Shown here piece after piece: positions 1-64,000 of a stretch of 64,000 nt of DNA (positions are counted from its first letter, which is position 1; the number at the start of each line of letters is the position of its first letter). Both the position numbers and the translations under genes were made by a program. The DNA lies in NCBI RefSeq assembly GCF_028714975.1, contig NZ_JAQTLH010000003.1, positions 62,001 to 126,000 of the forward strand, given 5' to 3'. This DNA is from Sulfurimonas sp. (GTDB lineage: Bacteria > Campylobacterota > Campylobacteria > Campylobacterales > Sulfurimonadaceae). A model generated the notes under the pieces. The model was not told the DNA's origin. It was given only the letters and a program-made list of their open reading frames with translations, and searched no databases.

Positions 1-119
1 TCTTTCGAGGCAGATATGCAAAACATATCATTTATACGCAAAATGAGCAAAGCCCATTTTTGCTACGCTAGCCGCTTTGGCACTAAAGCTTGCCTCTTTC
101 GAGGCAGATATGCAAAACA
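1..119. repeat. 25-bp direct repeat pair downstream of amt
   Basis: The same 25 bases (beginning TCTTTCGAGGC and ending GCAAAACA) occur at 1-25 and again at 95-119, a 94-bp period. The second copy begins within a small palindrome, GCCTC-TTTC-GAGGC (92-105). Between the copies lies another imperfect inverted repeat (GCAAAATG near 39 against a CATTTTTGC near 53). No ORF is evident. It looks like an intergenic repeat element cut by the window edge; its family is unknown. Confidence 0.5.
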
Positions 120-133
120 AATAATGTTTTGCA
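111..133 (-). terminator. Putative terminator hairpin after amt
   Basis: A perfect 9-bp inverted repeat, TGCAAAACA (111-119) and TGTTTTGCA (125-133), with a 5-nt loop, lies 10 nt downstream of the amt stop codon on the minus strand. The stem is AT-rich and the U-tract is weak, so termination is likely but not certain. It overlaps the second copy of the 25-bp repeat. Confidence 0.4.
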
Positions 134-142
134 ATTAGATTT

Positions 143-1396
143 TTACAGATTTATTGCTTTTTCGCCGTGAATTGTTTCGTCAAGACCTCTGTTTTCGCTC
201 TCATCGTCAACTCTGCCGCCGCCTGTTATTGCTGAAGCTATAAAATAAATAACCGCAGTTGCAATAGCGCTATAAACAGTTGTTAATCCGATTGCTTTTA
301 GTTGACTTGCCAACTGTGAAGCCATACTATAGTTCTCTATCATCGCATAAGGTGCAATAAATATTGCAGTTGCAATCGAACCCCAGATTCCTACCAAACC
401 ATGGATCCAAAACGCATCCAATGAATCATCCACTTTAAACATAGTTTTTAGTTTAGCCACGCCGATAAAACCTAAAGCTCCGCCGATTAAACCTATAATA
501 ATTGCACCCTCGACACCCGCAGTTCCCGATGCCGGAGTAATAGCGACCAAGCCTGCAACGGCTCCCGAAGCTCCGCCTATAATCGTCGCTTTTTTATAAA
601 CAAACCACTCTACCATAATCCAACCGATTACACCAAGGGATGCGGCAACATTTGTAACTAAAAATGTAGATGAAGCTATACCGTCCGCAGCCAGTGCTGA
701 ACCTGCATTAAACCCGAACCAACCGAACCATAAAAGCGCCGCACCGAGTGAAACCAATACCGGTGAGAACGGTTTAATTGCCGCTTTGCCGTAATCTCTT
801 CTGCGTCCAAGTATCATTGCAACTACAAAACCTGCTATACCTGCATTTAAGTGAACAACCGTTCCGCCTGCAAAGTCCATCTCTCCAAAGTTAAGCGATG
901 AACCGCCGCCCCAAGCCCAATGTGCTACAGGTGCATAAACCGCGACAATCCATAAAGCCGCAAAAACCATATATGTAGAAAATTTAACCCTCTCTATCAT
1001 AGAACCGCTTGCAATTGCAACCGCGATAGCAGCAAAAGTTCCCTGAAATGTTACAAACAGAAGTTCAGGAATAGTTCCCTTTAAAGTATCCGATGTAATT
1101 CCCGAAAGTAAAACCTTACCGCTTCCGATAATATCACCGTCCCCGAATGCTATAGAGTAGCCTACTAAAACCCATACCAAAGTACCGACCGCATAAGCGC
1201 CTAAACTCATACCTATAGTATTTAGCACATTCTTACTGCGAGTTAAACCTCCGTAAAACAGTGCTAGTCCCGCAGGTGTCATAAGCATAACAAAAGCGGT
1301 AGCAACAAGCATCCAAGCGGTATTGCCGCTACTTAGCAGATCTTCGGCAAACGCCAAAGACGGTAGAGCTAACAAACTAAGTAAAAACCTCTTCAT
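143..1396 (-). CDS. amt: Ammonium transporter (Amt family)
   Basis: Inner-membrane channel for ammonium uptake, 417 residues, normal for the family. It starts with a cleavable signal peptide (residues 1-17, ending AFA) followed by about eleven hydrophobic segments. The two pore histidines of Amt proteins are recognisable: H182 in GGTVVHLNAG and H332 in FWIHGLVG. The conserved GxLxRSKN-like loop is at about 50-57. No GlnK/GlnB gene is adjacent inside the window, but the downstream side is cut by the window edge. It is transcribed divergently from gyrA across about 200 bp. The Amt assignment is firm; the nitrogen-regulated expression usual for the family is inferred only. Confidence 0.95.
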   Translation of the reverse strand: MKRFLLSLLALPSLAFAEDLLSSGNTAWMLVATAFVMLMTPAGLALFYGGLTRSKNVLNTIGMSLGAYAVGTLVWVLVGYSIAFGDGDIIGSGKVLLSGITSDTLKGTIPELLFVTFQGTFAAIAVAIASGSMIERVKFSTYMVFAALWIVAVYAPVAHWAWGGGSSLNFGEMDFAGGTVVHLNAGIAGFVVAMILGRRRDYGKAAIKPFSPVLVSLGAALLWFGWFGFNAGSALAADGIASSTFLVTNVAASLGVIGWIMVEWFVYKKATIIGGASGAVAGLVAITPASGTAGVEGAIIIGLIGGALGFIGVAKLKTMFKVDDSLDAFWIHGLVGIWGSIATAIFIAPYAMIENYSMASQLASQLKAIGLTTVYSAIATAVIYFIASAITGGGRVDDESENRGLDETIHGEKAINL

Positions 1397-1595
1397 CTTT
1401 CATCCTTTTATAGCTAATCTACTCAAAATTATACATATAAAAACTTCACTATAAACAAAATATTGATTAATTTTTAATCAATATAATTTTTTGAGGTAAA
1501 CATCAGTAAAATTATCTTTTTTTTAGCCGTTTTCATAAAGCTTAAGGCGTTTTTGGATACTATCGAAAAATTTTATTTTCTAGTAGGTGTTATAT

Positions 1596-4079
1596 ATGGG
1601 CAATTTGCTAAACAACGATAATATACAAACTATAAATATTGAAGAATCTCTTCAAAACAGCTACCTTGATTACTCTATGAGCGTAATCGTAGGACGTGCT
1701 CTGCCTGATGTTCGCGACGGACTTAAACCAGTTCACAGAAGAATTCTTTATGCTATGGATAAATTAAGCCTCTCGGCAGGAGCAAAATTTAAAAAATCAG
1801 CCCGTATCGTCGGTGACGTTATCGGTCAATACCACCCACACGGCGATACAGCCGTTTACGATGCACTTGTTCGTATGGCTCAAGACTTCTCTATGAGAAT
1901 GCAGTTAGTTGACGGTCAAGGAAACTTTGGTTCAGTTGACGGCGATAGTGCTGCTGCTATGCGTTATACCGAAGCTAGAATGACGAAATATGCCGGAGAA
2001 CTTTTAAAAGATTTAGAAAAAAATACTGTTAATATGATAGACAACTACGACGGTACCACAAAAGAACCGGATGTTATGCCTACTCGCGTACCTAATCTTC
2101 TTATAAACGGCTCATCGGGTATTGCAGTCGGTATGGCAACAAATATTCCTCCGCATAATCCTACCGAGATTATGAACGGTTTAAAAGCACTTTTGGCAAA
2201 CCCGAATATAGAGCTTTTTGAACTTATGGAGCATATAAAAGCACCTGATTTCCCGACAGGCGGAACAATATTCGGTAAAAAAGGGATTATGGATGCATAT
2301 GCAACCGGTCGCGGCCGTATAAAAGTTCGTGCCAAAACTCATATAGAGAAAAAAGGCAATAAAGATGTCATCGTAATCGACGAATTGCCGTATCAAGTAA
2401 ACAAAGCTCGTCTGATTGAAAATATTGCAGACTTAGTAAAAGATAAAATGATAGACGGTATTTCAGAGATTCGCGATGAATCCGACCGTGACGGTATCCG
2501 TGTCGTTATTGAGCTAAAAAAAGATGCAATGAGCGAAATAGTTTTAAATAACCTTTTCAAGCAGACAAGTATGCAAACTACTTTTGGTATCATTATGCTA
2601 TCTATTTTAAACCAAGAACCGAGAGTTTTTGGGATAATTGACATATTAAAGCACTTTATAAATCACCGCAAAACTATTATTATTCGTCGTACTATTTTTG
2701 ATCTTGAAAAAGCAAAAGCTAGAGCGCATATCTTAGAAGGTCTAAAAAAAGCTCTTGATATTATTGATGAAATCATTAGAGTTATAAAATCTAGTAAAAA
2801 CATTGAAGAAGCAAGAGACAACCTAGTTTCAGAGTTTGATTTTAGCATGCTTCAAGCGCAAAGTATCGTAGATATGCGCCTTGGAAGGCTTACAGGGTTA
2901 GAGCGCGAGAAAATAGAAAATGAACTTCGTGAACTTCTTGAACTCATCACTTACCTAGAATCTATCCTAAAAAGCGAAGAGATACTTCACGGTATCATAG
3001 ATCAAGAATTTGATGAAATCCTCTCTATCTATACGGATAGCAGAAGAACAGAAATCGAAGATGATTATGACGATATTGATGTTGAAGATCTCATCCCTAA
3101 TGAGCCGATGGTTGTAACTATTACTCACAGAGGCTATATAAAAAGAGTTCCTCTCGTACAGTATGAAAAACAAAAAAGAGGCGGTAAAGGAAAAATTGCC
3201 GTCACAACCTATGAAGATGACTTTATAGAGAGATTCTTTACATGCAACACGCATGATACGCTACTTTTTGTAACTGACCGCGGACAGCTTCACTGGCTAA
3301 AAGTTTATAAAATTCCTGAAGGAAGCAGAATAGCTAAAGGTAAAGCGGTTGTAAACCTGCTTAATCTTGTAGCAGATGAGCAAATCCAATCAATCAACCC
3401 GACAACAGATTTTAGCGAAGAGAAATCTTTGGTATTCTTTACTAAAAAAGGTGTTGTAAAGAGAACAAATCTAAGTGAGTTTTCAAATATTAGAAGTAAC
3501 GGTGTTAAGGCTATTTTACTTGACGATGACGACTCTATCATAACGGCAAAAATTGCAGATCAGAGTATAAAATATCTTTTTATAATGACTAAAATGTCTC
3601 AATGTATAAAATTTGATATGGAAAAAACTCGTGATCAAGGTAGAAATACAAGAGGTGTCAGAGGTATCAAGTTTAAACATGCAGATGATGTGGTTGTAGA
3701 TGCAGACATTATTGCTAATGATGATCAAGAGATTTTAGTGGTAAGCGAAAAGGGTATCGGAAAACGAACCGATGCAGGCGAGTATCGCTTAACAAATCGC
3801 GGCGGTTCCGGCGTTATTGCTATGAAGATGACCGCTAAAACCGGAAAATTTGTTGTCGGATGTTTGATGGTTGATGAAAGCATGGATATGATGGCACTTA
3901 CAAAAGCCGGCAAAATGATAAGAGTAGATATGCAAACAATCTCAAAGTCAAGCAGAAACACAAGCGGTGTTTACATAGTAAAAGGGGATGATGTAGCAAG
4001 TGTTTCTCGTTGTCCGAAACAGCCAATCGAAGATGAAGAAGATGATGATTCTCTTTTTGAATCAAATGAGTTGGAATAA
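1596..4079 (+). CDS. gyrA: DNA gyrase subunit A
   Basis: ATP-dependent type II topoisomerase subunit that cleaves and rejoins DNA and, with GyrB, introduces negative supercoils. The breakage-reunion domain fills about the first 500 residues, with the catalytic tyrosine at Y124 ([10 protein letters not shown]). The quinolone-resistance region reads [10 protein letters not shown], with threonine at the E. coli Ser83 position (T85) as is normal in campylobacters. The C-terminal beta-pinwheel carries the GyrA box as QKRGGKG and ends in an acidic tail. I chose ATG 1596 because TAGGTG sits 6-7 nt upstream; an in-frame GTG at 1587 would lie inside that ribosome site. It heads the conserved gyrA-flgPQR-asd neighbourhood. 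Confidence 0.97.
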
Positions 4080-4123
4080 TAGTTGCTTAAACTAGTTAAT
4101 AAAATCATGTCAAGGGACAAACA

Positions 4124-4645
4124 ATGAGATATTCCGCACTGCTTGCACTGCTTTTAAGTGTTTCATCACTTTTTGCATCTGAGCGAGATGCTACTACTGT
4201 AGAACAAACAAATGTTGAGCTTAAAAAAGTAAGAGCTGAAGCGGCTCAAATAAGAGAAGAACTTGCTCAGGCAAAAGCCCAAAAAGAGGAAGCATTCGCT
4301 TCAATAAAAGCTGAAGAAGAACTTTTAAAAAAGAATAGTTCTATGCATATTTCAGTTGTTGGACAAGGCGTTGCACCTATGAACACCTCTTCTCCCGCTC
4401 AAGCTTATGCTCTTGCAAAAAGAGCGGCAATCGCAGATGCATACAGATCAATAGCAGAGAAAGTTAAAGGTGTTCGTATCGATGGACAAGACACAATCAA
4501 AAATATGATGATTCAAAAATCAACAGTACGAACTTATGTTCAGGCTATGGTAAAAAATGCAAATATTGTTGAAACAACTTTTAAAGAGGGATTATGCGAA
4601 GTAGAGATGGAAATAATGATTTCTCACTCAGACTTTGCTCAATAA
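4124..4645 (+). CDS. flgP: FlgP-like LPP20-family flagellar motility protein
   Basis: 173 residues: a signal peptide (1-18, ending LFA), a charged heptad-rich coiled coil (about 24-68), then an LPP20-like domain (about 72-173) containing the SPAQAYALAKRAAIADAYR segment. In C. jejuni the gene directly after gyrA is flgP, an outer-membrane lipoprotein of the flagellar basal disk needed for motility, followed by flgQ, flgR and asd. The same order here supports the name. The odd point is that there is no cysteine after the signal sequence, so this copy cannot be lipidated in the usual way, and the coiled coil sits where the lipid anchor would be. Identity rests on synteny plus domain; no alignment was run. 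Confidence 0.7.
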   Translation: MRYSALLALLLSVSSLFASERDATTVEQTNVELKKVRAEAAQIREELAQAKAQKEEAFASIKAEEELLKKNSSMHISVVGQGVAPMNTSSPAQAYALAKRAAIADAYRSIAEKVKGVRIDGQDTIKNMMIQKSTVRTYVQAMVKNANIVETTFKEGLCEVEMEIMISHSDFAQ

Positions 4646-5004
4646 TAATATTTAACTCACTTGCACTTCATGCAAGCGAGTATCTTATCTCCTACAAATA
4701 TATAATTGAAGATATTATGCTTTACAATGAAACACTGCTTATTTCAGAGGCTATGACAAAATGCCGTGGCAAGCCGTATGATGAGTTGGTTTTTAGCAAG
4801 AGTGACAGCAAAGATTTAAAAAAAATTATCTCTGAAAATTCCGAGGAATTTATCGACTTCATACACAAGCTTGGACTTCATCTAGAACATAAAGAGACAA
4901 CAATAAATTTAAAAAACTCTTCAACAACTACGCTAGTGCTTAAAACAACTTGCTTCAAAGTCGATTTTAATGATAATTTTGTTAAAATTGCACCTTTAAA
5001 ATAA
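4594..5004 (+). CDS. flgQ: FlgQ-like protein
   Basis: 136 residues, overlapping the 3' end of the FlgP-like gene by 52 bp in another frame. The N-terminus has a hydrophobic stretch (about 14-26, LCSIIIFNSLALHA) resembling a signal sequence, preceded by an unusually polar segment. The rest is soluble with two cysteines. I recognise no domain. In C. jejuni the gene between flgP and flgR is flgQ, which is needed for FlgP stability and motility, so position is the main argument. The only ATG near the signal sequence is at 4594. The overlap suggests translational coupling with flgP. Confidence 0.5.
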   Translation: MRSRDGNNDFSLRLCSIIIFNSLALHASEYLISYKYIIEDIMLYNETLLISEAMTKCRGKPYDELVFSKSDSKDLKKIISENSEEFIDFIHKLGLHLEHKETTINLKNSSTTTLVLKTTCFKVDFNDNFVKIAPLK

Positions 5005-5036
5005 GAGTGTCAGATACCCAAACTCTAAGGTTCTTC

Positions 5037-6329
5037 GTGAAAATTGCAATAGTTGAAGATGATATCAATATGAGAAAATCTCTTGAAATCGCAATGAGCG
5101 ACTATAAAGAGTTTGAAGTAAAAACATTCAAAAATGCAAAAGATGCACTTAAGAGCATTGATGATAGTTTTGATTTGATTATTACTGATATAAATATGCC
5201 TGGTATGGATGGTATAGAGTTTGTAAAAACGCTAAATGGCAAATTTGAAGTTATCATAATGACCGGAAATGCAACTCTGCAAAGAGCTATTGAGTCTATT
5301 CATCTGGGCGTAAAAGACTTTTTACTAAAACCTTTTGATGTAGATACGCTTATAGCTGCTATCAAAAGAGAAGATAAAATACAAAAAGTAAAAAAAACTA
5401 TTACGCAAAGTAGTGATAAAAACGGTTTGAGCAGTTTTTTAGGCACATCAAAAGCGTTGGAAGCAGCTCTTAATATTGCTAACAAAGCTGCTAAAACAGA
5501 TGCCGGCATTTTGCTCTTAGGTGAGAGCGGCGTCGGTAAAGAGATTTTCGCCGCTTATATACACGAAAACTCATCTAGAGCAAAAAAGCCTTTTGTTGCG
5601 ATAAATATGGCGGCAATTCCGGACAATCTCATAGAGAGTGAGCTGTTTGGATTTGAAAAAGGTGCTTTTACCGATGCCGGTGAAGCTAAAATCGGACAAT
5701 TTGAACTAGCAAACGGCGGAACGCTTTTTTTAGATGAGATAGGTGAGATGCCTTATGGCGTTCAAGCTAAGCTCCTTCGAGCTATTCAAGAAAAAGAAGT
5801 ACGAAGGCTCGGCTCGACAAAGGGCATAAAGATTGATATAAGAGTTATTTCTGCAACAAATGCAAATTTAATTGATAAGATAAAAAACGGTACCTTTAGA
5901 GAGGATTTGTACTATCGTTTAAATACGATACCTCTAAACATTCCGCCTCTTAGAGAAAGAAAAGATGAAATTTTACAGATTGCACAAAAAGTTTTAGAGC
6001 AAAATTGTAAAAAATACGGTTTTACTTTAAAAAATTTTTCAAATGAGGCGCAAAAACAACTTTTGTCTTATAACTGGCCGGGAAACATAAGAGAGCTCAT
6101 CTCTGTTGTTGAGAGAGCTGTAATATTAAGTGACAGTGATGAAATAACGCCTCAAGAGCTATTTTTAGAACATCGAGGATTGACTAAAGAAAAAGATATT
6201 GCAACTATGGAAAGAGAACTTATACAAAAAGTCCTAAATTCCGAGAGCGGTGATGTTGACAAAGCATCGGAAGTGCTAGGTATGAGCAAATCAAACTTAG
6301 TTAAAAAAATAAAAATTTATGAACTGTAA
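5037..6329 (+). CDS. flgR: FlgR-type sigma-54-dependent response regulator
   Basis: NtrC-family activator, 430 residues from GTG 5037, which has AAGG 6 nt upstream (5027-5030); a GTG at 5007 would add 10 non-homologous residues. Receiver domain at 1-115 with phospho-acceptor D51 (IITDINMPG), AAA+ domain at about 140-365 with Walker A GESGVGKE and Walker B LFLDEIGE, and a Fis-type helix-turn-helix at the C-terminus (DKASEVLGMSKSNLVKKI). The sigma-54 contact loop reads GAFTDA instead of GAFTGA, a variant also seen in other family members. FlgR drives middle/late flagellar genes in campylobacters, and synteny with flgPQ supports this role. The HTH is present, unlike in H. pylori FlgR. No cognate kinase gene is in the window. 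Confidence 0.85.
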   Translation: MKIAIVEDDINMRKSLEIAMSDYKEFEVKTFKNAKDALKSIDDSFDLIITDINMPGMDGIEFVKTLNGKFEVIIMTGNATLQRAIESIHLGVKDFLLKPFDVDTLIAAIKREDKIQKVKKTITQSSDKNGLSSFLGTSKALEAALNIANKAAKTDAGILLLGESGVGKEIFAAYIHENSSRAKKPFVAINMAAIPDNLIESELFGFEKGAFTDAGEAKIGQFELANGGTLFLDEIGEMPYGVQAKLLRAIQEKEVRRLGSTKGIKIDIRVISATNANLIDKIKNGTFREDLYYRLNTIPLNIPPLRERKDEILQIAQKVLEQNCKKYGFTLKNFSNEAQKQLLSYNWPGNIRELISVVERAVILSDSDEITPQELFLEHRGLTKEKDIATMERELIQKVLNSESGDVDKASEVLGMSKSNLVKKIKIYEL

Positions 6330-6339
6330 GGAGTAGGAA

Positions 6340-7374
6340 ATGTCAAAGAAATATAATGTAGCGGTAGTTGGAGCAAACGGAGCGGTTGGAGAAGAGATAT
6401 TGGCAATTTTGCATGAAGTTAACTTTCCTATCAATAAACTAGTTCCTTTGGCTAGTTCTAGAAGTGCAGGAAACACGGTAGAATTTGGCGGCAAAGATAT
6501 AGTTATAAAAGAACTGACTGACACTGTTTTTGAAGAAGAGGATGTTGAGATTGCACTCTTTTCGGCAGGCGGAAGCGTGAGTGCCCAGTTTGCACCCTCA
6601 GCTGTTAGAGCCGGTGCCGTTGTAATTGATAACACATCGCACTTTAGAATGGATGAGAACATTCCTCTTGTTGTTCCTGAAGTAAACCCTGAAGATATTG
6701 CAAAATGGAAAAAGTCGGGAATTATCGCAAATCCAAACTGTTCTACTATTCAAATGGTTCAAGCACTTAAACCGCTAGATGAAGTTTATGGTCTAGTTAG
6801 AGTCGATGTAAGCACATATCAAGCAACATCAGGGGCCGGAAAAAGAGCTATGGAAGAGTTAGTTAATCAAATGAAAGATTTTTTCAGCTTTAAATTAAGC
6901 GAGAGTGCACATAAGGCATTTAAGCACCAAATTGCTCTAAATGTAATCCCTCAAATAGATACTTTTTTAGAAAATGGATATACTAAAGAAGAGATGAAAA
7001 TGGTAAATGAGACTACAAAAATTATGCACAAACAAATTCCTCTAAGTGCAACTTGTGTTCGCGTACCGACTCTTCGCGGTCATGCAGAAGCTCTTACTCT
7101 TACATTTGCAAATGAAGTTTGTGCAGATGAAGCTAGAGAGATTTTAAGAAAAGCTCCAAACCTTGTTATTTTAGATACTCCTATGGAATCTATCTATCCG
7201 ATGCCTTCGGTTTGTTTAGAAAAGAATGAAACTTTTGTAGGGCGAATCAGAAATGACAACTTCTCTAAAAATATGCTTCATCTCTTTATCGTTGCCGATA
7301 ATCTAAGAGTAGGTGCCGCTACAAATGCCGTTCGCATAGCTCAAAAATGGGTAGAAATGAAGGAAGAAAAGTGA
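6340..7374 (+). CDS. asd: Aspartate-semialdehyde dehydrogenase
   Basis: NADPH-dependent enzyme that converts aspartyl phosphate to aspartate semialdehyde, the branch to lysine/diaminopimelate, threonine and methionine. 344 residues, a typical length. It has the N-terminal dinucleotide-binding motif GANGAVG (11-17) and the active-site cysteine C134 in IIANPNCSTIQM, with the basic VPTLRGHAEAL segment later. GGAGTAGG just upstream of ATG 6340 is a good ribosome site. It lies 10 nt behind flgR and overlaps the next gene by 4 bp, so it is probably in the same transcription unit. Confidence 0.96.
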   Translation: MSKKYNVAVVGANGAVGEEILAILHEVNFPINKLVPLASSRSAGNTVEFGGKDIVIKELTDTVFEEEDVEIALFSAGGSVSAQFAPSAVRAGAVVIDNTSHFRMDENIPLVVPEVNPEDIAKWKKSGIIANPNCSTIQMVQALKPLDEVYGLVRVDVSTYQATSGAGKRAMEELVNQMKDFFSFKLSESAHKAFKHQIALNVIPQIDTFLENGYTKEEMKMVNETTKIMHKQIPLSATCVRVPTLRGHAEALTLTFANEVCADEAREILRKAPNLVILDTPMESIYPMPSVCLEKNETFVGRIRNDNFSKNMLHLFIVADNLRVGAATNAVRIAQKWVEMKEEK

Positions 7375-7895
7375 ATTTGTTAGAAGAAGTTTTTGAAAAC
7401 GGTCTATGGAGTTCAAGATTTGTAATAATTCTCGCCGTAATTTTTGGTCTCATCGGTGCTATCTTACTCTTTGTCGTTGCCAGTTTTGATGTATATGAGA
7501 CTGCAGTCTATGTAATAAACACATATCTTACACATGTTCATCCTGAAAATTTCCACGAAGAGGTTATCGGCGGGATTATAGGTGCAGTTGATTTGTACCT
7601 AATCGGTGTCGTAATGGTAATCTTCTCTTTCGGTTTGTATGAACTTTTTATCTCTGAAATCGACCCTGCAAAAGATGAAGAGGGAAAAGAGAATCAACTC
7701 CTTGCAGTACACTCGCTAGATCAGCTAAAAGATAAAATATCTAAAGTAATCGTGATGGTCTTGGTTGTCGGATTTTTTCAAAAAGTCGGACACACGGCAT
7801 ATAACAGTGCTCTAGATTTACTATATCTTGCTCTTTCTATTGCAGCGATTGCGGTTGGTCTTTTCTTTTTAAGCAAAGTCGGAAAAGCACACTAA
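7371..7895 (+). CDS. YqhA-family membrane protein (UPF0114)
   Basis: 174-residue integral membrane protein with about four hydrophobic segments (residues about 13-36, 62-86, 118-140 and 146-167), matching the small YqhA/UPF0114 family of unknown function. The start is taken as GTG 7371, which forms a GTGA overlap with the asd stop and has AAGGA upstream (7360-7364). An ATG at 7347 in the same frame lies deep inside asd and would add a polar extension. Translational coupling with asd is likely. The family label is from length, topology and N-terminal sequence; no biochemical role can be read from it. Confidence 0.8.
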   Translation: MNLLEEVFENGLWSSRFVIILAVIFGLIGAILLFVVASFDVYETAVYVINTYLTHVHPENFHEEVIGGIIGAVDLYLIGVVMVIFSFGLYELFISEIDPAKDEEGKENQLLAVHSLDQLKDKISKVIVMVLVVGFFQKVGHTAYNSALDLLYLALSIAAIAVGLFFLSKVGKAH

Positions 7896-7932
7896 TTTAG
7901 AATTAAAAAAATAAACTATTTTAAGGATTAAA

Positions 7933-8964
7933 ATGAGTAAAATATTTGTAGATGCATGTTTTGGCAAAGAGACTCCCTATACCCCTGTTTGGATGATGCG
8001 TCAAGCAGGTCGCTATCTTCCTGAGTATATGGAAGTAAGAAAACAAGCCGGAAACTTTTTAAACCTATGCCACAATCCAAAACTTGCCGCAGAGGTTACA
8101 CTTCAGCCTGTCGATATTGTCGGTGTAGACGCAGCAATTCTATTTAGCGATATCTTAGTTGTTCCAAATGAGATGGGCATGAAGCTTGATTTTCTCGTTG
8201 GAGAGGGACCTGTTTTTGAAAAGCCCATCAAAACAGAGGCTGATATTGATGCTCTTTTGGGTGGCGATGAGGCAGCGTCGAAACTTACTTATGTTTATGA
8301 GACCATAAAAATTATCAAAGAGCAACTAGCAGATGATAAAGCTCTAATCGGTTTTACGGGTGCACCGTGGACGCTTGCAACATATATGATAGAGGGAGAG
8401 GGTACAAAAACATACAATATCTGTAAAAAGATGATGTACTCAAATCCTGAACTTTTGCATAAAATACTCGCAAAAGTAACGGAAGTTGTAAAGCTGTACA
8501 TGGAAAAACAGATAGAAGCGGGAATCGATGTCGTTCAGATATTTGACTCATGGGCTGCTGCAATTGAACCTGCAAAATATGATGAATTTTCTTGGAAATA
8601 CATGGTAGAAATTGCCGATTATCTTAAAGCAAAATACCCGCACATCCCGATTATAATGTTCCCAAAAGGCATACCTGCATTTTTAGACAAAGTGTATGGA
8701 AACTTTGATGTATTCGGCGTAGATTGGTCGACTCCTATGGCTCTTGCAAAAGAGAAGCTTGGTGATGAGTATGTACTTCAAGGAAATATGGAGCCGTGCA
8801 GACTATACTCTAAAGAGTCAACGACGCAGTGCGTAGAAGCACTTCAAAATATCATGGGCGGCAAAAGACATATATTCAACTTAGGGCATGGAATTTTACC
8901 TGATGTACCGGTAGAAAACGCGAAACATTTTATTAGCGAATGCCACAGAGTTAGCAAAAAATAA
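7933..8964 (+). CDS. hemE: Uroporphyrinogen decarboxylase
   Basis: Cytoplasmic haem-pathway enzyme that decarboxylates the four acetate side chains of uroporphyrinogen III to give coproporphyrinogen III. 343 residues, normal length. The N-terminal signature [15 protein letters not shown] (residues about 18-32) and the [15 protein letters not shown] segment are clear, as is the C-terminal [15 protein letters not shown] motif. AAGGA lies 7-8 nt upstream of ATG 7933. The following radical SAM gene starts on the base after its stop, so the two are probably co-transcribed. Confidence 0.97.
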
Positions 8965-9897
8965 GTGAAGACGATTTTTGGACCTATAAACTCAAGAAGA
9001 TTCGGTTCTTCTTTGGGTATAGACCTCTCCCCTGCCCTAAAACAGTGTAATTTTGACTGCCTATACTGTGAACTAGCCCCTAGTGCGACGACGGATGAGC
9101 AAAAAAATATAGTAGAAGTATCTACGATTATCAGTGAACTAAAAGAGCATTTAAACAACCATATAGATGTTATAACCATAACCGCAAACGGCGAGCCAAC
9201 CCTCTATCCATACTTAGACGAACTAATCGATGAATTAAACAAAATCAAAAACGGTACCCAAACTCTTATACTGACAAACAGCTCAACATTAGTTGATGAA
9301 AAAGTTTTTAACTCACTCTTAAAACTCGACCAAGTTAAACTATCTCTTGACGCGGTAAGCGAGAGCGTTTTTAAGAGAATTGATAGACCGCACACAAATA
9401 TAGATATTGAAAAAATAGTTCAAAAAGTAATTGAATTTAGCAATGTTTATAAAGGCAAGCTCTTCATTGAAATACTTTTTGTTCATGGGCTCAACGATAC
9501 GAAAGAGGAGATTGAAAAACTAAATAGCGTTCTTTTAAAACTGCATGTTGAAAGAGTGGATTTAGGCACTATTGACAGACCCCCTGCTTATCCCGTAAGT
9601 GGTCTTAGCTACAAAGAACTTCATGATGCTTCACTTCTCTTTGAGAGCTCCCTGCCTATTCATATAGCTTCAAGAGTTCATGCAGAGCCAAATAATACTG
9701 GCTATACCGATGAAGAGATATTAAATACGCTGGACAAGAGACCATTAACTGCCGAAGATATCAACCTGCTATTTGATGAAGAGAGCAAAAAACGACTTGA
9801 AATACTTATAAAAGAGTCTAAAATTACCAAAAAAAGAGTAGGAAATTTGGAATTTTTTATTTTACATGAAAATGAGAAGCGAAAACGGATAAAATAG
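8965..9897 (+). CDS. Radical SAM protein, COG0731-like
   Basis: 310-residue radical SAM enzyme starting at GTG 8965, immediately after hemE. The cluster-binding cysteines are C28, C32 and C35 in CNFDCLYC, followed by the SAM-binding ITANGEPTLYP segment (about 72-82). The N-terminal GPINSRRFGSSLGIDLSP stretch is typical of the group annotated as wyosine-base-synthesis-like radical SAM proteins. The C-terminal 60 residues look like a small winged-helix or basic domain (KITKKRVGNLEFFILH). Substrate unknown; the tRNA-modification label used for relatives is not proven in bacteria. Coupling with hemE could hint at haem or tetrapyrrole metabolism, but that is only position. Confidence 0.75.
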   Translation: MKTIFGPINSRRFGSSLGIDLSPALKQCNFDCLYCELAPSATTDEQKNIVEVSTIISELKEHLNNHIDVITITANGEPTLYPYLDELIDELNKIKNGTQTLILTNSSTLVDEKVFNSLLKLDQVKLSLDAVSESVFKRIDRPHTNIDIEKIVQKVIEFSNVYKGKLFIEILFVHGLNDTKEEIEKLNSVLLKLHVERVDLGTIDRPPAYPVSGLSYKELHDASLLFESSLPIHIASRVHAEPNNTGYTDEEILNTLDKRPLTAEDINLLFDEESKKRLEILIKESKITKKRVGNLEFFILHENEKRKRIK

Positions 9898-9907
9898 CGT
9901 AAAATGC

Positions 9908-9936
9908 TTGACTTTTAAAACATCATAAAGTATAAT
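9908..9936 (+). promoter_or_regulatory. Consensus sigma-70 promoter of tRNA-Asn
   Basis: TTGACT (9908-9913) and TATAAT (9931-9936) with an ideal 17-bp spacer. Transcription would start near 9943, about 13 nt before the mature tRNA 5' end. Confidence 0.8.
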
Positions 9937-9955
9937 TCCACCCTCTTAAAAATAT

Positions 9956-10030
9956 TCCGAATTAGCTCAGCGGTAGAGTAGGTGACTGTTAATCACTTGG
10001 CCACTGGTTCGAATCCAGTATTCGGAGCCA
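9956..10030 (+). tRNA. tRNA-Asn (GTT)
   Basis: 75 nt including an encoded CCA (10028-10030). The acceptor stem pairs TCCGAAT (9956-9962) with ATTCGGA (10020-10026), discriminator G. The anticodon stem GGTGA/TCACT encloses the loop CTGTTAA, with anticodon GTT at 9988-9990, reading AAC/AAU. The T loop GGTTCGAATCC is standard. The tRNA stands alone with a consensus promoter upstream and decayed accessory sequence downstream, consistent with past use as an integration site. Confidence 0.97.
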
Positions 10031-10172
10031 CCCTTTTTAAAACCCATAAAACACGGCATTTCAGAAGATTTATTTTCCTATTGTGCCCAAAGTGTGCCCT
10101 TAGATATTACCCAAAAATGATAATTCAGCCTCTCGTTTTTTTCATTACGCCGAACTGTTCAATAAATTATTT
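10031..10172. other. Non-coding stretch downstream of tRNA-Asn
   Basis: No credible gene. Contains two close copies of TGTGCCC (around 10082-10100) and short open frames without ribosome sites. Its position directly 3' of a tRNA, next to the inverted-repeat unit and transposase remnant that follow, suggests debris of an integrated element; no integrase or duplicated tRNA end was found in the window. Confidence 0.3.
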
Positions 10173-10430
10173 TTAGAATTGGCGATAACAAAAATTTAAA
10201 AAGGAGTCCTTTATGGCACTGCATATAGACAAAAGCGGAAAAATACAAATTGTGACACCGCCAAAAACACTTACAAGTGGTGAAAAAAAGCTTTTGGAAA
10301 ATAGCCAAGTAAATGAGCATCTCATCCAAAAAGCGATAAATACTAAATTTAATGTAGTATATGGGCAGTAATATAACTATCGTTAAAATAGACGATAAAA
10401 ATATTCGCCTATATAAAGCGCCAATTCTAA
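10173..10430. repeat. Inverted-repeat-bounded 258-bp unit (possible MITE)
   Basis: TTAGAATTGGCG at 10173-10184 and its exact reverse complement at 10419-10430 bound a 258-bp segment holding one 52-codon ORF. No target-site duplication is visible. The size and terminal repeats suit a non-autonomous mobile element, and an IS30-type transposase remnant lies 46 bp away, but the association is inference. Confidence 0.4.
10213..10371 (+). CDS. Small hypothetical protein (52 aa)
   Basis: A 52-codon ORF with a strong ribosome site (AAGGAG at 10201-10206, 6 nt before ATG 10213). The product starts MALHIDKSGKI and is basic and soluble, with no membrane segment or cysteine. I recognise no family. It lies wholly inside the 12-bp inverted repeats, between tRNA-Asn and a transposase remnant, so it may be an accessory gene left by a mobile element. 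The good Shine-Dalgarno is the main reason to list it. Confidence 0.45.
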   Translation: MALHIDKSGKIQIVTPPKTLTSGEKKLLENSQVNEHLIQKAINTKFNVVYGQ

Positions 10431-10475
10431 TATCAAGTGCAATTTTCACCTAAAATTCACTAGCTAACTTTCTAC

Positions 10476-10613
10476 TCATTTCACTAAAAATACTTTATAT
10501 GAAATTTTATAGCCCTCAATGGATGCCTAGTATCCAAGCACTTTTCTAGGTCTATGGTTAAGTCTGTTTTGTATCATAAATTTTATTGCGGATTTTATTT
10601 TTAAGTTGCAGTA
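10476..10613 (-). pseudogene. IS30-family transposase C-terminal remnant
   Basis: Read on the minus strand this piece encodes IQNRLNHRPRKVLGY, the conserved LNxRPRKxLGY block near the C-terminus of IS30-family DDE transposases, followed by an in-frame stop (10527-10529) and then KISYKVF, which resembles the KTPYEVF that normally follows. The open frame upstream is closed after about 28 codons (TAA at 10614-10616), so only the last part of the gene survives, with an internal stop. It is a dead fragment. No intact IS30 element is present in the window. Confidence 0.7.
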
Positions 10614-10615
10614 TT

Positions 10616-10641
10616 AAAGAGAGCTATCTTTTGCTCTCTTT
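10616..10641 (-). terminator. Terminator-like hairpin after dacA
   Basis: Perfect 9-bp stem AAAGAGAGC (10616-10624) / GCTCTCTTT (10633-10641) with an 8-nt loop, 20 nt beyond the dacA stop. The U-tract on the minus strand is short. Confidence 0.6.
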
Positions 10642-10660
10642 AATGTCCTAAAATGGTTGA

Positions 10661-11479
10661 CTACCCATTTTTAGATGATTTTGACACAAAAACTTGCTCA
10701 AAAATTTGTTTTGCAGTTTTCCAACGATCTTCTTTGGAATCCATCATTACTATAAGACAATCTCTACCGTTTTTCTTTGCTCTTGCGATTAAACACGCTC
10801 CTGCTTTAGAAGTATACCCCGTCTTCACCCCAACAGCGTATTCATAACGACTAAGAAGGCGGTTATGCGTGTACGCATAAAACTTTTTATTATTATTTAG
10901 AGAAAAATAAGTATGTTGATTCTTCTTACTGATTTCATTAAAGTATTTATTCTTTATTGCATATTCTGTCATTTTCAAAAGGTCGCTCGGTGTTGAATAA
11001 TGCTCTTTATTATCAAATCCACACGGATTTACAAAGTGAGTATGCTTCATACCTAATGCTTTAGCTTTGGCATTCATCATCTCAACAAAGCGCTTTTCAG
11101 TTCCTCCGACGGCAATCGCAATTGATTTGGCAGCATCATTGTCCGATTTCACCATCGCCGCCGTAACTAGGTCTCGCAGCCTGATAACATCACCAGGTTT
11201 GTATCCTGCAATGGTAGGTTCCACTTGAATCATCTCATACGTAATCGTCACGGGACGGTTTAAATCTCCCTGCTCGATCGCAATCAAAGCAGTCATTACT
11301 TTTGTAAGGCTAGCCGGTTTTAGCTCTTTAAACGCCTCTCTGGCATAAAGCATTTGATTGGAAGTCATGTCTTTAACTAGCAACGCACCGACATTGAGTT
11401 TATTTAACTGCTCTTTATTTATACTAGCAGAAGCGCTTATGGTCAAGCCAAATAATAATACACAAAAAAATTTGATCAT
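10661..11479 (-). CDS. D-alanyl-D-alanine carboxypeptidase
   Basis: Penicillin-binding-protein-5-type serine peptidase (S11) that trims the terminal D-Ala from peptidoglycan in the periplasm. 272 residues, with a signal peptide (1-18). All three active-site motifs are present: SLTK (S57-K60), SDN (S112-N114) and KTG in VGVKTGYTSKAG. It is shorter than E. coli DacA (about 400) because it lacks the C-terminal beta domain and amphipathic anchor, so it should be a soluble periplasmic enzyme. It is monocistronic, flanked by a terminator-like hairpin, and divergent from the NapL-like gene. Confidence 0.88.
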   Translation of the reverse strand: MIKFFCVLLFGLTISASASINKEQLNKLNVGALLVKDMTSNQMLYAREAFKELKPASLTKVMTALIAIEQGDLNRPVTITYEMIQVEPTIAGYKPGDVIRLRDLVTAAMVKSDNDAAKSIAIAVGGTEKRFVEMMNAKAKALGMKHTHFVNPCGFDNKEHYSTPSDLLKMTEYAIKNKYFNEISKKNQHTYFSLNNNKKFYAYTHNRLLSRYEYAVGVKTGYTSKAGACLIARAKKNGRDCLIVMMDSKEDRWKTAKQIFEQVFVSKSSKNG

Positions 11480-11597
11480 ACTCTCTGAACTCCTTAAAAT
11501 TTTTCAATTTAACTATTCTACCTCAAAACGGCTTATTATGTTCATCAATTTTAAAAATAAAACTGCAAAATTGCAAAAAAGCATTTTATGTTCCTCT

Positions 11598-11628
11598 TTA
11601 ACATCGTGTTAACCTATAGTGGTATAAA
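11598..11628 (+). promoter_or_regulatory. Promoter and operator-like palindrome of the NapL paralogue
   Basis: TATAAA (11623-11628) suits a -10 with a start near 11635. Just upstream TTAAC (11598-11602) and GTTAA (11608-11612) form a palindrome with a 5-nt spacer. The NssR site described in campylobacters is TTAAC-N4-GTTAA, so half-sites match but spacing differs by one. It would overlap the -35 region, which fits repression better than class II activation. Confidence 0.4.
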
Positions 11629-11650
11629 ATATCTCAAAAAAAGGCAGCTT

Positions 11651-12601
11651 TTGCAAAAGATATTTTTACTTTTTTTTCTACTAATGGGGATAACGTTTGC
11701 AAAAGATATATCTCCTGTCTCTCGTTTTTACTCTGTCGGTTTTGTAAATGATTTTATTGTGCATGAAAATCTATTATATGCCGGAAACGACATGGGAACG
11801 GTCGATATATTTGACATAAAAACGGCAAAATTAATAAACCAAATTTCACTTCCGCCGATTGCATCTTCTATGAACAAAATTATCCCTGCGGATATACTTA
11901 GCGTAGATTATATAAACGGCAAGGTTCTGATTCTTAGTATTGGAGAGAGCGGTTATCGCAATGTTTGGATATATGAAAACAATATGCTAAAACAGATAAT
12001 AAATGAAAATAAAAAATTAACCATTAAAAAAGCTAGATTTATAGATAAAGAAAAAATAATATTGGCAACACTTGATTCTGATATTATCTTACACGATACA
12101 TCCGAAAACTATAATCTATACCGCTCAAATGTGTCACAAAGTACGATGGGAGATATCTCTCTAAGCGATGACAAAGAAAAAATAATTTTTTGTGATGAAA
12201 GCGGAGAGGTAAAAATAATAGATGTTAAAAATTCAAATATTATTAAAAAATATTCATCACAAAATGTAGATAATATTTTTAGAGTCGCCTATAGCAACGG
12301 CGTCATAATCACGGCGGGACAAGATAAAAGAGTCGGGGTTTATCAATCTAATCAAGAAGCGTACCACATTAAAAGCAACTTTTTGGTCTATTGCGTAGGC
12401 ATAAGCCCAAGCGGAAAAATCGGTGTATACTCAAGCGGTGAAGAAAATGTACTGCAACTTTTCGATACCAAAACAAAAACGAAGTATGACCGATTAATCG
12501 GTCATAAAAATGTTATTAATCAAATTAAGTTTGTAAATGAAAACGAACTATTTAGTTCAGCTAGAGATAATCATATTTTGCGGTGGAAACTCACTCAATA
12601 A
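11651..12601 (+). CDS. NapL-like WD40/beta-propeller periplasmic protein (paralogue of NapL)
   Basis: 316 residues from TTG 11651, exactly the length of the NapL encoded at 30226-31176. TTG is preferred over an ATG at 11588 because AAGG (11641-11644) lies 6 nt upstream, the signal peptide starts there (QKIFLLFFLLMGITFA), and the likely promoter ends near 11628. The body consists of repeated beta-strand units like a seven-bladed propeller. Blocks shared with NapL include TAGQDKRV and AYHIKSNFL followed by SPSGK. NapL is a periplasmic accessory protein of epsilonproteobacterial nitrate reductase with no settled biochemical role. This copy is not in a nap operon; its neighbour is an orphan response regulator. 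Confidence 0.75.
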   Translation: MQKIFLLFFLLMGITFAKDISPVSRFYSVGFVNDFIVHENLLYAGNDMGTVDIFDIKTAKLINQISLPPIASSMNKIIPADILSVDYINGKVLILSIGESGYRNVWIYENNMLKQIINENKKLTIKKARFIDKEKIILATLDSDIILHDTSENYNLYRSNVSQSTMGDISLSDDKEKIIFCDESGEVKIIDVKNSNIIKKYSSQNVDNIFRVAYSNGVIITAGQDKRVGVYQSNQEAYHIKSNFLVYCVGISPSGKIGVYSSGEENVLQLFDTKTKTKYDRLIGHKNVINQIKFVNENELFSSARDNHILRWKLTQ

Positions 12602-12620
12602 TCGCTCTTTTAGTGTAGTT

Positions 12621-12658
12621 TTGTAACAAAATTATCACAATTATCACAATTGTCACAA
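12621..12658 (+). promoter_or_regulatory. Array of four 9-bp direct repeats upstream of a response regulator
   Basis: TTGTAACAA (12621-12629), then after 2 bp TTATCACAA (12632-12640), TTATCACAA (12641-12649) and TTGTCACAA (12650-12658), the last three head-to-tail. The array lies 90-127 bp upstream of the ATG of an OmpR-type regulator. OmpR-family proteins bind tandem direct repeats, so this is a candidate autoregulatory operator. It is too short and spacer-less to be CRISPR. Confidence 0.5.
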
Positions 12659-12747
12659 TTTAACTTCTTAATTAAAAAAACTTATATTAAAATGATATTA
12701 CCTATAAATGTCATAAAATAATTATAAATAAACTTTAAGGGTTGGGC

Positions 12748-13497
12748 ATGGAAAAAAAAACTATTATCATTGTTGAAGATGATGAGATAACGGCACTAAA
12801 CTTAAAACTATCTCTACAAAAATATGATTATAATATTATTTCAATATGCGACAGTGCCGCCGATGCAAAAGAAAAAATAGACATCTTTAAACCTGATGTT
12901 ATTATCATCGATATCTCCCTGCAAGAGAGTAATGACGGAATTGAGTTAGCTAAAGCAATCAAACAGCATTATGCGATACCTTTTATATATTTGACTTCTT
13001 ACAGCGACGATGAGATAATAGCCGAAGCGATAAAAACAGAACCATACGGCTATATTGTAAAACCGTTTGATCCATCTTCACTCCATGCAACAATACAAAT
13101 GGCGATTTTTAAATTTGATGTAGAAAATCAGAGATTCGCAGAACTAAACAATTCAAAAGTAGATGAGCAGAGCTTAGAAAAAATGCTCTACGCAAGAAGA
13201 GATGCAGATAAACCTGTTGTTAAATTTGGGGATGCATATCATATCGACATATCGAAAAATGAGATATTTTATAATAATGAAAAACTCAAACTTACAAAAA
13301 AAGAGAGTGCCATTTTTAGGCTTCTTGTTGCAAAAGTAGGACATACTATCAGTTTTTCTCAAGCTATCGACTATGTTTGGAAAGAGCACGGCGCTACGGA
13401 AAACAGCATAAGAACACTTGTGTGGAGACTTAGAAACAAACTCCCGACCGACATTATAAAAAATGCCTCCGGAATCGGTTACTATATAGAAGAGTAA
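12748..13497 (+). CDS. OmpR-type response regulator (orphan)
   Basis: 249 residues from ATG 12748, which has AAGGG (12737-12741) at 6 nt; an in-frame TTG at 12742 is less likely. Receiver domain (1-120) with D55 as phospho-acceptor (VIIIDISLQE) and conserved K in YIVKPF; winged-helix DNA-binding domain (about 160-249) with the LTKKESAIFRLL and RTLVWRLRNKL segments. No histidine kinase gene is adjacent. The start is followed by a run of nine A (12752-12760), a possible slippage site in the second to fifth codons. The tandem 9-mers upstream are candidate binding sites. Target genes are unknown; the NapL paralogue next door is one possibility. Confidence 0.85.
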   Translation: MEKKTIIIVEDDEITALNLKLSLQKYDYNIISICDSAADAKEKIDIFKPDVIIIDISLQESNDGIELAKAIKQHYAIPFIYLTSYSDDEIIAEAIKTEPYGYIVKPFDPSSLHATIQMAIFKFDVENQRFAELNNSKVDEQSLEKMLYARRDADKPVVKFGDAYHIDISKNEIFYNNEKLKLTKKESAIFRLLVAKVGHTISFSQAIDYVWKEHGATENSIRTLVWRLRNKLPTDIIKNASGIGYYIEE

Positions 13498-13513
13498 CCA
13501 AATTCTATTATAG

Positions 13514-13720
13514 TTAACAAACCTCTATAACTACATCCGCTACTTCTATGACATCGCCGCTGCGAATTTTGGCTCTTTTTCTTAGCTCAACTTCATCGTT
13601 TCTTCTTACATGTCCATCGGCAATTATAAGTTTGGCTTCCGCTCCGCTGTCAACTAAATCTAAAACTTTTAAAAGCTTATAAAGCTCTATATACTCATCA
13701 TTTAAAATATATTTCATCAT
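13514..13720 (-). CDS. S4-domain RNA-binding protein (YbcJ-like)
   Basis: 68 residues forming little more than one S4 RNA-binding domain: the LVDSGAEAKLIIADGHVRRNDEVELRKRAKIRSGDVI region has the alpha-L layout and the VxxNG-like turn (ADGHVRRN). Small stand-alone S4 proteins of the YbcJ/YaaA type bind structured RNA; no catalytic part is present. The gene starts with two consecutive ATGs, the first overlapping the stop of the upstream gene by 3 bp, so translation is coupled. Function beyond RNA binding is not shown. Confidence 0.8.
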   Translation of the reverse strand: MMKYILNDEYIELYKLLKVLDLVDSGAEAKLIIADGHVRRNDEVELRKRAKIRSGDVIEVADVVIEVC

Positions 13721-14259
13721 ACCTCTTTATCTAATATAGAAAAACCTAAATCATACATTGCTTTATCTACCATCTCGATAGCTCTGTCCATGGTTTTTTG
13801 AGAAATTTCAGGCAATTTTCCGCCCCACATCTCCTCGGCCTCTTTAAATCCCTGAATCATTCCTTCACGCCCTGCACGAAATCTATCTTCATCTTTGCCC
13901 GCTCCGTTTATAACAAAGTCGGCTATCCTCTGCGATGTCTGATTTATACCGAAAAACCCGTCTTCGCTGACAAGTTCAGTTGCCTCTTTTTTTGAGAGTT
14001 CGGCTATAGGCTTTCCGTTATAACCTATATCTTTGAGAAAAGTTTGAAAATCATCATACTCTTGCTTAAAGTTATTATTCCCGCCGGCAATAGTACCTTG
14101 AATAGAAGCTGAATTAAAAGCAACTGCATTTGCATTTTGCTTGATTTGCTCTCTAATCTCTTTAACCTCATCTTTTGATAGTTTTTCGGTAAAAAGAGGC
14201 TTAATTGCCGACATCTCTTTTGTAGAGCTAAAAACACCCATGCTAGATGATACTTGCAT
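13717..14259 (-). CDS. Conserved hypothetical protein
   Basis: 180 residues from the ATG at 14257-14259, which has AAGGA 8 nt upstream; the frame could open 33 nt earlier but without a ribosome site. The protein is soluble, without signal peptide, cysteines or membrane segments, acidic and glutamine/lysine-rich, with a central F(F)GINQTSQRIADFVINGAG region and a C-terminal MDRAIEMVDKAMYDLGF helix. I recognise the style of a Campylobacterota-restricted protein but no domain. Coupled to the S4-domain gene downstream, so the two may act together. Confidence 0.6.
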   Translation of the reverse strand: MQVSSSMGVFSSTKEMSAIKPLFTEKLSKDEVKEIREQIKQNANAVAFNSASIQGTIAGGNNNFKQEYDDFQTFLKDIGYNGKPIAELSKKEATELVSEDGFFGINQTSQRIADFVINGAGKDEDRFRAGREGMIQGFKEAEEMWGGKLPEISQKTMDRAIEMVDKAMYDLGFSILDKEV

Positions 14260-14355
14260 AACAAATCCTTTTTCTTTTTTCAATCTATACATATCGACCT
14301 AAACCCGACTTACATAAAGTTTTTATTTTTATGTACAAAAATTTAAAACTTAGGT

Positions 14356-14485
14356 TATAATTCTTTTCGATGAAAGATTTTTGTGTGCGAGTTCATCTAT
14401 AGTATATTCTGCTAGACAAACGACTCTCCCTATATTTTGACTCCACTTCCAAAAGAAGTGAATTTTTACCACAGAGGTACTACAC
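14356..14485 (+). promoter_or_regulatory. cspA promoter and long structured leader
   Basis: TATAAT (14356-14361) predicts a start near 14368 and a 5' leader of about 118 nt, unusually long for this compact genome. The leader holds two hairpins: GATGAA/TTCATC (14369-14374, 14392-14397) at its very 5' end and CACTTC/GAAGTG (14444-14449, 14455-14460) 13 nt before the Shine-Dalgarno AGAGG (14473-14477). Long structured leaders control cold-shock mRNAs in other bacteria; here that is inference. Confidence 0.55.
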
Positions 14486-14704
14486 ATGGCAGAATTGCTA
14501 GACGGATCAGTTAAATGGTTCAATGAAGAAAAAGGTTATGGTTTCATTCAACAAGAAAATGGCGGAAAAGATGTATTCGTACACTTTCGTCAAGTAAACA
14601 GAACAGGTCCAGGTCGTGTTTCTTTAGCTGAAGGTCAAAAGGTAACTTTTGAACTTGGTGAAGGTCAAAAAGGTCCTCAAGCTGAGAATGTAACACCTCT
14701 ATAA
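14486..14704 (+). CDS. Cold-shock protein (CspA family)
   Basis: 72-residue single-stranded nucleic-acid-binding OB-fold protein. The RNP1-like KGYGFI and RNP2-like VFVHF motifs are intact and the [15 protein letters not shown] opening is diagnostic. Members melt RNA structure at low temperature or during growth transitions. It is monocistronic, with its own promoter, a long leader and a strong terminator. Confidence 0.95.
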
Positions 14705-14713
14705 GGTTTTACC

Positions 14714-14741
14714 TTGCAGGCATTTTTTGCCTGCAAATCTT
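14714..14741 (+). terminator. Rho-independent terminator of the csp gene
   Basis: Stem TTGCAGGCA (14714-14722) / TGCCTGCAA (14728-14736), 9 bp, loop of five T, followed by ATCTTTT. Confidence 0.85.
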
Positions 14742-14760
14742 TTACTTAATCTCTTTTAAA

Positions 14761-15189
14761 TTACTTTTCATTTCCGATACTCTTTAAAAAAACAAAACTC
14801 TTTTTTAAAAAACCGTTTTTTTCATAAAACTTATGCGCGTCAACCCTTGCAAAACCCGATGATAAAACTATATTTTCACACATACCCATTTTTGCATAGT
14901 CCTGAAGATACTCAAGCATCATCGCTCCATATTTTTTGCCTCTATACTTCTCATCCGTAACCAAATCAAAAACAAACAGATGTCTTTTATGATAAAGATT
15001 TGTTTGAATTGCAATACCGGCATAAGCGATTAACATCTCTTTATCTATTATGCCTATCATTTTATATTCACTTTTTCTCATCTCATATATCAAATCTTCA
15101 AATTCATCATATGTCAATGTTGTACGAAGCTGAGAAACCACTTCATAGGCCATTAAAAGCTCTTTTAAATCCAACTCTCTAATCTGCAT
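14761..15189 (-). CDS. GNAT-family N-acetyltransferase
   Basis: 142 residues, the normal size of a single GNAT domain. The acetyl-CoA-binding motif A is seen as VTDEKYRGKKYGAMMLEYL (about residues 76-94), preceded by the beta-strand LFVFDL and followed by the FARVDAHKFYEKNGF segment typical of the C-terminal half. It transfers an acetyl group from acetyl-CoA to an unknown amine. It stands alone between the csp gene and the mqo-like gene, convergent with csp. Confidence 0.85.
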   Translation of the reverse strand: MQIRELDLKELLMAYEVVSQLRTTLTYDEFEDLIYEMRKSEYKMIGIIDKEMLIAYAGIAIQTNLYHKRHLFVFDLVTDEKYRGKKYGAMMLEYLQDYAKMGMCENIVLSSGFARVDAHKFYEKNGFLKKSFVFLKSIGNEK

Positions 15190-15282
15190 AGTATCAACCG
15201 TTATTAAATTGCAAAATCTTATAATAATTTTAGTTACAATACCTATAGAGGTACTCTATATTTTTTTTAAAGTGAAGCTTTT

Positions 15283-16779
15283 ATGTCTATAAAAAATTTT
15301 GAAGTAATAATTATAGGAGCCGGAGTATCCGGTGCAGCACTAGCGTACGAGCTTGCAAGATATACCGATATCAAATCCATCGGAATAATTGAAAAATATG
15401 AAGATATTGCCACACTAAATTCCTGCGCGACAAGCAACTCCCAAACTATACATGTGGGTGATATTGAAACCAACTATACTCTTGAAAAAGCAGCTATTAC
15501 AAAACGAACTGCAAAAATGGTTGAGAAATATTGCTTGCAACATAACTATCAAAACGAGATAATATTTTCACACCAAAAAATGGCTTTAGGCGTCGGAAAA
15601 GAAGAGGTCGAATTTTTACTGCATCGCTATGAAGAGTTTTCCGAGCTATTCCCTTATCTAGAAGTGTGGGATAAAGATAAGCTAAAAGAGTTGGAACCGC
15701 GTGTCGTATTTGATGAAAACAGTAATGAGAGAAAAGAGGAAATCGTCGGAATCGGCACAAGAGGGCAATGGACTACCGTTGATTATAAAAAACTATCAAA
15801 ATCATTTATAGAAAATGCGAAGAAAGAAGAAGGTATCAGTGTTGAACTCTTTTTAAATACTAAAGTCGAGGAGATTAAAAAAAGCAAAAAGCGAGGATAT
15901 GTCGTTAAAACCAAAGATAAAAGATTTTATGCCGACTTTGTCGTTGTAGATGCCGGAGCGCACTCTCTATTTTTAGCTCATAAAATGGGATTTGGTCTAA
16001 ATCTCGGCTGCTTGCCCGTGGCGGGAAGTTTTTACATGACAAACGAAAAAATGTTAAACGGCAAAGTTTATATGATTCAAAATCCTAAACTTCCGTTTGC
16101 GGCTCTTCACGGCGACCCAGATATACTTGCAGGAGGAAATACCCGTTTTGGTCCGACTGCACTAATCTTGCCTAAACTAGAGCGATACAAAAGCGGTACC
16201 TATATGGACTTCATCAAAACGCTTAGATTTGATAAAAATATCGCTATTGCTTTGTGGAAACTTTTAAAAGAGAGTGACATACGCAACTATATTTTTAGAA
16301 ATTTTCTATTTGAAATCCCTTTTATAAATAAATACTTTTTTTTAAAAGATGCCAGAAAAATCGTTCCCTCACTAAAAGCGGACGAGTTTAAATATGCCGA
16401 AGGTTTTGGCGGTGTTCGCCCTCAAGTACTCAATAAAGATGAACAAAAACTTCTTCTCGGCGAGGCGTCTATCTACACAGGTGAAGGAGTAATCTTTAAT
16501 ATGACACCCTCTCCGGGAGCAACATCATGTTTGGGTAATGCAGAGCGAGACTTAAAATATATAGTAAAATATCTCGGCAAAAATTTTTATGAAGAGAAAT
16601 TTAAAGATGAGTTAACCGACGGCGAATATTGCGCACTTCCACAACCGATAGCGTCGCAAAAAGCTGTTGTAAACCTCATCAGAGCAGAAATACAAAAAAC
16701 ACAAGAGAAATTTTTTCAAGAGTTACATATAGGCAAACCTGATGCCGATTTTTGGGATAAACCGCATAGTAAAATATAG
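15283..16779 (+). CDS. mqo: Malate:quinone oxidoreductase-like FAD enzyme
   Basis: 498-residue FAD-dependent dehydrogenase. The N-terminal dinucleotide fold has IIIGAGVSGAALAYELARY (about 9-27) and the GIIEKYE strand end. The NSQTIHVGDIETNYTLEKA region and the late FGGVRPQVLNK and NMTPSPGATSCLGNAERD blocks resemble the Mqo proteins of Helicobacter and Campylobacter. These membrane-associated enzymes oxidise malate to oxaloacetate and pass electrons to quinone. Length and motifs suit Mqo, but the related hydroxyglutarate oxidase family cannot be fully excluded by eye. A small lipoprotein gene follows 20 bp downstream. Confidence 0.8.
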   Translation: MSIKNFEVIIIGAGVSGAALAYELARYTDIKSIGIIEKYEDIATLNSCATSNSQTIHVGDIETNYTLEKAAITKRTAKMVEKYCLQHNYQNEIIFSHQKMALGVGKEEVEFLLHRYEEFSELFPYLEVWDKDKLKELEPRVVFDENSNERKEEIVGIGTRGQWTTVDYKKLSKSFIENAKKEEGISVELFLNTKVEEIKKSKKRGYVVKTKDKRFYADFVVVDAGAHSLFLAHKMGFGLNLGCLPVAGSFYMTNEKMLNGKVYMIQNPKLPFAALHGDPDILAGGNTRFGPTALILPKLERYKSGTYMDFIKTLRFDKNIAIALWKLLKESDIRNYIFRNFLFEIPFINKYFFLKDARKIVPSLKADEFKYAEGFGGVRPQVLNKDEQKLLLGEASIYTGEGVIFNMTPSPGATSCLGNAERDLKYIVKYLGKNFYEEKFKDELTDGEYCALPQPIASQKAVVNLIRAEIQKTQEKFFQELHIGKPDADFWDKPHSKI

Positions 16780-16799
16780 GCACATATATAAGGAAAGAG

Positions 16800-16937
16800 A
16801 TGAAAGCGCTATTTTTAACAATAATTCTAATATTTGCAGGATGCAGCACAAAAGAGATTAACGAGGGCATAGAGAGCATAACAAGTGACATATCAAACGC
16901 TTTTGAAAATGCAAAAGACAAATCTCCAAATAAATAA
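16800..16937 (+). CDS. Small lipoprotein (45 aa)
   Basis: A 45-codon ORF starting at ATG 16800, with AAGGAAAGAG just upstream. The product opens MKALFLTIILIFAGC, a signal sequence ending in a lipobox (IFAGC, lipidated C15), then a short charged tail with KEINEGIESITSDISNAFENAK, probably one amphipathic helix. The mature lipoprotein is only about 31 residues. It resembles small entericidin-like or Lpp-like peptides in layout only; no family can be claimed. It follows mqo by 20 bp and is probably co-transcribed. Confidence 0.65.
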   Translation: MKALFLTIILIFAGCSTKEINEGIESITSDISNAFENAKDKSPNK

Positions 16938-17020
16938 TAATCAGTTTTTAAACAACTATTGGCTACAATCGCGAAAAATTATAGACACATTTTAGCTGTG
17001 TCTAAACGAGAGATAAAATC

Positions 17021-18625
17021 ATGGTAACAGTACAAAATTTAGTTATGCGTTACGGAAATAGAGTTCTATTTCAAGACATAAACCTTAAACTTGACCGTCA
17101 TAAAAGATATGGTCTTATCGGTGCAAACGGTGCCGGAAAAACAACATTTTTAAAAATACTCAGCGGTCAGATAAAAGAGTATGAGGGTGAAATTATTATC
17201 CCAAAAACAAATAAAGTCGGTGTTTTAGGACAAAATCAATATGCCTATGAGGACTTTACGATTGCCGATGCTGTTTTATACGGAAACAAAAGACTCTATG
17301 ATGCGATTAAAGAGAAAGAAGAAATCTATGCAACGGGTGATTTTGAAGACGATGCGGTAAATGACCGTCTTGCAGAGCTGGAAGTTATCTGCGTTGAAGA
17401 AGATCCGACTTACGAGTATGATGTAAATATTGCAAAAATCCTAGAAAATGTAGGTATTCCTGCAAGCAAGCATAACGACCTTATGAGCACGCTTGACAGT
17501 GCTGATAAATTTAAAGTTCTTTTAGCGCAAGTTTTATATCCAAAACCCGATGTTTTATTTCTTGATGAGCCAACGAATAACCTTGATATCCAAACTATCA
17601 GCTGGTTAGAGCATGAACTTCAACGCCATGAAGGCACAATGGTAGTAATTTCACACGATAGACACTTTCTAAACTCGGTAGTTACAAATATTTTGGATGT
17701 TGATTATCAAAAAATCCGTGAGTTTACGGGTAACTATGATGATTGGTATATTGCCGCAAATGTTATAGCAAAGCAGCAAGAGCTAAATAACGCTAAAAAA
17801 GAGAAAGAAAAAGAGCAGCTAGAAGCTTTCGTTCGCCGTTTTAGTGCAAATGCCTCAAAAGCAAAACAGGCGACTTCAAGACAAAAGCAGCTTGACAAAC
17901 TTGTAATTGATGATATAAAACCATCTTCAAGAAGAGACCCGAGTATCGTATTTAAACCAAAGAGAGTTATGGGGGATGAGGCATTAAATATCATCAACAT
18001 AAACCACTCTTACGGCGATAATGAAGTTTTAAAAAATATAAGTTTAAAATTTGAGCCGGATGAAAAAGTTGCACTAATCGGACCAAACGGTGCCGGTAAA
18101 ACAACACTTTTAAAAATAATCATGGAAGAGATGAAGCCCTCTAGCGGAGAGATTCATTGGGGTGCTACGATTGAGAACAGCTACTTCCCGCAAGATACGG
18201 CAGATATCATCAAAGGTGAAGGAACTCTATACGACTGGCTTAGAGGATTTGATCCAAAACGAGATATTGCAGAGATTAGAAACTGTTTGGGACGTATGCT
18301 TTTTAGCGGTGAGCAGCAAGAAAAATCTGTTGTAAGTATCTCAGGCGGTGAAAAACATAGAATGATGCTAAGTAAAATGATGCTTGAGGGCGGAAACTTT
18401 TTAGTTTTAGATGAGCCTTCAAACCACCTTGACCTTGAAGCAATCGTTGCCCTTGGCGAAGCTCTTTACAATTTTAAAGGTAATGTTATCTGTGTATCAC
18501 ATGACCGTGAACTTTTAGATGCATTTGCAAATCGTGTTATAGAACTTAGAGCAGACGGTACTTATGTTGACTTCAAAGGCTCTTACGAAGAGTTTGTAGA
18601 AGCTAAAGAAAATGGACAAATATAA
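17021..18625 (+). CDS. ABC-F family ATPase (YbiT-like)
   Basis: 534 residues with two ATP-binding domains and no membrane segment. Walker A motifs are GANGAGKTT (about 36-44) and GPNGAGKTT (about 355-363), Walker B/LDEPTNNLD and LDEPSNHLD, and an intact signature SGGEKHRM in the second domain; the first domain's signature is degenerate as in E. coli YbiT. The linker (about 245-300) is rich in K/E and holds the FVRRFSANASKAKQATSRQKQLDK segment typical of YbiT. ABC-F proteins act on the ribosome E site. Its stop overlaps the start of the next gene by 14 bp, suggesting coupling. Confidence 0.9.
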   Translation: MVTVQNLVMRYGNRVLFQDINLKLDRHKRYGLIGANGAGKTTFLKILSGQIKEYEGEIIIPKTNKVGVLGQNQYAYEDFTIADAVLYGNKRLYDAIKEKEEIYATGDFEDDAVNDRLAELEVICVEEDPTYEYDVNIAKILENVGIPASKHNDLMSTLDSADKFKVLLAQVLYPKPDVLFLDEPTNNLDIQTISWLEHELQRHEGTMVVISHDRHFLNSVVTNILDVDYQKIREFTGNYDDWYIAANVIAKQQELNNAKKEKEKEQLEAFVRRFSANASKAKQATSRQKQLDKLVIDDIKPSSRRDPSIVFKPKRVMGDEALNIININHSYGDNEVLKNISLKFEPDEKVALIGPNGAGKTTLLKIIMEEMKPSSGEIHWGATIENSYFPQDTADIIKGEGTLYDWLRGFDPKRDIAEIRNCLGRMLFSGEQQEKSVVSISGGEKHRMMLSKMMLEGGNFLVLDEPSNHLDLEAIVALGEALYNFKGNVICVSHDRELLDAFANRVIELRADGTYVDFKGSYEEFVEAKENGQI

Positions 18626-19451
18626 AGATTTTTTAGGGCTGGGGATTGCAGGCAACTTTGCTCTGCATCTTGCCCAAGCCGGTGAGCTGGAAGATTTTAA
18701 AGAGATTATCACCGCCGATGAAGCATCTCCAAAAGGGATGTTTCCTTTTTATCTGCCAAAGCGTGTTGATGAAGCGAAAGATATTTTAAACACCTACCCT
18801 CTCTCAAGCTCCACTATCAAACTGCCATATCAAAGTGTTAATGTTCAAGCTGAACCGGAAGTTGCTCTTATCTGCGATTTTGTGTATGAAAACAACAGAC
18901 TCTCAAAGATAATCCCGACTCATTTTGGAGCATATAACGACTGTTCTATAAGAGTTGCGGGAGCTAGCAAAATCAGTGATAAAAAAAACTGGGGCGAAAA
19001 TTCTAAAGGAGTGAGCGAAAACCTTATCCAAATAGACAGGTTTGATGGCGGCGGGATTATGGATAGTTACTCGATATGCAGTTTTTTAAAAAGAGATAAT
19101 GAAATCCATGCTTACGGGGAGGATGTAGAACTTAGCGGCTACAGCTACTTCTACGAAAAACTGCTTGATTGGATGGTAAATCAGATAAACACCCAAGAAG
19201 ATTTCGGACCTCTTGAGCCTCTAAGCGAATACATTTTGAGATGTGAAAATCCGACAAAAGCTATCATCAGCATCGGCGCAACAAGATATACTCACTACGG
19301 CGAAACCACATTCTTAAAAAATGGCGATGAGATAATCATAGCAGTCTATAACAGAGCAAAAACAACATCACAAAATATCTTAAAGAGCATAGAGGATGAG
19401 AGTTATAACCTCTTGGATGCAAGTATCTTAAGACAAAAAGTTCTCTCATGA
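18612..19451 (+). CDS. Hypothetical protein with FAH-like features
   Basis: 279 residues, soluble. The segment AEPEVALICDF ... IPTHFGAYNDCSIR (about 77-115) resembles the metal-site region of fumarylacetoacetate-hydrolase-fold proteins (an acidic ExE/A pattern followed by a GxTxxND-like turn). The protein otherwise looks like a Campylobacterota-specific family (I associate it with DUF5718, from memory). Reaction unknown. Start ATG 18612 lies inside the ABC-F gene; the stop overlaps the next ATG in ATGA (19448-19451), so three genes in a row are translationally linked. Confidence 0.6.
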   Translation: MDKYKDFLGLGIAGNFALHLAQAGELEDFKEIITADEASPKGMFPFYLPKRVDEAKDILNTYPLSSSTIKLPYQSVNVQAEPEVALICDFVYENNRLSKIIPTHFGAYNDCSIRVAGASKISDKKNWGENSKGVSENLIQIDRFDGGGIMDSYSICSFLKRDNEIHAYGEDVELSGYSYFYEKLLDWMVNQINTQEDFGPLEPLSEYILRCENPTKAIISIGATRYTHYGETTFLKNGDEIIIAVYNRAKTTSQNILKSIEDESYNLLDASILRQKVLS

Positions 19452-19792
19452 GCAGAGGCAAAAAACTAGATATTTTCATCGGTGCAGAGATAGAAGATGG
19501 ATGGGCAAAGGTTGAGTCACCTAAAAAAACAGATATATCAGACGAGATTTTAGAACCGCAAAAGCACTTTTTGGTTTTTAAAAAAGAAAAAAGAAGAGGA
19601 AAAACAGTAACCCTTGTCGGCGAATTTCATCTAAGCCAAAATGATTCGGAAACGATATTAAAGAGTTTGAAAAAAAAGCTCGGCTGCGGCGGCACTCTTA
19701 AAGACGGATGGATGGAGTTTCAAGGTGAACTCAAAGAGAAGCTTAGAATTTTGCTTGTAGAGAGTGGTTTTAGATTTAAACACGGACATTGA
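19448..19792 (+). CDS. SUI1/YciH-family translation factor-like protein
   Basis: 114 residues with the C-terminal SUI1 (eIF1-like) domain: KRRGKTVTLVGEF (about 50-62), then LKKKLGCGGTLKDGWMEFQGE (about 77-97) and a basic end. Bacterial YciH proteins influence start-codon fidelity; whether all do is uncertain. Overlaps the preceding gene by 4 bp and ends the ABC-F operon, which places two translation-linked proteins (ABC-F and SUI1) in one unit. Confidence 0.88.
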   Translation: MSRGKKLDIFIGAEIEDGWAKVESPKKTDISDEILEPQKHFLVFKKEKRRGKTVTLVGEFHLSQNDSETILKSLKKKLGCGGTLKDGWMEFQGELKEKLRILLVESGFRFKHGH

Positions 19793-19811
19793 TTTTTAAT
19801 AATGCTATAAA

Positions 19812-19835
19812 TTTTAGTATATAATACTACTAAAA
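19812..19835 (+). promoter_or_regulatory. gdhA promoter with palindrome over the -10
   Basis: TATAAT (19820-19825) lies 36 bp before the gdhA start. It sits inside an inverted repeat, TTTTAGTA (19812-19819) and TACTAAAA (19828-19835), so a bound repressor would cover the -10 box. Confidence 0.5.
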
Positions 19836-19845
19836 GCCTAGTTAA

Positions 19846-21213
<1,368 letters not shown>

Positions 21214-21230
21214 AGCATCAGGTGTAAATT

Positions 21231-22487
21231 TTATGCACTGGCTTCTTCTATGATATGCGGAGTTGCCGTGCTAACATTTGTAGTTATATCGTATCCGTCT
21301 CTTCCATTCTCTTTTGCACTATAGAGCATCTCATCAGCACGACTTATTAGCACTTCTTCATCAAGTGCTTCGTCAGCTATACAACAAGCTACACCGATAG
21401 AGACGGTCAGAAATTCATTAACCTTAGAACCTTTATGCTCTATTTTGCTATCTCTTACCACATCACAAATATTGGCAGCAACCGTTGCACTGTCTGATTC
21501 TGATGTTTCGCTAAGTAACACTCCAAACTCTTCTCCGCCAAGCCGAAATATAAAATCACTAGGACGGTTAAGTGCATCTTTTAAAATTTTTGCAACACTC
21601 TTAAGGGCGATATCGCCCTCTATGTGCCCATATGTGTCGTTATATTGTTTAAAATAGTCAATATCAAGCATCATAAAAGTTATATAACTGTGAGTTCTTT
21701 TTGCTCTTCTTATCTCTCTCTCATATATAAGATTAAAATATCTTCTATTGTAGAGTCCCGTTAAAGAGTCCGTATATGAAGCATTTTCTAACTTTTTATT
21801 AGCTATTTTCAATTTTTTCGTGGTTATTTCAAGAGTCGTTTGATCATTTTTAATACTCTTAAATACATAATATGAGATTATCATAACACCAAAAATTACA
21901 ATAACCAATACGGCACCTACTTTTAACAAAATCGAGTCGTATAAATTTAAAAAATTTTTTCTCTCATACTTGGCAATATCAATTTCATACTCAATCAACT
22001 TACTTACCACTTTATGAATATGCGTAATTCTCTCCTCAAAATTGCTAATTGACAAATCTTTAATGTTATTTCCAACTGCGAGTGCATCTAGTATCTTAAA
22101 AAAATAATCGTTTGTTGCTTTTATTTCTGCCGCGGTATACTCTACATATGAAAACTCTTCATATCTTTTAAAATGCGACTCATAATTTTTCCACTCTTTA
22201 TTGATTGTATCTATTGCAGTTTTTATTTGTGCTTTTATCTCATACGCATTTACTTCGGAGTGCTTGGCTTTGTAAATCGTACTTGCTAAATTTCCGTGAT
22301 ATGTTTGAAGAATGGTACTTAGTTCAATAACCGGAACAAGAGAGCCGAAATATAGCGAATCTAAATTTTTTTTCATAGAGTTTAAATTTATCGTACCCAT
22401 AACCCCTATAATAACAAGTCCGATAGTTACGATTATAAATATAAATAAAAGTTTGCTCTTTAGCTTTAAAGCTTCTATAAAATTCAT
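21231..22487 (-). CDS. Membrane-bound diguanylate cyclase
   Basis: 418 residues: transmembrane helix (about 11-31), periplasmic four-helix-bundle-like sensor (about 32-185) similar to the 4HB domain of chemoreceptors, second transmembrane helix (about 188-208), short coiled coil, then GGDEF domain (about 245-400). The active site is RLGGEEF and the inhibitory I-site RPSD lies just in front at the usual spacing, so the enzyme should make cyclic-di-GMP and be feedback-inhibited. No HAMP domain is obvious. Monocistronic, divergent from the Crp/Fnr regulator gene. Confidence 0.9.
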   Translation of the reverse strand: MNFIEALKLKSKLLFIFIIVTIGLVIIGVMGTINLNSMKKNLDSLYFGSLVPVIELSTILQTYHGNLASTIYKAKHSEVNAYEIKAQIKTAIDTINKEWKNYESHFKRYEEFSYVEYTAAEIKATNDYFFKILDALAVGNNIKDLSISNFEERITHIHKVVSKLIEYEIDIAKYERKNFLNLYDSILLKVGAVLVIVIFGVMIISYYVFKSIKNDQTTLEITTKKLKIANKKLENASYTDSLTGLYNRRYFNLIYEREIRRAKRTHSYITFMMLDIDYFKQYNDTYGHIEGDIALKSVAKILKDALNRPSDFIFRLGGEEFGVLLSETSESDSATVAANICDVVRDSKIEHKGSKVNEFLTVSIGVACCIADEALDEEVLISRADEMLYSAKENGRDGYDITTNVSTATPHIIEEASA

Positions 22488-22637
22488 CTAACTCCCTAAA
22501 ATACATCCTAAAACTAAAGCAAACACTATGCCAAATATAAAAATTATTTTTAAAAAAAGTATCTTTTATGATAAAATACCCGATATATAAATTGAGTTTC
22601 GCAAGAACTCTATTAAAAAAGAAGCCAAACGACAGTT

Positions 22638-23303
22638 ATGAATGAAAAATTAAATTTTATAAAACAACTATCTTTTTTCAACTCCCTCGATAGTGAAAAA
22701 TTAAATCTTATAAATAGCATGTCAAAAATAATCACTCATCCGAAGAACTCAATACTCTATTATGAAAATGATATAAACAATAAAATATTTTTTTTAGTAT
22801 CCGGTCTTTTAAAAGTATATAAAATAGATAAATTTGAAAATGAAATTTTTCTCTACTATATACACAAAAACTCTCTTATTTCCGAACTCACTACACTAGA
22901 TAATGATATGATACGCTGCTTTTCAAATGCCGAATTTATGGAAGAGAGCGTTGTTTTAGAGGTTGATTTTTCAGAGTTCAAAGCAGAATTTTTATCCAAG
23001 AATATATTAAACAATGAATTTATAAATGAGATACTGCTAAAAACCCAGCAGCTTCACTGCGTCGTAAACAGAGAGTTAGTTTTTGATGCAACTGCAAAAG
23101 TTGCTTTTTCTCTATGCGATGACTTGGAGATGTTTAACTCACTCAAAAGACATGAAGTCTCTTTTATGCTCCATATCCAGCCCGAAACTCTTTCTAGGGT
23201 TTTAAACAAACTAAAAAGAAGTGCCATAATTGATATTGAAAATTCTAATATTGTAATCCTAGACAAAAAAATGCTACAAAATATATACAGAGGCGATGCA
23301 TAA
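22638..23303 (+). CDS. Crp/Fnr-family transcriptional regulator
   Basis: 221 residues: cyclic-nucleotide-like beta-barrel (about 10-120), dimer helix, and winged HTH (about 150-215). The recognition helix reads QPETLSRVLNKL, with the E-x-x-S-R arrangement that in FNR reads TTGA half-sites. There is no N-terminal cysteine cluster, so it is not an FNR-type Fe-S sensor; only three scattered cysteines are present. Its stop overlaps the start of the NarX-like sensor by 1 bp, and napA lies downstream with a TTGA-N6-TCAA site in its promoter. Probable regulator of nap, responding to nitrate, nitric oxide or redox through an unknown ligand. Confidence 0.85.
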   Translation: MNEKLNFIKQLSFFNSLDSEKLNLINSMSKIITHPKNSILYYENDINNKIFFLVSGLLKVYKIDKFENEIFLYYIHKNSLISELTTLDNDMIRCFSNAEFMEESVVLEVDFSEFKAEFLSKNILNNEFINEILLKTQQLHCVVNRELVFDATAKVAFSLCDDLEMFNSLKRHEVSFMLHIQPETLSRVLNKLKRSAIIDIENSNIVILDKKMLQNIYRGDA

Positions 23304-24310
23304 TGATAAAATCAAACAAAATAAGTACAAAAATCAAACTCATAGGTGCATTGCTAATATTTTTAATGGCAAGCGTAATAGCAACGACCATATATCTAAA
23401 TCAACAAAATATCAAAGATGCTCTACTTATAAACATCGCGGGCAAGCAAAGAATGTTAACTCAAAAGATAGTAAAAAACATCTTCTACACACACTATAAC
23501 TCCTTAAAAGATTTTCATGAGCTAGATGAAGCGTGTAATGAGTTTATAGATGGATTAAACACCTTAAGACACGGTAATCAAGGCAAAGGTATACTTGTAG
23601 TACCGACATATGAGATATCTAACAAACTCTTAGAAGTCGGCGAACTTTGGGGGAATTTTTACAAAGATGTCGAAGAGTTTAAAAAGCTCTCAAACTCAAA
23701 CGATGAAAAAACAAAAGAGCTTGAAAAAATCATTGCTTCAATATACAAAAATAATACCGTACTATTAAATAATGTTGATAAACTTGTAACCATGTACACA
23801 AATTACAGCGAAGATAAAACCAACTTTATCAAAAGTTTTCAATACTCATCAGGAGCCATACTTTTCATACTTTTCATATACTCGCTATTACAGTTAAAAT
23901 CTATAGAGTCGCACGTTGATTCATTTATGCAGTACTCAAAAATGCTTGTAAACAATGAAGATATATCAAACTTAGTCCCGTTAAAAGTCGAAGCTGAAAG
24001 CGAAAGCGAAATAGTTGAAGTCAGCGATACCATAAACTGCTTTATCAAAAAGATAAACTCTGCCGTAGATTACTCAAATGAAGCACTGCTTCAATCACAA
24101 AAAGCCTCGTCCAAGCTTGAAGAGCTAACCGATGAGTTTGACACGATTTTAGATGAACTAAAAGACAAATCATTGGCATTTAAACATCTAAATAACAGCG
24201 AAGACATGGTTATAGAATCAACCGAAGAGCTAATGAATTCAACAAAAAAACTCTCAAATTTGAAAAAAGAGTTAGACAAACTTATCAAAAGTTGTCAAGA
24301 GCTTAAATAA
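23303..24310 (+). CDS. NarX/PilJ-type nitrate sensor protein without output domain
   Basis: 335 residues: transmembrane helix (about 12-31), a periplasmic domain opening with the P-box-like NIAGKQRMLTQKI (44-56) that in NarX/PilJ-type sensors binds nitrate or nitrite, a second transmembrane helix (about 178-197), a HAMP-like stretch, and a long cytoplasmic coiled coil (about 250-335). No kinase, GGDEF or chemoreceptor hairpin follows; the protein ends in the coiled coil. Translationally coupled to the Crp/Fnr gene and directly upstream of napA. It may signal by contact with that regulator or with a chemoreceptor. The P-box assignment is by eye. Confidence 0.7.
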   Translation: MIKSNKISTKIKLIGALLIFLMASVIATTIYLNQQNIKDALLINIAGKQRMLTQKIVKNIFYTHYNSLKDFHELDEACNEFIDGLNTLRHGNQGKGILVVPTYEISNKLLEVGELWGNFYKDVEEFKKLSNSNDEKTKELEKIIASIYKNNTVLLNNVDKLVTMYTNYSEDKTNFIKSFQYSSGAILFILFIYSLLQLKSIESHVDSFMQYSKMLVNNEDISNLVPLKVEAESESEIVEVSDTINCFIKKINSAVDYSNEALLQSQKASSKLEELTDEFDTILDELKDKSLAFKHLNNSEDMVIESTEELMNSTKKLSNLKKELDKLIKSCQELK

Positions 24311-24401
24311 TAAAAATTTCAAAAGCTTATTTTTATCTTAAATGTTACTTATGTAAACTTTTTTTAAAAAAAATCAAATTTAAGTGGCAAAAACTGTCAA
24401 T

Positions 24402-24444
24402 TTGACTCAAGTCAAAGATTTTAAAAGCCCTAAAGTGATATTAT
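24402..24444 (+). promoter_or_regulatory. napA promoter with FNR-type palindrome at about -42
   Basis: TTGACTCAAGTCAA (24402-24415) is a perfect TTGA-N6-TCAA FNR-type site. An extended -10, TG-A-TATTAT (24436-24444), predicts a start near 24451, placing the palindrome centre about 42 bp upstream, the class II activator position. GTCAA just before (24396-24400) pairs with the left half TTGAC, giving an overlapping second palindrome. The leader is about 84 nt and contains a small hairpin TAGTT/AACTA (24486-24499). Confidence 0.65.
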
Positions 24445-24534
24445 AAATCTGTTAATGGACACCTTAACAAAATATCGAGATGTAGTAGTTGCATAACTAT
24501 TATGTTTTAAAAAAATTATCATATAGGAGAAAAT

Positions 24535-27357
24535 ATGTCACTTTCAAGAAGAGAATTTCTTAAAAGTTCAGCAGCAGCATCTGCAGCAGCAGCGATTGGT
24601 ATGAGTGTACCGGTAGAGCTAGAAGCAGCGGCAGCAGAGGCTGAATGCGACTGGAGATGGGACAAGGCAGCTTGTCGTTTCTGTGGTACGGGTTGTGGAA
24701 TTATGATGGCAACAAAAAACGGTAAAATCGTTGCTGTTAAAGGGGACCCAGCTGCGCCGGTAAATCGTGGTCTTAACTGTATTAAAGGGTATTTTAATGC
24801 TAAAATCATGTACGGTGCGGATAGACTTACTCAACCGTTATTAAGAGTTGATGCAAACGGCAAATTTGACAAAAAAGGTAAATTTGCTCCTGTATCATGG
24901 GAAAGAGCTTTTGATGAGATGGAACTTAACATCAAAAAAGCACTTAAATCAGGCGGACCGGAAGCTGTCGGTGTATTTGCATCAGGTCAATACACAATCA
25001 TGGAAGGTTATACGGCTCTAAAAATGATGAAGGGCGGATTCCGTTCTAACGCTATCGACCCGAATGCTCGTCACTGTATGGCATCTGCGGTTGTTGGTTT
25101 TTATCAAACATTTGGTGTGGATGAGCCTTCAGGTTGTTATGATGATATCGAACTTACAGATACAATCGTAGCTTGGGGTTCAAACATGGCAGAGATGCAC
25201 CCGATCCTATGGTCTCGTGTAACTGACAGAAAACTATCAGATCCAAACAGAGTAAAAGTTGTATCTATCCAAACTTATACTCACAGAACTTCTGACTTAG
25301 CAGATATCGAAATAATCTTCTCTCCAAATACAGACGGTGCTCTATGGAACTATGTTGCTAGAGAAATCGTTATGAGAGATGCTGCTGAAAAAATTATCGA
25401 CTGGGATTTCGTTAAGAAACATATGATTTTTGCTGCAGGTCCTGTAAATATCGGTTACGGTATGAGAAGAAGCGATGAGAAATCTGTAAAAGAGGGTAAA
25501 TATACAGCTCTTGAGATGGAAACAGTTTCTAAAGAGATGAGTAAAAAAGTTTCTGCTAAAGAAGCACCTGCATTGGTACCGTACGGTTACAAAGAGGGTG
25601 ATGTTATGACGAATGTTCCTGGTCACTTAGGGCACTGGGAAATTTCATTTGAAGATTATAAAAAATCTTTAGAGCCTTATACACTTGATTACACTGCTAA
25701 AATCGTAAAAGGTGATCCAGATGAAAAGATCGAAGATTTTAAAAAGAAACTTCAAGCATTAGCAAACCTTTACATCGAAAAAGGTAGAAAAGTAGTATCT
25801 TTCTGGACAATGGGTATGAATCAACATACTCGCGGTACATGGGTAAATACACTTTCATACAATGTTCACTTCTTACTAAACAAGCAAGCTAATCCTGGTG
25901 ATGGAGCATTCTCATTAACAGGTCAACCTTCTGCTTGCGGTACTGCTCGTGAAGTCGGTACATTTACACACAGACTTCCTGCCGATATGATGGTAGAGAA
26001 TCCTGCACACAGAAAAATTACTGAAAACAAATGGATGGTTCCAGAAGGAACGCTAAATCCTGTCGGCGTACAACACATCATGAAAATTCACCGTGATATC
26101 GAAGACGGTTTAATCAAATTTGCATGGGTAAATGTTTGTAACCCTTACCAAGATACTGCATCTGCTCACCACTGGATTAATGCGGCGAGAGAGATGGATA
26201 ACTTCATCGTAACTTCTGATGGATACCCTGGTATTTCTGCAAAAGTTTCTGACCTTATCTTACCGTCTGCTATGATTTATGAGAAGTGGGGCGGATACGG
26301 TAATGCTGAGAGAAGAACTCAACTTTGGAGACAACAAGTAATTCCTGTCGGAGATGCTATGAGTGATACATGGCAATGGGTTGAACTTTCAAAAAGATTT
26401 ACGGTTAAAGATGTTTGGGGCGGATATGCACCGTCAGGTCCAAGAAAAGAAGCTCTTCCAAGCATGATAGAAAAAGCAAAAGCAATGGGATATAACGAAA
26501 ACACTACAATGTTTGAGATTCTATTTGCTAACGATATCGCAAAATCATATAAACTTGACCAAAATGATCCGATTCAAAAAGGATATGACAATACTGAAGG
26601 TTACGGAGACAGCAGAAAAGTTGTAGGAAGTGACGGGAAAGTATTTGAAGGTTACGGTTTCTTTATTCAAAAATATCTTTTCGAAGAGTATGCTGCGTTT
26701 ACTCGCGGACACGGGCATGACCTTGCACCGTTTGATATGTACCATAAAGTTCGCGGTCTTAAATGGCCGGTTGTTGACGGTAAAGAGACTCAATGGAGAT
26801 TTAATGTTAAGTATGACCCGTATGCAGCTAAAGCAGCTAAAGATAGCGGCAACTCACATGCATTCTACGGAACTCTTGCTAAAAAATTAAAAAGCGGTAG
26901 CTTAACAGGCGTCAATAAAGACAGTGAAGAAAAACCGTTAACTAACAAAGCTAAAATATTTGCTCGTCCTTACATGGATCCACCGGAAATGCCGGATGCA
27001 AACTACGATACTTGGTTATGTACAGGTCGTGTACTAGAGCACTGGCATTCAGGAACTATGACTATGCGTGTACCTGAACTTTATCGTGCCGTTCCTGAAG
27101 CTCTATGTTATATGCATCCAAAAGACGCAGAAGCTAAAGATCTTAAACAAGGCGGTTCGTGCTGGGTAGAATCTCGTCGCGGCAAAGTAAAAGCAAGGGT
27201 TGAGACTCGTGGTAGAAATAGACCTCCAAGAGGTTTAGTGTTTGTTCCATGGTTTGATGAAAAAGTATTTATCAACAAAGTATGTTTAGATGCGACATGT
27301 CCAATGTCAAAACAGACAGACTTTAAAAAATGTGCTGTAAAAATTTACAAAGCATAA
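24535..27357 (+). CDS. napA: Periplasmic nitrate reductase catalytic subunit NapA
   Basis: 940-residue molybdenum enzyme that reduces nitrate to nitrite in the periplasm, using electrons from NapB or NapGH. Twin-arginine signal SRREFLK (4-10) with an Ala-rich core. The [4Fe-4S] cluster cysteines are C47, C50, C54 and C82. The molybdenum-ligand cysteine is C181 in ARHCMAS. It is longer than the E. coli enzyme (about 830), as in other Campylobacterota NapA. GGAGAAAAT precedes ATG 24535. First gene of napAGHBFLD; NapD is the expected signal-peptide chaperone. Confidence 0.97.
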
Positions 27358-27368
27358 TTTATTAAATT

Positions 27369-27415
27369 AAAGGAGAAGTAGTTTTTGGTTTATAAAAAAC
27401 TACTTATACGAAATG
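27369..27415 (+). promoter_or_regulatory. Hairpin between Shine-Dalgarno and napG start (split ribosome site)
   Basis: AAAGGAG (27369-27375) is a near-perfect Shine-Dalgarno but lies 37 nt before the napG ATG. Exactly between them is a perfect 11-bp stem, AAGTAGTTTTT (27376-27386) / AAAAACTACTT (27395-27405), with an 8-nt loop. If folded, the Shine-Dalgarno would be 7 nt from ATG 27413. No other ribosome site or in-frame start exists here. No U-tract follows, so it is not a terminator. Comparable split sites are known in phage T4 genes 25 and 38. Confidence 0.6.
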
Positions 27416-28207
27416 AAAAACAAAACAGAGAGTGATAGAAGAAAATTTATTTTAAGTATGGCTCGCGGTGCCGGAATAACGGCGCTGAGCGGATTCATAT
27501 GGAGTGCTTATGTTGATGAAGTCACGGCTTCACAACTCACGCTTCGTCCGCCGGGAGCTATAAAGGAAAAAGATTTTCTAAAAACTTGTATCAAATGCGG
27601 GCTTTGTGTAGAAGCATGTCCGTATGATACTCTATTGCTTGCAAAACCGGGTGATCATAAACCTCTAGGTACGCCGTATTTTATACCTAGAAATATTCCT
27701 TGTTATATGTGTCCAGATATTCCTTGTGTACCTGTATGTCCTACAGGTGCACTTAATGAGCAAAGTGTTACAACAAACGGTAAACTTGATATAAACATTG
27801 CCGATATGGGACTTGCTATTATTGACAGAGAGACTTGTATAGCCTATTGGGGTATTCAGTGCGACGCATGTTACAGAGCTTGTCCGATATTAGGTAAAGC
27901 CATAACGGTTGAGTACAGCAAAAACGAAAGAACCGGTAAACATGCATTTTTGACACCGGTCGTTCATGCTGATGCTTGTACGGGATGTGGTCTTTGTGAA
28001 AAAGCTTGTGTTACAGAAAAACCTGCCATATTTGTGCTCCCTAGGGAAGTTGCAATGGGTAAAGCCGGTAGCCACTATATCAAAGGTTGGGATAAAGAAG
28101 ATGAGAAGCGTTTAAAAGATGCCTCAGAAATTAAATCAACGACTGAGATAAGTAAAGGTACGGCTATTGATTCTTTAAATAGCGGGATAGGAGGTTTAGA
28201 CAAATGA
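27413..28207 (+). CDS. napG: NapG, ferredoxin-type quinol dehydrogenase subunit
   Basis: 264 residues. Twin-arginine motif DRRKFIL (8-14), then four [4Fe-4S] motifs: CIKCGLCVEACP, CYMCPDIPCVPVCP, a CDACYRACP group and CTGCGLCEKAC. With the membrane subunit NapH it oxidises quinol and feeds electrons to NapAB; in bacteria without NapC, as here, it is the main route. The start has no adjacent Shine-Dalgarno; a strong one lies upstream of an 11-bp hairpin. The stop overlaps napH by 4 bp. Confidence 0.95.
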   Translation: MKNKTESDRRKFILSMARGAGITALSGFIWSAYVDEVTASQLTLRPPGAIKEKDFLKTCIKCGLCVEACPYDTLLLAKPGDHKPLGTPYFIPRNIPCYMCPDIPCVPVCPTGALNEQSVTTNGKLDINIADMGLAIIDRETCIAYWGIQCDACYRACPILGKAITVEYSKNERTGKHAFLTPVVHADACTGCGLCEKACVTEKPAIFVLPREVAMGKAGSHYIKGWDKEDEKRLKDASEIKSTTEISKGTAIDSLNSGIGGLDK

Positions 28208-29031
28208 AAACATTTTGGAATAAATATCGCTATCTATTTTTTAGAAGAACAACCCAGATAGGTTTATTATTTTTATATTTCGGTGCAAATGCGTGGGGAT
28301 GGACCGTTTTAATGGGAAATCTTAGCACATCCGTTTTATTTAATGTTATTCCTTTAAGCGACCCTTATGCAGTGTTACAAATGGTTGCGGCAGGTGCCGT
28401 GATAGCAACGGACTTAATTATAGGTTCTTTAATTATTACGATGTTTTATTTAGTAATCGGAGGGCGTGCTTTTTGCAGCTGGGTTTGTCCGATAAATCTG
28501 GTAACGGATGCAGCAGCACTTTTAAGAAGAAAGATTGGCGTTGACAATTTTTCAAAAAGACAACCGGCTACTAGAAATATAAGATATTGGGTTCTTGGAT
28601 TAAGTCTAGTAATATCATTTGCAATGGGTGTGACGGCTTTTGAGTTTATTTCGCCCATCTCTATGCTTCATAGAGGGATAATATTTGGTTTTGGTTTTGG
28701 ATGGGCAGCAGTGCTCATTATTTTTCTTTTTGACCTTTTAGTTTTAAAGAATGGTTGGTGTGGACATATTTGCCCACTTGGTGGATTTTATTCATTAGTA
28801 GGCAAAAACAGCTTAGTAAGAGTACATCACAATGAAGAGAATTGTACAGAGTGTATGAAATGTAAAGTTGTATGTCCTGAGCAGCAAGTTTTATATATGA
28901 TTGGTAAAGAGAGTATTCCCGTACTTTGGGCAGAGTGCACAAATTGTGCAAGATGTATAGAAGTGTGCGATGATGATGCTCTTAGTTTTTCAATAAGAAA
29001 ACTAGTAAATGATAAAAAAAAGGGAGAGTAA
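28204..29031 (+). CDS. napH: NapH, membrane quinol dehydrogenase subunit
   Basis: 275 residues with about four membrane helices. Two cytoplasmic C-x3-CP motifs (CSWVCP and CGHICP) are typical of the NapH/NosR/CcoG group, and the C-terminus carries two [4Fe-4S] ferredoxin motifs (CTECMKCKVVCP and CTNCARCIEVC). It forms with NapG the quinol-oxidising module that replaces NapC. Starts in a 4-bp overlap with napG and is followed 3 nt later by napB. Confidence 0.95.
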   Translation: MKTFWNKYRYLFFRRTTQIGLLFLYFGANAWGWTVLMGNLSTSVLFNVIPLSDPYAVLQMVAAGAVIATDLIIGSLIITMFYLVIGGRAFCSWVCPINLVTDAAALLRRKIGVDNFSKRQPATRNIRYWVLGLSLVISFAMGVTAFEFISPISMLHRGIIFGFGFGWAAVLIIFLFDLLVLKNGWCGHICPLGGFYSLVGKNSLVRVHHNEENCTECMKCKVVCPEQQVLYMIGKESIPVLWAECTNCARCIEVCDDDALSFSIRKLVNDKKKGE

Positions 29032-29033
29032 TA

Positions 29034-29744
29034 ATGAAAACAATGATTAAGATATCGGTTGGTTTAGTTACTGCAGCACTACTAATAACTGGTTGTGTTA
29101 GCGAGGAAAGCGCTAAATCTTCACAAAAATTAGCAGTTGCAAAAACAGTTAGTGAAGAGTCTTTAGGTTTAAGAAAGACAGATATTTACACTGAAGCCGG
29201 CACAATAGCTGATAAAACTGAATATAGAACGGCGCAAGCTACAACAAGTTCTAGAATTAAAAGAGCATTCCAAGATGCTCCGCCAATGATTCCACATGAT
29301 ACTACCGGTATGTTGCCTATTAAAGCAGGTAACAATCAATGTACAGGTTGTCACATGCCGGAAATGGCTACTGCAATAGGTGCAACTCCGATTCCTGTAT
29401 CGCACTTTACAGATTTTAGACCGAGAGCTAAAATTGTAAACGGTATAGCTGTGGATACAGTTGATAACTACAAAAACGAGACTAAAATCGTTAAAGGAAA
29501 TGATCTTCAAAATGCTAGATTTAACTGTTCAGCTTGCCATGCTCCGCAATCACAAGGTAATTTGGCTTGTGAAAACACATTTGAGCCTGTATTTACAAGC
29601 AAAGATGGTGCAAATAAATCAAGTTGGAGCGGCAGCAAGTTAACTGAAGCTCTTGATACTGTTGGTAAAGAAAGCTTTATAACAAAAGATGACCTTGCAA
29701 ACAAAAACTCTAAAGCAGGCAGCTTAGGCGGCGCGGCTCACTAA
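29034..29744 (+). CDS. napB: NapB, dihaem cytochrome c subunit (lipobox-bearing)
   Basis: 236 residues. Two c-type haem sites: CTGCH (C103-H107) and CSACH (C165-H169), with the axial-ligand-type histidines H88 and H124 of NapB nearby. Passes electrons to NapA. Two features are unusual: the signal sequence ends LLITGC, a plausible lipobox with C21 as lipid anchor, and there are extra segments before the first haem (about 22-80) and after the second (about 185-236) that make it longer than typical NapB (about 150-175). A membrane-tethered NapB is suggested, not proven. Confidence 0.93.
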   Translation: MKTMIKISVGLVTAALLITGCVSEESAKSSQKLAVAKTVSEESLGLRKTDIYTEAGTIADKTEYRTAQATTSSRIKRAFQDAPPMIPHDTTGMLPIKAGNNQCTGCHMPEMATAIGATPIPVSHFTDFRPRAKIVNGIAVDTVDNYKNETKIVKGNDLQNARFNCSACHAPQSQGNLACENTFEPVFTSKDGANKSSWSGSKLTEALDTVGKESFITKDDLANKNSKAGSLGGAAH

Positions 29745-30226
29745 TGCAAAGAAGAGAGCTATTTAGCTCTCTTGCTTCATCCATAACAGGTGCAAAGAAG
29801 CAAGAGAAACCATTAAGACCACCCTACTTTAGTGATGAATCTCTTTTTCATAATGAGTGTAACAAATGCGATGCCAAGTGTGCCACTGTTTGTGAAGAAG
29901 ATATAATTAAAATTTCGGACGATAAAACTCCATATCTAGCTTTTTCAAACAGCGGTTGCACATATTGTGACAAATGTGCCTTAGCATGTGAATTTGGGGT
30001 TTTAAAAATAGAAGATAAAAAATTAATCGGGGCAGTAGTTACGATTGATAAAAAAAGTTGTTTAAGCTGGGGACATACAATGTGTTTTTCTTGTAAAGAT
30101 CCATGCTTAGATAAAGCAATAGATTTTAAAGCTATGTTTATGCCGACAATCAACGACAATTGTACATCATGCGGGTTTTGCATAGGCAGATGCCCGACAG
30201 ATGCAATAAAAATAAAGGTGCTATAA
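29744..30226 (+). CDS. napF: NapF, ferredoxin-type protein
   Basis: 160 residues with no signal peptide and four cysteine clusters: CNKCDAKCATVC, CTYCDKCALAC, a spaced CLSWGHTMCFSCKDPC and CTSCGFCIGRCP, suiting several [4Fe-4S] centres. Cytoplasmic NapF interacts with NapA before export and is thought to help load its cluster. Begins with a 1-bp overlap with napB and ends with a 1-bp overlap with napL. Confidence 0.92.
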   Translation: MQRRELFSSLASSITGAKKQEKPLRPPYFSDESLFHNECNKCDAKCATVCEEDIIKISDDKTPYLAFSNSGCTYCDKCALACEFGVLKIEDKKLIGAVVTIDKKSCLSWGHTMCFSCKDPCLDKAIDFKAMFMPTINDNCTSCGFCIGRCPTDAIKIKVL

Positions 30227-31176
30227 TGAAGATAATTACTATTTTAATGTTACTCTTAACACTGCTTGTTTCACAAAACATTAAACAGCCTGCATCAAAA
30301 TTTACTTCAAGCGGTTCAGTCGTCGACTTGCTATATAAAGACGGCAAAGTATATAGTGCCACAAATGCAGGCTGTGTGGATATTTTTGATTATCAAAGCA
30401 AAAAATTGATTAAAAAAATTGAAGTTGAAAAAATAGTAGATTTTGCAGGAGATAAGATTGATGCAAAAGTTTACTCCGTAGATATAATTGATGACAAAAT
30501 ATTGATTTTGTCACAAGATAAAGGGGGATTTACAAGAGTACATATCCACCAAAACGGAAAAACTGAGCTTCTGTTTGATCACTCTAAAACTCTTGCCGTT
30601 GCAAAAGCTAAATTTTTAGATAGCAACACAATTCTCTTAGCACTTCTTAGTGATGAGCTAATCTCCTACGATATAAAAAAACGCTCTAATAACTGGTTGA
30701 TGCAAGTTTCAGGTGCAAGATTTTCTGATTTTGCGCTCAATGAATCAAAAAGTGAAGTCGTAATCGCGGATGAGAGCGGAAATTTAAAAATTCACAATAC
30801 CAAAGACGGCAAACTCATCAAATTATTATCAGGAGAAAATTTAGACAATGTTTTTCAAGTTGATTACAAAAACGGGATTATAGCAACAGCAGGACAGGAT
30901 AGAAAAGTTGTAATTTATACTCCAAAATCTGCCTCAGCTTATCATATAAAATCCAATTTTTTAATTTACAGCGTTGGATTGTCTCCAAGCGGAAAAGTTG
31001 TAGGGTACTCAAGCGATGAACATAACAATATATCGGTTGTAGATACTGCTACAAAAGCAAATATAGGCAGATTCGGCGGCAACAATATGACACTTACAAA
31101 AATACTTTTTATAAATGAAAGTGAATTTTTAGTTGCAAGCGATGACAAAATCATTAATCTATATAGTGTAAAATAG
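30226..31176 (+). CDS. napL: NapL, periplasmic beta-propeller accessory protein
   Basis: 316 residues from ATG 30226, which overlaps the napF stop by 1 bp; an earlier in-frame ATG (30160) would lie inside napF and abolish the signal peptide (MKIITILMLLLTLLVS). The rest is a WD40-like propeller with repeated beta strands. NapL is found only in nap operons of this bacterial group; loss in Wolinella/Campylobacter has been reported to affect nitrate reductase modestly, and its role is unsettled. A full-length paralogue lies at 11651-12601. Confidence 0.88.
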   Translation: MKIITILMLLLTLLVSQNIKQPASKFTSSGSVVDLLYKDGKVYSATNAGCVDIFDYQSKKLIKKIEVEKIVDFAGDKIDAKVYSVDIIDDKILILSQDKGGFTRVHIHQNGKTELLFDHSKTLAVAKAKFLDSNTILLALLSDELISYDIKKRSNNWLMQVSGARFSDFALNESKSEVVIADESGNLKIHNTKDGKLIKLLSGENLDNVFQVDYKNGIIATAGQDRKVVIYTPKSASAYHIKSNFLIYSVGLSPSGKVVGYSSDEHNNISVVDTATKANIGRFGGNNMTLTKILFINESEFLVASDDKIINLYSVK

Positions 31177-31214
31177 GTTTATGAAATAACTAAAACAATA
31201 TAAAAGGAAATAGA

Positions 31215-31604
31215 ATGAATATATCAAGCATAGTGGTTCAAACAGTGCCAAAATACCTAAATGAAGTAGTACAAAGTCTAAAAGATTGTGAAGCATGTGA
31301 TTATCATATGCATGATGAAAAAGGCAGAATCATTGTAACTATCGAGGGCGAGGGTGTCGCAGAAGAGCTTGAAAAATTAAGAGTTATTGAAGCTATACCG
31401 CATGTGGTTGCAGCTGATATGCAGATGGCATATAGCGAAGATGAACTTGATGCTCATATGGAAATTATTGAAAACGGTGACGCTGTTCCAAAAATGTTAA
31501 ATGATGACACTATTGATGTGTCTAACATAACATACAACGGTGATTTAAGAAAAAAAGACGACTTAGCGACATTTGCTAAAAACTTCGATAAAACAGAGAG
31601 GTAG
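31215..31604 (+). CDS. napD: NapD, NapA maturation chaperone
   Basis: 129 residues. The first 80 form the ferredoxin-like NapD fold: SSIVVQTVPKYLNEVVQSLKD (4-24), then the IIVTIEGEG strand and IPHVVAADMQMAYSED end. NapD binds the Tat signal of NapA and delays export until cofactor insertion. It is longer than E. coli NapD (87) by an acidic tail (about 85-129) of unknown use. AAGGAAATAG precedes ATG 31215. Confidence 0.92.
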   Translation: MNISSIVVQTVPKYLNEVVQSLKDCEACDYHMHDEKGRIIVTIEGEGVAEELEKLRVIEAIPHVVAADMQMAYSEDELDAHMEIIENGDAVPKMLNDDTIDVSNITYNGDLRKKDDLATFAKNFDKTER

Positions 31605-31607
31605 ATT

Positions 31608-31907
31608 TTGTCTATTGTATTTGAATCAACTATAAAAATGGTTGAAAACAGCAGAACAGAGTGGTATATTGAACTTAAAGATACTATCAACGGTACTATC
31701 GAAATATGCAGTGATTTGCAAGAGTACTCTAAAAAAATAGAAGAGCTTGGAAAACTACACGGCGGCATTATAGATGAAGTAAAATGGAGCAAAGATGTTA
31801 ATGTTCATCCTATAATTATCGATAACATCAGATTTGAGATGTCCAATCTTCAAAGAGAGTTAGAAGACGAGATAGGTGAACCTCTAATAAACGGGGAAAA
31901 GCATTAA
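31608..31907 (+). CDS. Hypothetical protein in the nap operon
   Basis: 99 residues from TTG 31608, with AGAGAGGTAG just upstream and only 3 nt after napD. Cytoplasmic, acidic, no membrane segment; one cysteine (about C36). The layout (beta strand MSIVFESTIKMVENSRTEWYI, helix QEYSKKIEELGKLHG, strand) suggests a small alpha/beta fold. I recognise no family. Tight spacing with napD and the next gene implies a role tied to nitrate reductase, perhaps assembly. Confidence 0.7.
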   Translation: MSIVFESTIKMVENSRTEWYIELKDTINGTIEICSDLQEYSKKIEELGKLHGGIIDEVKWSKDVNVHPIIIDNIRFEMSNLQRELEDEIGEPLINGEKH

Positions 31908-31908
31908 A

Positions 31909-32337
31909 TTGGAAGCGGCAGCTATAAAAACATTAAGATATTTGAGTGTGAGTGAGATACAAGAGCATTTAAACGGTGTTGAATATATCATTATGGCAGC
32001 CCCTGCACCGGATAACTTCAAAGAGACTCCGATTCATTTTACAATTTTTTTAAACACTTCGGATAACTTGCCCAAAGATATTCAAAAAGCCGTTTTTGAT
32101 AAATTTTTATACGAAGAGGGCATAAAAAATCCGATTGAAGTTATGAGCCAGATAATGCCCGTCGGATTTTCAGAGGGAGTGCAAGAGACTTTAATGCCTA
32201 TGCTTTTGGTAAAGCAAGAAGATATGAGAAGTATACCAAACGCTCCAATGTTTGTTATAGATTTTTTAGCCGACTCCGACAATTTTAGCGAAGCAAAAGA
32301 TAAGAGTTTGACCGGTTGGACATACTCTTATAATTAA
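31909..32337 (+). CDS. Hypothetical protein ending the nap operon
   Basis: 142 residues from TTG 31909, which follows the preceding stop by one base; GGGGAAAAG lies upstream. Soluble, acidic, no signal peptide or cysteine, with hydrophobic strands VEYIIMAAPAP, IHFTIFLNTS and MPMLLVKQED. I recognise no domain. It is the last gene before a palindromic repeat at 32356, so it probably belongs to the nap transcript. Confidence 0.7.
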   Translation: MEAAAIKTLRYLSVSEIQEHLNGVEYIIMAAPAPDNFKETPIHFTIFLNTSDNLPKDIQKAVFDKFLYEEGIKNPIEVMSQIMPVGFSEGVQETLMPMLLVKQEDMRSIPNAPMFVIDFLADSDNFSEAKDKSLTGWTYSYN

Positions 32338-32355
32338 TTAGACTTCTTTTATAGG

Positions 32356-32420
32356 CTAGATCCTGAATCAAGTTCAGGATGACAAACTTTCCGTCATTTC
32401 AGGCTTGACCTAAAATCTAG
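32356..32420. repeat. REP-like palindromic element
   Basis: 65 bp with two imperfect inverted arms of 28 bp, CTAGATCCTGAATCAAG... (from 32356) against the reverse complement of the stretch ending CTAAAATCTAG (32420). The CCTGAATCAAGTTCAGGATGAC core is the kind of intergenic palindrome dispersed in many bacterial genomes. It lies between the convergent ends of the nap operon and pepP and may end both transcripts. Confidence 0.65.
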
Positions 32421-32469
32421 ATTATAATTAAATCATAGATTTCAATTTCATAGAAGAAAGCAACTCCTT

Positions 32470-33753
32470 TTACTTTGCTAAAGCCTCTATCTCTTCTACA
32501 GTTTTTGCGATGCTAGAAGATAAATTTTCACATCCCTCTTTTGTGACTAAAATATCGTCTTCTATTCTTATACCTATTCCGCGATACCTTTTAGGTACGC
32601 TTTTATCTTCTTTGTCTATATAGATACCCGGTTCAATTGTTAAAACCATCCCCTCTTGCAGCGGTATCTCTCTGTTTTTAGCATCTCTGTACGGTGCCGG
32701 ATCATGAACATCGATTCCCATCCAGTGACCTATGCCGTGCGGATAATATTTTTTATGTTTCTTCTCTTTGATTAGCTTTTTATACTCGCCTTTTAATATG
32801 CCAAGCTCAATCATCCCTTTTGTAAGCAATTTCTCCGCTTCTTCTTGAAGTTTAGTTCTTTTCACATTTGGTTTTATCATGCCGATAATTTTTAGCTGCG
32901 TATCTAAAACAATATTGTATAACTCTTTTTGCGGCTGTGTGAATTTTGCACTTACGGGAATCGTTCTTGTGATATCGCTTGCATAATAGTTATGCTCGCA
33001 ACCCGCATCTATAAGTATAAGCTCCCCATCTACAAGCGGTTTGTCATTTTGTATGTAGTGAAGAGTGTTTGCGCTGTTTCCGCACGCAACGATAGATGTA
33101 TATGCATCGCTGTAAGCTGCATTTCTTCTAAATTCATGCTCTATCTCTGCTTGGAGCTCATACTCGTACTTATCTTTTTTCTCAAAACGCATTGCTCTTA
33201 GATGAGCTTTTGCCGTTATTGCAATCGACTCTTTGATTAACTCAATCTCAGAGGGAGATTTGATTAGCCTCATTTTTTGTATAAGTTTTGTAATATCTTC
33301 TTTTATTTTAAAATATTTTATAAATTTTAAAATCTTCTTTACATCTATATTTTTAGAGTTTATATCAAAATATAGATTTTTTTTGCCCTTGATTAACTCT
33401 TTAAATCTCTTCTCAAAATCATCAATTAGATAAACTTTATCGATTAGGAACCTTTTTTTTGCCTCTTTTTTACCTAGCCGCTCTCCTGTCCAAAGTTCTA
33501 GCAACTCATCTTTTTTTTGAACAAATAGAACTGTTTTTACTTCGCCTTTTGTCTTTAAAAAAAGCAGACATGCGTTATCCTCTTTAAAACCCGTTAAGTA
33601 GTAAAAATTGCTATCTTGTCTATACGGATGATGAGTATCATGTGAACGAGCAGTATGCGGTGCGCTAAAGACGACCCCGACGGAGTTGTTAAATAACTTA
33701 TTGGCTAAAGTATCTCTTCGCTTTTTATATTCGCTCTCTTGTGTCACTTGCAC
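32470..33753 (-). CDS. pepP: Xaa-Pro aminopeptidase (M24B)
   Basis: 427-residue di-metal peptidase that removes N-terminal residues preceding proline. N-terminal creatinase-like domain (about 1-165) and catalytic pita-bread domain. Metal ligands are visible as D in LILIDAGCEHNY and ASDITRT, H in PHGIGHWMGIDVHD, and E in TIEPGIY and IRIEDDILV. Start ATG 33753 overlaps the upstream lipoprotein gene by 10 bp, so it is the last gene of the Mla-type operon, a linkage that is probably transcriptional rather than functional. Confidence 0.93.
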   Translation of the reverse strand: MQVTQESEYKKRRDTLANKLFNNSVGVVFSAPHTARSHDTHHPYRQDSNFYYLTGFKEDNACLLFLKTKGEVKTVLFVQKKDELLELWTGERLGKKEAKKRFLIDKVYLIDDFEKRFKELIKGKKNLYFDINSKNIDVKKILKFIKYFKIKEDITKLIQKMRLIKSPSEIELIKESIAITAKAHLRAMRFEKKDKYEYELQAEIEHEFRRNAAYSDAYTSIVACGNSANTLHYIQNDKPLVDGELILIDAGCEHNYYASDITRTIPVSAKFTQPQKELYNIVLDTQLKIIGMIKPNVKRTKLQEEAEKLLTKGMIELGILKGEYKKLIKEKKHKKYYPHGIGHWMGIDVHDPAPYRDAKNREIPLQEGMVLTIEPGIYIDKEDKSVPKRYRGIGIRIEDDILVTKEGCENLSSSIAKTVEEIEALAK

Positions 33754-34337
33754 ACTCCGTTAAGCCACTCTATATTTTGAGAAACTGTTTTGGACAAAGC
33801 ACCGTTTAGCGCCTCTACTCCACCTTCGGCATCAAGAGTTTTTGCATCTACTTTTGAGTTAAAAGTTTTAGTTGCAATCACGCTGTTTGTCTTAGAATCA
33901 ATCAGCGCTAAAGTTATTACGACATATGCGTATGAAGTTTTCATATCTTTACTGAAAAACTGCATAAACTCCTCTATATTTGTCTCCAAAATCAGGCTGC
34001 TTTTGCTTCTTGATTTTGATGTCTCGACACTGCTGAAAATTTCCGCTTCTCTTATATTTTTGAGCAGTTGTGAAGTTATCAAGTTATTCGGTGACTCTTG
34101 CCACTTCGACTGCGAGTATGAAAAAACTCTATTGTCAGACTCCATATAATCCATACTCAAAGACATAAGAGAGCTGGAGCTAAACGCTTGTGCAACTTTT
34201 AGAGACTTATCTCTGCAACCCTCGGAAATTTTATCCACTTTAAAAGATTCACTAACGACTCTATACTCCGTTATCGGGGGTTTAACCGTTGCACAGCCGC
34301 TCATCAGTACCGCTAGTATAATTAAAACAGTTCTCAT
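33744..34337 (-). CDS. ABC-type transport auxiliary lipoprotein (PqiC-like)
   Basis: 197 residues. Signal sequence ends VLMSGC, lipidating C15. The mature part has the beta-rich pattern of the PqiC/ABC_trans_aux family: TEYRVVSESFKVD start, LLKNIREAEIFSSVETS and a SKSSLILETNIEEF strand. Such lipoproteins are outer-membrane partners of MCE systems, accepting or relaying lipid. It lies 1 bp after the MlaD-like gene, in the mlaE-mlaF-mlaD order. Confidence 0.8.
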   Translation of the reverse strand: MRTVLIILAVLMSGCATVKPPITEYRVVSESFKVDKISEGCRDKSLKVAQAFSSSSLMSLSMDYMESDNRVFSYSQSKWQESPNNLITSQLLKNIREAEIFSSVETSKSRSKSSLILETNIEEFMQFFSKDMKTSYAYVVITLALIDSKTNSVIATKTFNSKVDAKTLDAEGGVEALNGALSKTVSQNIEWLNGVCK

Positions 34338-34338
34338 A

Positions 34339-35301
34339 TTACTTCTCTCCCGGACCTTTTTTAATTTGCTCTTTCATAAATATGATATCACTCGGACTTC
34401 TATCATGTTTATCAAGAGTGTCTTCTATTTTTATAATTAAATTCTGCATCTCAAAAAGCGTATTGTTCATAGTAGGTAAAAGATCGCTGCTCATCTCTCT
34501 TAGGTTAAAATCACCGCTTTGCAATGCTTCTTTGAATGTATTCATAGAGCCTGCAATTCCGGCATAGCTTTTGACGATTAAGCCAAAAGAAGCAGATATA
34601 TTATTTTCCCATCCAATACTATTATCTATCAATTTCTCAACACGAGGCATCATCTCATCTATTTTTTTAGAAGCGCTATTGAGATTTTTCATAGTCTCTT
34701 TTACATTCACAATAGTTTCATCATCTAGTATTTGATTCATTTTAGAGACAAAAACAGCACTATTTTTTAGTAATAAAGAGAATTCTGCTTGATTTTCCTC
34801 TTTTAGCAACTCTTTTGTTCTTTGCAGCGTCTCAGATAGATTATAAGTCACATCTCCGAATGTATTTTCAAGTTTTATAAGCAGTGAGGGTATTGTTTTT
34901 ATAACAGGATACTCCTCTCCCTTTTTTCTTTCAAGAAACGGAGCATTCCCGTCACCAAAGCTTAAATTTATATAACTAAGTCCGGTAATTCCCTGCGATG
35001 TAAGCTGTGCAACCGTAGATGACTTTATCGGAGTGTTTTTTAAAACATTTATTAAAACTTCAACTTGTTCAGAGTTTTTTGGGTTAATGTTAAGTGCCGT
35101 TACTTTTCCGACATTTATCCCCCTATATTTTACCGGTGCGTCCATATTTAAACCCAAAACCGATTCATCAAAGTATATAGCGTATACTTTCATCTCAATC
35201 TCTTTGGACGGTTTTAAAAGCCAGTAGCCAAATCCCATCATAGCAGATAAAGCAAAAAGAACTAAAAATCCGACTAGACTGTAATTTACTCTATTATTCA
35301 T
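34339..35301 (-). CDS. mlaD: MlaD-like MCE protein
   Basis: 320 residues: one N-terminal membrane anchor (about 8-28), then the MCE domain (about 38-115) with VKYRGINVGKVTALNI, and a long helical C-terminus (about 150-310) with heptads. MCE hexamers bind lipids in the periplasm and span part of the envelope. It overlaps the ATPase gene by 8 bp. The longer helical tail is more like MlaD/YebT-type relatives of this group than E. coli MlaD (183 residues). Confidence 0.88.
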   Translation of the reverse strand: MNNRVNYSLVGFLVLFALSAMMGFGYWLLKPSKEIEMKVYAIYFDESVLGLNMDAPVKYRGINVGKVTALNINPKNSEQVEVLINVLKNTPIKSSTVAQLTSQGITGLSYINLSFGDGNAPFLERKKGEEYPVIKTIPSLLIKLENTFGDVTYNLSETLQRTKELLKEENQAEFSLLLKNSAVFVSKMNQILDDETIVNVKETMKNLNSASKKIDEMMPRVEKLIDNSIGWENNISASFGLIVKSYAGIAGSMNTFKEALQSGDFNLREMSSDLLPTMNNTLFEMQNLIIKIEDTLDKHDRSPSDIIFMKEQIKKGPGEK

Positions 35302-36085
35302 AACTTTTTTTCTCTTTTGTGTAACTGGTATTTTGCAGCGTCATATAATTTTGATTTCCATGAAAAAAAGTTTTTATAAACTCATTTTCAACATTTAATA
35401 TATTATCCAAATTACCCTCATAGACCACTTTTTTATTATCTATAATTGCAACTTTATCAACGGTATCGTAAATTGATTTTAAATCGTGCGAAACCATAAT
35501 AATGGTCAGATCCAGCAAATCACGAAGCTTTAATATCAAAGCATCAAATTCTCTAGCAGAGATCGGGTCCAATCCGCTTGTAGGTTCATCCAAAAATAGA
35601 AGTTTGGGATCCATAGCAAGCGAACGTGCCAAAGCCGCTTTCTTTTTCATTCCGCCGCTTATTTGTGACGGGTATAGATTGGCATCGCTTGCCTTCAAAC
35701 CGACAATGCTTATCTTAAATGCTACTATCTCATTAATCATCTCTTGAGAGAGATCACTATACTCTACAAGCGAGAGGGCAATATTTTCTTTGATATTTAA
35801 CGATGAGAAGAGCGCTCCCGATTGAAACAAAACACCCCACTCTTTTCTCAGCCGCATTGCTTCGTCGTACTGAATATTATTTATTTTTTGCCCGAGTATT
35901 TCAATATCTCCGCCGTCAATTTTTTGAAGCATTACCATTTCTCTTAAAAGAGTTGTTTTGCCGCATCCGCTCGGACCTAAAAGACCGTAAATGCTTCCCT
36001 TTGGAACGCTAATATTGATTCCGTCGTGAATAATTCTGTTATCAAAGAGTGTTTTTACGTCTCTTACTTCAATAATATTATTCAT
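35294..36085 (-). CDS. mlaF: MlaF-like ABC transporter ATPase
   Basis: 263 residues from ATG 36083-36085, which overlaps the MlaE stop by 1 bp; a longer frame upstream would run into mlaE. Walker A GPSGCGKTT (about 38-46), signature QISGGMKKKAALAR, and Walker B LLFLDEPTSGLDP. This is the cytoplasmic engine of the lipid transporter formed with MlaE and MlaD. The Mla pathway is thought to keep outer-membrane lipid asymmetry; the direction of transport is debated. Confidence 0.9.
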   Translation of the reverse strand: MNNIIEVRDVKTLFDNRIIHDGINISVPKGSIYGLLGPSGCGKTTLLREMVMLQKIDGGDIEILGQKINNIQYDEAMRLRKEWGVLFQSGALFSSLNIKENIALSLVEYSDLSQEMINEIVAFKISIVGLKASDANLYPSQISGGMKKKAALARSLAMDPKLLFLDEPTSGLDPISAREFDALILKLRDLLDLTIIMVSHDLKSIYDTVDKVAIIDNKKVVYEGNLDNILNVENEFIKTFFHGNQNYMTLQNTSYTKEKKSYE

Positions 36086-37209
36086 TATATTCCCAAATTT
36101 GTAAAAGCAATCGAGAAAACCGCATCGCATATAATAACCGCAAAAATAGATTCTACTACACTTTTTGTAGTATTAAACCCTATGCTTTGAGTATCGTCTC
36201 TGACTAGTAAACCTCTGTATATCGCTATAGAAGCGATTAAAAAGGCAAAGAAAGGTCCCTTTACAATCCCTACAACAAAGTGTTTTACTCCTACGACATT
36301 GGAGAATCTATCCAAAAACATATCCACCGTAATACCCAAATCCAAATTTGCAACAACCATTCCGCCGATAATCGCCATGATATCGGATACAAAAATGAGT
36401 ATGGGCAGAGTAATCATAAGTGCGGCAATTTTAGGAATAACCAAAAACTTATATGGATCAAAGCCCATAGTCTGCATAGCATCAAGCTCTTGAGTTATCT
36501 TCATAGCACCTATTTGTGCGGTAAACGCCGAACCGCTTCTTCCTGCAATGACTATCGCCGTTATCAGCGGTGAAAGCTCTCTTAAAATCGATATACCCAA
36601 CATATCGACTATAAATATATTGGCACCGTACAATTTAAGCTGATATGCCGATTGATATGCTACAACCAAACCTATTAAAAAACTAGTCAATGCCACAATA
36701 CCGAATGCTTTTACGGCACTTTCGTTTATCTCAAAAGCAATCTCTTTATATCGGATATTTTTATATGATAAGAGATAATAAAGTTTATTTGCAAAAAGTT
36801 CACCCATAAACGACATAAAAGATAAAAAACTAAGATAATTTTTATATGTATTTTCACCCAGTTTTTTTACAAAACCTCTTTTTCTGCGCTCTAAAATTTC
36901 TCCGCAATTTAATTTCTGTGCTCTAACTAGTTCAAGCATATCCAAAACTTCCGTATCATTGCAAAGAAGCTCTATATGCAAAGCGCTATTTAAAGAGAGC
37001 CGGTTTTGTAAATTATTTATAAAAATGGAAGCGGCACTATCTAAAAAAGTTAGTTCCAATAAGTCTATAACTACACTGCGAACTTTACTTAAATCCAGTG
37101 AGTCTGTTCTTTTTTTATGTTTTGTGAGATTATAAAGAGTAAGCTCACCTTTAAATTTTAAAGAGAGCTTATCGCCGGTAAGTACAATATCTAAAGATGA
37201 GTTATTCAT
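36085..37209 (-). CDS. mlaE: MlaE-like permease with N-terminal STAS domain
   Basis: 374 residues. The first about 105 residues form a STAS-like domain (VVIDLLELTFLDSAASIFI), equivalent to a fused MlaB; the rest is the MlaE permease with five to six helices and the conserved SPLITAIVIAGRSGSAFTAQIG and MGFDPYKFLVIPK blocks. The fusion explains why there is no separate mlaB gene. It heads the operon mlaE-mlaF-mlaD-lipoprotein-pepP, 10 bp behind the cheW stop. Confidence 0.9.
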   Translation of the reverse strand: MNNSSLDIVLTGDKLSLKFKGELTLYNLTKHKKRTDSLDLSKVRSVVIDLLELTFLDSAASIFINNLQNRLSLNSALHIELLCNDTEVLDMLELVRAQKLNCGEILERRKRGFVKKLGENTYKNYLSFLSFMSFMGELFANKLYYLLSYKNIRYKEIAFEINESAVKAFGIVALTSFLIGLVVAYQSAYQLKLYGANIFIVDMLGISILRELSPLITAIVIAGRSGSAFTAQIGAMKITQELDAMQTMGFDPYKFLVIPKIAALMITLPILIFVSDIMAIIGGMVVANLDLGITVDMFLDRFSNVVGVKHFVVGIVKGPFFAFLIASIAIYRGLLVRDDTQSIGFNTTKSVVESIFAVIICDAVFSIAFTNLGI

Positions 37210-37219
37210 ATCAATGAGG

Positions 37220-37714
37220 TTAGAAATCTCTCTCTAAAAGTTTGTTTACTTTGAGTATTGTTATAATTCTATCTTCTTGTTTTCCAACGCCGTCAATTGC
37301 GGTATCATCGCCGTTAGCAGTCTCAGGTGCGGGTCCGATTTTTGATTTGCTGATTCTAATAGCCATTGTAAGTCTATCGATTACAAATCCTGCAATATCA
37401 TCACCGTGCCTCATAACTATAAATCTTGTCTCCTCATTATGCTTTTTAGGGCTGAGTCCAAATTTCAAACGAAGATCTATAAGAGGTATAACGGCACCGC
37501 GCATATTAAAAACACCTACCACATACTTTGGAACTTGAGGAACTCTTGTCCACGGAAACGGTTTAATAATCTCTTGAATAGCTAAAATCGGAACCGCATA
37601 CTCCTCATCTCCGATTACAAATCCAACCAACTGAACTATATCATCAGAGCGTTTTAAACTATCTTCTTCATGTTTTCGTTGTTTGCTGATTACTTGCTTT
37701 AATTTATCACTCAT
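37220..37714 (-). CDS. cheW: Chemotaxis coupling protein CheW
   Basis: 164 residues, essentially one CheW SH3-like domain: VQLVGFVIGDEEYAVPI (about 28-44), PQVPKYVVGVFNMRGAVIPLIDLRLKFG (about 57-84) and DRLTMAIRI. Links chemoreceptors to CheA at the membrane. ATG overlaps the CheA stop by 4 bp. The N-terminal 25 residues are a charged extension. Part of the conserved cheV-cheA-cheW cluster. Confidence 0.95.
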   Translation of the reverse strand: MSDKLKQVISKQRKHEEDSLKRSDDIVQLVGFVIGDEEYAVPILAIQEIIKPFPWTRVPQVPKYVVGVFNMRGAVIPLIDLRLKFGLSPKKHNEETRFIVMRHGDDIAGFVIDRLTMAIRISKSKIGPAPETANGDDTAIDGVGKQEDRIITILKVNKLLERDF

Positions 37715-40098
37715 CTTAAAAACTCCGATTTAAAGTTTATATTTCTTTGAACTACACTAGCCAAATAGTCCGCAGAATACGGTTTTGTTATATATTCTAC
37801 CATTCCGGATTCAACACCGCGCATACGATCGGATTTACCCGTGCGAGATGTTACGGCAATCAGAGGTAAATTTTTATAACGATTATATTTTTTAATCTCA
37901 ATCGCTAAAGAGTATCCGTCCATTCTAGGCATCTCGATGTCTACTAGCATCGCATCAAAATTGTAATCACCCTGCTTTAATATACTTAGCGCTTCTTGTC
38001 CGTCGCCTGCTTCAACCAAAGTTATCCCAAGCGGTTCAAGAGCTTTTCTCATAATAGTTCTATCCGTTTTAGAGTCATCTACAATCATAACCGCATAATC
38101 ACTTGCTTTTGTTTTTTCACGCGTTGACATCGCCGCATCCGATGTAGTGTCTTTTAGAGCTTTTGTTTTAACACGCTTTGACATATCCATAATCGCTATA
38201 ACGTCAACGATAAGCGTTACTCCGCCGTCACCGCGAATAGTAGCTCCCGCAATACCTTCTATACCTTTTAGGAACTCTCCGAGAGATTTTATAACTATCT
38301 CTTCCTGCCCTACCAATGTATCCACAATTAGTCCTAGTTTGCTTGTGCCCAAACCGAGTACGACCACATACGCATATTCACTAGAATCTAAAATGCGTTC
38401 AACTTCAAAAATATCTCCGATATGCACAAGAGGAAGAACATCCTCGCGCAATCTCATAACCGAACGACCCTCAACCGTGTAAACTTCATCTTTAGAAATT
38501 CTAACAGTCTCTAAAACCGAAGCTAGCGGAATAGCATAATGTTCCTCTTGAACACCGACTAAAAGTGCTTGGATAATGGCTAAAGTCAGTGGGATTTTAA
38601 GCTTCATCGATGTTCCGATACCTACTTCGCTGTCGATATCAATAATTCCGTTTAACTTCTCAATGTTTGTTTTTACAACATCCATACCAACACCTCGTCC
38701 TGAGACATTGGTTACTGTAGCTGCGGTTGAAAAGCCCGGTTTAAATATAAGGGTAAATGCCTCTTTGTCACTCATATTATCCGACTCTTTTTGAGTGATA
38801 AGACCTTTTTCTAAAGATTTTCTCTTGAGCATATCTGCATCAAGACCCTTTCCGTCATCGTCTATTTGAATAACGATTTGATTTCCCTCATTATATGCTT
38901 TTAACTTAATCGTTCCTGTTTCATTTTTACCTTGTTCTGCACGAATCTTAGGTATCTCTATTCCATGGTCGCATGAATTTCTAATAATATGAACTAGCGG
39001 ATCGCCTACTTCTTCAACAATAGATTTGTCAAGCTCCGTCTCTTCACCGAATATTTCAAGCTCTATTTTTTTGTTCAGTTCCCTGCTTAAATCACGAATC
39101 ATTCTCGGAAATTTGTTAAATACTTTACCGATTGGAAGCATTCTTGTTTTCATAACCGCTATTTGAAGGTCTGTCGTAACTAGAGACACGATAGATACTA
39201 CTTGGTTTAACTCTTCAAGGAATCCCTCACCCTCATATCGCTCTTCAACATCATCGTTGATTTTAATAAGTCTGTTTTTAGCAAGAACAAGTTCTCCGAT
39301 AAGGTTCATAAGATGGTCAAGTCTTTTAACATCAACACGGATTGTCTGTTCAACAACTTGCTGTTTCTTTGCAGGTGCCGCAGCTCTAGCATCATCCGAG
39401 TCTGAACTATCTCTAATTGAAGCCGGTTTAGGAGTCGGATTTACCGTCATCGGAACTTTTATAGTCGGCTCATAATCCTCTTCCGTAAACTCTTCTTCGG
39501 GCTCAGATGAAGAAGCATTGCTTCCTTTTTTAGCCGCTCTTTTAACTTTGTCTTCAGCCTGTCTCTGATTTAAAAGTCTCTCTATCTCTGCTTCTAGCTC
39601 ATCCGCACCCATATTTTCATAGTCAAGATCATCTTCTGTATCTACAAACTCAATTTCAGGTTCTTCTTCGACTTTTGGAGCCGCCTGAGATACGGGAGTT
39701 TTAATCTCTCCACTTCCTCCGACGCATCTGTCAAGTCTGGCAACACAGGCAGAAACATCAACGCCACCGTCAGCGCTTGTATCGCGGATAATATTTAAAA
39801 GCGTTTTCATAAGGTCGATTGACTCTAAAATAACATCCATAATATCCGGAGTAATTACCAATTCTCCGTGTCTTGCTCTGTTTAAAACATCTTCCATATG
39901 GTGAGTCAAATGTGTTAAAACATCAAAATTTAAAAATGATGAAGCACCTTTTACCGTATGTGCAACACGAAATATTCTGTTTAAAAGTTCTAAATCATCA
40001 GGTCTGGTCTCTAATTCTACCAAATCTTGATCTAGCTGTTCAATCAACTCGAAAGATTCAACCAAAAAATCTTGTAATATCTCTTGAAATTCATCCAT
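37711..40098 (-). CDS. cheA: Chemotaxis histidine kinase CheA with receiver domain
   Basis: 795 residues. Hpt domain with phosphoryl-accepting H47 (RVAHTVKGASS), a Glu/Pro-rich linker (about 125-250), dimerisation (VDVKRLDHLMNLIGELVLAKNR), ATP-binding with HIIRNSCDHGIE and the GVGMDVV G-box, CheW-like regulatory domain, and a C-terminal receiver (about 670-795) with LVDIEMPRMDGY. The CheA-Y fusion is typical of Campylobacterota; the receiver probably modulates phosphoryl flow. No P2 domain is obvious. Confidence 0.96.
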   Translation of the reverse strand: MDEFQEILQDFLVESFELIEQLDQDLVELETRPDDLELLNRIFRVAHTVKGASSFLNFDVLTHLTHHMEDVLNRARHGELVITPDIMDVILESIDLMKTLLNIIRDTSADGGVDVSACVARLDRCVGGSGEIKTPVSQAAPKVEEEPEIEFVDTEDDLDYENMGADELEAEIERLLNQRQAEDKVKRAAKKGSNASSSEPEEEFTEEDYEPTIKVPMTVNPTPKPASIRDSSDSDDARAAAPAKKQQVVEQTIRVDVKRLDHLMNLIGELVLAKNRLIKINDDVEERYEGEGFLEELNQVVSIVSLVTTDLQIAVMKTRMLPIGKVFNKFPRMIRDLSRELNKKIELEIFGEETELDKSIVEEVGDPLVHIIRNSCDHGIEIPKIRAEQGKNETGTIKLKAYNEGNQIVIQIDDDGKGLDADMLKRKSLEKGLITQKESDNMSDKEAFTLIFKPGFSTAATVTNVSGRGVGMDVVKTNIEKLNGIIDIDSEVGIGTSMKLKIPLTLAIIQALLVGVQEEHYAIPLASVLETVRISKDEVYTVEGRSVMRLREDVLPLVHIGDIFEVERILDSSEYAYVVVLGLGTSKLGLIVDTLVGQEEIVIKSLGEFLKGIEGIAGATIRGDGGVTLIVDVIAIMDMSKRVKTKALKDTTSDAAMSTREKTKASDYAVMIVDDSKTDRTIMRKALEPLGITLVEAGDGQEALSILKQGDYNFDAMLVDIEMPRMDGYSLAIEIKKYNRYKNLPLIAVTSRTGKSDRMRGVESGMVEYITKPYSADYLASVVQRNINFKSEFLR

Positions 40099-40108
40099 AT
40101 TTATACTC

Positions 40109-41050
40109 CTACTTCATATGTGCACGAACGACTCGCGCTATTTCGTTATAAAATGAACTTGCTTGGAATTTAACCAAATAAGCTTCACCGCCCGCTTCAA
40201 CACCTCTAAGTTCACTAAAATGATCACTGATTGAAGAGTTAAATACAATTGGAATATTGCCGAATCTTCCGTCTTCTTTGACATTTGCGGCAAAATGAAA
40301 ACCGTCCATTCTAGGCATCTCGACATCTGAAACGATTATCTTTAAATTTTTAGATATTTTATCGCCGTACAGCTCATAGAGATCATTTAGTTTTTCTAAA
40401 CCCTCTTCTCCGTCCATTGCTTCAAGAACATCAAAACCCATTTTCATAAGTGCTTCTTTAACAATTTTTCTTGCCGTTGAACTATCATCCAAAACAAGAG
40501 CCAAGCCGGAAAAGTTTTCAATCTCTGTCACATTAAACTGCGTATCGGGTTCATAAAGACCGAGATCTTGAACGACGCTCTCTAAATCCAAGATAAGAAG
40601 AACATTATCGCCCTCTATTTTGGTAACACCCGTTATTTTGCTTCCTTCGGCAGAGGCACTATTGCTCATAAAAGATGCCGGCTCTATATCTGCCCAACTT
40701 ACTCTTCTGATGCGTTTTGCTTCATGAACTATAAAGCCGATGAGTACATTATTAAACTCAGTAATTACTACTCTTGAATTTTTCTCAACTCCCTCAGGTT
40801 CGCTGATTTTCATCCATTTTGCTAAATTAACAACAGGTATAACTATGCTTCTTAAATCAAAAATACCCTCAATAAACTCAGGGGTACCCGGAAGTTCCGT
40901 CAATTTCGGCAGCTTAATTATTTCACGGACTTTTGATACGTTTACCCCGTAAATACCTTCATAAACTCCGCCTTTTTCTTGTTTGAAAATACGGAAATCT
41001 ACAAGTTCCATCTCATTTGAGCCAACCTTTAATGAATCTTCTATATTCAT
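40109..41050 (-). CDS. cheV: Chemotaxis protein CheV
   Basis: 313 residues: CheW-like domain (about 10-165; EGIYGVNVSKVREIIKLPKL and GIFDLRSIVIPVVNLAKWM) followed by a receiver domain (about 185-313; LVLDDSSTARKIVKEAL, phospho-acceptor in IIVSDVEMPRMDG). CheV acts as a coupling protein whose activity is tuned by phosphorylation from CheA. First gene of the che cluster, following the LpxH-like gene by 3 bp. Confidence 0.95.
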   Translation of the reverse strand: MNIEDSLKVGSNEMELVDFRIFKQEKGGVYEGIYGVNVSKVREIIKLPKLTELPGTPEFIEGIFDLRSIVIPVVNLAKWMKISEPEGVEKNSRVVITEFNNVLIGFIVHEAKRIRRVSWADIEPASFMSNSASAEGSKITGVTKIEGDNVLLILDLESVVQDLGLYEPDTQFNVTEIENFSGLALVLDDSSTARKIVKEALMKMGFDVLEAMDGEEGLEKLNDLYELYGDKISKNLKIIVSDVEMPRMDGFHFAANVKEDGRFGNIPIVFNSSISDHFSELRGVEAGGEAYLVKFQASSFYNEIARVVRAHMK

Positions 41051-41053
41051 ACT

Positions 41054-41785
41054 TTAAATCCCTTTTGAGAAAATTTTCTCTTCTAAAAACTCTATATCTT
41101 GTGTTGATTTTACAATAAAGTATCTTTGATTGCAAGCAAAAGCACCTAAATTAAAATATCTGAAATATTTTAATTTTATAGTTTTGTTTTGATGAAAATG
41201 TCCTTCAACAAAGTAGTCACATTTATATTTTTCGTCCAATCTCTTTGACATAAATTTTTCTAATCCTACAAACTCTTTGCAATCATCTTTTTTATCCAAA
41301 TACAAATCCAGGCGTTTTAAGATGGAGTGTCCGCTCAAAGAGTCGATAACCTTTAAAATAGACAAAACAAAATGATTTCTAATCAATAATGAATAAATTT
41401 TATACCCTAAATCGCTCTCTATATCGCCATGCGCCAACAGAACCGTTTTATCTTCATATCTACATATAACGGGCTGAGAGGAGATAGGAAAAATCTTTAC
41501 ATGCGGAAATATATTTTTTAAATTAAAGTCGTGATTTCCCTCTAAATAGATAACTTCTACGATTAAAGATATCTCATTTAAAAGTTTAATTGCCTCTTGA
41601 TTTTTTTTGTGGGTGTAAGTGATTTCTCCAAAGAGAGCATCAAAGATATCTCCCATCAAAATAAGCTGTGACGGATTTAATTCTTTGAGTGCAATACTCT
41701 TTAAAAACTCTAAAAACTTCGGACGATTATGTGAGTAGTGTGCATCTGCTACAACAAATGCACCGTTTTTTATCTCATGGGACAT
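41054..41785 (-). CDS. LpxH-like metallophosphoesterase (UDP-2,3-diacylglucosamine diphosphatase)
   Basis: 243 residues of calcineurin-like fold. Metal-binding motifs are in order: DAHY (about 14-17), GDIFD (about 45-49), GNHD, LLAHGDI and GHFHQ. In this group the LpxH-like protein cleaves UDP-diacylglucosamine to lipid X in lipid A synthesis. The YFRYFNLGAF segment suits that family, but other phosphoesterases share the motifs. It overlaps argC by 11 bp and leads into cheV. Confidence 0.75.
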   Translation of the reverse strand: MSHEIKNGAFVVADAHYSHNRPKFLEFLKSIALKELNPSQLILMGDIFDALFGEITYTHKKNQEAIKLLNEISLIVEVIYLEGNHDFNLKNIFPHVKIFPISSQPVICRYEDKTVLLAHGDIESDLGYKIYSLLIRNHFVLSILKVIDSLSGHSILKRLDLYLDKKDDCKEFVGLEKFMSKRLDEKYKCDYFVEGHFHQNKTIKLKYFRYFNLGAFACNQRYFIVKSTQDIEFLEEKIFSKGI

Positions 41786-42779
41786 AAGCTATGTTCGGTA
41801 CACCTAAATCTTCATCAAAACCCATCATCAAGTTTGCATTGGCAACCGCTGCGGATGATGCGCCTCTCATAAGATTGTCTATCGCACTTGAGATAAATAG
41901 CATATTCGCTTTTCGTTTTACATAGATGTCGCAAAAATTAGTTCCTGCTACACTCTTCATATCAACCGGATTTTTGCTAACTCTTACATGCTTAGCATCT
42001 TTGTAAAACTCTTCAAGCACGGCATATGCATCAAAATCACCCTCTACTTGAATGTAGATAGAGCTTAACATTCCTCTTGTTAGAGGGCATAAATGCGGAA
42101 CAAAATGAACCTCATCAAAATCAACTCCAAGCTTATGTGCAATCTCAGGCGCGTGTCTATGCATAAGCGGATTGTATGCGAAAAGATTATCATTTACATT
42201 TACAAAGTGCGTTACATCGCTAAGTTTTTTACCTGCACCGCTTACGCCGGTTTTTGAGTCGATTATTATCGGCGTATGTTTTACTCTTTTGCTCATAAAC
42301 GGCAGAACTCCCAAAACCGCAGAGGTCGGAAAACATCCCGGATTTGCAACAAGTTTTGCACTTTTTAACTCTTTTTCAAATAGTTCAGGCAAGCCGTAAA
42401 CCGCATGTTCTAAGTTTTTCGTATCGGTATGAGGGCAGTAAAACTCTTCATAAATATCTTGAGGCAGTCTATAATCAGCCGAGAGGTCAACAACTCTCAA
42501 ACCTTTTTCGATAAGCGGTTTGACATAAGCCATAGCCGTTTGATGCGGAAGTGCTAAAAAAACAAGTTCACAACTTGCGGCACACTCATCAAACTCTGCT
42601 TTTTTAACCTCTAAATCACAAACTTTATTTAAAGATGGATGAAGCTTGCCAAGAGTCGTATTGCCGTCCGTATTTGCAACATAAGAGAGATTAAATTTTG
42701 GATGATTTATAAGAATTTTTACAAGTTCAAGCCCGGTATATCCGCTTGCACCTATAACACCGACATTAATGACACTCAA
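41775..42779 (-). CDS. argC: N-acetyl-gamma-glutamyl-phosphate reductase
   Basis: 334-residue NADPH-dependent enzyme of arginine synthesis that reduces N-acetylglutamyl phosphate to the semialdehyde. GVIGASGYTGLEL (about 7-19) begins the nucleotide fold; the active-site cysteine is in KLVANPGCFPTSAV, and HRHAPEIAHKLG follows. Standard length. Overlaps greA by 14 bp and the LpxH-like gene by 11 bp; no other arg gene is nearby. Confidence 0.96.
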   Translation of the reverse strand: MSVINVGVIGASGYTGLELVKILINHPKFNLSYVANTDGNTTLGKLHPSLNKVCDLEVKKAEFDECAASCELVFLALPHQTAMAYVKPLIEKGLRVVDLSADYRLPQDIYEEFYCPHTDTKNLEHAVYGLPELFEKELKSAKLVANPGCFPTSAVLGVLPFMSKRVKHTPIIIDSKTGVSGAGKKLSDVTHFVNVNDNLFAYNPLMHRHAPEIAHKLGVDFDEVHFVPHLCPLTRGMLSSIYIQVEGDFDAYAVLEEFYKDAKHVRVSKNPVDMKSVAGTNFCDIYVKRKANMLFISSAIDNLMRGASSAAVANANLMMGFDEDLGVPNIAYVP

Positions 42780-43263
42780 ATACTATCTCCTGATATCTTA
42801 TCTCAATTACTTCAAACTCTTTTGTTCCGTTTGGAAGCTGTACTTTTATCTCGTCACCCTCTTCTCTTCCTAAAAGCTGTTTTGCCAAAGGGGAGTTAAA
42901 TGATATAAGTCCCATATCAGGATTAGATTCGCATCCACCTACAATTGTATAAGTCGACTCTTTATCCGTAGCTAAATCTACCATGACAACAGTTGAACCA
43001 AAGCTCACTCTTGAATGTTCAAGTTCACTTGGATTTACTATTTTAGAAGAGCCGATAAGCTCGGCAAGTTCAGCCAATCTTATATCTATAAGTTTTTGAT
43101 TCTCTTTTGCAGCATGATATTCGGCATTCTCTTTTAAGTCACCGTATCCCAATGCTTCTTCTATATCTTTTACGATTTGCGGTCTTCTAACTTCTCTTAA
43201 ATACTTCACTTCAGCTTGGAGTTTGTTATACCCAAAGAGTGTCATCGGCTCGATTTTTTCCAT
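42766..43263 (-). CDS. greA: Transcript cleavage factor GreA
   Basis: 165 residues: N-terminal coiled coil entering the RNA polymerase secondary channel, with the acidic tip of GreA at DLKENAEYHAAKENQ (about 43-57), and C-terminal FKBP-like domain. It rescues backtracked polymerase by stimulating cleavage of the transcript end. First gene of a run greA-argC-lpxH-cheVAW-mla. Confidence 0.96.
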   Translation of the reverse strand: MEKIEPMTLFGYNKLQAEVKYLREVRRPQIVKDIEEALGYGDLKENAEYHAAKENQKLIDIRLAELAELIGSSKIVNPSELEHSRVSFGSTVVMVDLATDKESTYTIVGGCESNPDMGLISFNSPLAKQLLGREEGDEIKVQLPNGTKEFEVIEIRYQEIVFECH

Positions 43264-43293
43264 AAATTATTCTCTTCTTTTAATTTTTCTACA

Positions 43294-43299
43294 ATTATA
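43294..43299 (-). promoter_or_regulatory. Likely -10 box of greA
   Basis: On the minus strand TATAAT (43294-43299) precedes the greA ATG (43261-43263) by about 30 nt. A TTGATA-like element adjoins it at non-standard spacing, so only the -10 is claimed. Confidence 0.4.
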
Positions 43300-43381
43300 T
43301 CAAATTAACTTTTTATTTTATCGGCAAGTTTTGGTTAAAGATAGTCATAATTTCAATCCTATCTTCAAAAGATTTTTATTT

Positions 43382-43633
43382 TTACTTTTTTTGCATCTTA
43401 GACAAATCAAACTCTATCTTCTCATCTTCACACTCTATTGTTATGACGCACTTGCTTTTGCTAACCTTCTTTGCTTTTTTTATGTTTTGCGCAAGTGTAA
43501 TATTCTCTTTTGAGATTGGGTCGTGGGCGTATAGTGTTTCTTTTTTTACAAAAAAAAGCCTTCCGCCTCCGCATCCGTCACCGACTATTCCTTCGCAAAT
43601 AAGCTCATCATTGATATCAAAACCATGAATCAT
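43382..43633 (-). CDS. Hypothetical protein (83 aa)
   Basis: 83 residues, soluble, with a glycine-rich GDGCGGGRLFF segment near the N-terminus and a lysine-rich middle. Contains beta-strand-like repeats (KCVITIECEDEKIEFDL) and may be a small beta barrel. I do not recognise it. It overlaps the upstream membrane protein gene by 17 bp, so the pair is co-expressed. Transcription ends 118 bp before greA. Confidence 0.55.
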   Translation of the reverse strand: MIHGFDINDELICEGIVGDGCGGGRLFFVKKETLYAHDPISKENITLAQNIKKAKKVSKSKCVITIECEDEKIEFDLSKMQKK

Positions 43634-43997
43634 CTAAGCACTCCTCTTTGGCTTTATTTATAAACTTGTTAAAATCAGAACTGTTTTTATCTACCGTTTT
43701 GTACTCTTCGTAAGTGTATTCTTTAAAAATCTTATCATCTACACATTCGCATAATGAGGCATTGCTATCGTTTTTGCAGGTAGAAATCATCTCTGATTTT
43801 TGGTTTTCGTCCCATCCGATATAGCTGTTGTAGTATGGGTATAAAGTCCACACTGCAAAGAGTACGGTTAGAACTATATTTACTATATATTCTCTTTTTT
43901 TAGTTTCAATATATTTCTTTATATCGTAAGAGATAAGTATGAGAAAAATTATCTCTAAAGTTATATTAAACCAATCACTCTTTAAAAAATCAAACAA
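43617..43997 (-). CDS. Hypothetical two-helix membrane protein
   Basis: 126 residues with two membrane segments (about 11-26 and 38-57, LEIIFLILISYDI and IVNIVLTVLFAVW), then a soluble tail with four cysteines (STCKNDSNASLCECVDDK and EECLDD). The cysteine tail is probably periplasmic and disulfide-bonded. Function unknown. Lies 9 bp after the TcdA-like gene and overlaps the 83-residue protein gene. Confidence 0.6.
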   Translation of the reverse strand: MFDFLKSDWFNITLEIIFLILISYDIKKYIETKKREYIVNIVLTVLFAVWTLYPYYNSYIGWDENQKSEMISTCKNDSNASLCECVDDKIFKEYTYEEYKTVDKNSSDFNKFINKAKEECLDDSWF

Positions 43998-44006
43998 TTT
44001 TTCCCT

Positions 44007-44660
44007 TTATTTTGAGACTATTTTTTTAACGGCTTCGCTGCACATAACAAGTCCAAAAGTAGCCGTAACGCCGATAAAGCTCCCTTTATCTTTTACTTTT
44101 GCTTCTTCTGCACTAAATATAACTTTGTATTTTTTATTGAAGCCTCTTTTTTTTAGCTCATAACGGATTTTGGAGCCGAATTTATCGCCGTAGCTTTTCC
44201 ATACATCGCCCACTTGGACTTTTGTAGGGTCAAGCCTTTTTGCGCTCCCTAGCGATGAAATCAGTTTTTTATGACATTTTTGAGCAAGAGCGAGTTTTGC
44301 TTTAATGTCATCAATCGCATCAAGAACCAAATCATACTCGTCAAAATCAAAATCCCATACCCACTGCTCGTCTATTTTTGCATTTATTGTCTCTATATGC
44401 GGATAATGTTTTTTGAGCGATTCAACTTTTATCTCACCCTCGTGCAACTCCGACCACATCTGACGGTTTTGATTTGAGAGGTCATAAGTGTCAAAATCTA
44501 CTATTGTTATATTTGCCACGCCACTTCGACTTAGACAGTCAAGGCAATGTCCGCCGACTCCGCCGACTCCTAAAAGTAAAACTTTTGCATTTTGAAGCTT
44601 GGAAAAATCATCCCCCAAAAGAGATTTTATGCGTTCGTATTTCACTTTTGCTCTATCCAC
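44007..44660 (-). CDS. TcdA-like ThiF/E1-family protein
   Basis: 217 residues with the E1-like nucleotide-binding fold: VLLLGVGGVGGHCLDCLSR (about 26-44), the NRQMW arginine motif, and LVLDAIDDIKAKLAL. Members of this branch cyclise threonylcarbamoyl-adenosine at position 37 of ANN-decoding tRNAs (TcdA/CsdL). The C-terminal membrane part of E. coli TcdA is shorter here, so ThiF or MoeB-type functions remain possible. Overlaps surE by 19 bp. Confidence 0.75.
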   Translation of the reverse strand: MDRAKVKYERIKSLLGDDFSKLQNAKVLLLGVGGVGGHCLDCLSRSGVANITIVDFDTYDLSNQNRQMWSELHEGEIKVESLKKHYPHIETINAKIDEQWVWDFDFDEYDLVLDAIDDIKAKLALAQKCHKKLISSLGSAKRLDPTKVQVGDVWKSYGDKFGSKIRYELKKRGFNKKYKVIFSAEEAKVKDKGSFIGVTATFGLVMCSEAVKKIVSK

Positions 44661-45454
44661 TCTTTGAGACTATTCATACTTTTATATGCGCTCATATCAA
44701 GCTGAATAGGCGTTATAGATATATCTCCACCCGCAATAGCTTCATAATCGCTTATACCCTCATTGCCTCTGCGCGCCGCAAAATTTAGCGGATGAAGCCC
44801 CAGCCAGTAGTACTCCTCGCCTCTGGGATTTCTGTGCAGATGCGAATCATTTGCATACATTCTATATCCTGCATAAGTTATGAGCATTTTTGGATCTTTT
44901 ACATCAATAGCCGGAGGAATGTTCACATTTAAAAACTCTCGCTCAGGAAGAGGAAAAGAGCCGTTTTTTATTTTTAAAACCAACTTTTTAATCGTCTCTT
45001 GCGCTAAAGTAAAATCACCTTGCGGGTCTGAAAAATCCATTACTTGCGAGATGGCAATTGAGGGAATATTGTGCAAAACTCCTTCCATCGCTCCTGCTGC
45101 AGTTCCCGAGTATGTAATATCTTCGCCCATATTTGAACCGCGGTTTATTCCGCTGATTAAGAGGTCTGGTTTAAAATCTACAAATATCGTACTGAGAGCA
45201 AGATATACGCAGTCACTCGGTGTTCCGTCGTCTAGTTTAAAAAAGTTATCCTCAATTCCTATAAAGCGAAGCGGTCTAATGAGAGTGAGCGAGTGTCCGC
45301 AAGCCGATTTCTCGTTTGCCGGAGCCACGACGATTACCTCGACATCATCCAACTCTTTAAGCGCTTTAATTAAACAAAGCAAACCGTTTGCTTCATATCC
45401 GTCATCATTTGTTACTAAAATTTTGTATTTATTATTATTTTTCATAAGCCGCAT
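44642..45454 (-). CDS. surE: 5'-nucleotidase SurE
   Basis: 270-residue metal-dependent nucleoside monophosphate phosphatase. The opening ILVTNDDGYEANGL (about 12-25) supplies the metal-binding aspartates, with VVAPANEKSACGHSLTL and SGINRGSNMGEDITYSGTAAGAMEG completing the active site. Divergent from rho across about 140 bp. Start ATG 45454; a second ATG three codons in is possible. Confidence 0.95.
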   Translation of the reverse strand: MRLMKNNNKYKILVTNDDGYEANGLLCLIKALKELDDVEVIVVAPANEKSACGHSLTLIRPLRFIGIEDNFFKLDDGTPSDCVYLALSTIFVDFKPDLLISGINRGSNMGEDITYSGTAAGAMEGVLHNIPSIAISQVMDFSDPQGDFTLAQETIKKLVLKIKNGSFPLPEREFLNVNIPPAIDVKDPKMLITYAGYRMYANDSHLHRNPRGEEYYWLGLHPLNFAARRGNEGISDYEAIAGGDISITPIQLDMSAYKSMNSLKEWIEQK

Positions 45455-45464
45455 TTTAACACAC

Positions 45465-45494
45465 TTGACATTACAACTTCTATTAGTGTAAAAT
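45465..45494 (+). promoter_or_regulatory. rho promoter and leader
   Basis: TTGACA (45465-45470) and TAAAAT (45489-45494), spacer 18 bp, predict a start near 45501 and a leader of about 93 nt before rho. The leader contains a 24-codon ORF (45507-45581) ending 12 nt before the rho ATG, but without its own ribosome site. Rho is commonly autoregulated through its leader, so the length is notable. Confidence 0.55.
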
Positions 45495-45593
45495 TACGCT
45501 ATCAAAATGTATGAAACATATCTTACACTTTCCCGATGCACGACAGAAAAATACCCACAGTGCAAAATCTCAAAATATTAAGGTAGCTATCTT

Positions 45594-46946
45594 ATGAGCG
45601 AAATAGATTCACAACAGCCTCGCAAAAACAGTAACAATAACAACAAAACAACCAATGCAAAGACAAGAACGCACAAACCCGTAAAAGGTGCCAGTGTTGA
45701 AGACCTACGCGTTAAAAGCATAGAAGAGCTGACGGCTATGGCTGTTGAGTTAAATATTGAGCAGCCAAATGAGCTAAAGCGACAAGACCTTATCTTTGAA
45801 ATCTTAAAAGCTCAAACGGAGCAAGGCGGTTTCATCCTCTTTAGCGGTATTTTAGAGATTATGCAAGACGGTTACGGTTTTATCCGTTCAATCGATAAGA
45901 GTTTTGACGAGAGCATCAACGACGCTTATGTTTCAAACACCCAAATCAAACGCTTTGCTCTTCGTAACGGGGATGTCGTAACGGGGCAAGTCCGTCCTCC
46001 AAAAGAGCAAGAGAGATACTATGCGCTTATCAAGATAGAAGCCGTAAACTCGCTTCCGCCTGAAGAGAGTAAGAAAAGACCTCTTTTTGAAAACCTAACT
46101 CCGCTCTATGCAACTGATCAGATAAAACTTGAGTATAGAGAAAAAGGACTTACAGGTCGTATGATGGACTTGTTTGCTCCTATCGGAAAAGGTCAGCGCG
46201 GACTTATCGTCGCACCTCCAAGAAGCGGTAAAACGGAACTTTTAAAAGAGATTGCTCACGGTATCACGCACAATCACCCAGAGATAGATTTGATGGTTTT
46301 ACTTGTTGATGAGAGACCCGAAGAGGTAACTGATATGGAGAGAAGCGTCAAAGGTGAAGTTTACAGCTCAACTTTTGATATGCCTGCAAAAAACCATGTA
46401 AAAGTTGCCGAAATGGTAATAGAAAAAGCAAAAAGAAGAGTCGAACTTGGCAAAGATGTCGTCATACTTCTTGACTCTATCACTCGTCTTGCCCGTGCTT
46501 ACAACACCGTAACACCTTCAAGCGGTAAAGTTTTATCAGGCGGTGTGGATGCAAATGCTCTACATAAACCAAAGAGATTCTTCGGAGCTGCAAGAAATAT
46601 AGAAAACGGCGGAAGTTTGACCATCATCGCAACGGCTCTTGTGGATACGGGAAGCAGAATGGATGAAGTTATCTTTGAAGAGTTCAAAGGTACGGGTAAC
46701 TCAGAAGTTATTCTTGATAGAAAAATCGCAGATAGAAGAATTTTCCCTGCTATCGACATCCTTAAATCAGGAACGAGAAAAGATGAACTTCTTGTGGGTC
46801 CTGATGTACTGCAAAAAGTATTTATTCTTCGTCAGATGATTCACAAACAAGATGATGAAGTCGAAGCGCTTAAATTTGTCTACACGACTATGGGTAAAAA
46901 ACCGACTAATGCAGAATTTTTAGAAAGCATGAATCCAAACCAATAA
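45594..46946 (+). CDS. rho: Transcription termination factor Rho
   Basis: 450-residue RNA-dependent hexameric helicase. An Asn/Lys-rich N-terminal extension (about 5-35), the Rho N domain ([16 protein letters not shown]), cold-shock-like RNA-binding domain ([12 protein letters not shown]), and RecA-like motor with Walker [13 protein letters not shown]-loop VSGGVDAN-like and R-loop. All motifs needed for termination are present. It ends 3 nt before murI, so the two form an operon. The low-complexity extension is longer than in E. coli Rho. Confidence 0.97.
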
Positions 46947-46949
46947 ACT

Positions 46950-47693
46950 ATGAAAGTAGGTGTATTTGATAGCGGAATCGGCGGACTAACGGTTGTAAAA
47001 TCACTTTTAGAAAACAAACTCTTTGAAGAGATTGTCTACTTTGGCGATACCGCACGAGTACCTTACGGCATAAAAGACAAATCAACTATCATTCGTTACG
47101 CTATTGAAGCTGTCGAGTTTTTCAAAAACTTTGAACTTGATCTTATCATTGTTGCATGCAATACAGTCAGCGCACATGCTCTTAGCGAGATGAGAGAAGT
47201 TTCACCCTGCCCCGTAATAGGAGTTGTTGAAGCCGGTATCTTAGCAACGGCAAATGCGCTCAAAGATAAAAACTCAAATATTCTAATCCTTGGAACAAAA
47301 GCGACCGTCAACTCTAAAGCCTACGAGATAGGTTTAAAAGCCGAAGGCTTTACAAATTTAGAAGCAAAAGCGACGGGTCTTTTTGTCCCTATCGTCGAAG
47401 AGGAGATTTATGAGGGTGAAATTTTAGATGCCGCTTTTAAACACTACTTTAAGAGTATTACAAAACCTGATGCCGTTATACTCGGCTGTACGCACTTTCC
47501 GCTAATTACAAATGCACTAAAAAACTATTTCAGCAAAGACACCGTATTTATACACTCCGGCGATGCCATTGTCGAGCAACTTCAAAAGAGTTTTTGTTTT
47601 GACACAAGATACCAAACAACAAAACTGGAATTTTTTGCCTCAGAAAATCCGGAATCTCTAAAAGCTATAGCTAAAAAGTGGTTAAATCTATAA
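46950..47693 (+). CDS. murI: Glutamate racemase
   Basis: 247 residues; makes D-glutamate for peptidoglycan. The two catalytic cysteines are in VACNTVSAHAL (about 70-80) and LGCTHFPLI (about 178-186), and the start KVGVFDSGIGGLTV is typical. ATG 46950 follows rho by 3 nt. The outer-membrane barrel gene follows 16 nt later, so transcription may continue. Confidence 0.96.
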   Translation: MKVGVFDSGIGGLTVVKSLLENKLFEEIVYFGDTARVPYGIKDKSTIIRYAIEAVEFFKNFELDLIIVACNTVSAHALSEMREVSPCPVIGVVEAGILATANALKDKNSNILILGTKATVNSKAYEIGLKAEGFTNLEAKATGLFVPIVEEEIYEGEILDAAFKHYFKSITKPDAVILGCTHFPLITNALKNYFSKDTVFIHSGDAIVEQLQKSFCFDTRYQTTKLEFFASENPESLKAIAKKWLNL

Positions 47694-47709
47694 ACTAGGA
47701 AGATTATAC

Positions 47710-48699
47710 ATGCGTAGTCTTATTTTGCTATTTACTTTTTTATTGACACTATATGCCGAAGATGAGTATCAATTAGGTAAAGGGGCGCAGGTAGGCTCTT
47801 TGCCTCTTTATATCGGCGGCTATTTTTCACTTGACTACAAACATGAAGATGATATAGATAGATACCGAATTGATGATATAGCTATTTTAGGTTACGGTGA
47901 TTATAAAAATTTCTCTTACTTGGCTGAGTTTGAGTTTAAAGAGATGTATGTTCAAACATACAAAAACAATATAAAAAATACGACGCATAACAACAAATTA
48001 TATGCAGAGAGGTTGTATGTAGACTATAATTTTAATGAAAACTATATGTTTAGAGTCGGTAAATATAACTCATCTATTGGTTTTTGGAACCTACTGCCGG
48101 TAAATGTCTTACGCGAAACAACATCAAACCCAATGAGTACAAACATACTTTTCCCTAAATTTACAACCGGTTTAAATGCTTCTTATCTTTACTACGGCAA
48201 TGGCGAAATAAAAGTAGATGTTATGCTGCAGCACAATAATGACCTTAGCTATGAATACAATAATTACAAAATTGATAAACATTATGCTTTTGGCATATCT
48301 TACGAGATGGATAACTATACTTTTAAACTAAACAGCGGCTACTTTTATAATCTTAATGACTCTGTTCTCTACCATGACCTCTACTATATGTTAGCATCTG
48401 CTAAATATGAATCTAGCAAGTATCAGGTTTTAGCTGAAGTGGGTTCTCAAAAATCCAAAAATAATTACACTACCGACTATGCGGGGTATGTTCAGGGCTT
48501 ATATAGATTTACAGAACAACATCTTGGAATTATAAGAGTTGAGTCATATGATGACAGTGTCAAAAAAATTGCTGATGATATGCTAATTTTGGGATATACA
48601 TATAGACCTCTGCGCCCCATTGCCATCAAATCTGAATATCAGTTTCATTCGGATAGTACATTTAATCAACTTTTACTCTCTTTTTCAATGCTATTTTAA
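47710..48699 (+). CDS. Putative outer-membrane beta-barrel protein
   Basis: 329 residues: signal peptide (1-16, ending LYA), then many alternating amphipathic strands rich in Tyr, Asn and Asp, ending in FNQLLLSFSMLF, a C-terminal aromatic residue as in outer-membrane proteins. About 14-16 strands are plausible. It resembles porin-like proteins of unknown specificity, not a known receptor. It overlaps the next gene by 1 bp, at the start of a signalling run (periplasmic binding-like protein, HD-GYP regulator, kinase, EAL-GGDEF). Confidence 0.7.
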   Translation: MRSLILLFTFLLTLYAEDEYQLGKGAQVGSLPLYIGGYFSLDYKHEDDIDRYRIDDIAILGYGDYKNFSYLAEFEFKEMYVQTYKNNIKNTTHNNKLYAERLYVDYNFNENYMFRVGKYNSSIGFWNLLPVNVLRETTSNPMSTNILFPKFTTGLNASYLYYGNGEIKVDVMLQHNNDLSYEYNNYKIDKHYAFGISYEMDNYTFKLNSGYFYNLNDSVLYHDLYYMLASAKYESSKYQVLAEVGSQKSKNNYTTDYAGYVQGLYRFTEQHLGIIRVESYDDSVKKIADDMLILGYTYRPLRPIAIKSEYQFHSDSTFNQLLLSFSMLF

Positions 48700-49112
48700 T
48701 GAAAACAGTTATAAAAATCTCACTTGTTATACTGTTTTTTTCCACACTGCTGTTTGCTGATAATTATGTTGTAATATCAGGCAGTAAAATGAAAGATTTG
48801 TCACATTCACAGATTAAAGCGATATTTTTAAAAAAAATAACAGTTATTGACAATATAAACATCGTACCCATAAACCTAGAAGCAAGAGATTCAACAAGAG
48901 AAAAATTTGAAAATAAAGTATTGGAAATGGATTTTGAGAGATTGAAATCATATTGGATGAACCAACATTATCTTGGAAAAAGACCACCGATTAGTATGCA
49001 ATCGAGTGATAGCGTTAAAGCTTTTGTAAAAAATGTTGAAGGTGCCGTAGGATATATTAACGCTAGCAATCTTGATGAGAGTGTAAAAGTTTTATATAAA
49101 TGGAGCGAATAA
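48699..49112 (+). CDS. Small periplasmic PstS-like (PBP-like) protein
   Basis: 137 residues: signal peptide (1-20, ending LFA) and a single small domain opening DNYVVISGSKMKDLSHSQI and containing AIFLKK, WMNQHYLGKRPP and GAVGYI, the compact arrangement of stand-alone phosphate-binding-protein-like (PBP-like-2) domains. Only one lobe appears present, so it may bind a ligand or act as a partner rather than a full transporter protein. It shares the operon with the beta barrel and kinase and could be their input protein. Ligand unknown. Confidence 0.7.
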   Translation: MKTVIKISLVILFFSTLLFADNYVVISGSKMKDLSHSQIKAIFLKKITVIDNINIVPINLEARDSTREKFENKVLEMDFERLKSYWMNQHYLGKRPPISMQSSDSVKAFVKNVEGAVGYINASNLDESVKVLYKWSE

Positions 49113-50167
49113 TGGAGTGTGTACTTTTATGCGACGATGAGTTGATGAATAGAAAAGTAGCTTCTAAGATATTAACAAAAGAGGGGTTTAGTGTTGTAGA
49201 AGCCGAAAATGGCAAAGAAGCCATAGAAATTTTAAACACCCAAAGAGTTGATTTGATTTTAATGGACTTAATGATGCCCGTTATGAACGGATATGAAGCT
49301 ACAAGCATTATAAAGAGTGATGATAGATTCTCAGCCATTCCACTTATCATTATTTCAGCACTCTCAGATAAAGAAGCTATCACCAAAGGGCTAAAACTCG
49401 GTGCAAATGAGTATTTGACAAAGCCTTATGACATAATTGAATTTGGACTTAGAGTTAAAAATGCTATTAAACTCGGAGCTTATCAAAACATGCTTAAAGA
49501 CCACAAAAAAATCTTGGAATCAGAAGTCTCTAAAAAAACAAAAGAGTTGCAAGAAGCACTCGCTGAAGTGCAAAAAAGTGAACAAGACATCATATCAATT
49601 TTAGCTAAAACTGCTGAGTACAGAGATAATGAAACCTCAGCGCACACTCTTAGAGTCGGTGAAATGGCAGCACTAATCGCTAAAAAATTTGCATGGAGCG
49701 ATGATGATGTTGAACTTATGAGATTAGCATCTCCTATGCATGATATCGGAAAAGTCGGTATTGCAGACAATATACTTTTAAAACCCTCTAAACTCGATGA
49801 TGAAGAATTTGAAGTAATGAAACAGCACTCACATATCGGTTACTCGATACTCTCTCAAAAAAAGACACCTCTTTTAAAACTTGCGGCAGAGATAGCCCAT
49901 ACTCATCATGAAAAATATAATGGCAAAGGCTATCCAAATGCTCTTATCGGCGATGATATACCACTTAGCGGTGCCATCGTAGCGGTTGTTGATGTTTTTG
50001 ATGCACTACTGAGTGAAAGACCTTATAAAAAGGCTTTTACACTTGAAAAAACTATTGAAATTTTAAAAAATGATTCAGGTTCGCATTTTCATCCAAAAGT
50101 AGTTGAGCTATTTATGGATAGCTTAGATGAAATTTTAGCCATAAGAACAAGACTTCAAGATGTTTGA
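49112..50167 (+). CDS. HD-GYP response regulator (cyclic-di-GMP phosphodiesterase)
   Basis: 351 residues from ATG 49112, which overlaps the previous stop by 1 bp; an in-frame ATG at 49100 is possible. Receiver domain (1-120) with D52 (LILMDLMMPVMNG), a coiled-coil linker (about 125-165), then an HD-GYP domain with MHDIGKVGIADNILLKP and HHEKYNGKGYP, so all residues of an active enzyme that breaks cyclic-di-GMP are present. It overlaps the kinase gene by 8 bp, the likely phosphate donor. Confidence 0.92.
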   Translation: MECVLLCDDELMNRKVASKILTKEGFSVVEAENGKEAIEILNTQRVDLILMDLMMPVMNGYEATSIIKSDDRFSAIPLIIISALSDKEAITKGLKLGANEYLTKPYDIIEFGLRVKNAIKLGAYQNMLKDHKKILESEVSKKTKELQEALAEVQKSEQDIISILAKTAEYRDNETSAHTLRVGEMAALIAKKFAWSDDDVELMRLASPMHDIGKVGIADNILLKPSKLDDEEFEVMKQHSHIGYSILSQKKTPLLKLAAEIAHTHHEKYNGKGYPNALIGDDIPLSGAIVAVVDVFDALLSERPYKKAFTLEKTIEILKNDSGSHFHPKVVELFMDSLDEILAIRTRLQDV

Positions 50168-52214
50168 TTTTTTTAAAAAATCATTACGCTACAAACTTCT
50201 ATCTACATTTATAGGGATTGGATTTTTACCATTTCTTACACTTTTAATATATACACTTTTTTTAAGTGAAACAAAAATAGTAAACAAGACTATTACTGAA
50301 CATTTTGATAGAACAAAAGTTGTTGTAAACTTAATTGACAATCATTTAAATAGCTTAACTAAAGAGGTTAAATTTCTAAGCTCTCTTGATTTGATGGATG
50401 ACCTTTTGGCTGAAGATATAGATAAAAGAATTTCAAGACTTTTAACTCAAAGATATGATGATTTGAATTTAGATATTACTTTTATGGCTGTTGCTCTTGA
50501 TTCTACAATAGTCGCCTCATCAAATAAAGATAATTTACTCATAAAATATAGCATGAATGAGCTAAATGTAAAAAACTACGGAACATATATAAAAGATAAC
50601 TATTTATACATCTATTCACAAATCACCGCATCATTCGATAAGACAAAAAAGCTGGGGTTTTTAGTTTTAAAATATAATTTAAAAAACTTAGATTCATATC
50701 TAACACATAATGACACCATACACTCATATATAATAGATCCAAAAAGTAGTTTTATCATAGGTGAAAACATCCCTATAGAGATAAATTTCAACAACAAGAC
50801 AAACAATATTATAGATAATAAGTATGTTGTTGTTTATGAAAAATTATCATCTATTTTAAATAATCGCTATATTGTATACGCGGTAGATAAAAGTGTTGCA
50901 TTTGAATTTTTATATGACTTTATCAGTTTTATGCTCTATATCTCATTTGTTATTTTTATACTGATTATCTATGTATCCATAAAACAATCAAAAGAGATTG
51001 TAAAGCCTATTGAAGAGCTGACAAATATAACCGACAACATAACAAAAACACATAACTACTCTGCACAATTAGAGGTAAAATCACAAGATGAGATAGCTAC
51101 TCTTACGCACTCTTTTAATGATATGCTTAAAACCACCTCTTTTGCACTGCAAACGCTAGAAGAAGAGAACAAGTTGAGACTAAAAAGGTTTACTCAGCTA
51201 ATCGAAGTCTTCAATACTATCATTCAGACAAAAAGTGAAGATGAGTGTATAGATGTCTCAATGCAGGAGATAAAAAAGTTAACAAATAAAGATGATTTAT
51301 ATTTTCAAAAAAATCAAAATATAGCTACCGACAAAGAGTGTACAAATCTTTATGTTACAGACTTTGAGAATGATGAGAAAATATATTTTGGTTCTATTGA
51401 ATTAGGCGTAGAGAGCTTTGAAGATAAAAATGAACAAGATTTTTACAACTCAATTGCTTCAATGATAACTCTACAGCTTGATAAAATTAGACTAATCCAG
51501 AGAACCACCTCGGCATCAAAAGCAAAGTCCGCATTTATCTCCAACATGTCACATGAACTTAGAACCCCGCTAAATGCCATTATAGGTTTTGCACAATATA
51601 TGATTGAGTATGAAGAGCTAAATGAGGATCAAAAAGATACAGTTATAAACATTGAATCATCTGCACAATACCTGCTAAGTATGATAAATGAAATTTTAGA
51701 CATAGCTAAAATTGAGGCCGGCAAGATGGAAGCGCATATTGAAAATGTAAACATTTTAGCGGTACTTCAAAGTTGTTACAATATGCTTTCTCCTTTGGCT
51801 AAAGATAAAAATATCAAATTTGATTTAATTTTCAATAATTTTGATAATAAAATTTATAAAACAGACCCTAAAATGTTTAAACAAATTGTTGTAAATCTTA
51901 TCTCTAATGCTATAAAATTTACAGGTGAGGGAAACATATCACTAGAACTCTATAATGATGAAGAAAATTTATATGTCAGTGTAAAAGATAGCGGTATAGG
52001 GATATCTAAAGATGATATGAAACATCTATTTAACGACTTTACTCAACTCGAAAATGTTATGCAAAAGAGTCATAAAGGAACAGGTTTAGGTTTATCGCTA
52101 AGTAAAAAAATGGCAAAAATTCTAGGTGGAGATGTCACGCTTGAGAGCCAAGGCATAGGACACGGCACTCTATGTATTTTTTCACTACACATGCCTAAAC
52201 AAAAAAGTATCTAA
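50160..52214 (+). CDS. Sensor histidine kinase with periplasmic sensor domain
   Basis: 684 residues: TM1 (about 13-37), a large periplasmic region (about 38-250, probably Cache-like), TM2 (about 251-277), HAMP (about 282-335), a GAF-like stretch (about 340-450), HisKA with FISNMSHELRTPLNAIIGF, and HATPase with NLISNAIKF, DSGIGIS and GTGLGLSLSKK. Overlap with the HD-GYP gene makes that regulator the probable target. The upstream barrel and binding-like protein may supply the periplasmic signal. Confidence 0.92.
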   Translation: MFDFFKKSLRYKLLSTFIGIGFLPFLTLLIYTLFLSETKIVNKTITEHFDRTKVVVNLIDNHLNSLTKEVKFLSSLDLMDDLLAEDIDKRISRLLTQRYDDLNLDITFMAVALDSTIVASSNKDNLLIKYSMNELNVKNYGTYIKDNYLYIYSQITASFDKTKKLGFLVLKYNLKNLDSYLTHNDTIHSYIIDPKSSFIIGENIPIEINFNNKTNNIIDNKYVVVYEKLSSILNNRYIVYAVDKSVAFEFLYDFISFMLYISFVIFILIIYVSIKQSKEIVKPIEELTNITDNITKTHNYSAQLEVKSQDEIATLTHSFNDMLKTTSFALQTLEEENKLRLKRFTQLIEVFNTIIQTKSEDECIDVSMQEIKKLTNKDDLYFQKNQNIATDKECTNLYVTDFENDEKIYFGSIELGVESFEDKNEQDFYNSIASMITLQLDKIRLIQRTTSASKAKSAFISNMSHELRTPLNAIIGFAQYMIEYEELNEDQKDTVINIESSAQYLLSMINEILDIAKIEAGKMEAHIENVNILAVLQSCYNMLSPLAKDKNIKFDLIFNNFDNKIYKTDPKMFKQIVVNLISNAIKFTGEGNISLELYNDEENLYVSVKDSGIGISKDDMKHLFNDFTQLENVMQKSHKGTGLGLSLSKKMAKILGGDVTLESQGIGHGTLCIFSLHMPKQKSI

Positions 52215-52265
52215 ACGCTAAATCATTGTAATCTTCTTGAAACAATTCGGCACTAAAATTGTGCC

Positions 52266-54026
52266 ATGAAAAGTAATTTACCAAAAAAATGGATACAAAA
52301 CCTAAGAGTTTTAGATGTTGCGTTTCAACCAATCTTAAACATTCACACCGGAAAGATTTTTGCAGTTGAAGCACTTCTAAGAAACTATGAAGAGGTGGGA
52401 TTTAGCTCTATCTTTGAACTTTTTGACGAAGTATACAAAGACAATCTGCTCTACTCTTTTGATTTAAAACTGCGAAAAAAAGCTTTAAAAAAATTCATAA
52501 CTATTGAGGGTTATGAAAATATTAAACTCTTTTACAATCTTGACAACAGACTTCTTGAGATGCCCGACTTCTCAAACGGAAATACAAACAAACTTTTAAA
52601 ACGCTACAATGTAGATAGAAACAGCGTCTGTTTTGAGATTTCAGAGAGATACGAAGTGTCAAACAACTCTAACATGCAAGAGATTCTCAACCACTATAAA
52701 GATGAAAAATTTTGCATAGCGATTGATGATTTTGGAGTCGGTTACTCAGGCTATAAACTTCTCTATGAGTGCAAACCAAATGTCATAAAAATAGATAGAT
52801 TTTTTCTAAGCGGCATACAAAACGATATCAAAAAAAAGATTATGACAAGAAGCATAACCCACTTAGCCATTCAACTCGGCATCAAAGTAATAGCCGAGGG
52901 TGTTGAGAGCAAAGAGGAACTTTTGGCTTGTAGAGATATCGGCTGTCATTTTATTCAGGGTTATCTGGTTCAAAAACCGACTACAAAAACGGCAGAAATT
53001 TTAACCGAATATCCGCATATCTTAGATATTTTAAACATTGAAAAAAGAGTTATAAACAGCAACTATCAAATAGAGACATATTTAGATAAAAAAGCTCCTA
53101 TTTGTGTTGATACCGATATGAATCTGGTTCTTGAGTATTTCCGAAAAAATCCACAGACAGATTTAATTCCCGTAGTAAATTCAGACAACGAACCTCTTGG
53201 CATCTTGTATGAGAGCAAAATAAAAGAATTTGTATATTCACCTTACGGCAGATCTCTAATCATAAACAACGGTACAAAAAATTCAAAACTCAAAAATCTC
53301 ATACTTCCTTGCGGCATTACGGAGATAAACTGCAATATATCAACCATAATAGAGCTTTTTTCAAACAACCCTGAATCTAGCGGAATCATAATGACTAACA
53401 ACTCGAAATATTACGGTTTTTTATCCGTCAGAGCCATCATATCCATCATAAATGAGCAAAATCTACTATACGCAAGAGAGCAAAATCCGCTAACCAAACT
53501 CCCCGGAAACGCTATGATAGAGAGGTATCTCTCCGATGTTAGCCAAAACAAAAATTCCTATATTTTATGCTACTTTGATTTAGACAACTTTAAAGCGTTT
53601 AACGATGTATACGGATTTAGAAACGGGGATAGAGCCATTATACTTTTTGCGGATATTTTGAGAAAAAATTTGCCCCAAGAGTTTTTCAAAGCTCACATCG
53701 GCGGAGATGATTTTTTTGTCGGAGTAGAGTTAAATGAAGATAGCGAACTGGCATATATAAAAAATATATCCGATATCGTCTCAAAATTTAAAGATGACGC
53801 AAGAGAGCTATACTCCAAAGAGGACAAAGAAAACGGCTACATACTCTCAACGGATAGAGACGGCAACAAAAAAAAGTTCGCCCTCTTAACCACCAGCGCT
53901 TCGCTAGTCATCATCCTCAATACGACAAACAAAAGAAATATTGAAAATATCAATGAGATACTATCAATTCAAAAAAAAGTCGCAAAACAAGATAGCAATC
54001 ATATCTCGATGAGTACGATACTATAA
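52266..54026 (+). CDS. EAL-CBS-GGDEF cyclic-di-GMP protein
   Basis: 586 residues, cytoplasmic. EAL domain (about 15-250) with EALLR (35-39), the acidic FEISERYE, AIDDFGVGYSG and AEGVES motifs, all compatible with phosphodiesterase activity; CBS pair (about 265-410); GGDEF domain (about 415-575) with GGDDF. The I-site is not obvious. Both activities may be present, tuned by CBS ligand. The start has no clear ribosome site; GGCAC/GTGCC (52248-52264) forms a hairpin ending at the ATG. 51 bp after the kinase gene. Confidence 0.88.
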   Translation: MKSNLPKKWIQNLRVLDVAFQPILNIHTGKIFAVEALLRNYEEVGFSSIFELFDEVYKDNLLYSFDLKLRKKALKKFITIEGYENIKLFYNLDNRLLEMPDFSNGNTNKLLKRYNVDRNSVCFEISERYEVSNNSNMQEILNHYKDEKFCIAIDDFGVGYSGYKLLYECKPNVIKIDRFFLSGIQNDIKKKIMTRSITHLAIQLGIKVIAEGVESKEELLACRDIGCHFIQGYLVQKPTTKTAEILTEYPHILDILNIEKRVINSNYQIETYLDKKAPICVDTDMNLVLEYFRKNPQTDLIPVVNSDNEPLGILYESKIKEFVYSPYGRSLIINNGTKNSKLKNLILPCGITEINCNISTIIELFSNNPESSGIIMTNNSKYYGFLSVRAIISIINEQNLLYAREQNPLTKLPGNAMIERYLSDVSQNKNSYILCYFDLDNFKAFNDVYGFRNGDRAIILFADILRKNLPQEFFKAHIGGDDFFVGVELNEDSELAYIKNISDIVSKFKDDARELYSKEDKENGYILSTDRDGNKKKFALLTTSASLVIILNTTNKRNIENINEILSIQKKVAKQDSNHISMSTIL

Positions 54027-54046
54027 AATTTTTATAAAAAAGATTT

Positions 54047-55243
54047 TCAATACAAAAACCCAAACATCCAAAGGGGAATTTTATTTTTAAATCCCACCTC
54101 TATATCATCAGCTACTACAAAACTATTTGGCATATCTTTTATTTGCTCAAATGATTTATTTTTACCGCCTATTTCAAAAACATAAAAATCATCCACGACA
54201 AAATCACCTTTTTGAGCATATTTAACGGCATGATTTATTTTAAGTTGAGATACAAAAAAACTCTCTCTTAGGCTTCCGATATTTTGGCTTGAACACAAAA
54301 TATTATAAAGATTTATATTTTCAAGATATATCTTATCGGGCTTGTTAAGAAGTTTTTTATGGGCAAAGTTTCCGCCTATAATTTCGATAAGATTTGCTTT
54401 TTTAAGATAGTAAAGATATGAATAAAGTGTATTTCTACTAACGCCTGCGCTTTGTGCTATATTTTGGATATTAAGCTCCATGGGAACACTGCTACAAAGT
54501 AAATGTAAAAGTTTTCTAATAGTACTTATCTTATCACTATCTACATTGTAAATAGTAGCTACTTCGCTATCAAGAATGATGTTGATTATCTCACTCAGTC
54601 TTAGTTTATACCCAATTTCACCTTCCGTAAAAAACGGATAAGTGCCAAACTCTTTATAAAGAGCAAAATACTCCAATGGCTTAAACTCTTTTGTAATTTT
54701 TGTAGCTATATCATAGTGGTTTTGCAAAATATCGGCAAGTGAGTATGTCGGCAGCTTCATATCAAACTTGATGGATAAAAACTCTCTAAAAGATAAAGAG
54801 TGCAACTCATAAAAAAGAACTCTTCTGCTCAAATCTACTTTGGAGTTTTCTATCTCTAGTGCGGATGAGCCTGAAAATATCACTTTTATATCCAAAAAAT
54901 CATAGATAGTTTTAAGCTCATGGGCAAAATTATCAGCTTTGTGTATTTCATCAATGATAAGCAATTTTCCGCCATAAGCACTAAACTCTTTGGCTATATC
55001 GGTTAAACTATTTACTATGTTGTCAGCACTGATATAGAGCATCTTCGAAGAGGGCAAATCATAATTTTGGGCTAGTTGCCTTATGAGTGTAGTTTTTCCA
55101 ACTCCTCTTTGTCCTAAAATTCCTATCATCTTTGATGCAAAATCTACTCTATTATAAAGATATCTTTTAAAAGCAGGTGTCGGTAGCGAGAAATAAAGAT
55201 TTGAAAACTCATAAAGTTTTTCTAGTGATATAGTAGTTGACAT
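54047..55243 (-). CDS. AAA ATPase of the DUF4143 type
   Basis: 398 residues. N-terminal AAA domain with Walker A GQRGVGKTTLI (about 39-49) and Walker B LLIIDEIHKAD (about 93-103), then a winged-helix region (IQNIAQSAGVSRNTLYSYLYYL) and the C-terminal DUF4143-like part ending in a restriction-endonuclease-like VVDDFYVFEIGGKNKSFEQIKDMPNSFVVAD. Such ATPases occur singly in bacteria and archaea; function is uncertain. An 18-bp palindrome lies just upstream. Monocistronic, often mobile. Confidence 0.85.
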   Translation of the reverse strand: MSTTISLEKLYEFSNLYFSLPTPAFKRYLYNRVDFASKMIGILGQRGVGKTTLIRQLAQNYDLPSSKMLYISADNIVNSLTDIAKEFSAYGGKLLIIDEIHKADNFAHELKTIYDFLDIKVIFSGSSALEIENSKVDLSRRVLFYELHSLSFREFLSIKFDMKLPTYSLADILQNHYDIATKITKEFKPLEYFALYKEFGTYPFFTEGEIGYKLRLSEIINIILDSEVATIYNVDSDKISTIRKLLHLLCSSVPMELNIQNIAQSAGVSRNTLYSYLYYLKKANLIEIIGGNFAHKKLLNKPDKIYLENINLYNILCSSQNIGSLRESFFVSQLKINHAVKYAQKGDFVVDDFYVFEIGGKNKSFEQIKDMPNSFVVADDIEVGFKNKIPLWMFGFLY

Positions 55244-55252
55244 ACCATCCTC

Positions 55253-55270
55253 TTTTCAATCAATTGAAAA
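55253..55270 (-). promoter_or_regulatory. 18-bp palindrome upstream of the ATPase gene
   Basis: TTTTCAAT-CA-ATTGAAAA, 8-bp arms with a 2-bp centre, 9-27 nt before the start codon. It is placed to act as an operator or leader hairpin; the ATPase's own winged helix is a possible binder. Confidence 0.4.
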
Positions 55271-55322
55271 TATTATAGCATAAAGTTTATAATGGGTTGA
55301 TACTATTTGTTTTATTGAGAAT

Positions 55323-55353
55323 ATGCACCCAAAGAAATGCCATTTGGGTGCAT
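55323..55353. repeat. 11-bp inverted repeat at the 5' end of the HicB-like frame
   Basis: ATGCACCCAAA (55323-55333) and its exact complement TTTGGGTGCAT (55343-55353) with a 9-nt loop. Followed by CATTTTTTTT-like T-rich sequence on the plus strand. Could be a terminator, operator or element end. Confidence 0.45.
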
Positions 55354-55734
55354 ACAACACTCATTTTTTTTATTTCATTATTCAAATCGACAAGTTTAAA
55401 ATTTGTTATTAAAAAAGTAGCCCAAAGTGACGGCAGAGGGTGGTTTGCATATTATAAAGACATAAAAGGAGTAATGGGCGACGGTGAAACATCGGATGAA
55501 GCCTTAAACTCTGTTCAAGAAGCATTTAAAGCATATTTAACCGAGGCTATCGCAAATAAAGAGAATATTTTTGAACCGCATAGTCAAGAAAAATCACTTC
55601 GTATCAATATATCTATGCCTGAGCGAATTTTAAAAAAAATCGATGAATATATCGAACCGCTTCACATCTCAAGGTCTGCATTTATCCAAAAACTAGCCCT
55701 AAGAGAGATAAACGGCAATGCTATAAAGCAGTAG
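55348..55734 (+). CDS. Orphan HicB-family antitoxin, start unclear
   Basis: The frame encodes VIKKVAQSDGRGWFAYYKDIKG and MGDGETSDEALNSVQEAF, the HicB RNase-H-like fold, then a ribbon-helix-helix region (LRINISMPERILKKIDEYI). HicB antitoxins of this type normally start MxKFVIKK; here the codon at that place is TTA, and no ATG or good ribosome site lies nearby. The nearest in-frame start is GTG 55348 inside the inverted repeat. No hicA is present on either side. Probably a decaying or orphan antitoxin gene. Confidence 0.55.
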   Translation: MHTTLIFFISLFKSTSLKFVIKKVAQSDGRGWFAYYKDIKGVMGDGETSDEALNSVQEAFKAYLTEAIANKENIFEPHSQEKSLRINISMPERILKKIDEYIEPLHISRSAFIQKLALREINGNAIKQ

Positions 55735-55860
55735 CTAGTCTACTGCATAAAGGGAATATTTTTACCTAGAGACAAAGTAAAATTTATAAAATAATTTCCT
55801 TTATGATGACCCGTATTTGAAAATCAGCTTGTCCCTATTATAAAGTTGCTTATGCAAAGT

Positions 55861-55959
55861 TTATTCAAAAAGTTGTGCGTGAGTGCCTATTCTTATGAGT
55901 TTTAGATAATTTTCCTCTATCGTATATATAACAAGCAAATCGCCGCTTATGTGAAATTT
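55861..55959 (-). pseudogene. YafQ/RelE-type toxin C-terminal remnant
   Basis: On the minus strand the frame reads KFHISGDLLVIYTIEENYL then KLIRIGTHAQLFE and a stop (55861-55863), closely resembling the C-terminal third of YafQ-like mRNA interferases (HIxxDLLLIY ... LVRLGTHSxLF), including the catalytic-region H and the terminal LF. A stop codon (55960-55962) precedes it immediately, so the N-terminal two-thirds are lost. Together with the orphan HicB this marks a graveyard of toxin-antitoxin genes. 55735-55860 and 55963-56080 show no other gene. Confidence 0.65.
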
Positions 55960-56092
55960 TCAACTTTAAATTATTATGATTATTTATACTACAAGAAATA
56001 ATATTTAAAAACACTTAACTCGTAAAAAAATAATCATCAAATTTTAACCCTATAAATGCTAGAATTGCCGTAACTAAAAATGGAGAGTATGA

Positions 56093-57802
56093 GTGAGAGA
56101 GAGTTCAGAAGTTTTAGCACGAAAATATAGACCTAAAAGCTTTGACGAGCTTATCGGTCAAGAGAGTATCTCTCAAACTCTCTCGCTTGCACTTGACTCA
56201 AACAGGCTCTCTCATGCGTATCTATTTTCCGGACTTCGCGGAAGCGGTAAAACTTCTACAGCGCGCATCTTTGCAAAAGCTCTTATCTGTGAAAAGGGCT
56301 TAACGCACCAGCCGTGCCAAAGTTGCCAAAACTGTCTGCTCTCACTTGAAAATCGTCATATGGATATAGTGGAGATGGACGGTGCATCATCAAGAAAGAT
56401 AGATGACATTAGAGATTTGATAGAGCAGACAAAGTATAGACCCACCACGGCTAGATTTAAGATTTTTATCATAGATGAAGTTCATATGCTTACAAAAGAG
56501 GCTTTTAATGCTCTTCTTAAAACTCTCGAAGAACCGCCCTCTTATGTGAAGTTTATACTCGCTACTACCGACCCTCTAAAACTTCCTGCTACTATTTTAA
56601 GCCGTACGCAGCACTTTAGATTTAAGTCAATCGCTACAAATAAAATAGTCGACCATTTGGCACACATCTTAAATCTTGAGGGAATCGGGTACGAATCCGA
56701 AGCACTAGACATCCTTGCAAGAAGCGGAGGCGGAAGCCTTAGAGACACGCTCACCCTGCTAGATCAAGCCATCATATACTCTAAAAACTATGTCGATGTT
56801 CGCACGGTTACAGATATGCTCGGACTTGTAGATCCAAAGTTTATAGGCGACTTGTTTAATGCCGTTTTTTCAAAAGATTATGCAACTCTCATCAAGCTTA
56901 TAAAAGTACTAGAAGATTATGAAGCCGAGATGGTTGTAGATGAGCTTATAGCCTACTTAAAAGATAGAATGTACGCTGCAGATGCACTCTTTTCAACTTT
57001 AGTATTGGATAGATTTTTTAGAATTCTAAGCGATGCAAAATATCTATTTAGCATCAATGCCGAGGGCTCTTTTGTATTATCTCTTATATTTTTCAAAATG
57101 ATAGAAGCTCTGCGCATAAAAGAGGTTGACCAGATGATAGAGTCTTTGCAAAAAGAGATTCATAGACCTGCTATCTCACATACCGCTCCTATCTCCAATG
57201 ATAAAACAGAAACAAACTCCAATTTTACCCATTTGGAGTCTAGCATTTCTGAATTTTCAGATTACCCGAATGATGAGCAAAATATTCAAATGCAAGACGA
57301 AATAAATCCGCATACAAAAACATTTTTAGAGCTTGTTTCTAAAATCAAAGATAGAAATTTTGAACTGGGAAGCTGTTTTGAGAAGAGTATCTATTTCATC
57401 TCCTACGAGAACGCTACTCTAACTTGGGAGAGCTGTGCCGATGAAGAGTGTAAAAAAGTTCTTACACACGGTTACTCCGTCATAAAACAGTTTGTACGGG
57501 AGATATTCGGGTTTGAAACAAAAATCAAACATGAGCCATGCACAAAAGCAGTAGAAGAAAAAAAAAATGATATAAATCGGCATCAAAACCAAAACTTAGA
57601 AGAGCCGACGATGCCTTATACCGAGTCATCTTCTATGATAGAGGATGTTGAAGTAGGCTCAAGTGCCGGCTGTATAAATAGCTGTGATAACAACGACTCG
57701 GCAAAAGAGATAGACGGTGCAAAAATTTTAGACGAACCGATGGTGCAAAGGGCAACCGAGCTTTTTGAAGCAAAAAAAATGACTATTCAGTCAAAAATTT
57801 AA
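56093..57802 (+). CDS. dnaX: DNA polymerase III subunits gamma/tau
   Basis: 569 residues: clamp-loader AAA+ domain with Walker A GLRGSGKTSTAR (about 46-57), zinc cysteines CEKGLTHQPCQSCQNC, Walker B IIDEVHML and sensor SRTQHF. The start is GTG 56093 with GGAGAG (56082-56087) upstream. The C-terminal 200 residues are poorly conserved linker and tau region. A run of ten A (57558-57567) near codon 490 is followed at once by TGA in the -1 frame, so slippage would give a gamma-like product of about 492 residues. Confidence 0.93.
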   Translation: MRESSEVLARKYRPKSFDELIGQESISQTLSLALDSNRLSHAYLFSGLRGSGKTSTARIFAKALICEKGLTHQPCQSCQNCLLSLENRHMDIVEMDGASSRKIDDIRDLIEQTKYRPTTARFKIFIIDEVHMLTKEAFNALLKTLEEPPSYVKFILATTDPLKLPATILSRTQHFRFKSIATNKIVDHLAHILNLEGIGYESEALDILARSGGGSLRDTLTLLDQAIIYSKNYVDVRTVTDMLGLVDPKFIGDLFNAVFSKDYATLIKLIKVLEDYEAEMVVDELIAYLKDRMYAADALFSTLVLDRFFRILSDAKYLFSINAEGSFVLSLIFFKMIEALRIKEVDQMIESLQKEIHRPAISHTAPISNDKTETNSNFTHLESSISEFSDYPNDEQNIQMQDEINPHTKTFLELVSKIKDRNFELGSCFEKSIYFISYENATLTWESCADEECKKVLTHGYSVIKQFVREIFGFETKIKHEPCTKAVEEKKNDINRHQNQNLEEPTMPYTESSSMIEDVEVGSSAGCINSCDNNDSAKEIDGAKILDEPMVQRATELFEAKKMTIQSKI

Positions 57803-59193
57803 CTCTTTAACATGCTCTTTATACTAAAGCTAAATGTCGAGCCTTTGCCAAACTCCGACTTTATCTCAAGCGAAGAGTCGAGCGCTTTTAAAATATACTT
57901 AACCATCGCCAAGCCAAGTCCCATAGAGTTATCCCAGCTATTTTTATCTACTCTGTAAAATTTGCTTGTAATTTTTTCTAAATGTTCATCTTTTATACCT
58001 ATTCCGCTGTCTTTTACAGAAATTTTTTTCTCTTTAAACTCTATAATGACATTACCTCTTGAGTACTTAAGAGCATTGTCTACTAAGTTAATAAGTACCA
58101 ATTCCAACATTGTTTTATCGCTAAAGAGCATCAGCTCATCCACTTGAACTACTATCTCTCTATCTTTATATTTTGATGCAAGATTTGATGCGACTTCACT
58201 GCATAGCTGTTTTAAATCAAACTTACTTTTATTGATTGTCAAATCGCCGTTTTCAAGCTTCACGGAAAGTGCGAGTCTATCTAGCATTTTTGATATTTTT
58301 TCACCGTTTGAACTGATTTTGCTTAAAAATTTGCTACGGATGCTTTGCGGCATATCACTATCTTCTTGAATAGTTTGTGCATACCCTATTATGGATGCTA
58401 CGGGATTTTTAAACTCATGTGAAAGAGCAGATAAGATATCATTTCTCTGCTTGTTTACAAGCCTTAGTTTGGCCATATTTTTAATCTTTTTCTTCTCATT
58501 CTTACTCAATTTTTTTACCAGATTTTTTAAAAGCAGAGAGATTTGTAAAAACTCATAAAAATACTTTGTTTTTATAACGGCTTTATAATTTTTGTTTGAC
58601 ACCTCATCCAAATAGTTTGTGATTTGAGAGATATCATATACTATCCTCTGGCTCATGCTTCTGGATATAAAAGCGGCAATAATTAATATCACGAAAAACA
58701 CAAAAAATAGTTTTGTCCATAATGAATAAAAATCATACATTATTTGTGCCAAGCTCATGGAGAGTCTTATATATATCTGCTCATTTTTATAAGTTACTCT
58801 TTTTGCTACATATAAAAAATCTGCTCCGACCGTATCGGAATACCTTGTTATATCCCCGTAATCTTGTACATTTGATTGCATAAGTTCAAATCTTGAAGAG
58901 TGGTTGTCCATCTCTTTTTTATCGGCACTCGACTCGGCTAAAACAGTTCCGTTTTCTGAGATAATAGTTACTCTAAGAGAGGTGCTTTTATGTACTTTTA
59001 CTGCATAATCATCTAAATTTTCTATATTTTCTAAGTCTATCTTGATAAGCTCTATTGCATGCTTTAGATGATTTTTATTGTGTTCGATTATTATATTTTT
59101 TAAAGCTATATAACTAATAACGGATGTGATTAAAAGGGTAACACTAAAGAGCAGTACAAATTTGAGCATAAATATTTGATGTATTTTTAACAC
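57799..59193 (-). CDS. Sensor histidine kinase
   Basis: 464 residues: TM1 (about 11-31), periplasmic sensor (about 32-155) and TM2 (about 160-180), HAMP-like segment, HisKA with ALSHEFKNPVASIIGYAQ, HATPase with NLVDNALKYSRG, DSGIGIKDE and GLGLAMVKYI. It overlaps the response regulator by 7 bp, so the two form a PhoR/PhoB-like pair. Sensed signal unknown. Convergent with dnaX, overlapping it by 4 bp. Confidence 0.92.
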   Translation of the reverse strand: MLKIHQIFMLKFVLLFSVTLLITSVISYIALKNIIIEHNKNHLKHAIELIKIDLENIENLDDYAVKVHKSTSLRVTIISENGTVLAESSADKKEMDNHSSRFELMQSNVQDYGDITRYSDTVGADFLYVAKRVTYKNEQIYIRLSMSLAQIMYDFYSLWTKLFFVFFVILIIAAFISRSMSQRIVYDISQITNYLDEVSNKNYKAVIKTKYFYEFLQISLLLKNLVKKLSKNEKKKIKNMAKLRLVNKQRNDILSALSHEFKNPVASIIGYAQTIQEDSDMPQSIRSKFLSKISSNGEKISKMLDRLALSVKLENGDLTINKSKFDLKQLCSEVASNLASKYKDREIVVQVDELMLFSDKTMLELVLINLVDNALKYSRGNVIIEFKEKKISVKDSGIGIKDEHLEKITSKFYRVDKNSWDNSMGLGLAMVKYILKALDSSLEIKSEFGKGSTFSFSIKSMLKS

Positions 59194-59861
59194 AGCTTAT
59201 AACCTACACCGCGAACTGTTTGTATATACTCTTTTGTTTTGTCGGGATCTATCTTCTCTTTTAATCTATTTATCGCAACATTTACTGTTCTGTACTGGTA
59301 CTCTTGTGAATCTTCCCAGACATTTTCTAGCAGGTAGTCACGGTCTAACACACTGTTTTTATTTAAAATAAACTCGCTTAAAAGATTAAACTCAAGTTTT
59401 GTAATATCTACATTTTCGCCCTCAACGCTAAGAGTTCTTGAATTTTTATCTAAAACTAAGTCTCTATGAATGAGAGTACCCTCTTCTATCTTTTTTGTGG
59501 TTCTGCGTAAAAGCGCTTTAACACGCAATATCAGCTCTTTCATATTAAAAGGTTTGGTTATATAGTCATCTCCGCCTCTTAAAAATCCCTCTTCAACCTC
59601 TGAATCAAGATTTTTTGCACTTAGATATATTACCGGTGTTGTAAACCCTTGCTTTCTCAGAGATTGAACAAACTCGCTTCCCTCAACACCGGGAAGATTT
59701 CTATCCATTATAAGCAGATCAACATCCTCTTCTATAAGCATCTGTTCTACTGTTTTAGTGTTTAAAAAACCCACAACCTCATAGCCCTCTTTTGAAAGGT
59801 TATACTCTAGTAATTCCAGTAAATCTTCTTCATCTTCTACTACCACGATTTTTATGTTCAT
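59187..59861 (-). CDS. OmpR/PhoB-type response regulator
   Basis: 224 residues: receiver (1-118) with D53 (LLIMDRNLPGVEG) and KPFNMKELILRVKALLRR, then winged helix (about 130-224) ending TVRGVGYKLC. Partner of the overlapping histidine kinase gene. Role unknown; the arrangement resembles housekeeping two-component pairs of Campylobacterota. Divergent from the 152-residue protein gene across 111 bp. Confidence 0.93.
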   Translation of the reverse strand: MNIKIVVVEDEEDLLELLEYNLSKEGYEVVGFLNTKTVEQMLIEEDVDLLIMDRNLPGVEGSEFVQSLRKQGFTTPVIYLSAKNLDSEVEEGFLRGGDDYITKPFNMKELILRVKALLRRTTKKIEEGTLIHRDLVLDKNSRTLSVEGENVDITKLEFNLLSEFILNKNSVLDRDYLLENVWEDSQEYQYRTVNVAINRLKEKIDPDKTKEYIQTVRGVGYKLC

Positions 59862-59972
59862 AACGGTTCCAAGGCTCTTTTTTTATTATTGTATCTTAAA
59901 AATATTTCATTTTAATTACATTTAAAGTCTATTTTATTTATAATCAAAGCAAATAATTTTTAAAGAAGCGCC

Positions 59973-60431
59973 ATGTTTGTATCATCTTTTAATACATATA
60001 TAAGTACAAACAGCTCAAATAAGAGTGATAACTATAAAGATAGGGATTTTAAAAGTGATGCGGAATCTTTTAGTAGCGAACTCTCAAAATCTACTATTTT
60101 AAAGCCTTATATAAATAAAAATCTTCCGATTGATTATGTTTCAAACTATAAATCTTTTAACAATCAGCAAAAACTATATGAACAGCTGCAAAATCAAAAT
60201 GGGGAAGAGCTTAAAAAATTAAACATTCTAAACAACGCAAAGGTCGCTTACGAAGAGAGCACAAAGATGTTTTCACTGCTAAAAAGACCAACCCTGACTT
60301 TGAGTCAAACACCTAAAATAGATGAGAAACTTCCTCGTGATGCTCAAGAAGCGAAAGAGAAAAGCCTGCGACACACAATGGTAAATACCTATCTGGCAAA
60401 TGATAACTATTACCGTGTAACAGCTGCTTAA
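59973..60431 (+). CDS. Hypothetical protein (152 aa)
   Basis: 152 residues, no signal peptide, membrane segment or cysteine. Ser/Asn/Lys-rich N-terminus (MFVSSFNTYISTNSSNKSD), a helical middle (NQQKLYEQLQNQNGEELKKL) and a conserved-looking C-terminal KEKSLRHTMVNTYLANDNYY. I do not recognise it; the disordered N-terminus is reminiscent of flagellar export substrates, but this is a guess. Converges with ymdB, overlapping it by 4 bp. Confidence 0.6.
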   Translation: MFVSSFNTYISTNSSNKSDNYKDRDFKSDAESFSSELSKSTILKPYINKNLPIDYVSNYKSFNNQQKLYEQLQNQNGEELKKLNILNNAKVAYEESTKMFSLLKRPTLTLSQTPKIDEKLPRDAQEAKEKSLRHTMVNTYLANDNYYRVTAA

Positions 60432-61237
60432 TTCTCTATCCAAGCATCTGTTTTTAGCACAATTCCCTCATCAAATATCTTTAGCTTAAACGCACTCTCG
60501 CACTTTCCGTCCTTGAAATCCATAATCGCGATTTGAAGAATCTTTTTACACTTTTTAGGGATATCAAAATGCCCTTTTATGCCTGTTAAAAACTGTCTAA
60601 GCGGTGTAGCATTGTCCATCCCTATGACATTATCGCGACATCCTGTGAGTCCTATATCCGTTAGGTATGCAGTACCCTCGGCTATCTGAAAATCATCGGT
60701 TGAGACATGCGTATGAGTACCTATAATAGCACTTACGCTCCCTTGAAGCAGCATCATCATAGCTCGTTTTTCGCTTGTTGCTTCTGCATGAAAATCTATA
60801 AATATATTTTTTACGCCATCAGCGTGCAGAGCCTCAACCGTACTCTTTGCCGCTCTAAAAGCATTATCCGTGTATGGCATAGAGTAATGCCCCATAAGAT
60901 TTAAAACTGCTAGTTTTTCTCCGGCTACTTCGTACACTTTGCAGCCTGTCCCTTTTACCCCATCCGGATAATTATGCGGTCTTAAAATCTCATGTGTATC
61001 AAAAAGCGCTTCAACATCTTTTTTATCCCATGTATGATTTCCGCCACTCATACAGTCCACGCCGTAGCCCACTATCTCGTTTGCATTTTTAGCCGTAAGC
61101 CCAAAACCGTGTGAAGCGTTTTCATAGTTTGCAACTACAAAGTCAATGGCGTGTTCTTGTCTAATTTTTTTGAGATGCACTTTTAGCATATCTCTGCCGT
61201 GACTTCCTACAATATCGCCTATAAATGCTATTCTCAC
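60428..61237 (-). CDS. ymdB: YmdB-family metallophosphoesterase
   Basis: 269 residues. Metal-site motifs: GDIVGSHGR (about 6-14), NYENASHGFGLT, GGNHTWDK, DFHAEATSEKRA and GTHTHVSTDD. This TIGR00282 family hydrolyses 2',3'-cyclic nucleotides in Bacillus and influences RNA turnover and biofilm choices. Role in this group untested. An 80-nt hairpin-forming repeat lies between it and the toxin gene. Confidence 0.9.
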   Translation of the reverse strand: MRIAFIGDIVGSHGRDMLKVHLKKIRQEHAIDFVVANYENASHGFGLTAKNANEIVGYGVDCMSGGNHTWDKKDVEALFDTHEILRPHNYPDGVKGTGCKVYEVAGEKLAVLNLMGHYSMPYTDNAFRAAKSTVEALHADGVKNIFIDFHAEATSEKRAMMMLLQGSVSAIIGTHTHVSTDDFQIAEGTAYLTDIGLTGCRDNVIGMDNATPLRQFLTGIKGHFDIPKKCKKILQIAIMDFKDGKCESAFKLKIFDEGIVLKTDAWIEN

Positions 61238-61257
61238 TCTTATAATTCCTTTATGAT

Positions 61258-61337
61258 TTTTTGCAAAAATAAAAACTAAGCGAACGATTCTGCAGCATAG
61301 CGAAGCCTTAGTGAGTGTGTTTTTATTTTTGCAAAAA
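61258..61337. repeat. 80-nt long-stem inverted repeat element
   Basis: Perfect 19-bp outer arms TTTTTGCAAAAATAAAAAC (61258-61276) and its complement (61319-61337), continued inward by ACTAAG (61275-61280) / CTTAGT (61307-61312) after a small bulge. The loop holds AGCGAAC and AGCGAAG repeats. It starts 21 bp from the ymdB start and ends 3 bp from the toxin stop. Could serve as terminator or be a dispersed MITE-like element. Confidence 0.6.
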
Positions 61338-61339
61338 GT

Positions 61340-61615
61340 CTAATACACTTCATCATGTGTTCCGATGTCGATAGGTATGATTTCATTCTCTTTGATAATA
61401 AATTCTATCACCATTCTATAACTTAAATCTATTGAGACGGAGTGATACTCACTTAGCTGCCCTTGAAGTTTGTGAAGCCTTAGAGATGGGTGGAAAGGAT
61501 TATCTGCAAGCAACGACATGCTTTTTGTAAACTTAGAGTAGAGATTTGGATGTTTTTTTAAAAATTTAATAACTTTTTTATCAAAATTATCCGTAATGCT
61601 AATTTTGTATCGCAT
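61340..61615 (-). CDS. RelE/YafQ-type mRNA interferase toxin
   Basis: 91 residues with the RelE/ParE fold: KISITDNFDKKVIKFLKKHP start, PSLRLHKLQGQLSEYHSVSIDLSYRMVIEF and a final IPIDIGTHDEVY, in which R and H positions match RelE/YafQ-type ribosome-dependent nucleases. Overlaps the antitoxin by 17 bp, the usual type II arrangement. Complete frame, so probably functional. Confidence 0.85.
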   Translation of the reverse strand: MRYKISITDNFDKKVIKFLKKHPNLYSKFTKSMSLLADNPFHPSLRLHKLQGQLSEYHSVSIDLSYRMVIEFIIKENEIIPIDIGTHDEVY

Positions 61616-61871
61616 GTTCTAGCTCTTTAAAGTACGCTTCCAAATCCTCTCTTGTACTCAAAACCTCATACCTTCCCTCTTTTATATCATTCATAGCATC
61701 CTGATACGCTCTATCAAGCTCCAACGCTCTAAGCTCTCTGTACCTCTCTATATCTACAACTACAAACTTATTTTTCCCTCTGACATTGATAATAATCTCC
61801 TCTGCTTTTTCAAGAAGCGAAGCAAACAGAGAAACTCCTTTTGTCTTTACCTCATTTGCCATAATAACCAT
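61599..61871 (-). CDS. Antitoxin of RelB/Phd type
   Basis: 90 residues from ATG 61869-61871, with GGAG 7 nt upstream; the ATG three codons in (MANEVKT) is an alternative. N-terminus is Phd/YefM-like (VSLFASLLEKAEEIIINVRGKNKFVVVDIERYRELR), the C-terminus acidic and helical (DLEAYFKELEHA) for toxin binding. Upstream of the toxin and overlapping it; probably an autorepressor. Sits between ymdB and ung. Confidence 0.85.
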   Translation of the reverse strand: MVIMANEVKTKGVSLFASLLEKAEEIIINVRGKNKFVVVDIERYRELRALELDRAYQDAMNDIKEGRYEVLSTREDLEAYFKELEHAIQN

Positions 61872-61937
61872 GATAGTACTCCAAATAGTATGATTGAGAG
61901 TATTATATAAAAACTTTTATTAATACTATGTAAAACT

Positions 61938-62609
61938 TCAAAGACACCATTCGATTGGCTTCAGTCCCCTCTCTCTTAAAAACTCATTTGTTTTTGAAAA
62001 AGGCTTTGAACCGAAAAACCCCCTATATGAGGAAAGGGGTGAGGGATGGGGCGACTTTAATATAAGATGTTTTTTTGCATCAATGAGCGAAGCTTTTGCA
62101 CCTGCCGGACTTCCCCATAGTATAAAAACTAAATTCTCTTTTTGCTCACTAAGCAGTCTGATAACAGAATCCGTAAATATCTCCCAACCCCTGCTTTTAT
62201 GTGAATTTGCCTCACTCGCTCTTACCGTTAAAACGGTATTTAGCAAAAACACCCCCTCTTTTGCCCAGCTTATCAAATTTCCGCTCTTTGGCATAGTACA
62301 ACCAATATCATCACGAAGCTCTTTAAAAATATTTTGAAGCGACGGCGGAAATGGCACTCCGTCATTTACCGAAAATGCAAGTCCGTGTGCTTGATTTGCC
62401 CCATGATACGGGTCTTGTCCTAAAATCACAACCTTTACATTCCCAAAAGGAGTATTGTTAAATGCAGCAAAAATATTTGAACCATGAGGATATATGTTAT
62501 GTTTTTGTTTCTCCTCAACCAAAAACTCTTTTAACTCGTTAAAATACGGTTTTTGGAACTCATCAAAAAGAACTTCTCTCCAACTGCTCTCTATCTTAGG
62601 GTCTATCAT
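61938..62609 (-). CDS. ung: Uracil-DNA glycosylase
   Basis: 223 residues, family 1. Water-activating motif GQDPYHGANQAHGLAFSV (about 63-80) and the DNA-intercalating HPSPLSSYRGFFG loop with catalytic H. Removes uracil from DNA to begin base-excision repair. Followed by the antitoxin gene and preceded by mfd on the same strand, a local group of DNA-repair genes. Confidence 0.96.
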   Translation of the reverse strand: MIDPKIESSWREVLFDEFQKPYFNELKEFLVEEKQKHNIYPHGSNIFAAFNNTPFGNVKVVILGQDPYHGANQAHGLAFSVNDGVPFPPSLQNIFKELRDDIGCTMPKSGNLISWAKEGVFLLNTVLTVRASEANSHKSRGWEIFTDSVIRLLSEQKENLVFILWGSPAGAKASLIDAKKHLILKSPHPSPLSSYRGFFGSKPFSKTNEFLRERGLKPIEWCL

Positions 62610-62638
62610 TTTTTCTCCATTATAACTTCAATGTTCAT

Positions 62639-64000
62639 TTACGCCCTCAAATACAAAAGTACTGCTTTTATGATGTCGTCGTCATCTTTTGAGTCAGATT
62701 TTATGGTTGTTTTTTTATCGTCACTCTGCGTGATTGTTATGTTTTGCCCGTAGTTTGAGATGATTTTTATCTTCTTTTGCAGACATAAAAGCTTGATAAC
62801 CATCAGTTCAAAGAACTGCTTGCTCGGGGTGTCAAGCTCGCCGAAACGGTCTATTACCTCTTCTTGTATCTCATATATCTCTACCACTTTTTCACAGGCA
62901 GATAAACGCCTGTAGATGTCGAGACGAAGTCTGTCCTCTTTTACTACCTCATCGGATATATAAGCGGAAATGGTGAGTTTTATGTCTACTTTGAACTTTT
63001 CTACTTGGACATGATTGCTTAGAAGTTTGATGGCATCTTCTAACATCCTCAAATAAAGTGAATAACCGATATTTTTTATATGTCCGCTTTGGGCATCTCC
63101 GACTAAGTTTCCGCCGCCTCTTATCTCTAAGTCATGGTACGCTAAAGCAGAACCGCTTCCAAGGTATGAGTTTGATTCTAACGCAAGAAGTCTTTTTTTT
63201 GCCTCGTCGGTTAAAACTTCTTTATCATTTACCACAAAGTAGGCAAATCCCTCAACGCTTCCTCTGCCGACTCTTCCGCGGAGTTGGTGTAAATCCGCCA
63301 TTCCAAACCTGTCTGCACCGTCCACGATGATGGTATTTACACGAGGCATATGGATACCTGATTCGATGATGGAGGTTGCAAGCATTAGGTCATATTCGCC
63401 TGCTTCAAACTTTAAAAGCTCTTTTTCAGTATCGGTTGCAGATATTTTTGAGTGAAGCATAACGACTCTTAACTCCGGCAGTATCGCTTTTAATTCGCCG
63501 TACTTTATAGGCATATGGTCTATGGAGTTATGTACATAAAATATCTGTCCGCCACGGCGAATCTCGCGTAAAATCACCTCTTTTATGAGTTTTTCTTCAT
63601 ACTCTTTTACAAAAGTTCTAACCGGTTCTCTCTCGCTTGGCGGAGTAAGCAGCTGCGACATAGTTTTAATGGAGCTTAGAGCTTGATTGAGTGAACGGGG
63701 AATCGGGGTAGCACTCATGGAAAGAAGATGAACATTGTGATAAAGCTCTTTTATCTTCTCTTTTTGTTTTACCCCGAACTTATGCTCCTCATCTATGATG
63801 ACGACTCCTAGATTTTTAAAGTCCAAATCAAAAAGTGCATGAGTTCCCACAACAGCATCTAAAATCCCATCTCTAAGTGCTTTTATGATGTTTGTTTTAT
63901 CTTTTGCGCTTACAAATCTATCCAGCTTTGCAACTCTTATGCCAAGCGCATCAAACCTTTGCGATAAAGAGCGGTAGTGTTGTGCAGAGAGAAGAGTAGT
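62639..64000 (-). CDS. mfd: Transcription-repair coupling factor Mfd (3' part)
   Basis: The gene enters at the right edge; 453 codons of its C-terminal part are visible. The frame is open to base 64000, beginning TTLLSAQHYRSLSQRFDALG. Translocase motifs present: IIDEEHKFGVKQKE, LSMSATPIPRSL, IVDGADRFGMADLHQLRGRVGR. The C-terminal TRCF domain lies at the end (KEDRLRLDIYRRLSACEKV). Mfd removes stalled RNA polymerase and recruits UvrA. Full length would be about 1000 residues or more; the 5' half is outside. Confidence 0.95.
   Translation of the reverse strand, partial: TTLLSAQHYRSLSQRFDALGIRVAKLDRFVSAKDKTNIIKALRDGILDAVVGTHALFDLDFKNLGVVIIDEEHKFGVKQKEKIKELYHNVHLLSMSATPIPRSLNQALSSIKTMSQLLTPPSEREPVRTFVKEYEEKLIKEVILREIRRGGQIFYVHNSIDHMPIKYGELKAILPELRVVMLHSKISATDTEKELLKFEAGEYDLMLATSIIESGIHMPRVNTIIVDGADRFGMADLHQLRGRVGRGSVEGFAYFVVNDKEVLTDEAKKRLLALESNSYLGSGSALAYHDLEIRGGGNLVGDAQSGHIKNIGYSLYLRMLEDAIKLLSNHVQVEKFKVDIKLTISAYISDEVVKEDRLRLDIYRRLSACEKVVEIYEIQEEVIDRFGELDTPSKQFFELMVIKLLCLQKKIKIISNYGQNITITQSDDKKTTIKSDSKDDDDIIKAVLLYLRA

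Follow-up and report, generated by a model that had tools for sequence, protein, structure and literature searches.

The closest described relatives of the locus analyzed here are nitrate receptors, chemoreceptors, Crp/Fnr regulators, and pairs of a regulator with a membrane protein. NarX and NarQ have a periplasmic four-helix sensor with a GxxR P-box, transmembrane (TM) helices, and a HAMP-like relay, together with an S-helix/GAF/DHp/CA kinase and a NarL or NarP partner. GxxR is the nitrate-binding motif in NarX, NarQ, and McpN, and replacement of its Arg, even by Lys, was reported to abolish ligand sensing (PMC8199190). The chemoreceptors McpN, which has a PilJ ligand domain with GxxR, and PilJ, which has two PilJ domains, carry a signaling tip. 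Among the regulators, NssA, NssB, and NssC of Wolinella succinogenes and NssR of Campylobacter are Crp/Fnr proteins that control nap, nrf, and nos genes through TTGA-N6-TCAA sites; no membrane receptor partner of the Nss regulators was described in the literature that we compared. The LytTR Regulatory Systems (HdrRM and BrsRM) are minimal pairs, each made up of a transcription regulator with a transmembrane inhibitor, and they differ from both two-component and ECF systems (PMC6193735). In Thermus, DnrT is a CRP-like activator of nitrate respiration, and DrpA and DrpB, separate from it, are a candidate pair for sensing nitrate that is proposed to act on the regulators (PMC6282519).

In the window (the whole 64,000-nucleotide stretch of Sulfurimonas sp. 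DNA that was analyzed), genes for a Crp/Fnr regulator and a membrane receptor precede napA (Table 1). The receptor shares its sensor, P-box, TM helices, and HAMP-like relay with NarX and NarQ but has no kinase, and it sits beside a Crp/Fnr regulator. It shares a GxxR-bearing PilJ domain with McpN and, in its long form, the tandem domains with PilJ, but it lacks the signaling tip of both. Like the LytTR Regulatory Systems, the locus is a minimal pair of a regulator and a membrane protein; the proteins, however, are unrelated, the helix-turn-helix of the window regulator being Crp-type and not LytTR-family, and the pair has a known ligand motif and a HAMP-like relay. Unlike DrpA and DrpB, whose genes lie away from dnrT and for which no P-box receptor role is described, the window receptor is encoded next to its Crp. 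We consider it likely that the two proteins are a dedicated nitrate-sensing module in which the receptor, having no kinase, controls the Crp/Fnr activator through contact. By analogy, such a module would work like a LytTR Regulatory System or an anti-activator pair while standing outside those families. A search of open-licence papers found no account of this pairing.

Table 1. Features of the Crp-receptor-napA locus (positions in the window)
Feature	Position	Strand	Details
4HB_MCP-GGDEF diguanylate cyclase gene	21231..22487	-	Divergent from the pair
Crp/Fnr-family regulator gene	22638..23303	+	221 aa; receptor-paired type
Membrane receptor gene	23303..24310	+	335 aa; TM1, PilJ/NarX-type domain, TM2, HAMP-like segment, coiled-coil tail
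P-box INIAGKQRMLTQKI	23429..23470	+	Receptor residues 43-56; nitrate motif G47-K-Q-R50
Second TM helix of receptor	23849..23905	+	Residues ~183-201
Conserved coiled-coil tail of receptor	24068..24295	+	Residues 256-331; terminal signature ED..I.S.E.L
Crp/Fnr-type palindrome TTGACTCAAGTCAA	24402..24415	+	133 bp 5' of napA ATG
-10-like TATTAT	24439..24444	+	Class II spacing; kept across loci
napA	24535..27357	+	Proposed target; more nap genes downstream

The regulator and receptor reading frames share one base, as the preliminary description of this DNA had stated; the overlap lies within TAATG. Its placement of the pair directly upstream of napA (the placement given in that description) also holds, the receptor gene ending at 24310 and napA starting at 24535. 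The window receptor matched the Pfam PilJ domain at 1e-18. The two membrane helices and the P-box-like motif noted earlier correspond to hydrophobic helices at residues ~13 to 31 and ~183 to 201 and to INIAGKQRMLTQKI, in which GxxR is intact. About 134 amino acids follow TM2. Pfam detected no kinase, GGDEF, or other output domain in the window receptor and no DHp or CA kinase domain in it or its orthologs; an output domain was likewise absent from all 22 window-type orthologs. The only trace of one was a match of the coiled coil to MCPsignal at 17.6 bits, against a cutoff of 34.6, that was confined to the tail and recurred in 2 of the 22 orthologs. A CheA/CheW-type chemoreceptor tip was absent from all members examined. 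Thus, the earlier statement that the protein ends in a coiled coil without a kinase, cyclase, or chemoreceptor tip agrees with the Pfam results and the 22 orthologs.

Because the 22 orthologs lack an output domain and the length after TM2 is uniform, the receptor is not a truncated gene. Among 34 members drawn from many families, 33 had 122 to 152 amino acids on the cytoplasmic side after TM2; the remaining one, at locus L088, deviates only because the score of its second TM helix was below the cutoff used. Pairwise identity was 79 to 82% in the tail, 89% in the P-box, and 60% in the remaining ectodomain. Since the tail is conserved almost as well as the P-box, its presence is not due to chance. 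An AlphaFold2 model was good for the ectodomain and poor for the tail (pLDDT, <50); its closest structural match was the NarQ sensor-TM-HAMP fragment, and its second was McpN. Pfam finds no HAMP domain, so that "HAMP-like" refers to a segment whose position, residue pattern, and NarQ match suggest such a relay. The receptors come in two forms, one of ~330 amino acids with one P-box and one of ~450 to 470 amino acids with two tandem PilJ domains; the tail signature ED..I.S.E.L is common to both.

To survey the pair, we searched 299 genomes of Campylobacterales with profiles for the receptor and for Crp. Among the matches listed, all 98 tail-bearing receptors, which came from many families, had a crp gene directly upstream on the same strand, with gaps of -7 to 67 nucleotides (median, 12). 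Long-form matches were merged in this count, which relies on estimated 3' ends in a few cases and leaves aside one receptor located at a contig edge, together with a few weak matches. Matches of lower score that covered the ectodomain only were other PilJ proteins. We looked for relatives in which the two genes are separated and found none among the matches listed; rather, the pair has been conserved across genomes and, as described below, duplicated as a unit. Its neighbors are usually nap, nor (norCB), nrf, or nos genes, including napA and nosZ; five pairs (L091, L101, L105, L155, and L156) had no N-oxide gene nearby. Where Sulfurimonas-type loci reach far enough, crp is followed by the receptor gene and then napA, and the cyclase gene points away from crp. 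In genome G297, the long-form receptor gene before napA is in two frames (L120, 7279-8606), reflecting a frameshift or an assembly error. An apparent Crp-receptor fusion in genome G090, in a 681 open frame, was rejected because a TGA separates the two genes.

The window Crp matched cNMP_binding (5e-9) and HTH_Crp_2 (1e-8) in Pfam, and its cNMP fold is degenerate. In a profile alignment, it lacks the Arg/Ser phosphate-binding pair of the cAMP type, the positions of CRP Arg82 and Ser83 being occupied by C94 and F95. It also lacks the N-terminal cysteine cluster of the FNR type, having no cysteine before residue 94. Its recognition helix is ETLSR. In a tree of 101 Crps, 22 unpaired proteins formed one clade, and the paired proteins fell outside it in a few lineages. 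N167 and Q181 were present in every paired Crp of the aligned set and in none of the main unpaired clade; F166-N167 and IQPETLSR were common to paired Crps. Near helix D, paired Crps are often hydrophobic where unpaired Crps are charged (e.g., F157 versus K), position 157 being variable among paired Crps (F, H, M, and others). Judged from these residues, the helix D region is a candidate receptor contact surface.

Two Crps, at L118 (7117-7812) and L119 (2382-3038), lie inside the paired lineages on long branches and have no adjacent receptor; they are natural cases of receptor loss. No decay of the signature after receptor loss was seen in them: both proteins retain most of the paired-type residues. 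Thus, these Crps either work without a receptor or have another partner.

The host genome has a second Crp-receptor pair directly 5' of nosZ (L028, 12879-14483; contig C11). Its Crp is 51% identical and its receptor 30% identical to those of the napA-side pair; both genes were thus duplicated together. The nosZ-side receptor had no Pfam match whatever and has lost the nitrate motif. GxxR was lost from the P-box of all nine members examined of this Sulfurimonadaceae-type nos lineage; nitrate is therefore unlikely to be the ligand there, and these receptors probably do not sense it. The loss tracks the lineage and not the neighboring gene, since a nosZ-side pair of the nap-type lineage in family f9 (L089) has kept GxxR. 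Apparent stop codons in some nos receptors were dismissed because the matches appear to extend 5' of the start codon; those nos receptors that were examined have intact called reading frames. A third host Crp/Fnr gene, of the unpaired clade, lies directly after a NosL-like gene on the far side of the nos region (L028, 2016-2645).

The palindrome TTGAC-N4-GTCAA occurs at exactly two places in the 2.06-Mb host genome, 133 bp before napA (TTGACTCAAGTCAA) and 95 bp before nosZ. By our own estimate from base composition, two or three occurrences would be expected by chance, so it is the placement of the palindromes, not their number, that is informative. Most loci have the palindrome before napA and nosZ, either perfect or with a single mismatch. 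A -10-like box lies 22 to 23 bp 3' of it, which puts the center of the site near -41.5/-42.5, the layout of a class II activator. No palindrome was found before crp in any of 19 loci, and autoregulation like that of LytTR systems was rejected on this ground. We infer that the paired and not the unpaired Crp occupies the sites; the unpaired Crp and other Crps with ETLSR could use the same predicted sites.

One of the genomes encodes an NrfA that matches PDB 1fs9 at every one of 502 residues, which we take to be the W. succinogenes protein; this genome (G354) thus appears to be that of W. succinogenes. It has exactly three Crps, by nap, by molybdopterin genes, and by nosZ; the nap-side Crp is paired with a long-form receptor of 460 amino acids, and the other two are unpaired. 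The three are 44 to 46%, 28 to 31%, and 24 to 27% identical, respectively, to the nap-paired Crps of family f18. Published identities of the N. labii nap-side Crp to NssA, NssB, and NssC are 44.8, 29.2, and 26.1%, respectively. Since the values agree, the paired W. succinogenes Crp is most likely NssA, and NssB and NssC would be the unpaired proteins. The window Crp is 44% identical to this presumptive NssA and fits the NssA type both in sequence kinship and in having TTGA-N6-TCAA sites at nap. NssA is reported to mediate the nitrate response (PMC6682613), which makes the long-form receptor the natural candidate for its sensor. The link of the pair to nap drawn in the preliminary description is strengthened by this match and by the class II Crp/Fnr site that precedes napA in many lineages. 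In the W. succinogenes genome, two Crp/Fnr palindromes with a distance of 16 bp lie 5' of napA (L154, 5665-5694). The unpaired Crp directly 5' of nosZ in that genome (L163, 1480-2118) is probably NssC, and a TTGATTTAAGTCAA site lies just before it, at 1398.

In the mechanism that we propose, the GxxR P-box would bind periplasmic nitrate at the interface of the receptor dimer, as it does in NarQ, NarX, and McpN. The signal would pass through TM2 and the HAMP-like segment to the enzyme-free coiled coil, which would touch the Crp encoded with it in one operon of overlapping genes, thereby altering the activity of Crp; the conserved tail may be the site of contact. Free or activated Crp would then bind TTGA-N6-TCAA at the class II position before napA and turn nap on. 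We slightly favor release of a held Crp, that is, an anti-activator, over activation on contact.

Direct control of Crp is the simplest account because the receptor contains no enzyme, no other PilJ-domain protein was found in the host genome, pairing is universal among the matches listed, and the tail is constrained. The suggestion in the preliminary description that the sensor acts on the regulator by direct contact or sequestration is thereby supported; the nosZ-side twin, the predicted binding sites, the long form with two P-boxes, and the conservation throughout the order go beyond that description. The operon pairing also fits parallel, separate functions. Crp might regulate nap in response to its own cytoplasmic signal, the receptor being a cotranscribed accessory, e.g., for nitrate taxis or nap assembly. 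The Crps of L118 and L119, which lack an adjacent receptor, speak for such an arrangement, but the universal pairing, the joint duplication, the occurrence of the pair beside nor, nrf, and nos genes as well, and the strong constraint on the tail make it unlikely. A kinase encoded elsewhere was also looked for. The family resembles a chemoreceptor cut before its tip, and the subthreshold MCPsignal match falls on the tail; the receptor might therefore act through chemoreceptor arrays or mixed receptor dimers, leaving Crp with a ligand of its own, NO or redox. Crp/Fnr relatives such as DNR do sense NO directly. Yet the members examined have no tip for CheA or CheW, the absence of another PilJ-domain protein from the host means that it has no NarX/NarQ-type kinase, and linkage to Crp in 98 of 98 cases points elsewhere; we consider such a route quite improbable.

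A link through c-di-GMP was suggested by the GGDEF gene that divergently adjoins the pair in Sulfurimonas-type loci: the 4HB_MCP-GGDEF cyclase would supply a Clp-like Crp with its ligand and would itself be tuned by the receptor. In the other families examined, however, the cyclase gene is not beside the pair, and GGDEF matches there fall in unrelated genes. The cyclase was accordingly rejected as a general part of the module and probably lies outside it, and we regard this link as very improbable indeed. Returning to direct control by contact, a broader idea can be put forward only tentatively and is rather doubtful: HAMP-type, enzyme-free receptors that control Crp/Fnr proteins by contact, expanded by duplication, may be a new class of transmembrane signaling, whose nos-linked copies, having lost the nitrate Arg, respond to a different cue of N2O respiration, perhaps the gas itself.

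According to a 2019 review, Campylobacterota have no FNR or NarP ortholog (PMC6682613). The Nss regulators respond to nitrate, NO, and N2O, and no sensor for them was described in the literature compared. In W. succinogenes, a genetically tractable laboratory organism in which the Crp half has a mutant phenotype, the Crp-receptor pair is a concrete candidate for the sensor of the nitrate branch. If the proposal is true, a NarX-type receptor would be coupled to transcription with no phosphorylation step, in organisms important for the turnover of nitrate and N2O.
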